The notes under the pieces: model-generated
What the model saw: only the letters and a program-made list of their open reading frames with translations
Database searches by the model: none
What the model was told of the DNA's origin: nothing
Origin: Candidatus Polarisedimenticola svalbardensis
Lineage (GTDB): Bacteria; Acidobacteriota; Polarisedimenticolia; Polarisedimenticolales; Polarisedimenticolaceae
Assembly: GCA_014764515.1 (NCBI GenBank)
Contig: JACXWD010000039.1
Coordinates: 1-32,068 of the forward strand
Length of the DNA: 32,068 bases
Reading direction: 5' to 3'
Program-made: the position numbers and the translations under genes
In this document: piece by piece, positions 1-32,068 of the stretch
Layout: each line of letters starts with the position of its first letter
How positions within the stretch are numbered: the first letter of the stretch is position 1

Positions 1-2
1 CC

Positions 3-917
3 AATATCAATTCATTCCGGTTGCTGGAGAAATACAGGCATCGGATCTGTGCCTTCAACGACGACATCCAGGGCACGGCGGCGGTGACCCTGGCCGGCCT
101 GTACTCCTCCTTGAGAATCACAGGGGGACAGTTGACCGATCAACGTCTTCTGTTCCTGGGAGCCGGCGGCGCCGGAATCGGGATCGGCGAGCTGATCGTG
201 TCCGCCATGCAGGTGGAAGGACTCTCGGAGGAAGAGGCCCGCAAGCGCTGCTGGTTCGTCGATTCCAAAGGTGTGGTGGTCAAGAGCCGGACCGACCTGC
301 AGGATCACAAGCTGGCCTTCGCCCACGACATGGATCCGGTTCCCGATTTCATGGCTGCCATCCGTGAACTGAAACCGACCGGCATCATCGGCGTATCCGG
401 CATGCCCGGCTCGTTCACCCGGGAGATGGTGGAGGAGATGTCCCGGATCAATGAGAGGCCGATGGTGTTCGCCCTTTCCAACCCGACCTCCAAGGCGGAA
501 TGCACGGCGGAGGATGCCTACCGCTGGTCCGACGGCAAGGCGGTGTTCGCCAGCGGCAGCCCGTTCGATCCGGTTGAACTGAACGGCAGGACCCTGGTGC
601 CGGGGCAGGGCAACAACGCCTACATCTTCCCCGGGGTCGGCCTGGGAGTGGTGGTGTCCCAGGCAAGACACGTCACCGACGAGATGTTTGCGGCAGCCGC
701 GCGGGCCCTGGCCATGGAGGTTTCGGAGGACGATCTGGCCAAGGGCCGGATCTATCCCTCGCTGGCCAGGATTCGTGAGGTCTCCCTTGCCATCGCAGCT
801 GCGGTGGCCGCTGTGGCGTACGAAAGCGATCTGGCAGGGGCAGCTGAACCGGAGGACATCCCGGCCCGGATTCGGGAAGAGATGTTTGAGCCGGTTTACA
901 GGCGTTTTTCGCTCTAA
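3..917 (+). CDS. NAD(P)-dependent malic enzyme, C-terminal part (5' end outside window)
   Basis: Oxidatively decarboxylates malate to pyruvate in the cytoplasm. The reading frame is open to the left edge, so only about 304 C-terminal residues of a protein usually near 550 residues are present. Visible family motifs are FNDDIQGTAAV near the start (metal and substrate region), the dinucleotide-binding GAGGAGIGIGE, the strand ending in FVDSKG, the SNPTSKAEC segment, and ASGSPFDPV followed by GQGNNAYIFPG. These match the large 'eukaryotic-type' malic enzyme family, which also includes E. coli MaeA, rather than the shorter bacterial form. NAD versus NADP preference cannot be decided from what is seen. 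The frame ends at a TAA, and 138 bases without a clear intrinsic terminator separate it from the OmpA-family gene. No frameshift or truncation is seen apart from the window edge. Confidence 0.95.
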   Translation, partial: NINSFRLLEKYRHRICAFNDDIQGTAAVTLAGLYSSLRITGGQLTDQRLLFLGAGGAGIGIGELIVSAMQVEGLSEEEARKRCWFVDSKGVVVKSRTDLQDHKLAFAHDMDPVPDFMAAIRELKPTGIIGVSGMPGSFTREMVEEMSRINERPMVFALSNPTSKAECTAEDAYRWSDGKAVFASGSPFDPVELNGRTLVPGQGNNAYIFPGVGLGVVVSQARHVTDEMFAAAARALAMEVSEDDLAKGRIYPSLARIREVSLAIAAAVAAVAYESDLAGAAEPEDIPARIREEMFEPVYRRFSL

Positions 918-1055
918 ATCGACTGTCTTTAAGCACCTATAGAAAAAGTTTCTTCAGGGATGTGACCTTCTTCCCTTTGCACCGGTCTATCTATATCCTG
1001 TGACCGAAAACCGTTGCGCGAACATGGACGAACGGTTTACCTGGAGGACACATTG

Positions 1056-2444
1056 ATGCGAGTGAAAGTATTGAAAGTTTGCGCTGTGTTGATCAGCATC
1101 GTAGCCGTGATCTCCGCCGTTCCGGCGGTCGCCGGCGAAGGTGAGGTCGGCGTTCTTTTGGGGGGCACGTTCTTCGACGGTGATCTTACCGGCGAAAGCA
1201 AGTTCAACCATATTAACGAGACCTACGGCGTTCGGGGCGCCTACCTGTGGGGCGACCGGTTCGGCTGGTTTGCTGACTACACAATGACCAACGTTGAGTT
1301 CGCCCACTCTGGTGGATTCAGTTTCGATCTGAATGAACTCCGGACCGGTATGGAGTTCTTCATCCACCCTGCCGAACGGCGTTACCGTACATTCGTTGCG
1401 GCCGGCGTAGGCCTCATGGATATGGACTTCGGCTTTGACAGTGTGGACCGCACCCTGGCCTCACTGGGTATCGGCGGCCGCTGGGAGATCGGTGACCATG
1501 GCCGGGCCCGTTGGGAAATCCGGGCCGAGCAAAGCCTGGACGATGATGGTCTGGGCGGTGTGGATCTGACCAACATCCAGGCTCTTTTCGGCCTGGGCTG
1601 GGGATCCGGCGGTGACCCTGCCGACACGGACGGCGACGGTGTCCGTGACCGCAAGGACAACTGCCCCGACACCCCCCGCGGCGCCACCGTGGACGAGAAC
1701 GGCTGTCCCAAGGACAGTGACGGCGACGGCGTCATGGACGGCATCGACAAGTGCCCCGACACTCCGGACGGCGCCATGGTCGACGCCAAGGGCTGCCCGG
1801 TAGACGGTGACGGCGACGGCGTGTTCGATGGTCTGGACAAGTGCCCGGACACCCCCAGGGGCGCCACCGTGGACGCCAAGGGTTGCCCGAAAGACAGCGA
1901 TGGCGACGGTGTCCTGGATGGCATCGACAAGTGCCCCGATACTCCCAAGGGTGTCAAGGTAGACGCCAAGGGCTGCCGGGTCGATGTGGACAGCGATGGC
2001 GATGGCGTTGTGGACCGTCTGGACAAGTGCCCCAACACCCCGAAGGGTGTCAAGGTCGATGCCACCGGTTGCCCGCTGGCCAAAAAGTTGTTCGAGGAAG
2101 AGAAAGCCTCCCTGGTCCTCGAGGGTGTGAACTTCGAGACCAACAGCGCCGTGCTCACCGCAGGATCCACCTCGGTCCTCAACAAGGTGGTTGCGTCTCT
2201 CAAGGCCTGGCCGGATGTACGGGTTGAAGTGGCCGGCCACACCGACAGTGTCGGTCGTGCCGCGTACAACAAGACCCTCTCGGAGAAACGAGCCGAATCG
2301 GTCAGGGCGTTCCTGGCAACTGCCGGTATCGGCGGTTCCCGCCTGGAAGCCAAGGGCTACGGCGAAGAGATGCCGATTGCCGACAACAGCACCGACAGAG
2401 GCAAAGCCGCCAACCGTCGGGTCGAGCTGAAGAAACTGAACTAA
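1056..2444 (+). CDS. OmpA-family outer-membrane protein with thrombospondin type 3 repeats
   Basis: A 462-residue envelope protein expected to link the outer membrane to peptidoglycan. The ATG at 1056 is preferred because GGAGG lies 8 nt upstream and the protein then opens with a typical signal peptide ending in PAVA before GEGE. An in-frame upstream start at 1014 would add 14 residues ahead of the signal peptide. Residues about 25-185 look like a small beta-barrel (alternating aromatic and polar strands). Five Ca-binding DxDGDGV...DKCPDTP repeats then fill about residues 190-341, followed by a C-terminal OmpA domain with NFETNSAVL, the peptidoglycan-binding AGHTDSVG and NRRVELKKLN. The repeat block probably forms a rigid calcium-stabilised stalk. 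A strong intrinsic terminator follows 21 nt after the stop, so this is probably a single-gene transcript end. Assignment is firm; the natural ligand or exact role is not known. Confidence 0.95.
   Translation: MRVKVLKVCAVLISIVAVISAVPAVAGEGEVGVLLGGTFFDGDLTGESKFNHINETYGVRGAYLWGDRFGWFADYTMTNVEFAHSGGFSFDLNELRTGMEFFIHPAERRYRTFVAAGVGLMDMDFGFDSVDRTLASLGIGGRWEIGDHGRARWEIRAEQSLDDDGLGGVDLTNIQALFGLGWGSGGDPADTDGDGVRDRKDNCPDTPRGATVDENGCPKDSDGDGVMDGIDKCPDTPDGAMVDAKGCPVDGDGDGVFDGLDKCPDTPRGATVDAKGCPKDSDGDGVLDGIDKCPDTPKGVKVDAKGCRVDVDSDGDGVVDRLDKCPNTPKGVKVDATGCPLAKKLFEEEKASLVLEGVNFETNSAVLTAGSTSVLNKVVASLKAWPDVRVEVAGHTDSVGRAAYNKTLSEKRAESVRAFLATAGIGGSRLEAKGYGEEMPIADNSTDRGKAANRRVELKKLN
1623..2078 (+). repeat. Five tandem thrombospondin type 3 coding repeats
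   Basis: In-frame tandem units begin at 1623, 1713, 1803, 1893 and 1989. Four are 90 bp and the fourth is 96 bp, with an extra Asp-Val pair. Each encodes D-x-D-G-D-G-V, then DKCPDTP or a close variant, then VDA(K/T)GC, with two cysteines per unit. DNA identity between units is high, so copy number could vary between strains by slippage or recombination. Confidence 0.9.
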
Positions 2445-2465
2445 ACGTTTGACAAGCCGCGCCAG

Positions 2466-2514
2466 CGGGGTGGTCGTCTTCCATGGTGGAGGGTGGCCGC
2501 CCCGTTTTTTTTTT
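2466..2514 (+). terminator. Rho-independent terminator after the OmpA-family gene
   Basis: Bases 2466-2475 pair with 2495-2504 over 10 bp, including two G-T pairs, and are followed directly by ten T residues (2505-2514). It starts 21 nt after the OmpA-family stop codon and ends 37 nt before the VWA gene start. This separates the two transcripts and argues against any start for the VWA gene upstream of 2552. Confidence 0.9.
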
Positions 2515-2551
2515 GGCGTACACTGGAAAGGCCCCACACTGGAGGCCGATC

Positions 2552-3577
2552 ATGATTCGAGTGTTCCTCATCATCGCCCTGTTGCTGGCTCCGGCCGCCG
2601 CCGCCCAGGAGGATCTCTCCCTGGCCGACGATGTGGAAGTCACCCGTGTCGTGGTGGATATCAGGGCTGTGGACCCGAAAGGCGTGCCGATCGGCGGCCT
2701 GATTCCGGAAGATTTCGTGGTTCGAGTCGAAGGTGACCCGGTTCCGGTTTCCAGCCTGGACTGGGTGTCCGGTTCGGTGGCCCGGCTGAGCCCCGAGGAG
2801 GTGGCGGCGTTGCCTGATGACCACCCTCTCCGTTCCGGGGCAGGGGCAGGCCGGTTGATCGTCATTTTCTTCCAGCGCTCCCTGGTCCCGACCCGGATCG
2901 CCGGCACCATGAGAATGCTCCAGGAGACGCGGGAGTTCGTGGGCCGGCTCCAGGACAATGATTACGTGGCCACGGTCTTTTTCCAGTCCCACCTGGAACT
3001 GGTTCAGGACTTTACCAACGACAAGCAGAAGATCCTGGCGATCCTGGACGATCAGATCGTGCCTTACAGAACCCAGCCGCCAGCCGAGCCGGGGCCGTAT
3101 CCGTCCCTGGCGGCCTTTTTCGACGTGCAGGCGGGACTGGATGCGGCGACGCCGGAGCACGGTCTGCGGGTGACGGCCGAAGCGCTGAAGGAGATCCCCG
3201 GATCCAAGAGCATGCTGTTCGTCGGCTGGGGGGTTGGAATCATGGTCGGGGGTGTTGTCAAAATGCGGCCGGAATACGAACCGGCCCGCCAGGCCCTGGC
3301 CGAGGCCCGGGTCAGCGTGTTCTCCCTGGATGTCACCCGGGCTGATTATCATTCACTGGAAGGGCCGCTGATCCGGATGGCCCTCGATACCGGCGGTTTC
3401 TATGTGAGAACCTACGACAACGCCAACGTCGCCATGGGGGCGGTGGAGAAGGCGATCGCCGGTCACTATGTGCTGGCGTTCGAAAAGCCCCAGCTTCCGG
3501 AAGGACGTCACCGCATGCGGATACGGCTTAAAAACCACAAAGGCGTGGTGTACCACCGCGAGTATTACAACGACTGA
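2552..3577 (+). CDS. Secreted VWA-domain protein, acidobacterial TIGR03436-like
   Basis: A 341-residue exported protein with a von Willebrand factor type A-like fold; function unknown. The ATG at 2552 is chosen because GGAGG sits 6 nt upstream and the protein then starts with a clean signal peptide (MIRVFLIIALLLAPAAAAQ). The frame is open further left, to 2483, but that extension runs through the terminator. The mature N-terminus (VVVDIRAVDPKGVPIGGL, then PEDFVVRVEG) is the beta-strand module found before the VWA domain in acidobacterial family members. The segments LIVIFFQRSL and KSMLFVGWGVG fit the core strands, but the classical MIDAS DxSxS is not evident: the first strand reads FFQRSLVPT. 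Metal-dependent adhesion is therefore uncertain. The last 13 bases overlap the convergent DUF2061 gene. The protein was placed by overall resemblance, so family-level confidence is good but function is not assignable. Confidence 0.85.
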   Translation: MIRVFLIIALLLAPAAAAQEDLSLADDVEVTRVVVDIRAVDPKGVPIGGLIPEDFVVRVEGDPVPVSSLDWVSGSVARLSPEEVAALPDDHPLRSGAGAGRLIVIFFQRSLVPTRIAGTMRMLQETREFVGRLQDNDYVATVFFQSHLELVQDFTNDKQKILAILDDQIVPYRTQPPAEPGPYPSLAAFFDVQAGLDAATPEHGLRVTAEALKEIPGSKSMLFVGWGVGIMVGGVVKMRPEYEPARQALAEARVSVFSLDVTRADYHSLEGPLIRMALDTGGFYVRTYDNANVAMGAVEKAIAGHYVLAFEKPQLPEGRHRMRIRLKNHKGVVYHREYYND

Positions 3578-3810
3578 CGCTGCATCGGTTTCCGCACCGT
3601 ACCCCAGGGGACAAGCTGCCACGCCCGTTCGTGCAGATAATAAATAAGGAGCTTGGCCAGGATTTCGATGCCGCCGATCCGAACCGCCTGGTTGAGTTCA
3701 CCGGTGATCAAGTAAGCGATCAGGATCGTGGCCGCTGTGGCCAGGGTTCGCCAGGAGATCGCCTTCAGTATGCTGCGGAGTCTGGATTCACGGGATGACC
3801 TGCTTTTCAT
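3565..3810 (-). CDS. DUF2061 small membrane protein
   Basis: An 81-residue protein resembling the DUF2061 (PF09834) family. The key pattern is the SILKAISWRTLAT opening, a hydrophobic helix (AATILIAYLITG), then GGIEILAKLLIYYLHERAW ending near W..VPWG. The LKA.(S/T)WR...YY.HER.W layout is the family hallmark. One or two inner-membrane helices are likely. The biochemical role of the family is unknown; in other bacteria it is often found alone or beside sulfur-assimilation genes, but nothing here supports that link. The gene converges on the VWA gene with a 13-bp overlap of the 3' ends. It diverges from the RND exporter gene across only 61 bases, so the two promoters must be close or shared. Confidence 0.85.
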   Translation of the reverse strand: MKSRSSRESRLRSILKAISWRTLATAATILIAYLITGELNQAVRIGGIEILAKLLIYYLHERAWQLVPWGTVRKPMQRQSL

Positions 3811-3871
3811 TCATGGCTCCTGCTCATGGATTCCCACAGGGTAGCAGCCGGCGATCTGCTAAAGTCGCCAC

Positions 3872-6595
3872 GTGATGTTCCGGCACCTGACCAGCAGCAC
3901 CCTGGATCGAATCACCGCCCACCCCAAGCGTGTGCTGGCCGCGTTCCTGTTGTTGACGGCGGTGGCGGTGTTGCTTGGCGCCAGGATTGAATTCCGGGAC
4001 TCGCGGTCGGACCTGGCCGCTGCAGACGATCCGGAGCAGGCCCGCTTCCAGAAACTTATTGATGACTTCAACGGCTCGGAGGCGCTGGTGGTGGCGGTGG
4101 AGCCGGTTGCCGGTGTCGACCTCGACCCGCTCGTGCTCAGACGGTTCACCGACGAACTGGCAAAGCGGATCGGCCGGTTGTCCGTTGTCGATACGGTGTT
4201 CCATCGCGTGGAGGTGGAACGCCTCCTGGTCGGTTCACTCTGGTCCCTGCCGCCTCAGGATCTTGTTCGGACGGTGGATCAGGTTGAGGAGCTGTTACCC
4301 GGTCTTCAGGCGTTGCTCGGTCGGTTCGGTCCGGAAGCGTTGACCCGGTTCATCGACAACATGATGCAGTCCGGCGCCGGCGCCGCCCTGACCCCGGAAG
4401 ATCGGGAAGAAGGGATCGGACGGCTGGTTGAACTGCTGGCGGTTCAGAAGCGGTTTCTTGAGAACCCTGAAGAGCTTGTGTCCCGCCTGGAGCACGCCGG
4501 GCTGATGCAGCTCCTGGCCGCCGGCGCCGGTGAATCCGGGGCCGACGGTTATCTGGCCACATCCGACGGCAGGACCCTGTTCCTGTTTGTCTCGCCTGCG
4601 GACACCAGCGACGCCCTCCCGGCCCAGCGAGCTCTGGTGGACGCGGTGCGGCAGGCGGCGGCCCTGCTGGTCCTGGAACGGCCCGGTTTTCAGATCGGCC
4701 TTACTGGCCAACCGGCCCTGGTGGTGGAAGAGATGGCGGCGATCTCGACCGATACCTGGAAAACCTCAGCGCTAGCGATTGCCGGTGTTTTGCTCCTGAC
4801 CCTTCTGGTGTTCCGATGGAAGTTCCATGCGGTGCTGGTTCTGGCGGCGCTGGCCACCGGCGTCGCCCTGGCCCTGGGAGCGGTCTACCTGGAACTCGGC
4901 TACCTCAATCTGATCACCTCGTCGTTCATCTCTACCCTGATCGGGGTCGGGATCGCTTACGGAATCCACCCGGTCTCGGAATATGAGCTGATGGGGGCCC
5001 ATACGGTGCCTCCGGAGGAATCGGTGAAGAAGGCGTACCGTCATACAGGTGCGGCAGTGACCACCGCCGGGGTCACCACGGCGGCCGCATTCTTCTCCAT
5101 TGTGCTGATGGATTTCAAGGGGTTCGCCGAACTGGGGGTCGTAGCCGGAGGCGGAGTTCTTCTTTGCCTGCTCTCCGCGCTGGTGCTCCTCCCTGCACTC
5201 CTGGTTCTTCACGCCCGCTACCGGCGCAAGCGCGGCGTGGGACGAACGCGGGCCCAGGTGACGGCGGCCATGGACCGGTTGTGGCTGGAGCGAGGGGCGG
5301 TCTACGCCTGCCGGTTCCCCCGCACCGTAAGTGTCATCGCCCTGATGATCACGGCGGCGGCGTTATGGTCGGCGTTCGGGATCCGGTTCGACACCAATAT
5401 TCTGAAGCTGGTCCCGGCCGGCCTGGAATCGGTGCGCTATCAGGAGAAGATGACCTCGGAATCGGAATTCTCGCCGGTGTTCAGTGTCGTTGCCGTAGAC
5501 CGGCCGGATGAACTGGAGGCGATACGGTCCGGCGCCGAAGGGATGGATTCAATCCTGCGAGTCGATTCCCTGTTGCGGTTCCTCCCGGTGGATCCGGATC
5601 GTTCCTCCGGGCCGATCAAGCGTCTGGCCACCCTCGTTCGATCGGTTCCGGTAAGTGATGCGGAAGGCGGCGTCGATGCCGCCGGTCTCCTGGAAGCGCT
5701 GTCCGGCCTGGCGGACCGTCTGGCCGATGCTGCCGACGATGCGTTCGGCGCCGGTCTGGGCGGTATCGCAGGTTCCCTGGAGGAGGCGCTTGAGACAGTC
5801 GAGGACAGCGCGGCCCTGGTTCAGTCCGCCGGACCGGAACAGGTGGCCCGCTGGGACGCGGCGGTCCCCTTGGTGGAGACCTGGCTGATACAGGCGAGGG
5901 CAGAGCTTATTGCCGCCTCCGAAACAGTTCCGCCGGGGCCCTCCGATCTCCCGGAGTCCATACGAAGTCGCTTCATGACCCGCAGCGGCCGGTTTCTGGC
6001 GTTCCTTCAACCTGCCGGCGACGTATTCGATCCCCGGTTCCTGGAGGGTTACGTCAAGGAATGCCGAACTGTTTCCCGTGAGTCCACCGGCTTCCCCATC
6101 GTGTTCCATCACATGTCCCGCAGGATCACTTCCGGGTTTTACAGGGCGGTGGCGGTCGGGGCGGTGATGGTGTTCCTGGTCCTGCTGCTGGACTACCGGC
6201 GTCTGGGACCAGCGCTGCTGGCCCTGGTGCCGCTCCTGGTCGGGATGATCTGGATGCTCGGTTGCATGAGACTTCTGAACCTTCAGTTCAACTTTGCCAA
6301 CCTGGTGGCGGTGCCGCTGATTATCGGGGTCGGCATCGACAACGGCGTGCATATCGTCCACCGTCTGCTGTACGAGGGCGATGAAGGTATGTCGATCGTG
6401 CTCCGCCACACCGGGAGGGCGATCCTGATCGCCTCCCTCACCACGATGATCGGTTTCGGCTCCCTGGCTTTCGCTTCCCATCGTGGCATGTCGGGCCTGG
6501 GGCTCATCCTGTTGCTGGGAGTCGGCGCCTGCCTGATCACCTCCACGGTCGTACTGCCGAACCTGCTGGTGGCGACAGGGCGCGTGCGACGGTAG
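3872..6595 (+). CDS. RND/MMPL-superfamily transporter (HpnN-like architecture)
   Basis: A 907-residue inner-membrane protein with the duplicated RND layout. TM1 (about 20-38) is followed by a large periplasmic domain (about 40-295) and a five-helix block (about 297-450). A second copy follows: a TM near 490, a periplasmic loop to about 755, and five helices to the C-terminus. The length and single-chain design match MMPL and hopanoid-transporter (HpnN) relatives, which move lipids or hydrophobic molecules using the proton gradient; no hopanoid genes are nearby. The second half has GVGIDNGVH with Asp at the expected relay position in TM4, while the first half reads GVGIAYGIH, with Ala there. 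The start is GTG at 3872 or ATG at 3875; neither has a clear ribosome site. It is the first gene of the envelope operon, 37 nt ahead of the solute-binding-like gene. Substrate unknown. Confidence 0.9.
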   Translation: MMFRHLTSSTLDRITAHPKRVLAAFLLLTAVAVLLGARIEFRDSRSDLAAADDPEQARFQKLIDDFNGSEALVVAVEPVAGVDLDPLVLRRFTDELAKRIGRLSVVDTVFHRVEVERLLVGSLWSLPPQDLVRTVDQVEELLPGLQALLGRFGPEALTRFIDNMMQSGAGAALTPEDREEGIGRLVELLAVQKRFLENPEELVSRLEHAGLMQLLAAGAGESGADGYLATSDGRTLFLFVSPADTSDALPAQRALVDAVRQAAALLVLERPGFQIGLTGQPALVVEEMAAISTDTWKTSALAIAGVLLLTLLVFRWKFHAVLVLAALATGVALALGAVYLELGYLNLITSSFISTLIGVGIAYGIHPVSEYELMGAHTVPPEESVKKAYRHTGAAVTTAGVTTAAAFFSIVLMDFKGFAELGVVAGGGVLLCLLSALVLLPALLVLHARYRRKRGVGRTRAQVTAAMDRLWLERGAVYACRFPRTVSVIALMITAAALWSAFGIRFDTNILKLVPAGLESVRYQEKMTSESEFSPVFSVVAVDRPDELEAIRSGAEGMDSILRVDSLLRFLPVDPDRSSGPIKRLATLVRSVPVSDAEGGVDAAGLLEALSGLADRLADAADDAFGAGLGGIAGSLEEALETVEDSAALVQSAGPEQVARWDAAVPLVETWLIQARAELIAASETVPPGPSDLPESIRSRFMTRSGRFLAFLQPAGDVFDPRFLEGYVKECRTVSRESTGFPIVFHHMSRRITSGFYRAVAVGAVMVFLVLLLDYRRLGPALLALVPLLVGMIWMLGCMRLLNLQFNFANLVAVPLIIGVGIDNGVHIVHRLLYEGDEGMSIVLRHTGRAILIASLTTMIGFGSLAFASHRGMSGLGLILLLGVGACLITSTVVLPNLLVATGRVRR

Positions 6596-6632
6596 CGCCG
6601 GGGTGGGTTAAACTTTCCCGTGGAGGAATCAG

Positions 6633-7454
6633 TTGTTCCGAACTGCCCTGATCCTGATGCTCTGCCTGGTGCCGGCAGTACCTGCAGCTTCGCAGGACTG
6701 TCTGGTTTTCTGCGCGCCTGGGTACCCGGGAACCACCGACGAGGCCCAGCCGACCATGGACCGGTTTGCCGGCGGACTGGCCGCTGCGGCGGGTTGGGAG
6801 CCTGGCGGGCTGGCCGCCGTGTATTACCCGTCCGGACCTGCCGGACTGGAACGCCTCCAAACCCCGGATGTGGTCCTGGCCATGGTGACCCTGCCGTTCT
6901 ACTTGAAACATGGAGAAACGCTGAAGCTGGATCCGGTCCTCGCCGCGGTGGCTGCCGGCGAAGGGGACGGTGCGTGGAGCCTGGTGGCTGCCCGGGACCG
7001 GTTGAAACAGCCGGGCGACCTGTCGGGATGGACCGTCACCGGCCTGCCCGCCTACCATCCAGGGCTGGTTCGCGGACCGGTTCTGTCCGGGTGGGGGGAT
7101 CTCCCGGAGGATACCGAACTCAAGTTCACCTCCCGGGTGCTTTCATCCCTGAGGAAGGCGTCCCGGGGTGAGAACCTGGCGGTGCTGCTGGACAAGACCC
7201 AGGTCGAAGCGCTGCCCTCCCTGCCCTACGCCGAAAGTCTGGAAGTTGTTTACCGTTCCGGGCCGATGCCGACCAGCCTGCTCTGTGTTGTGGACGGCAG
7301 GTTGCCCGAGGAGCGGCGCACCGGGTTGATCCGCTCCCTTCCAGGTCTAGAGGACAGCGCTGCAGGGGCCGCCCTGCTGGAGACGATCCGGCTGGAGAGG
7401 TTCGTTGCTCTGGATCGCGCAGCACTTCAGCGCATCGCCGGGGCGTCGGATTGA
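6633..7454 (+). CDS. Periplasmic solute-binding-like protein (PhnD/TRAP-P-like), TTG start
   Basis: A 273-residue exported protein. TTG at 6633 has GGAGG 6 nt upstream and gives a signal peptide directly (MFRTALILMLCLVPAVPAASQ); no ATG gives a better fit. The body has alternating strand and helix segments with features of two-lobed periplasmic binding proteins: a modest-sized first lobe ending in PDVVLAMVTLPFYL, then a WSLVAARDRLKQPGDLSGWTV segment like the 'L.dLkGk.v' motif of PhnD/SsuA-type proteins, and a C-terminal helical segment. No permease or ATPase partner lies nearby. The RND gene precedes it by 37 nt, and the TatT-like lipoprotein follows with a 4-nt overlap. In TatP-TatT systems a binding protein pairs with such a lipoprotein, so the same may hold here; this is inference. 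Ligand unknown. An alternative is a degenerate binding fold used as an adaptor for the exporter. Confidence 0.65.
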   Translation: MFRTALILMLCLVPAVPAASQDCLVFCAPGYPGTTDEAQPTMDRFAGGLAAAAGWEPGGLAAVYYPSGPAGLERLQTPDVVLAMVTLPFYLKHGETLKLDPVLAAVAAGEGDGAWSLVAARDRLKQPGDLSGWTVTGLPAYHPGLVRGPVLSGWGDLPEDTELKFTSRVLSSLRKASRGENLAVLLDKTQVEALPSLPYAESLEVVYRSGPMPTSLLCVVDGRLPEERRTGLIRSLPGLEDSAAGAALLETIRLERFVALDRAALQRIAGASD

Positions 7455-8335
7455 AGCAGTACAAGATCCTGGCGCTTGCCCTCCTTATCCTGGCCGGCGC
7501 CGCCGGCTGCGTTCCGGCGCTGCGGGAAGCACCGGATCTCCACCAGGTGGCTGATGCAGTCTCGGAAGCCGAGGCCGAGGCCCGGTATCGTGAAGCGCTG
7601 GACCTGTTCGCAACCCGCCGGGACGAGGCGGTTCGGCAGGCCGGCACGTTGCTCCGGGAGTCGGCCGGATCGCTGGACGACCCGACGGCAGCACTCCTGT
7701 CCCTGGTGGAAGTCCTGGTCTGGCAGGTGGAGCACGAACCGGACCCGAACAGCCGGGAGGACCTGGCAACCGGTGCGGTCCATGCCGGGCAGTGGTGCCT
7801 GGACGCTTCCCCCGAACGACCGGCCTGTCGCTATCGCCTGGCAATTGCCGTCGGCGTTCAGGCCAGGGAACGCCCTGGCACCGGCGTGGACGCCATGCCG
7901 CTCATGATCGAACTTCTGGAGGCGGCCCGCGCCGCCGGGCCGGAACTGGATCATGGTGGCCCGGACCGGGTCCTGGCCTTGCTGTACCTGAGGGCGCCTG
8001 GCTGGCCCACCGGTCCGGGAGACCCGGACCTGGGATATGAGCGTGCCTTGGCGGCTGCGGGGATTGCCCCGGATTTTCCGCCGAACCAGCTGGTCCTGGG
8101 AGAGGCGCTGGCCGCGGTGGACCGGGAGGAGGAGGCGGCGGAAGCGTATCGTGCCGCTCTCGTTCTTGCAGAGGCGCTGCAGGAAAGCGGCGGTCGGGAC
8201 GCCCGGGAATGGCGCCGGGAAGCGGAGAGCGCCTTGGCAGGGATGGGAGCCCGGCACTTGTCTCACCCGCCGAAACAGGGTAAGAAAGGTTCGGGCGCAT
8301 CGGTTCCCGAGGGGGAGAGGGTTCGAAAATGTTGA
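7451..8335 (+). CDS. TatT-like TPR lipoprotein (TRAP T-component family), TTG start
   Basis: A 294-residue predicted lipoprotein. Translation starts at TTG 7451, which overlaps the TGA of the previous gene (TTGA, 4 nt), a sign of translational coupling. The signal peptide ends in LAGAAGC, with Cys20 as the likely lipidated residue. The rest is helical. The segment around residues 175-240 (GGPDRVLALLYLRAPGWPTG, then E.AL..AGIAPDFPPNQLVLGEAL and a helix with EEAAEAYRAAL) resembles the TatT/TP0956 family. Those proteins have TPR-like helices and trimerise with a TRAP-type binding protein. The C-terminal 25 residues are basic and low-complexity and overlap the start of the next gene by 7 nt. It probably sits at the inner leaflet of the outer membrane, between the binding-like protein and outer-membrane parts. 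No TRAP membrane subunit (DctQ/M type) is in the window. Confidence 0.7.
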   Translation: MKQYKILALALLILAGAAGCVPALREAPDLHQVADAVSEAEAEARYREALDLFATRRDEAVRQAGTLLRESAGSLDDPTAALLSLVEVLVWQVEHEPDPNSREDLATGAVHAGQWCLDASPERPACRYRLAIAVGVQARERPGTGVDAMPLMIELLEAARAAGPELDHGGPDRVLALLYLRAPGWPTGPGDPDLGYERALAAAGIAPDFPPNQLVLGEALAAVDREEEAAEAYRAALVLAEALQESGGRDAREWRREAESALAGMGARHLSHPPKQGKKGSGASVPEGERVRKC

Positions 8336-10356
8336 AATTGTGCCGCCTGGCGGTATGGGTGATCCTGCTCGCCGGGCTGGCGGCAACGGCAGGTCCGGTG
8401 GCCGCCGACGGCCTGCCTGAAGATCTTCTCCGACCGGAAGGCAAGAGCCGGTGGGATCTGACCGCGGCGCCGGCCCGGATCGGTGATCTCGCACCCCTGG
8501 GTGATAACGAGGTCTGGCTCCATCCGGAGCGGTTCCGGGACCGGCTGGCGCCGGGACACCGCAGCAGCCTGGTGCTGGCCGATTCTCTCGTGGAGATTCA
8601 GGTGGTCGGCATCGGCTGGGCCGATCTTCCCGGCGGGCCCAGGGAGGTTGTCCTTCAGCGCGCCGTCATCTACACCACAGGCGGCCGGACCCTGGCGTAC
8701 CGCTGGGTCGATCCGATGGCCGGCATCGTAGCCGAAGTACTGGGTGAAGGTGAACCGGGCCTGGTCGGCCTGACCACGGTGGTCAGCGGATCGGTGAAAG
8801 ACGGGGTGATCGAAGCGGCCGCCGATCTGAAAATCTATTCCGGCGAGGTCGTCAAAGCGGTGGAAACCTCCATGTTGTACGGCTGGGACCGGGGGGAGAA
8901 TACTCCGGTGTCCTCCCTGACTCCCGATGCCCATGGCACGATCGGGGACCTGATCGACGCAGCCACCTGGGACTTTTCCGGGAACACGTCGGGGACCATC
9001 GTCGCCCAGATCGAGCGCAACATCAGTTCGGCCGAGACCTGCAATTACGACCAGTGCGGCTACAACCTGCCTGGAGCTACGCTGGGCCGCCAGGACCACG
9101 GCTTCGACGGCGTGGACGGCTTCACCAACAACCAGGTGACCGAATCGACCCAGGACGCAGCCGGAGTGACCGTCTGGCTCCGGGCCGGCCGGCAGAAGGA
9201 AGGGGCTACCGGGGCGTTCGGAACCGGCGAGACCGGTTTCTGCTGGACCACCGATGTCAACGAGACCCGGACGCCGGTGCGGCTGTGGCAGTTCGGCCAC
9301 CAGGACGCCGACGGCTGGTACATGCAGGCCGGCGATGCGTGGAGCGACGGGCCGTTCAACTGTGAACAGTCCCTCTACAATTACAGCAACGGGTGCGGAT
9401 CGGGAACCTGGCCCAGCGAACTGTACGTCAAATCCTGTTCCGGTTTTTCCGGCACCCAGTCGGCGGAAGTGATCAAGGGCGGGGTGGTGACCCTGCCGTC
9501 GGGGCACACGCTGAACGCCTTGCTGGTGAGAACCCTGGCGGAGTTCTGTGTTTACACAGGCTCCAGTTGCTTCATTGCGACCGACGATGTCCGCACCGTG
9601 GTGTACCTGTGGCAGGTGCCGGAACTGGGGACGGTGGTGCTTTTGCAGTCCGACCAGTCGGTACCGGACACCACATCGTTCACCACGCTTCAGAACACCA
9701 ACATCACGTTCGGGCTGTTTCCACCGGTGTCGATCTCCACCACCGGCGCCGGTTCCGATACGGTCAGCCTGTCGTGGAACCCGGGGAACGATACGTCCTA
9801 TATCGACGGTTACAGGATTTACTGGGACACCGACTCCGGTTCGGCGACGCCGTACGCTTTCAACTCGGTGGACAACCCCGGCCAGGTCACCATGGTGGGA
9901 ACCACTGCGACGATCTCCGGCCTGGATTCTGCGACCGATTATTTCTTCACTGTGGCTTCCTACTCGGATTACGTTTCGCCGTCCAGCGGCCTGACGGTGC
10001 GCCATGAGAGCGTGCTCTATCCGACCCAGGTGTCCGGCGACCCGGACCATGTTTACCCGGTGGAGGTTATGGCCAGCACCGGCGGCGGCTGCACGCCAAC
10101 AGCCGAGGTGCAGAACGTGACTATCGGCAAGTCCGGCGCCGACGTGCAGTTATGCTGGGACGCAGCCACCGATACATGTATGGACGGGTACGATATTCAC
10201 TGGGCAGTCGCTGCAGATACCGCCGCCGGCTTTTCGGTCCTGGCCTCCACCGACAGCGCCACTACCTGCTGGACCGGCAACCCGGCGGAAGGTTTCTTCC
10301 TCGTAACGGTGCGAGGCCCGGTTGGAAACGGGCCCTGGGGCCATTACGGCCAGTGA
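8329..10356 (+). CDS. Secreted Cys-rich protein with two fibronectin type III domains
   Basis: A 675-residue exported protein of unknown function. ATG at 8329 follows a purine-rich GGGGGAGAGG at 8311-8320 and overlaps the lipoprotein gene by 7 nt. The signal peptide is about residues 1-27 (LLAGLAATAGPVAADG). Residues about 28-460 form a domain not recognised here: the first part is beta-rich, and the middle holds many cysteines and aromatic/Gly-rich turns (ETCNYDQCGYNLPG, GFCWTTDVNETR, NYSNGCGSGTW, CSGFSG), suggesting disulfides. A fibronectin-III domain follows at about 464-560 (VSLSWNPGNDTSYIDGYRIYW, then TISGLDSATDYFFTVAS). A second, Cys-containing one runs from about 593 to the end (VQLCWDAATD.CMDGYDIHW), closing in GPWGHYGQ. 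It probably acts outside the cell or on its surface, beside the TonB receptor encoded next. No catalytic motif was recognised. Confidence 0.8.
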   Translation: MLKLCRLAVWVILLAGLAATAGPVAADGLPEDLLRPEGKSRWDLTAAPARIGDLAPLGDNEVWLHPERFRDRLAPGHRSSLVLADSLVEIQVVGIGWADLPGGPREVVLQRAVIYTTGGRTLAYRWVDPMAGIVAEVLGEGEPGLVGLTTVVSGSVKDGVIEAAADLKIYSGEVVKAVETSMLYGWDRGENTPVSSLTPDAHGTIGDLIDAATWDFSGNTSGTIVAQIERNISSAETCNYDQCGYNLPGATLGRQDHGFDGVDGFTNNQVTESTQDAAGVTVWLRAGRQKEGATGAFGTGETGFCWTTDVNETRTPVRLWQFGHQDADGWYMQAGDAWSDGPFNCEQSLYNYSNGCGSGTWPSELYVKSCSGFSGTQSAEVIKGGVVTLPSGHTLNALLVRTLAEFCVYTGSSCFIATDDVRTVVYLWQVPELGTVVLLQSDQSVPDTTSFTTLQNTNITFGLFPPVSISTTGAGSDTVSLSWNPGNDTSYIDGYRIYWDTDSGSATPYAFNSVDNPGQVTMVGTTATISGLDSATDYFFTVASYSDYVSPSSGLTVRHESVLYPTQVSGDPDHVYPVEVMASTGGGCTPTAEVQNVTIGKSGADVQLCWDAATDTCMDGYDIHWAVAADTAAGFSVLASTDSATTCWTGNPAEGFFLVTVRGPVGNGPWGHYGQ

Positions 10357-10370
10357 AAGGGGCGGAAGCG

Positions 10371-13304
10371 TTGATCCCTGGATTCAGAACGGTTGCCCTG
10401 GCGCTGGCGACGACGATCCTGGCGGCACTCCCGGCCATGGCCCAGAGCACATCGGGGCAACTGGACGGCAAGGTGGTGGACGGAAGAGGCGGCGTTGTGG
10501 CCGCCGCCGTGGTCCAGGTCCGTTCGGGAACGACCGGGATGGTACGCACCGCCATAACAGACGCCGACGGCCGGTTCACCGTGCAGGAACTGGAGCCCGG
10601 CGGGTGGACCGCAGTGGCCCGGTCCTCCGACGGCAAACTCAGCGATTCGCACAGCTTCGAACTTTCCCTGCAGCAGACGGTCAGGATCCGACTCCAGATC
10701 GGTGAAGGCCTCACCGAAACCGTACTGGTTGAAGCGGATACCGCGCTGATTGACTCGAAACGGACCGGCGGAGAATTGAGGATCGGCCGCGGGGTGGCCG
10801 CTGCCCTGCCGATGGCCGGCGATGCGGTCCTGGACCTGGCCATGCTGGACGCTTCCGTGAAGCAGACCGCCGCCAACCAGTACTCCGGGGAAATCGGATC
10901 GGCCTTCGTCATCAACGGCCAGTCCGGGCGGGCGAACACGTTCCTCGTAGACGGCATGGACAATAACGATCAGACCTCCGGCACCAACCTGAATTCATCA
11001 TTCTCCCAGCAGGCGATCCGGGAATTCGTGATCCTCACCGACAGTTACTCGGCAGAGTACGGCCGGGCCACCGGCGGTGTGGTGAACTTCATCACGGAGA
11101 GAGGCACCAATGAAGCCTCCGGTCTGGTGGCGCTGAACGGCGCCAACAACAGCTGGGGCGAAACCGGAGACATGATAGATCGGCTGCCGGCCCAACCGGG
11201 GCAGTCGGAGAGTTCGAGTAATTTCGGGGCCAGTTTCAGTATCGGCGGACCGCTGAAAAAGGACAAGGCGTTCTACTACCTGAGCGCCGATCATTATGAA
11301 AACAACCTTGTGTCTCCGTACATCGGCCGGGACCGGGACGGGGTTGTCGGAGGCTGGATCGTGGCGCCCAACCGCAACGACAGCCTGTTCCTGCGCACCG
11401 ATTTCAACCTGGGCGAATCGACGTTCCTGATGACACGGCTCTCACTGAACGACCGCAAGACGTCGGACCTGCTGGTTGGCGGCCGGATCACGCCGGAGAC
11501 CGGATTCCAGGTTGAAGAACGGGATGTTCAGTTTGCCGCTTCGCTGAAAACGATTATTTCCCAAAAGATGATCCACGAGATCCGGTTCCTGGCAGGGGAC
11601 TCCACGTTCAGCCAGCATGCCGGCTCCGATCGTCCCGGCGTTGAAAGACCCGGGGGACTTTTCGGCGGTAACAGCCTGAACCGTCAGGAGAGGGCCGAGA
11701 GCCGGTTCCAGATTGTGGATAACCTGACCCTGGTTGCCGGGAATCACACCATGAAGTTTGGAGTGGACATAATGCACTCCACAACCGATCTGAGGGCCTG
11801 GTTCAATCCCAACGGGAACTTCCTTTACGAAACGGACCAGCCGTTCGAACCGGGGGACGGCTTCGAGCTGTTTGTGACCGATTGCCTCAGGGCCAGCGGC
11901 CCGCGGCCCTGTGAAGGTGTGCCAGGTGTGGACGATGACGGTGACGGCCTCATCGACGAGCCGGCGGACAAATCGACCTACCCGATTGCGTTCATCTATA
12001 TCGACGGGCAGCCCAGGGCCGAGATCCGGGACCTGCGGGTTTCCGCCTTTGCCCAGGACAGCTGGCAGGCGACGCCTGGTTTTCTCCTGGACTACGGCCT
12101 GCGATATGAGCTCAGCACGTTCACGCTCCCGGCGGAACTGGCCGTACCCAGCTCGATCCCCAACGGTGGCGCCGGGAAGGACACCGACAATATCGCGCCC
12201 CGGTTCGGGTTTACGTGGCAGCCTGAGGGGAATGAAAACTGGGTCGTTCGCGGTGGAGCCGGAATCTACTATGACAAGCTGGTGCTGGCTTTCCCCGGTG
12301 TCGCCGCCATCACCTCCGGCACCCGTATCGGGATCCTGCCGATCCAGGGTCTGACTTTCGAGATCGACGAGAACCTGGTGGAGGATCTCGGCGTGGAAGT
12401 GCTGTTCCCCGAACTGGCCTTCCCGGACGAGTTCGTGATGCGTTTCTCCACCGGCACCGAGATGGACACGCCGTACAGCGTGCAGTACAGCCTGGGGTTC
12501 GACCGACGGCTCGGCCGGGGAGCGGCGTTCACAGCCAAGGCGGTCCGGCAACTCGGTTACCACATCCCGCTCATGAGAGACCTGAACCCGGTGGTGAACA
12601 TCATCCGCCCGCCGGATGATCCGGAGGGAGCGGGCATTCCGATCCACCGGGACAGCCGGTTCGGCTCCATCGCCGCGGTGGTGACCGAGGGTCGAAGCTG
12701 GTACAGCGGATTGAACCTCGGGTTCAAACTCCGCACCCGGAACAGCTGGGCGACCATGTCCTACACATGGTCGAAGGCGGAGGATATGGGGCCGGATCCG
12801 CTGAAGGGCGGGATCTACCTGCCGCCTAACTCCGACAATCTCGGCCTGGAACGATCGTTGTCCGATTTCGATGCCCGGCACCGGATCGTTCTCGCCGCTG
12901 AAACGCCGCTGCCGTTCATGGGCCTGCGCGGGTCGGTGGTCATGCAGTACTCCTCCGGTATCCCGTTCAACATCACCACCGGCGCCGACGACAACCAGGA
13001 CGGCATTCTCTCGGACCGCCCCGAGGGTGTAGGCCGGAATTCCGGCGAAAATACGGACCTGGGAGACGGACGCCGGTTCCATCAGCCGTCGTTCTCCCAG
13101 GTAGACCTAAAACTGACCAAACCGTTCGTCTACGGCGACGGGGAGCGGGCGGCGGAGGCTTACCTCCAGATCCTGAACCTGCTGCACAGCGATAACGGCG
13201 GGCTGGTGCAGGGGCAGCTGAACAATCCGGCGTTCCTGGGGCAACCCGGGCTGCTGGCCGGACCGTCCCGGATCGTGGAACTGGGCATCCGCCTGGGTTT
13301 CTAG
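10371..13304 (+). CDS. TonB-dependent receptor, Oar-like, with carboxypeptidase-regulatory domain
   Basis: A 977-residue outer-membrane receptor for TonB-driven uptake of a large or scarce ligand. TTG at 10371 is preferred: AAAGGGG is 8 nt upstream and the product opens with a normal signal peptide (IPGFRTVALALATTILAALPAMAQ). GTG at 10353 overlaps the previous stop (GTGA) and is the alternative; the open frame further upstream, to 10152, is a shadow of the preceding gene. Domains in order are a carboxypeptidase-regulatory-like beta-sandwich (GQLDGKVVDGRGGVV...DADGRFTV, about 27-105), a plug (about 120-245, with FVINGQSGRANTFLVDGMDNND and YSAEYGRATGGVVNF), and a long beta-barrel ending in GIRLGF with a terminal Phe. 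An acidic loop, DDDGDGLIDEP, near residue 521 looks calcium-binding. This architecture is typical of Acidobacteriota and Myxococcota. It is the last gene of the envelope operon. Confidence 0.92.
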   Translation: MIPGFRTVALALATTILAALPAMAQSTSGQLDGKVVDGRGGVVAAAVVQVRSGTTGMVRTAITDADGRFTVQELEPGGWTAVARSSDGKLSDSHSFELSLQQTVRIRLQIGEGLTETVLVEADTALIDSKRTGGELRIGRGVAAALPMAGDAVLDLAMLDASVKQTAANQYSGEIGSAFVINGQSGRANTFLVDGMDNNDQTSGTNLNSSFSQQAIREFVILTDSYSAEYGRATGGVVNFITERGTNEASGLVALNGANNSWGETGDMIDRLPAQPGQSESSSNFGASFSIGGPLKKDKAFYYLSADHYENNLVSPYIGRDRDGVVGGWIVAPNRNDSLFLRTDFNLGESTFLMTRLSLNDRKTSDLLVGGRITPETGFQVEERDVQFAASLKTIISQKMIHEIRFLAGDSTFSQHAGSDRPGVERPGGLFGGNSLNRQERAESRFQIVDNLTLVAGNHTMKFGVDIMHSTTDLRAWFNPNGNFLYETDQPFEPGDGFELFVTDCLRASGPRPCEGVPGVDDDGDGLIDEPADKSTYPIAFIYIDGQPRAEIRDLRVSAFAQDSWQATPGFLLDYGLRYELSTFTLPAELAVPSSIPNGGAGKDTDNIAPRFGFTWQPEGNENWVVRGGAGIYYDKLVLAFPGVAAITSGTRIGILPIQGLTFEIDENLVEDLGVEVLFPELAFPDEFVMRFSTGTEMDTPYSVQYSLGFDRRLGRGAAFTAKAVRQLGYHIPLMRDLNPVVNIIRPPDDPEGAGIPIHRDSRFGSIAAVVTEGRSWYSGLNLGFKLRTRNSWATMSYTWSKAEDMGPDPLKGGIYLPPNSDNLGLERSLSDFDARHRIVLAAETPLPFMGLRGSVVMQYSSGIPFNITTGADDNQDGILSDRPEGVGRNSGENTDLGDGRRFHQPSFSQVDLKLTKPFVYGDGERAAEAYLQILNLLHSDNGGLVQGQLNNPAFLGQPGLLAGPSRIVELGIRLGF

Positions 13305-13410
13305 CCAGGCGCCCGGATCCGTCCGGCTCGCGCATCCACCGATTTCCGCTAGAATGAGCTTCGATCCACGCACCGGCTACGGGCCGGGAGCCAGGGGAAC
13401 CGAACAGCGC

Positions 13411-15123
13411 ATGCAAGAAGAAAATCAACCGATCTGGAGCTTTGACGACCTTGTCCGGTTCAGCCGGTGGGACGATCCGGAGGTGCGCTACTGGGCTGCC
13501 GACCGGCTCATCCGCCTCCATCCTGAGGAATGTTGTGACGTGGTGGCGGAGTTTCTGCTGGATGATCATCCCGCCACCCCGACCCTGGTGGCGAGACACC
13601 TGGGCGAGTACGGCAACCGCAATCACTGTCCGTTCCTGATCAAGGGGTTCAAGCTGCTCCGCGGCCTGGTGCCGGGGCACTGTATCCATTCCCTAGTGCG
13701 GCTCGGACACCCGGGTGTGATCGAACTGGCAACCATGGCGCTGGATCGGGGCGATCTGGACGACATGGTCCTGGGACTCATCGTCGAGGCGCTGGGAGGT
13801 CTGGGCACACCTGAAGCCGAGGCGCTGATCCGGCGGTTTTACGAAGAACGGGCCGAACTGCTGGCGGAACCGGCAGCGTTGAGGGGCGTCCTCATGGTCG
13901 TCCCTCCGGAAGAGATTCCCCAGGTGATCGACCGCTTCCTCTCCGCCCTGCACTGGAAAGGGACCGCGAGGGCCGGTGAAGGGTTCCGGACCATTATGGA
14001 CTCCCTCAGGATCGACGACGCTTCGTGGTGTTTCCGCACCGGACCTTCGGGTGCACTGGAATTTCGCAAAACCATCAAGGCGGTGGATGCCGGCTACGAC
14101 TGCGACATCCTGGAAGCCATGGGCGAATCGACCATCAAGCACATCGCCGGTAAATTCCGCAGCGGAGACCCTGCGGAAATCATCCGCACCCTGTCTCAAT
14201 GGACGGAACAGGCCATAGCCGACAGAACGGTAGACCCGGAGGACGAACTGCCAGTGAGGATCACCGCCGCCGTGACTTCCTTGGGAGACAAACGGCTCCT
14301 GGACCCGTCCCAGCGTTTCGGACGGCAGTACCACCGCTGGCTGCTCGGTTTCCACCTGTCTGCGGCGTTCGCCGTTGCCCGTTATCGCAACATGGACCTG
14401 GAACTGCGGAAAGCCCGAGGCGATCTGGACCGGCTGCTTCAGCTGGCGGAGGTGGAGACCGCTTTCTCCAATCCGGACCTGCCTCCCGCCATCGCGGTGG
14501 TCTGCAACGGTGACCCGTCCAAAACCGGGATCGCCGAAGAATGGTGTCTCAGGATGCTGCAGGCCCAGGGTCCATTCTTCCCCAAGGTCGTGGCTCTTTC
14601 CACCCTCGGTGAGTTGAGGGCGGTCCAGCATGTGCCGGAGATCCTGCTCTGGTTGTCCGATGAAAATTCGTACATCTACAGCGCCGCCGAAAGGGCCCTG
14701 GCCCGGCTGGGTGACGCCATCATCGGCCCGGCGGTTGCAATGATCGAATCGGGCATCATGGAGCCGGGAGCGGCCCAGTCCATCCTGGCCCTGCTCTGCG
14801 ACCGGGGTAGCCGGATCGCCTACGAAGTCATCCTGGACCGTCTGGACTGGTTCGTAGAAGAGGCCGGCCCGGGGAACACGGCAGAATGGATCAGCCTTTT
14901 CGGGACGGAGGAGTTGATCGAGATCCTCCGTGACTGGATCGACGACGACCCTGTGATGGTCGGGCAGGCATTGCTGACCCTGGGAGCGCTACACGATGTG
15001 GAGATTCCGGAAGAGGAAGAGATTCTCAGGGCGATCGAGCTGGAAAACGCCCGGATGGACCATGAGGGCGGCAGGTCCGGCAGCCTCTCCGGAACCGACA
15101 ACGGGGACGAATATGTTATGTAG
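13411..15123 (+). CDS. HEAT-repeat protein of unknown function
   Basis: About 570 residues, cytoplasmic by absence of a signal peptide or membrane helix. It consists of paired amphipathic helices in tandem, for example DDPEVRYWAADRLIRLHPEE near the N-terminus, LGHPGVIELATMALDRGDLDDMV in the first third, and DENSYIYSAAERALARLGDAIIGPAV in the last third. These fit HEAT/PBS-lyase-like repeats used as protein-binding scaffolds. ATG 13411 follows AGGGGAA at 13393-13399. ATG 13354 is in frame 57 bases upstream but lacks a ribosome site and overlaps a TAGAAT element (13350-13355) that could be a -10, so the shorter form is preferred. The C-terminal tail is acidic (EIPEEEEIL, ending NGDEYVM). The EF-G2-type gene follows 18 nt later, suggesting co-transcription. 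The partner is not predictable from sequence. Confidence 0.75.
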   Translation: MQEENQPIWSFDDLVRFSRWDDPEVRYWAADRLIRLHPEECCDVVAEFLLDDHPATPTLVARHLGEYGNRNHCPFLIKGFKLLRGLVPGHCIHSLVRLGHPGVIELATMALDRGDLDDMVLGLIVEALGGLGTPEAEALIRRFYEERAELLAEPAALRGVLMVVPPEEIPQVIDRFLSALHWKGTARAGEGFRTIMDSLRIDDASWCFRTGPSGALEFRKTIKAVDAGYDCDILEAMGESTIKHIAGKFRSGDPAEIIRTLSQWTEQAIADRTVDPEDELPVRITAAVTSLGDKRLLDPSQRFGRQYHRWLLGFHLSAAFAVARYRNMDLELRKARGDLDRLLQLAEVETAFSNPDLPPAIAVVCNGDPSKTGIAEEWCLRMLQAQGPFFPKVVALSTLGELRAVQHVPEILLWLSDENSYIYSAAERALARLGDAIIGPAVAMIESGIMEPGAAQSILALLCDRGSRIAYEVILDRLDWFVEEAGPGNTAEWISLFGTEELIEILRDWIDDDPVMVGQALLTLGALHDVEIPEEEEILRAIELENARMDHEGGRSGSLSGTDNGDEYVM

Positions 15124-15141
15124 CCCCGGCCTCCTGTGGTC

Positions 15142-17217
15142 ATGAGCTCGATCACACCGGGCAAGGTCCGGAACATCGGGATCGTCGCCCATATCGACGG
15201 CGGTAAGACCACAACCACCGAGCGATTCCTGTACTACGCCGGCAAGAGCCACAAGCTGGGTGAGGTTCACGACGGCGAGGCGGTGATGGATTTCCGCGCC
15301 GACGAGCGGGAACGGGGCATCACCATCTCCGACGCCGCCACCACCATGATGTGGGACGACTACCGTATCAATCTCATCGACACCCCCGGCCATGTTGATT
15401 TTACCGCCGAGGTGGAGCGGGCTTTGCGGGTCCTGGACGGGGCGCTTGTGATCTTTGATTCGGTGGAGGGCGTGGAACCCCAATCCGAAACGGTTTGGCA
15501 CCAGGCGGACCGCTACCAGGTTCCCCGATTGGCCATGGCCAACAAGATGGACCGGGTCGGCGCTGATTTCGAGATGACCGTCGGATCGATCCGCGAGCGC
15601 CTGCAGGCGGTCCCGATCCCGATCCAGATCCCTGACGGATCGGCGGAAGATTTCAAGGGGATCGTAGACCTGGTGGAGATGCGTTACCTGACATTCGACG
15701 CCGGATCCCTGGGGCGGGATTACCAGGTCGGACCGGTGCCGGAGACCATGGCCGAACAGGCCGGGTCGGCCCGGGAGGAGATGATCGAGGCGCTGGCCGA
15801 TTTCCACGACCCTCTGGCCGAGCTGTTCCTTGACGGCAAGGAGATCCCGAAGGAGCTGCTCCACGAAGCGATCCGGACGGCCACCCTCGGTCACCACGCC
15901 GTACCGGTGCTGTGCGCCGCCGCCCTTCGCAATATCGGCATCCAGCCGGTGCTGGACGCGATCTGCCGTTACCTGCCGGCGCCTACCGAGATCGCCCCGG
16001 TGGAAGGGACCACCCCGGACGGATCCGAGGTGGTGGTGCGCAAGCCCCTCGGCAAGGAACCGTTCTGCGCCCTGTTGTTCAAGGTCACCGCCAACGAGGC
16101 GGCGGACATGTTCTTCCTCCGTGTTTATTCCGGCAAGCTGGAGTCCGGGACCAAGGTTCTGAACCCCCGGTCCGGCAAGGTCGAACGGCTCAAGCGGTTC
16201 CTGAGGATGCACGCCGACCGGGGGGAGAAGGTCGATCAGTTGGAGCCGGGAGACATCGTTACGGTGACCGGACTGAAGTTTGCCGTCACGGGAGACACGC
16301 TGTGCGACCAGGACCATCCGATCCTTCTGGAGCCGATCCGGTTTCCCGATTCGGTAGTCTCCATTGCCATCGAACCCAGAACCAACGCCGAACGGGAGAG
16401 GTTCGGCGAGATCATCGAAAAATTCCAGCGTGAGGATCCTTCCCTGCAATGCAAGGTGGACGGCGAGACCGGCCAGACCCTGCTGTCCGGCATGGGCGAG
16501 CTCCATCTCGAGGTGGTTCTGGCCCGCATGGAAAGGGAGTTCCGGCTCAAGGTCTCCCATGGCAAGCCGAGGGTGACCTACAGGGAGACGGTGGCCAGGG
16601 CTGGATCCGGCGAAGCTGTGTACGAGCGAAAGGTGGCGGGGGAGGAACTCCGCGCCAGGGTGCGCCTGGATGTGAAACCGCTGGCCGATCCGGGAGCGCC
16701 GGTGGAAGTCGACAGCCGGTTGCCGGAGTTCGTGCTGTCGCCCCAGCTCCTTAAGGGAGTCCTGGAATCGATGCGCAACGCCGGCGAGGGTGGCGGTGTC
16801 TACGGCTATGCGGTCACCGGGGTGCAGGTCACCCTGGCGGAGGCCGAATACGCCGATGCAGGGCAACCGGAGATCGCCCTGAACTCGGCCACCAGCCATG
16901 CGTTCCGCGAGGCGGTTCGGCAGGCCGGATCGGTGGTTCTCGAACCGTACGGAAAACTGGAAGTCCGGGTGCCCGAAGATTACCTGGGAGGGGTCATGAA
17001 GAGCCTGAACCAGCGCCGGGTGATGGTGGCGGATACCGGCTACCTGAAGAACGCCGTGGTGATCAAGGGGGTCGCACCGATCGCCGAAATGTTCGGATAC
17101 CTGACCGAGTTGCGCTCAGCCAGCCAGGGCCGGGGGTCGTTCTCCTTCGAGCCTCTGGACTACCGGCCCGTTCCCGATGCTCTCACCGCATCACAGCACC
17201 AGGCGCTGTACAGCTAA
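15142..17217 (+). CDS. EF-G paralogue, EF-G2/mtEFG2 ribosome-recycling type
   Basis: A 691-residue translational GTPase. All G motifs are visible: P-loop AHIDGGKT (16-23), RERGITI (56-62) in switch I, DTPGH (80-84) and NKMD (134-137). The P-loop Gly20 replaces the usual Ala (AHIDAGKT). Domains II-V follow, with QREDPSL and SGMGELHLEV in domain III and YREGT-like FSFEPLDY at the end. In domain IV the long acidic-basic loop around GG.IP.EY.P of canonical EF-G is missing. That region and the phrases LDGALVIFDSVEGVEPQ, SGMGELHLEV and PLAEMFGY-like IAEMFGY run closest to mitochondrial EF-G2 and spirochaete EF-G2, which recycle ribosomes with RRF rather than translocate. This functional reading is inference from remembered family sequences. 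ATG 15142 has only a weak ribosome site; GTG 15136 is the alternative. No ribosomal genes are adjacent, which fits a paralogue rather than the str-operon fusA. Confidence 0.88.
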   Translation: MSSITPGKVRNIGIVAHIDGGKTTTTERFLYYAGKSHKLGEVHDGEAVMDFRADERERGITISDAATTMMWDDYRINLIDTPGHVDFTAEVERALRVLDGALVIFDSVEGVEPQSETVWHQADRYQVPRLAMANKMDRVGADFEMTVGSIRERLQAVPIPIQIPDGSAEDFKGIVDLVEMRYLTFDAGSLGRDYQVGPVPETMAEQAGSAREEMIEALADFHDPLAELFLDGKEIPKELLHEAIRTATLGHHAVPVLCAAALRNIGIQPVLDAICRYLPAPTEIAPVEGTTPDGSEVVVRKPLGKEPFCALLFKVTANEAADMFFLRVYSGKLESGTKVLNPRSGKVERLKRFLRMHADRGEKVDQLEPGDIVTVTGLKFAVTGDTLCDQDHPILLEPIRFPDSVVSIAIEPRTNAERERFGEIIEKFQREDPSLQCKVDGETGQTLLSGMGELHLEVVLARMEREFRLKVSHGKPRVTYRETVARAGSGEAVYERKVAGEELRARVRLDVKPLADPGAPVEVDSRLPEFVLSPQLLKGVLESMRNAGEGGGVYGYAVTGVQVTLAEAEYADAGQPEIALNSATSHAFREAVRQAGSVVLEPYGKLEVRVPEDYLGGVMKSLNQRRVMVADTGYLKNAVVIKGVAPIAEMFGYLTELRSASQGRGSFSFEPLDYRPVPDALTASQHQALYS

Positions 17218-17224
17218 ATCATTC

Positions 17225-17253
17225 TGTATAAAGGGATTAGATGCGGTTATAAT
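17225..17253 (+). promoter_or_regulatory. Predicted promoter of lon
   Basis: A perfect -10 hexamer TATAAT lies at 17248-17253, 132 nt before the lon ATG. The matching -35 position at 17-bp spacing (17225-17230, TGTATA) is poor. No sigma-32-type heat-shock consensus was seen. The implied leader is about 125 nt long and contains a perfect 16-bp palindrome at 17316-17331. Confidence 0.55.
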
Positions 17254-17315
17254 GACGCCGTGCCCCACCACGTGAATGTCCGGCCGACAGAGGCTATGTT
17301 GTACTGGTGTGGACC

Positions 17316-17331
17316 GCCGCCAGCTGGCGGC
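17316..17331. promoter_or_regulatory. Perfect 16-bp GC palindrome in the lon leader
   Basis: Bases 17316-17331 (GCCGCCAGCTGGCGGC) are a perfect dyad located between the predicted lon promoter and its start codon. It could be a repressor or activator site or an RNA structure in the leader. A chance palindrome of this length is not very unlikely in GC-rich DNA, so the role is speculative. Confidence 0.3.
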
Positions 17332-17384
17332 CGGAGAGAACTGTAGGCAACCAAGAACGCGACATCGCGAAGAAGAAGAGGCTG

Positions 17385-19772
<2,388 letters not shown>

Positions 19773-19878
19773 CGGTGTGCGCCCCTAGTGGTAGAGGCGA
19801 TCCTGGCCCTCAACCGTAACCGCAGGCAGGGTCCCGTGCCGGGACTGGACCTGGGCTGAAGCAGGAAGCCGTTATTCG

Positions 19879-21732
19879 ATGTGTGGTATCTGCGGACATG
19901 TTGACCTCGACCGCCGGCCGGTAGATCCGGAGCCGGTCCAGGTCATGCTCGATGCCATGGTGCACCGGGGACCGGACGCCGGGGGGATGCACCAGGCGCC
20001 GGGGATCGTCGCCGGTATCCGGCGGCTGGCCGTGATCGATCCGGAACATGGTGACCAGCCGATCTCCTCTGAAGACGGCGGCGTCACCGTGGTTTTCAAC
20101 GGCGAGATCTACAACTTCCGGGAACTGCGTGAAGATCTTGAACGGCGCGGTCATGCCTTCAGGACCGGTTCCGATACCGAGGTGCTCGTCCACCTGTGGG
20201 AGGAGCATGGCCCGGAGATGGTGCACCGGCTCAACGGCATGTTCGCTTTCTGCATCCATGAGAACAACACCGGCCGGACGTTCATTGCACGGGACCGGCT
20301 CGGCATCAAGCCGTTGTATTACAGGCTTCACGGCCGCTCGCTGATCTTCGCATCGGAAATCTCGGTCCTTCTCCGGCACCCCGGGGTCGGCAGGACGGTG
20401 GACATGGATGCGCTGCCGCTGCTCTACGCCATGCAGTACCTCCCGGGAGATCGCACGATCCAGCAAGACGTCAGGAAGTTGTTGCCTGGACACTGGATTC
20501 TGGCTGAGTCCGGTGAGGCGACCATCCGGGAGTACTACCGTATCCCGACGCCCCAGCCTGGCGAACCTGTGTCGAAGGAAAGGCTGGCGGAAGAACTGAG
20601 GGAGTTGCTGGAAGATGCGGTGCGCTGCCGCACAATGGCCGACGTCCCCCTGGGGATGTTTCTGTCCGGCGGTGTCGATTCCGGTGTGGTGCTTTCGCTG
20701 CTGGCGGCTGCAACGGACCGGCCGGTCCGGACCTTCTCCGTCGGTTTCGACGGGCCGGAACGGTTCGACGAGCGCAAGTACGCCCGGTTGCTGGCGGAGC
20801 GCTACGGGTCCGAACATGAAGAACTGGTGGTTTCGGCTGCGGACATAGGCCGCATGCTCCCGGAGATGGTCCAGCGCCTGGATGAGCCGGTCACCGATCC
20901 GGCCATGATCCCGACCTGGCTGTTGTCCGAGTTCGCAAGGCGGGAAGTGACTGTGGTTCTTACCGGCGAAGGGGCGGATGAACTGTTCGCCGGGTACCGC
21001 CGATACCTGTATCAGAAAAAATACGGATGGTTCTCCGGCATGCCCGGAGCCCGGTCCCTGGCAGACTCAGCTTTGGGGCGCTCGTCACCCGGCAGGGCGG
21101 GGCAGGCGCTGGCGGCCCTGGCGGAGCCGGATGCCGGCCTCAATCATCTTTACTGGTCGATGATCGTACCAGTTGCCACCGCCGGGAACCTGTTCGGCCA
21201 GGATCGCTTTAAGGGCATGCTGCAGCAGACCGCGTCCGGCTTCGATCGCTATTTCGACGGCGCCAAAAGCCGGTTGTCCGGCAGCCTGGTGGCGGACCAG
21301 AACGAATGGCTGCCCCACAATCTCCTGGCCAAGGTGGACAGGGCGACCATGGCGTTCTCCCTGGAGGCCAGGGTCCCGTTCCTGGATCACAGGGTGCTGG
21401 AATGGACGTCCCGGCTTCAGGACCGCTACCGGATCGATGGCGGCCTGACCAAGGCGATCCTTCGCCACGCATTCCGGAAGGACCTGCCGCAGGAGATCCT
21501 CAACCGGCCGAAGCGGGGTTTCGACCTGCCGCTGGGAGACTGGATCCGGGGGCCGCTCAGGGAACTGACCTCGAATATGTTCTCCGATGCATCCCTGGCC
21601 CGCTGGGAAGGACTGGATGCCGGCGCCGCCCGCAGGATGCTGGCCCGACACCTGGCCGGCGGCAAGGATCTGGGCCTGCCGTTGTTCAACCTGCTCTCGA
21701 TCCTGCTGTTTCTTGAAAGGCGGGCCGGATAA
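19879..21732 (+). CDS. asnB: Asparagine synthetase, glutamine-hydrolysing
   Basis: A 617-residue class-II amidotransferase that makes asparagine from aspartate, ATP and glutamine, or amidates a related substrate. Cys2 right after Met1 (MCGICGH) is the N-terminal nucleophile. The glutaminase domain also shows HRGPDAGG, FNGEIYNF and GSDTE, and ends near residue 200. The synthetase domain has the PP-loop SGGVDS at 263-268, GEGADELFAGYRRY, and KVDRATMAFSLEARVPFLDH. ATG 19879 has AGGAAG 10 nt upstream. The size and its pairing with a GT4 glycosyltransferase (1-nt overlap) match amidotransferases that sit in polysaccharide or exosortase-linked gene clusters, where they may modify sugars. No exosortase or PEP-CTERM genes are in the window, so true asparagine synthesis is equally possible. 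A 106-nt gap with a small hairpin at 19831-19845 but no T-run separates it from lon. Confidence 0.93.
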   Translation: MCGICGHVDLDRRPVDPEPVQVMLDAMVHRGPDAGGMHQAPGIVAGIRRLAVIDPEHGDQPISSEDGGVTVVFNGEIYNFRELREDLERRGHAFRTGSDTEVLVHLWEEHGPEMVHRLNGMFAFCIHENNTGRTFIARDRLGIKPLYYRLHGRSLIFASEISVLLRHPGVGRTVDMDALPLLYAMQYLPGDRTIQQDVRKLLPGHWILAESGEATIREYYRIPTPQPGEPVSKERLAEELRELLEDAVRCRTMADVPLGMFLSGGVDSGVVLSLLAAATDRPVRTFSVGFDGPERFDERKYARLLAERYGSEHEELVVSAADIGRMLPEMVQRLDEPVTDPAMIPTWLLSEFARREVTVVLTGEGADELFAGYRRYLYQKKYGWFSGMPGARSLADSALGRSSPGRAGQALAALAEPDAGLNHLYWSMIVPVATAGNLFGQDRFKGMLQQTASGFDRYFDGAKSRLSGSLVADQNEWLPHNLLAKVDRATMAFSLEARVPFLDHRVLEWTSRLQDRYRIDGGLTKAILRHAFRKDLPQEILNRPKRGFDLPLGDWIRGPLRELTSNMFSDASLARWEGLDAGAARRMLARHLAGGKDLGLPLFNLLSILLFLERRAG

Positions 21733-22898
21733 TGGATGCACGGCGCAAACTGCTCCATGTCATCACCCGCCTGGATCTGGGTGGGGCCCAGCAGAACACC
21801 CTGTTCTCCGTCGCCAACCATGACCGGGAACGGTATGAAGCCGGCCTCCTGGCAGGCGCCGGCGGAGAGCTTGACGCGGAGGCGGAACGGCTGACCGATG
21901 CCGACGTCCACCTGGTTGACTGGCTGCGCTACCCGATCTCGCCGTTGCGGGACCTGGTTGCGGTGTTCAAACTGAAGCGTTTGCTGCAGGACCGGTCCAT
22001 CGATCTGATCCATACCCACTCCTCCAAGGCCGGGGTGATCGGCCGGCTGGCGGCCCGGCTGGCCGGCGTTCCGGTTGTGGTCCATACAGTCCATGGCTGG
22101 AGCTTCAATGACACACAGTCCGGACCGGTGCGCCGGTTCTACATCGCGCTGGAACGCTGGCTGGCCCGATTCACCGACGTTCTGGTGACGGTTGCCGCGG
22201 CGGATCGGGACAAGGGGCTGGAGCATTCCATCGGCATCGCCTCCCGGTACCGTGTGATCCACTCGGGGATCGATATCCAGAGTTACCGCCGCCCTGCATC
22301 GGCGCGGTGGTTGACCCGGAAAGAGCTAGGGTTCGAACCCGACGCCGTGGTAGTCGGCACGGTAGCCTGCCTCAAGTACCAGAAGGCGCCTCTGGACTTC
22401 ATCGCAGCGGCAAAACTGGCCATCGCCGGCGACCCCAGATTGAGATTCTTCATAGCCGGTGACGGGCCGTTGCGGCCTGAAGTAGAACGGGCGATCACCG
22501 CCGCCGGCCTGGAAGGGAAGGTCCGACTCCTGGGCTGGCGCCAGGACATCCCCGAACTTCTGGCGGCCATGGACCTGTTCGTTTTGACATCGCTATTCGA
22601 GGGCCTGCCGCGAGCGGTGTTACAGGCAATGGCCGCCGGTGTACCGGTGATCGCAACGGCGGTGAACGGCACACCGGAAGTGGTCATCGACGGCGACACC
22701 GGCCGCCTGATCGACCCGGGACAACCGGACCAGGCGGCGGCAAGGATCCTGGAACTGGCCACCGACCCTGTGCAGGCGTTGAACCTTGCCTTGAACGCCA
22801 CAAAAAAACTGGGTGGAGCGTTCGAGATCCGCACCATGGTCCGGGACCTGGACGATCTGTACGGGGAACTGCTGGAAAAAGGGGACAGATCTATTTAA
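21732..22898 (+). CDS. Glycosyltransferase family 4 protein
   Basis: A 388-residue GT-B-fold sugar transferase, probably cytoplasmic and membrane-associated, for a surface polysaccharide. It starts within the asnB stop (TAATG), so the two are translationally coupled. The N-terminal Rossmann domain has the GT4 entry motif RLDLGGAQQNTLF and IDLIHTHSSKAGVIGRLAARLAG. The C-terminal nucleotide-sugar domain has GDGPLRPEVE and FEGLPRAVLQAMAAGVPVIAT, where the usual EX7E second Glu is Gln, a variant seen in this subfamily. The last five residues, GDRSI, and the stop codon are encoded by the left arm of the inverted repeat at 22879-22940. The original C-terminus was therefore probably altered by insertion of that element. 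Sugar donor and acceptor are unknown. Confidence 0.92.
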   Translation: MDARRKLLHVITRLDLGGAQQNTLFSVANHDRERYEAGLLAGAGGELDAEAERLTDADVHLVDWLRYPISPLRDLVAVFKLKRLLQDRSIDLIHTHSSKAGVIGRLAARLAGVPVVVHTVHGWSFNDTQSGPVRRFYIALERWLARFTDVLVTVAAADRDKGLEHSIGIASRYRVIHSGIDIQSYRRPASARWLTRKELGFEPDAVVVGTVACLKYQKAPLDFIAAAKLAIAGDPRLRFFIAGDGPLRPEVERAITAAGLEGKVRLLGWRQDIPELLAAMDLFVLTSLFEGLPRAVLQAMAAGVPVIATAVNGTPEVVIDGDTGRLIDPGQPDQAAARILELATDPVQALNLALNATKKLGGAFEIRTMVRDLDDLYGELLEKGDRSI

Positions 22899-22940
22899 AA
22901 ACAACCAGCGGTTGTTGCAGTTAAATAGATCTGTCCCCTT
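22879..22940. repeat. 62-nt nested inverted repeat (REP/MITE-like) between convergent genes
   Basis: Bases 22879-22898 are the exact reverse complement of 22921-22940, a 20-bp perfect match with core GGGGACAGATCTATTT. Inside, 22900-22906 (AACAACC) pairs perfectly with 22910-22916 (GGTTGTT) around a 3-base loop. Each arm encodes GDRSI followed by TAA in the frame of the gene that enters it, so both convergent genes end inside the element. The motif resembles GGGGACAG-type repeats recalled from other bacterial genomes near Y1/REP-associated transposases; no transposase is present here. It could also act as a bidirectional transcription terminator. Confidence 0.9.
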
Positions 22941-24027
22941 GTCCTGCGTAATTCAGGAAAAGTTTGCCCCACTCCGTCTCCCGGCTCCATTTCTCGTAGA
23001 CCTTGCGGTCCTTGAGGGGCCAGCGGTAGTAGTCGTGGTAGGTCTCGCTGCCCATGATGAACAGGTGCACCAGCGGTGTCCTGAAAAGCAGCTTCTGGAA
23101 GATCTTCATCGGTGAGAACCACAACAGGCCGCCGAACCGGCTGACGCCGTTGTTGCCGACCTTGAACCCCCAGGATTCACTGGAGACGTCGTCGCCGACG
23201 ATCTCTATGTCCCGGGGATCGCCCACACCCAGGCCGTCCTGGTGGGCCAGGCGGATGTAACCGATCTGCATCGGATCGAACCCCATCATCTTCGCCGCCA
23301 CGGCATCGATGGCGACCTGGTCCGAACCGGCCAGCATGACGTTCTTGATCACCGGGATCATGGTCCGGGGGCCGGGGCCGTTGCCGGCGGTGGTGCCGTC
23401 CATCAGCGCGAATACACCGGGATGGATCTCCTGCTGAATCGCCAGCAGGTCCACCAGGGTCTGATGGATCCAGGAGTGGGTGTAGTGCCGGTGGTCGTGG
23501 AGCAGGCCTCCGAAGGCGTTCTTCATGGCGCCGGTGGTGGTGGTGTAAATATGGCATTTCACCGTGGGCAGGTGGACGATGTTCCGGCCGTGGAAATAGT
23601 CGGGGACCTTGATGCCTTCGGGATAGATCGTGTCCAGGACATGCATCTTCGCCTTCGGCCTGTAGATGTCCCACTTCATGTCCGTGTCCTTGAAGTTGTA
23701 GAGCACCGGAACGTCGTGCTTCTTCAGGATCGGCATGTAGTGGTTCAGGTCTTCGCCCTTGAAGGTGTCGGTGACCACCGTCTGGTTCTGGACGCAGGAC
23801 AGGTCGCTGAACCCGGCCGACTGCAACGTCTTCGTGATCCCCTCCAGCTGCCAGGGCGTGGTGTTGGCCCCCGGGAACGGAAAGTGCCAGGAGATGTTGT
23901 CCTTCAGGATGGTGCCGGCGGAGCGATCCAGAGTTTCCGCCATGCCGGCGAGATCGCACAGCCTGTCGATATCGTCCAGAACCGTCTCCGGCTTGACCCG
24001 GAGAACGGCTACCTTGCCCTTGTTCAT
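22921..24027 (-). CDS. DUF362-domain protein
   Basis: A 368-residue protein of the DUF362 (PF04015) family, whose function is unknown. Characteristic stretches are ILKDNISWHFPFPGANTTPWQLEGITKTL, then VHLPTVKCHIYTTTTGAMKNAFGGLL, VFALMDGTTAGNGPGPRTM and DQVAIDAVAAKMMGFDP. Many relatives carry a ferredoxin-like [4Fe-4S] segment, but no CxxCxxC cluster is present here. No signal peptide is seen. It lies 46 nt downstream of the secreted unknown gene on the same strand, so the two probably form an operon. The last residues, GDRSI, and the TAA are supplied by the right arm of the inverted repeat at 22879-22940, the same tail as the facing glycosyltransferase. The start at 24027 lacks an obvious ribosome site, which fits translation coupled to the upstream gene. 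Confidence 0.88.
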   Translation of the reverse strand: MNKGKVAVLRVKPETVLDDIDRLCDLAGMAETLDRSAGTILKDNISWHFPFPGANTTPWQLEGITKTLQSAGFSDLSCVQNQTVVTDTFKGEDLNHYMPILKKHDVPVLYNFKDTDMKWDIYRPKAKMHVLDTIYPEGIKVPDYFHGRNIVHLPTVKCHIYTTTTGAMKNAFGGLLHDHRHYTHSWIHQTLVDLLAIQQEIHPGVFALMDGTTAGNGPGPRTMIPVIKNVMLAGSDQVAIDAVAAKMMGFDPMQIGYIRLAHQDGLGVGDPRDIEIVGDDVSSESWGFKVGNNGVSRFGGLLWFSPMKIFQKLLFRTPLVHLFIMGSETYHDYYRWPLKDRKVYEKWSRETEWGKLFLNYAGQGDRSI

Positions 24028-24073
24028 GGTTGGATGGTGGAGGATCGGACCGGCGCCGTCAAGCGCCGGCGGT

Positions 24074-25174
24074 TCAGTTCAGCCGTACCCGTGCCGGAAC
24101 CGCCAGACGGTCCACGGCGGTGAACGCCTTTGCGGCGGCCACGATGAACGGCCAGGTATCGTCTGCCAGTTCCTGGTTGGTTCCGGTTTCCGATCCGGAG
24201 CGTCCCAGTTCCTCGAAGTTCCGCTCGCAGGCCATGAGGCAGGTGACCAGCCGGGCAGTCCATTCCTGGCCTTCCAGCTCCGGTACGTACCCGTCCTTCG
24301 GCATATCCAGGAGGACATCCATTTCATGTTCCATGTCTTTGATCCGCTCCCGGCGTATCCGCAGCCAGGTGTTGCGGTCCTTGCGATTTTCCGGAGGAGG
24401 GCCTGCCAGGATCGGGTCGTCGGAATTTCTCAGTTCCCTGACCATCCCCACCGCACCGGCGACCTTGCGGTAGAACCGGATCGTTGCTTCTTCGGGAGTG
24501 GTGGAGCCGTCGGCAAAGCTGTCTCGGAGTTCGGCAAGGTGTACCAGAAGGGATGTCTGCCAGCGGCACGGGTCCGGCGCCGTTTCCACTGGGCCGGTAA
24601 CGACCATGTTCCGGAAAGCTTCCACTTCCCGGTACAGGGCGGTCAGCGCTTCGGAGCTTTCTGCCGGCGGGGCCGATGGTACCGCCCACCATTCCGGTTC
24701 AGGCAGCTCGGGTTCCGGCGGTAGTGCGTCCAGTTCCCTCTGCCGGACAATCGCCGGAGAATCGGGCAGGTGGATTCTGAGGCGGCCCTGGCCTTCACCA
24801 CCTGCAGGCAGGCTTGATATATCCAGGCGATAGTAACTTCCGGATTTCAGGTCGCCTTCATCGATGGCCATCTCAAGAAGTTGGGGTGACGGCCCGGAGC
24901 GCCGTATCCGAACCGGCCGGCTGCCCGGACTGGACAGTTTGAAGGTCAGGATCCGGCTGCAGTCCCAGTCCGCTTCTACGGACAGGGTGCCGGGGTACTG
25001 GATCGGGATCTCCAGAGAGTAGCTGGCCGGGACGCGGTTTTCGATGTCCAGGACGTACTCCACGATTTTCGCCTGCACCGGCAGGGAGGCGGCCAAAAAG
25101 CCGCAGAGGGCCGCGCCGGCGCCGGCGATTGCCAGCCGAGATATTGATTTTTGTACCAGGTTCGGCCGGTTCAT
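24074..25174 (-). CDS. Secreted protein of unknown function
   Basis: 366 residues with ATG at 25174 (GGGGAG 4 nt upstream); a TTG 12 bases earlier is possible. A signal peptide of about 38 residues ends in PVQA before KIVEYVLD. The mature N-terminal part (about 40-150) is beta-rich (YSLEIPIQYPGTLSVEADW, then LTFKLSSPGSRPVRIRRSG and GSYYRLDISSL) and looks like an immunoglobulin-like or pre-peptidase-type sandwich. A Pro/Glu-rich linker follows near residues 155-175 (ALPPEPELPEPEWW). The last 190 residues are helical with many charged residues (NTWLRIRRERIKDMEHEMDVLLDMP). No enzyme motif was recognised. It is the first gene of a two-gene unit with the DUF362 gene and diverges from the DUF72 gene across 90 bases. 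The family is not recognised; being a real gene is supported by the signal peptide and coding bias. Confidence 0.75.
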   Translation of the reverse strand: MNRPNLVQKSISRLAIAGAGAALCGFLAASLPVQAKIVEYVLDIENRVPASYSLEIPIQYPGTLSVEADWDCSRILTFKLSSPGSRPVRIRRSGPSPQLLEMAIDEGDLKSGSYYRLDISSLPAGGEGQGRLRIHLPDSPAIVRQRELDALPPEPELPEPEWWAVPSAPPAESSEALTALYREVEAFRNMVVTGPVETAPDPCRWQTSLLVHLAELRDSFADGSTTPEEATIRFYRKVAGAVGMVRELRNSDDPILAGPPPENRKDRNTWLRIRRERIKDMEHEMDVLLDMPKDGYVPELEGQEWTARLVTCLMACERNFEELGRSGSETGTNQELADDTWPFIVAAAKAFTAVDRLAVPARVRLN

Positions 25175-25231
25175 TTCACTCCCCAATGCGGAAATCCCCG
25201 AAATCCGAGAAAATATCCGCTCAAGTTTGAA

Positions 25232-25237
25232 TATAAT
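25232..25237 (+). promoter_or_regulatory. Predicted -10 element upstream of the DUF72/ABC-F pair
   Basis: A perfect TATAAT at 25232-25237 in an AT-rich patch lies 27 nt before the DUF72 start. The -35 position at 17-bp spacing (25209-25214, GAAAAT) does not match the consensus. The same AT-rich patch probably also serves the divergent minus-strand gene. Confidence 0.5.
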
Positions 25238-25264
25238 GCTTCGATTCCGGAGAGGCCACGAGGA

Positions 25265-26077
25265 ATGGCAGGTACCTTAAGAGTTGGGACTTCATCCTGG
25301 TCGTCAGGCGACTGGAAGGGAGTTTTCTACCCGAAAAACGCACGACCGGAGTCGTTCCTGGGCCACTACGCAGGCCGGTTCGACACCGTGGAATGCGACG
25401 CGACGTTTTACCGCATACCCTCGGTCTCCATGGTCAGCAACTGGCACGACCGGACGCCGGACGATTTCCTGCTCAGCGCCAAGCTTCCCCGGGAGATTAC
25501 CCATGACCGGGGGATGGTCGGCTGCGACGACCTGGTGTCCCAGTTCCTGACCGCCATGGAGCCGCTGGGCGAGAAGCGCGGTCCGCTGGTGGCCCAGTTC
25601 CCCTACATCGCCAAAGGGAAGGATGCGGCCGAGTACGAGACCGGCGATGATTTCAGGAACAGACTGGATCGCTTCCTGGAGAAATGGCCGCTGGAGGTGA
25701 TCGCACCGCCCCTCATGGACCTGCTGCGCCGGCGTGACGTTCCCCTGGTGTTTCCCGTGTACTACACCATGCCGGGAGCGGCGAAGCTGTTCTCCGGAAC
25801 CGATCCGGTGACTTCCGATCTGATGTATGTCCGATTCCTGGGAGATCACAAGCGGATGGACGCCCTTGTCGCCCGCCTCAAGGCCGAAGGCAAGCGGTCC
25901 GGCGACTGGTCCGAGCCGGCGCTGGACCGGGATGACGAGATGCGGAGCTGGGCTCGTGAGCTCAAACTCCGTTCCGATCCGGGCAGCACCATCCTGGCGT
26001 ATTTCAACAATCATTACGCCGGGTTCGGTCCCGGTTCCGCCGACCACTTCCTCTCCATCTGGCAGGAGGATTCGTAG
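25265..26077 (+). CDS. DUF72-family protein
   Basis: A 270-residue cytoplasmic protein of the DUF72 (YecE-like) TIM-barrel family, function unknown. ATG 25265 is preferred: the family's first strand follows at once (LRVGTSSWSSGDWKGVFYP). An extension upstream would run through the promoter. Family motifs are FDTVECDATFYRIPS, SAKLPREITHD, GPLVAQFP, SDLMYVRFLGDHKRM and AYFNNHYAGFGPGSADHF. In most relatives a strand reading EVRN..W and an Asp-containing strand follow the first half; here the sequence goes from PLEV straight to IAPPLMDLLRRRDVPLVF, then PVYYTMPGA. A short in-frame loss of about five residues and change of the next strand is suspected, from comparison with remembered family members. 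It is followed after 3 nt by the ABC-F gene, so the two are co-transcribed. Confidence 0.88.
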   Translation: MAGTLRVGTSSWSSGDWKGVFYPKNARPESFLGHYAGRFDTVECDATFYRIPSVSMVSNWHDRTPDDFLLSAKLPREITHDRGMVGCDDLVSQFLTAMEPLGEKRGPLVAQFPYIAKGKDAAEYETGDDFRNRLDRFLEKWPLEVIAPPLMDLLRRRDVPLVFPVYYTMPGAAKLFSGTDPVTSDLMYVRFLGDHKRMDALVARLKAEGKRSGDWSEPALDRDDEMRSWARELKLRSDPGSTILAYFNNHYAGFGPGSADHFLSIWQEDS

Positions 26078-26080
26078 GCG

Positions 26081-28006
26081 ATGCTCCAGCTGTCCGGTGT
26101 TGAAAAACGGTTCGGCGCCCAAGTCCTGTTCCGGGACCTGTCGTGGATGATCCCCGCCGGCGCCCGTCTCGGCCTGGTCGGCCCCAATGGCACCGGCAAG
26201 ACCACCCTCCTCCGGATGTTGTCCGGTGAGGAGCCACCTGACGACGGCGTAGTCCATCGGCCCAGGAACCTGTCCGTCGGTTACCTGGCCCAGGAGGTGG
26301 AGACGGTGGGGGAAGGTCCGGTCCTGCAGGCGGTGCTGGACGGCGCCGGGGAAAGCCGGACACTGGCCCTGCGGTTGCGGGAGTTGGAAGATCGCCTGGA
26401 GTTCCTGGATCCTGGCGATGGTGAAGGGGCGGAGGCGACAGCCGAGTACGGCGAGCTTCTGAGCCGGTTCGAACAGATCGGCGGGAATGCGGTTGAGAAC
26501 CGGGCCCAGCAGATCCTGGCCGGCCTGGGAGTGCACAATGACCTGTGGGATCGTGATCTGCCGACCCTGTCCGGTGGCTGGCGGATGCGAGTGATGCTGG
26601 CCCGGCTGCTCATGGGCAATCCGGATCTGCTCCTCCTGGACGAGCCGACCAACCACCTGGACCTGCCGGCCATCGATTGGCTGGAAGGGTTTCTGGAAAG
26701 TTACCCGGGCTCGTTCGTGGTGGTGTCCCACGACCGTTATTTCCTGAACCGGATGGTCGGGAGCATTGTAGAGCTGGAGCGGGGCCGGTTGACGGTCTGG
26801 CCCGGGAACTACGACGCCTACCTGGAATCGAAGGAACTCCGGGAGGAGCAACTGGAGAAAGCGGCGGCCGGCCAGGCCCGGGAGATCGCAAGAACCGAAC
26901 GGTTCATCGAACGCTTTCGATACAAGAACACCAAGTCGAAACAGGTCCAGTCCCGGGTCAAGGCGCTGGAGAAGATGGATCGGATCCGGACCGCTTCCTC
27001 GGAGAAGAAGATCCATTTCGGATTCCCGCCCGCCCCTCGCTCCGGTGACATCGTGGTCCGATCGGAAGCGATGGACATGGCCTACGGGGAAACGGTGGTG
27101 TTCACCGGACTGGATCTGTTGCTGAAGCGGGGCGACCGGGTCGCCCTGGTTGGTCCCAACGGCGCCGGGAAGTCGACCCTGCTGAAGCTGATGGCCGGCC
27201 GCCTGGAACCTGCGTCCGGTCTGTTCGAACTGGGTCACAACGTGGACCTGCAGTACTTCGCCCAGCATCAGCTGGAAGCTCTGGATCCCAAGCGAACCGT
27301 GCTCCAGGAGATGGAGGCGCTGGTCTCTCCCGGGATGGTGCAGAAGTTGAGGAACATCCTCGGAAGCTTCCTGTTCCATGGCGAAGACGTGGACAAGAAG
27401 GTCGGCGTACTGTCCGGGGGGGAGAAGGCAAGGCTGGCCCTGGCCCGGATGCTGTTGCGGCCGGTGAACCTGCTGTTGCTGGACGAGCCGACCAACCATC
27501 TCGATCTGCGCAGCCGTGAAGTCCTGGAAGAGGCGTTGAACCAGTATGAGGGCACGCTGGTGTTGATCTCCCACGACCGCTACTTCATCAACCGTGTGGC
27601 GGACAAGGTGGCGGATGTCGGCGCAGGCGGCGTGGAGCTGTTCGACGGGGATTACGACACCTGGATAGAGCGGCGCAGTGAGAAGGCCGGGAAACCGCTG
27701 GACGGAGACAGCTTGAGTTCTGCAGTTCCTGACCGGGGCACCCGGGACCGGAAACGTGCGGAAGCTGTGGAACGCAACCAATTACACCGTCTTCGCAAGG
27801 AGATCGGTAAGAGGCTGGACCCTGTTGAACGGGAGATTGCCGAAATAGAGCAGCGTGTCCGAGAGCTGGAACATCAGCAGGCGAACCCCGAAGTTTACCA
27901 GAACCCGGCGGCGGCGTCCCGGGTCGCTCGGGAAAAAGGTGTGGCGGAGGACAGGCTGGAAACGCTGTATCCGCTCTGGGAGCGGCTCACGGACGAGATG
28001 CCCTAG
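26081..28006 (+). CDS. ABC-F family ATPase (Uup/YdiF-like)
   Basis: A 641-residue soluble protein with two ATP-binding cassettes and no membrane domain. Such proteins act on the ribosome in translation or antibiotic protection. Cassette 1 has GPNGTGKTT, LSGGWRMRV and LLLLDEPTNHLDL; cassette 2 has GPNGAGKST, LSGGEKARLALA and a second LLLLDEPTNHLDL. The inter-cassette linker carries FRYKNTKSKQVQSRVKALEKM, the usual tRNA-contacting linker signature. After the second cassette there is a charged coiled-coil C-terminal domain (about 560-641; LRKEIGKRLDPVEREIAEIE and onwards), as in Uup and YdiF. ATG 26081 follows the DUF72 stop by 3 nt. It converges on the cysteine-synthase-family gene, with 6 nt between stop codons. 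The subfamily assignment is moderate; a resistance role is not indicated. Confidence 0.95.
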   Translation: MLQLSGVEKRFGAQVLFRDLSWMIPAGARLGLVGPNGTGKTTLLRMLSGEEPPDDGVVHRPRNLSVGYLAQEVETVGEGPVLQAVLDGAGESRTLALRLRELEDRLEFLDPGDGEGAEATAEYGELLSRFEQIGGNAVENRAQQILAGLGVHNDLWDRDLPTLSGGWRMRVMLARLLMGNPDLLLLDEPTNHLDLPAIDWLEGFLESYPGSFVVVSHDRYFLNRMVGSIVELERGRLTVWPGNYDAYLESKELREEQLEKAAAGQAREIARTERFIERFRYKNTKSKQVQSRVKALEKMDRIRTASSEKKIHFGFPPAPRSGDIVVRSEAMDMAYGETVVFTGLDLLLKRGDRVALVGPNGAGKSTLLKLMAGRLEPASGLFELGHNVDLQYFAQHQLEALDPKRTVLQEMEALVSPGMVQKLRNILGSFLFHGEDVDKKVGVLSGGEKARLALARMLLRPVNLLLLDEPTNHLDLRSREVLEEALNQYEGTLVLISHDRYFINRVADKVADVGAGGVELFDGDYDTWIERRSEKAGKPLDGDSLSSAVPDRGTRDRKRAEAVERNQLHRLRKEIGKRLDPVEREIAEIEQRVRELEHQQANPEVYQNPAAASRVAREKGVAEDRLETLYPLWERLTDEMP

Positions 28007-28012
28007 TACTTC

Positions 28013-29131
28013 CTAGATCCTTCGTACGCAGGGCGGCAACGCCAGTTCCTGTTCCTCTTCGATGGTGAGCGGTTTTGTCTGGGCGCAGTCTGCAGGATCA
28101 CAACAGGTGTGGCAGACCCGCTTGAAAGCGTCGAAGGAATCCAGGGTAACGTCAGGCGACAGGAAGCCGTCTCCCGCCGGTTCTTCCCGCAACAGGTCGG
28201 TGCTGAGGTATTTCTTGTTGTCGTCGGGGAACACCGTCACTACCACCGCATCCTTGCCCAGTTCGTTCTGGACCTTCAGGGCGCCCAGGAAGTTGGCGCC
28301 GGAGGAGATGCCCACACCCAGGCCGAGCCGGCCGGCCAGCTGCTGGGCCATGAGGATGGAATCACCGTCGTCTACTCCGATAACGTCGTCCAGCTTGCTC
28401 AGATCGACGATCGGCGGGATGAACTCGTCGGAGATGCCCTGGATACGATGTTTCCCCACCCGGTGTCCGGTGGACATGGTCGGCGAGTTTGCCGGTTCCA
28501 GCGGATGAAGTCGGACCGACGGATGCCGCTGTCTGAGGTCATTTCCAACACCCATGATGGTGCCGCCGGTGCCGACCCCGGCAAGGAATGCGTCGGGCTT
28601 CAGGCCGTGGAACCGGAGCTGCCACCAGATTTCCGGCCCGGTTGTTTCCTCGTGGGCGGCGATGTTGTCACGGTTTGAAAACTGCCGTGGCAGGAAGGAA
28701 CCGGGGGTTTTGCGGGCGGCCTCTTCCGCCATCTCGATGCTGCCCAGGAAGCCGCCCTCGTCCCGGCTCACCAGCCGAACCTCTGCACCGAAGCTCCGGA
28801 TCAGATCGATCCGTTCCCTGCTCATCCAGTCCGGCATGAAAATGGTGACAGGGTGGCCCAGTGCACGACCGATACCGCATACCGAGATCCCGGTGTTGCC
28901 GCTGGTTGCTTCAAATATCGGGGCGCCGGGCTCCAGCAGTCCCAGGGCCGCACCCTGGCGGAGGATGTGCAGCGCCATGCGGTCCTTGATGCTGCCGGTC
29001 ATGTTCAGGTTTTCCGCCTTGGCGTACAGTCGTCGCGATTCGCCCCGGAAGGTGAAATCGAGAACAAGCAGCGGTGTGTTGCCGATAAGGCGCGTAAGAC
29101 CGTGGAACCTTCGGCTGTGTACCGACTCCAT
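28013..29131 (-). CDS. Cysteine-synthase-family PLP enzyme with Cys-rich C-terminal tail
   Basis: A 372-residue fold-type II PLP enzyme related to O-acetylserine sulfhydrylase and cystathionine beta-synthase. ATG 29131 has a very strong GGGGGGAGGA 6 nt upstream; the frame stays open to 29380 but that extension crosses the divergent gene. Visible features are LIGNTPLL, Lys49 in TGSIKDRMA as the PLP-binding lysine, ATSGNTG (substrate loop), GTGGTIMG (phosphate grip) and [10 protein letters not shown]. The C-terminal 35 residues add Cys340, Cys343, Cys344, Cys349 and Cys368 ([13 protein letters not shown], then ALPPCVRRI), which are not part of the catalytic core. They could bind a metal or serve redox control. 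It diverges from the secreted gene at 29244 over 112 nt. Reaction likely cysteine formation from an activated serine; no sulfate-assimilation genes are nearby. Confidence 0.93.
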
Positions 29132-29243
29132 TGGATATCCTCCCCCCCACAGGGAACCGTTCCCGATCATGAGAATCCGATTACAATGGCATGTCAACGG
29201 ACAACGGGGACGGTGGATAGCCACAATCTGAAAAGGGGTAGTA

Positions 29244-29975
29244 ATGAAACGGATCTTGTTGCTTGGCCTGGTGGTGCTTCTGGGCACAAGCCTGCTCCCG
29301 GCGGCGTCGGACCCTGAGGCGGTCGCCCTGGCCGAACAGGTTCTTGAGAAAATGGGGGGACGAACGGCCTGGGAGAACACCCGTTACGTCAGCTGGGACT
29401 TTTTTGGCCGCCGCTTCCATGTCTGGGACCGGCATTCGGGTGACATCCGTATCGAGTACGAGGCGGAAGACGGCGGTAGCCGGCTGATCCTCATGAACCT
29501 CAACGACCGCACCGGCCGGGCCTGGTCCGCTGATGCCGAACTGACCGAAGAGACGGCCCTGGCGGAGGCGCTGGAGTCGGGGTACGCCATGTGGGTCAAC
29601 GACGCGTACTGGCTGTTCATGCCGTACAAGCTTCAGGATCCGGGAGTGACCCTCAGGATGAAAGGCGACTCCACCATGGAAGACGGCCGGGCCGCCACCT
29701 GCATCGTGCTGACCTTCGAAGAAGTCGGATTGACCCCGGAGAACAAGTACGACGTCCATGTCTCCAGGGAGTCCGGTCTGGTGGAACAGTGGGATTTCTA
29801 CGCCGACTACAACGTGGGTGACCCGAAGTTCCGGATCCCGTGGCACAACTGGCAACAGTACGGAGAGATCCTTCTCTCCGATGACAGGGGCGAGTATTCC
29901 CTGGCGCCGGTCAAGGTCTACGAAACGCTGGACAGGACGGTCTTCACCCAACCGGAGGATGCCGGTCTGCGGTAA
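29244..29975 (+). CDS. Secreted protein, LolA-like / DUF6503-like
   Basis: A 243-residue exported protein. ATG 29244 follows AAAAGGGG by 5 nt. The signal peptide ([20 protein letters not shown]) is cleaved near AAS. The mature part begins with a helix ending in [38 protein letters not shown], a helix followed by antiparallel strands as in outer-membrane lipoprotein-sorting (LolA-like) folds. Later strands include [35 protein letters not shown]. This resembles uncharacterised secreted proteins of the DUF6503 type; the match is from memory and tentative. No lipobox is present, so it is probably soluble in the periplasm. It converges on ferritin, with 7 nt between stop codons. Function unknown. 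Confidence 0.75.
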
Positions 29976-29982
29976 GCCGCCT

Positions 29983-30501
29983 TTACTGTGCGTTCAGGTC
30001 CGGGGTGCTGGCTGCCAGCCCGTTGCGGGCCAGGTAGTCTTCCACTAACAGCAGTCCGGCTTCACCTGCGCGCTGCACGATCCGGAGGAGGGTTTCGGCG
30101 GTAGAGACCTCTTCCATCTGTTCGTTGACGAACCACTGCAGGAAGTTTTGTGCCAGGTGGTCCTTCTCTTCGATAGCCAGGTCCACCAGGCCGTTGATCT
30201 TCCTGGTCACTTCCATCTCCGAGTCCAGGGCGAGCTTGCAGGCCTCTTCGGCGGTCTTGAAGTCGCTCTGGGGGGAGGGGATCGGGGGGATGATCATCTT
30301 GCCGCCGGAGTCCACCACGTAATTCACCAGCTTCAGGGCATGGGTTCGCTCCTCCTCCGCCTGCAGTGTGAAATGCTTGGCCAGTTCGGGGAGCGCCTCG
30401 GTGCCGAAGTAGCAGGCGATTGCCGTGTACTGCATGCTTGTGAAGAACTCGTACCCGATCTGCTCGTTGAGGGCGGCGGTCAGGTTTTTACTGATCAACA
30501 T
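29983..30501 (-). CDS. Ferritin (non-heme, FtnA-like)
   Basis: Cytoplasmic iron-storage protein, 172 residues, matching the usual length. ATG 30501 has AGGAGG 8 nt upstream, while the longer open frame up to 30861 runs through a terminator and the cytochrome gene. Ferroxidase residues fit E. coli FtnA: Glu18 (NEQIGYEF), Glu51 and His54 (EEERTHA), a Glu in the third helix (DSEMEVTRKI), and FLQWFVNEQMEEV in the fourth. Nearly identical helix signatures argue against bacterioferritin: no conserved heme-binding Met is obvious. The chain ends with a short tail (STPDLNAQ). A probable promoter with a dyad over its -10 lies just upstream, and the gene is separated from the cytochrome gene by an intrinsic terminator, so it probably has its own regulated transcript. 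Confidence 0.95.
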   Translation of the reverse strand: MLISKNLTAALNEQIGYEFFTSMQYTAIACYFGTEALPELAKHFTLQAEEERTHALKLVNYVVDSGGKMIIPPIPSPQSDFKTAEEACKLALDSEMEVTRKINGLVDLAIEEKDHLAQNFLQWFVNEQMEEVSTAETLLRIVQRAGEAGLLLVEDYLARNGLAASTPDLNAQ

Positions 30502-30525
30502 GGCGAGGGCCTCCTGCAAGTAATA

Positions 30526-30544
30526 GGTGGAACCGGATTCTACC
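30526..30544 (-). promoter_or_regulatory. Predicted ferritin -10 element inside an imperfect dyad
   Basis: On the minus strand, TAGAAT (30537-30542) lies 36 nt before the ferritin ATG. It sits inside a 19-bp imperfect dyad, 30526-30544, with 7 of 9 pairs matching (GGTRGAAYC arms). No good -35 is visible. A dyad over a -10 is a typical place for a repressor such as an iron regulator, but it does not match a Fur box. Confidence 0.35.
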
Positions 30545-30552
30545 ATCGGTGC

Positions 30553-30589
30553 AAAAAGAAAGCCGCACGGCGTAAACCATGCGGCTTTC
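30553..30589 (-). terminator. Rho-independent terminator after the cytochrome gene
   Basis: Arms 30558-30567 and 30580-30589 (GAAAGCCGCA and its exact complement) form a perfect 10-bp stem with a 12-nt loop. On the minus strand they are followed by five T residues (30553-30557). It lies 22 nt after the cytochrome stop and ends transcription before ferritin. Confidence 0.9.
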
Positions 30590-30611
30590 AAGGCCAAATA
30601 CGGCAAATTGC

Positions 30612-31052
30612 TTACTTCGCCTTGTGCTCGTGGACTCCACCGATCTCGGCTGCGAAATCGATGGTCTTCTGGTCGTGGGGGGCGCCGGTGTGGCAACCCT
30701 TGCAGGTGTCTACCGTCGGGATCAGCAGGCCGGCGGCGATGGACGCATCGTGGTCCTTCATCACGGTCATTTTCTTGTACGCGGAGCCGGCGCCGTGGCA
30801 GGCCTCGCACTGAGTGCCGGGCAGGTCGGCAGACGCGTTGGTGGCGTGGCACTTGAGACAATCCGGGTTGGAAGTCTCATCGCCGGTGAGCCGGTCAAAC
30901 CCCTTGGCGTGACCACTGGCTTCCCACGAAGTAAACTGCACCTTGTGGCACATCTTGCACTTGGCGGCGCCGATATAGTCGTTGCCGGCCACGGACATTC
31001 CAAACGCTACCATTACGATCAGGCCCAACAGGACCCATCTCATCGGCTTCAT
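30612..31052 (-). CDS. Tetraheme c-type cytochrome, c554-like
   Basis: A 146-residue exported electron carrier. ATG 31052 follows GGAGG with a 7-nt spacer. The signal peptide (RWVLLGLIVMVAFGMSVA) is cleaved after AG or nearby. Four CxxCH heme sites occur at residues 32-36, 65-69, 82-86 and 117-121. The opening YIGAAKCKMCHKVQFTSWEASGHAK matches the cytochrome c554 (PF13435) family, with His48 as a likely distal heme ligand. Such proteins act in periplasmic electron transfer, for example in nitrogen-oxide or metal redox chains, but no oxidase, reductase or maturation genes are in the window to fix the pathway. It has its own terminator at 30553-30589, and an AT-rich dyad at 31092-31109 lies 40 nt upstream of the start, so it probably forms a regulated single-gene transcript. 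Confidence 0.93.
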   Translation of the reverse strand: MKPMRWVLLGLIVMVAFGMSVAGNDYIGAAKCKMCHKVQFTSWEASGHAKGFDRLTGDETSNPDCLKCHATNASADLPGTQCEACHGAGSAYKKMTVMKDHDASIAAGLLIPTVDTCKGCHTGAPHDQKTIDFAAEIGGVHEHKAK

Positions 31053-31091
31053 GATTTTTCCTCCATCAACTGTCAGCCGCTAACCATCAAC

Positions 31092-31109
31092 TCGATCAAA
31101 TTTAATCGA
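31092..31109 (-). promoter_or_regulatory. AT-rich 18-bp dyad upstream of the cytochrome gene
   Basis: Bases 31092-31109 (TCGATCAAATTTAATCGA) form a dyad with 8 of 9 pairs matching, centred about 48 nt before the cytochrome start, in one of the few AT-rich patches of the window. The position suits an operator. It is not an FNR/CRP-type TTGAT-N4-ATCAA site, since the half-sites are inverted. Confidence 0.45.
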
Positions 31110-31191
31110 ACAGGAATTACATTATGCCGGTCCAGGTGATGCCGGGCAATACGAATGACCCTCGGTTTTCCCCGAATACCAGGCAGGATTG

Positions 31192-31225
31192 CTTGACAGG
31201 GGCAGGGATATGCCCCTAAATCAAG
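31192..31225 (+). promoter_or_regulatory. TTGACA element with long dyad, possible regulated promoter
   Basis: A consensus -35 (TTGACA, 31193-31198) is followed by a 7-bp perfect inverted repeat (31198-31204 and 31211-31217, AGGGGCA arms). The dyad extends imperfectly to outer arms CTTGA and TCAAG at 31192-31196 and 31221-31225. A weak TAAATC lies 18 bp downstream of the -35. A dyad between -35 and -10 is the arrangement of MerR-type promoters, but the -10 here is poor. Confidence 0.4.
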
Positions 31226-31252
31226 GACCGGCACGGGTTAGGCCGTTTCTTC

Positions 31253-31258
31253 TACAAT
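31253..31258 (+). promoter_or_regulatory. Predicted -10 element of the ABC exporter gene
   Basis: TACAAT at 31253-31258 matches the -10 consensus at 5 of 6 positions and lies 28 nt before the ABC exporter ATG. No recognisable -35 was found at the right distance. Confidence 0.35.
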
Positions 31259-31286
31259 GGTGCAATATGGTCCACTTTGGATTGAT

Positions 31287-32068
31287 ATGAGCGATGGCAC
31301 CCAACCCAGGTCTGCGATGGCCCGGATCGGCGTTCATCTGGCGGCGTACCGGGGCCGGTATGCCACAGGGTTTGTCCTCCTCCTGGTCACCAACGGCCTG
31401 AACCTGACCATCCCCTGGCTGCTCCGTGAAGCGATCGACCGGCTGGAGGCAGGCACCGAGCCGTCCATCATCGGCTGGATCGTTCTGGGGATGGTTCTGG
31501 CTGCGGTGCTGCAGATGGGAACCCGGACCCTGTCCCGGTTGATGATCCTGGGAGCCAGCCGGCGGATCGTGTTCGACGTTCGCAACCGGTTTTTCAGCCA
31601 GCTGCAGCGCTTGTCCGCCTCGTTCTACGACGTCCGCCGCACCGGGGACCTGATGTCCCGGGGGATCAACGACCTGCAGTTGATCCGGTCGCTGTACGGG
31701 CCGGCGATGCTGAACGCCCTGAACACCACCATCGCCTACATCGCTACCGTCACCATCCTGCTGAACATCAACGTTCGCCTGACCCTGATCTCCTTCTCCA
31801 TCTACCCGGTGCTGCTTTACTGCGTGCGCCGGGTCAGCCGGGTCGTTTACGGCCGCTCCCGGGAAGTCCAGGAACAGCTGGCCGAGCTTTCCAGCAGGGC
31901 CCAGGAAAACATCAGCGGAATCAGCCAGGTCAGGATCTATGCCCAGGAAGACCGGGAGGTCCAGTCCTTCCGGTCGGCCTGCGTCGAATACCGTCGCCGC
32001 AACCTGAGGATGACCGCCCTTCGCGGCGGCATGATGGCCCTCATCGGGATGTTCTCCGGCATCGGCAC
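31287..32068 (+). CDS. ABC exporter, N-terminal transmembrane domain (3' end outside window)
   Basis: About 260 residues are visible before the right edge. They form the membrane half of a type IV (MsbA/MdlB-like) ABC exporter. The opening MSDGTQPRSAMARIGVHLAAYRGRY is cytosolic. TM1 follows (YATGFVLLLVTNGLNLTIPWLLREAID), then TM2 (SIIGWIVLGMVLAAVLQMGTR). Next are the coupling-helix region RRIVFDVRNRFFSQLQRLSASFYDVRRTGDLMSR and two more helices (LNALNTTIAYIATVTILLNI, then LTLISFSIYPVLLYCVRRVSR). The SREVQEQLAELSSRAQENISG segment is the conserved cytoplasmic helix with family-typical spacing. The ATP-binding domain is expected beyond the window. ATG 31287 has a weak ribosome site (TTTGGAT). A half-transporter forming a dimer with a neighbouring gene is likely, but that gene is outside view. 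Substrate unknown. Confidence 0.92.
   Translation, partial: MSDGTQPRSAMARIGVHLAAYRGRYATGFVLLLVTNGLNLTIPWLLREAIDRLEAGTEPSIIGWIVLGMVLAAVLQMGTRTLSRLMILGASRRIVFDVRNRFFSQLQRLSASFYDVRRTGDLMSRGINDLQLIRSLYGPAMLNALNTTIAYIATVTILLNINVRLTLISFSIYPVLLYCVRRVSRVVYGRSREVQEQLAELSSRAQENISGISQVRIYAQEDREVQSFRSACVEYRRRNLRMTALRGGMMALIGMFSGIG

Follow-up and report, generated by a model that had tools for sequence, protein, structure and literature searches.

Relatives of the sterol transporter BstABC adjoin a secreted FnIII protein and a TonB-dependent receptor in an Acidobacteriota group-22 bacterium

What could be carried by a set of five adjacent genes whose products would span the envelope, from an inner-membrane RND protein to an outer-membrane TonB-dependent receptor? 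We addressed this question in silico in Candidatus Polarisedimenticola svalbardensis, in a contig stretch of 32,068 nucleotides (hereafter, the window). The original prediction, made from the sequence alone, described five same-strand genes with short junctions, and the open reading frames lie exactly where it had placed them (Table 1). The junctions are, in order, 37 nt, a 4-nt overlap, a 7-nt overlap and 14 nt. The receptor gene most likely starts at the TTG at 10371, which is favoured by normal signal peptide results and by agreement with relatives; the ATG at 10152 would produce a 205-nt overlap with the FnIII gene. The RND gene may start at the GTG at 3872 or at the ATG directly following it at 3875. 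Internal promoters and terminators, which would separate the genes, were searched between 3500 and 15300. On the + strand no promoter-like site was found and no terminator-like pattern exceeded the shuffled background (6 matches vs 7.3 ± 3.3 in shuffles), so that nothing found in the sequence divides the five genes. Its recurrence in further genera and families within the class puts the five-gene arrangement well beyond chance. Just upstream of the unit, at 2483-3577, lies a gene for a VWA-domain protein of the acidobacterial family TIGR03436.

Table 1. Genes of the five-gene unit and the gene that follows it (window positions)
Feature	Coordinates	Strand	Evidence
BstA/HpnN-like RND (MMPL) inner-membrane transporter, 907 aa	3872..6595	+	NCBIfam HpnN/BstA, HpnN structures
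BstB-like periplasmic substrate-binding protein, signal peptide, 273 aa	6633..7454	+	NCBIfam BstB, PDB 7t1m
BstC-like T-component/TPR lipoprotein, 294 aa	7451..8335	+	NCBIfam BstC, PDB 7t1s
Secreted FnIII protein: signal peptide, N-terminal part of ~440 aa, two tandem C-terminal FnIII domains	8329..10356	+	Pfam fn3
Outer-membrane TonB-dependent receptor, CarboxypepD_reg + Plug + OMP_b-brl_4 barrel	10371..13304	+	Pfam
HEAT-repeat protein, next gene after the unit	13354..15123	+	HEAT_2 E 3.4e-15

In BstABC of Methylococcus capsulatus, which binds 4-methylsterols, an RND protein is combined with a binding protein of the PhnD type and with a T-component-like protein; similar Bst transporters are said to be widespread (Zhai et al. 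2024, PMC10942540). The RND protein of the window gives nearly full-length matches to two NCBIfam families, HpnN (383.7 bits, cut-off 752) and BstA (373 bits, cut-off 1400), and also matches the HpnN structures 5khn/6wu0 (E~1e-40). It is thus an RND protein, as had been proposed, and of the hopanoid/sterol type, though at about half the HpnN cut-off, and in a genome with no hopene cyclase, it falls outside the HpnN family itself. The product of the second gene matches BstB (73.9 bits, E 1.2e-20, cut-off 350) and, at E 10 or better, hits a single structure of the PDB, 7t1m (MCA1014/BstB, E 3.4e-11), in agreement with its description as a binding-protein-like product. The third matches BstC (81.9 bits, E 4.9e-23, cut-off 350) and the BstC structure 7t1s (E 3.7e-14; profile E 6e-33). 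Pfam recognizes on the triad just MMPL and a sub-threshold Phosphonate-bd domain. For the third product no Pfam family was matched up to E 1, and hence not the TatT family PF16811. Its description as a TatT-like lipoprotein therefore stands as regards a T-component-like protein, the superfamily being reached only through BstC. We rejected a TatP-TatT TRAP system, as there is neither a permease nor a Pfam T-component match and the partners are an RND and a BstB-like protein.

The three genes are adjacent, transcribed in one direction and follow the order BstA, BstB, BstC. According to these profile matches, they encode distant relatives of the M. capsulatus sterol transporter. Since their scores lie far below the curated equivalog cut-offs, we regard the triad as a Bst-type relative and not as BstABC proper. 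The suggestion of an undescribed system does not hold for these genes, whose combination was described in 2024, nor is an RND protein in place of TRAP or ABC permeases a novelty, as this is already the Bst arrangement (PMC10942540). The new part is the FnIII-TonB receptor pair joined to the Bst triad; the word “TonB” is absent from the main text of that paper.

We then compared ligand-contacting residues in phmmer alignments, the numbering of PMC10942540 being verified letter by letter. The sterol-contacting Glu86 of BstC, whose mutation lowered affinity about 4.5- to 100-fold (PMC10942540), corresponds to Glu94 in the window protein, which also keeps the cavity residues Gly128, Arg132, Arg166, Ala175, Pro176, Glu211 and Trp248. 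In 21 of 27 BstC relatives the residue aligned with Glu86 is acidic (Asp/Glu); there is little or no variation at the Gly, Arg, Ala, Pro and Trp positions of the cavity. In the BstB-like protein the pocket is mostly still hydrophobic, with three changes at positions near the polar head of the docked sterol (Glu118 to Gly, Tyr120 to Trp and Asn192 to Asp). These differences would count against a polycyclic lipid as the substrate, but as weak evidence, since head-group mutations in BstB itself changed affinity less than twofold (PMC10942540).

The BstC profile detects relatives in 118 of the phylum's 396 genomes. When named genomes were scanned, 64 Bst loci emerged in Acidobacteriota, Myxococcota/Deltaproteobacteria and Gammaproteobacteria, with the BstB and BstC genes adjacent in 61. 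The commonest form (42 loci) carries a shorter RND gene on the opposite strand; in loci L077-L135 this RND (about 740 aa) is divergent from bstB-bstC, mostly around 6600-9000. Only 10 of the 41 genomes of the window's class hold a long same-strand RND of the window type. Conservation of the triad beyond this genome is confirmed, but the RND is not obligatory. The window's family includes the isolate Mor1, placed by NCBI in Acidobacteriota subdivision 22, which carries the Bst triad without the FnIII-receptor pair. A second BstB-BstC-FnIII copy with the start of a receptor gene, 68% identical, occupies contig C3 of the same assembly (L003:1-3972, 3,972 bases). It could represent either a paralogue or DNA of a related species, contamination of the assembly being 4.86%. 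Literature on PDB 8g52/8g53 and on Bst with hopanoids or Thermoanaerobaculia provided nothing useful.

Which lipid might such proteins handle? The squalene, oxidosqualene and hopene cyclase families are all without a match in the window genome, whose completeness is 100%, and a self-made triterpenoid is unlikely as the substrate. Of the 15 class genomes in which Bst and FnIII genes adjoin, 1 has a cyclase above cut-off, vs 4 of the 5 with Bst and no adjacent FnIII (Fisher 0.005, phylogeny ignored); restricted to good-quality genomes, the counts are 0/10 vs 4/5. By this gene content, genomes of the class with both Bst and the FnIII-receptor pair appear mostly unable to make sterols or hopanoids. 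These five cyclase-bearing genomes each have a hopene cyclase, accompanied in one by an oxidosqualene-cyclase-like gene. Genome G119, which belongs to the window's order and has a gene of each kind (L154:6453-8363; TIGR03463 669.8 bits, cut-off 851, for the oxidosqualene-cyclase-like one), may make sterols.

Among the 37 Bst-bearing genomes outside the class, 22 contain a cyclase, mostly in Myxococcota and Gammaproteobacteria. In about ten loci of Acidobacteriota from other classes, Bst is accompanied neither by an adjacent FnIII gene nor by a cyclase, which weakens the idea, as a general rule, that the receptor pair replaces a missing cyclase. In five Myxococcota/deltaproteobacterial loci (L091, L105, L112, L114 and L136) a hopene cyclase gene is found no more than about 5 kb from bstC. 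Two of them were examined, L112 (13402-18223) and L136 (1640-6279), and also contain HpnA above cut-off and an HpnG-like gene. This neighbourhood suggests that Bst-type proteins can serve hopanoids; in some lineages, the wider Bst family tracks polycyclic triterpenoids.

The fourth product was correctly anticipated to be a secreted FnIII protein: it has a signal peptide, matches Pfam fn3 (E 1.9e-10) and belongs to a conserved family, characterized by an N-terminal part without Pfam match and two FnIII domains, the second being recognized in the window protein from the model. No Pfam family was detected in the N-terminal part in 12 relatives. Members of the family, full-length or split, are present in 20 of the 41 genomes of the class, and 17 of these 20 hold BstC as well. 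Two AlphaFold runs on 8-row alignments gave poor models (mean pLDDT 52.8 and 54.9), for which Foldseek found nothing below E 0.001. A resemblance of residues 21-138 of the mature protein to three YmcC-like lipoproteins (Z 6.6-6.9 over about 100 residues, rmsd 3.5) was below the level of trust. We also discarded a dedicated sorting tag in the C-terminal domain, as the weak matches in its own genome are ordinary FnIII-like domains, some of them not C-terminal. The window protein ends in GPWGHYGQ. Three of four other secreted proteins with a C-terminal FnIII-like domain (L145:7391-9703, L146:991-1788, L147:4263-8270 and L148:4993-6633) end in a comparable GP-x-GHF plus two residues.

Receptor orthologues that adjoin FnIII genes in other families are 44-50% identical to the window receptor over the whole length; the nearest other receptor of its own genome shows 27% identity over 416 aa. 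Even in genomes where Bst is missing or far away, the receptor gene comes directly after the FnIII gene (5/5). By these comparisons, the receptor is a specific partner of the FnIII protein and not a random neighbour. The same pairing without Bst is compatible with an Oar-like export role for the receptor, whose CarboxypepD_reg, Plug and barrel architecture is of the Oar type. Most RND/MMPL relatives are exporters, and the sequence fixes no direction. Oar is required for the secretion of PopC; however, PopC has no signal peptide (PMC6434023) whereas the FnIII protein has one, and in a genome without sterol or hopanoid cyclase an exporter would need a different lipid. We consider export rather unlikely, while keeping it as a serious alternative.

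Does the pair belong with the Bst proteins? The FnIII gene adjoins Bst genes in 15 of the 20 BstC-bearing genomes of the class, that is, in 15 of the 17 that hold both. Among its 41 genomes, BstC and the FnIII family are both present in 17, one without the other in 3 and 3, and both missing in 18 (Fisher 7e-6, phylogeny ignored). Within the window's family, the pair follows bstC in the window and in L045, is inserted in the order RND-pair-bstB in L048 and is absent from L046. The joining of the FnIII protein and TonB receptor to the triad, as first proposed, is thus upheld by adjacency in 15 class genomes and is kept despite the rearrangement in L048. The HEAT-repeat gene follows the unit in L045 and L048 and stands directly after the BstC gene in L046, and is perhaps part of the unit. 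Counting against a Bst-linked pair, five genomes carry it without detected BstC (G161, 100% complete, G335 and G215) or far from it (G119 and G145), and several FnIII-bearing genomes have no long RND. These five genomes, and the many Bst loci (most of them) without the pair, could mean that two separate modules are neighbours here: one a lipid transporter resembling Bst, the other an FnIII-TonB pair that serves some unrelated nutrient (a peptide or glycan, for example). The adjacency in most genomes that hold both, the overlapping frames in the window and the survival of the association in L048 all argue against this separation, which we judge unlikely.

Taken together, our preferred explanation, held tentatively and with slightly less than even confidence, is a Bst-type unit for polycyclic triterpenoid-like (sterol- or hopanoid-like) lipids, extended in this Acidobacteriota group-22 bacterium by a TonB-dependent surface pair. 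Its direction would most likely be acquisition from outside, as the genome has no squalene, oxidosqualene or hopene cyclase. By homology, handling of the lipid at the inner membrane would fall to the BstA/HpnN-like RND protein and its transport across the periplasm to the BstB-like protein; at the outer membrane, the BstC-like lipoprotein would receive the lipid or hand it over. The FnIII protein and its dedicated TonB receptor would add an energized step at the outer membrane and surface. During uptake, the FnIII protein would capture or present the lipid, the receptor would import it, and BstC and BstB would distribute it. For a TonB receptor of another system, EdcT, a connection with the uptake of a steroid has been reported (PMC7793797). 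We infer the sterol- or hopanoid-like substrate, the inward flow and the contact between FnIII protein and receptor. Reuse of the Bst fold for another hydrophobic substrate (a carotenoid, a quinone or another isoprenoid), which would fit the lack of a cyclase, the changed BstB head-group residues and the distant similarity to the Methylococcus proteins, is very unlikely given the conserved BstC cavity and the Myxococcota relatives that adjoin hopanoid genes.

A bolder version of the preferred explanation is a full TonB-powered acquisition of environmental sterols or hopanoids by bacteria that do not make them, in which the FnIII protein, the receptor and reversed or bidirectional Bst proteins lead to placement in the envelope. 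We find this improbable as a whole. Bst proteins are known from sterol-making methanotrophs, and the relatives found here extend across Acidobacteriota, Myxococcota and some Gammaproteobacteria; in some cases genes of hopanoid synthesis adjoin them, in others the genome is without any cyclase. If the FnIII-receptor pair feeds the Bst proteins, it would define a testable gene set for the bacterial uptake of sterol-like lipids through the two membranes, for which few proteins are known.

Several known systems resemble parts of the unit. EdcT is, like the window receptor in our proposal, a TonB receptor proposed for a steroid, but it belongs to an estrogen catabolic cluster (PMC7793797), and the likeness drawn here is one of proposed role. 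Oar of Myxococcus is a TonB transporter with the same domains, and the partner would in both cases be extracellular (PMC6434023). The FnIII protein differs from PopC, however, in carrying a Sec signal and in lacking a protease domain, and the export link is a proposal from analogy. With the TatP-TatT (TPAT) TRAP transporters (Tp0956), the unit shares a T-component-like lipoprotein adjoining a binding protein; it differs in having neither a TRAP permease nor a Pfam T-component match, and in a binding protein of the PhnD/BstB type. Its RND protein reaches similar scores with HpnN and BstA (384 and 373 bits), but is below the HpnN cut-off, is paired with BstB- and BstC-like proteins and is found in a genome without hopene cyclase. 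The closest system is BstABC (PMC10942540), with the same three kinds of protein, near full-length profile matches, and conserved cavity residues and Glu86 in the BstC-like protein. The window unit differs from it by its scores far below the equivalog cut-offs, its changed BstB head-group residues, a genome without sterol or hopanoid cyclase and, beyond the triad itself, its association with the secreted FnIII protein and the TonB receptor.
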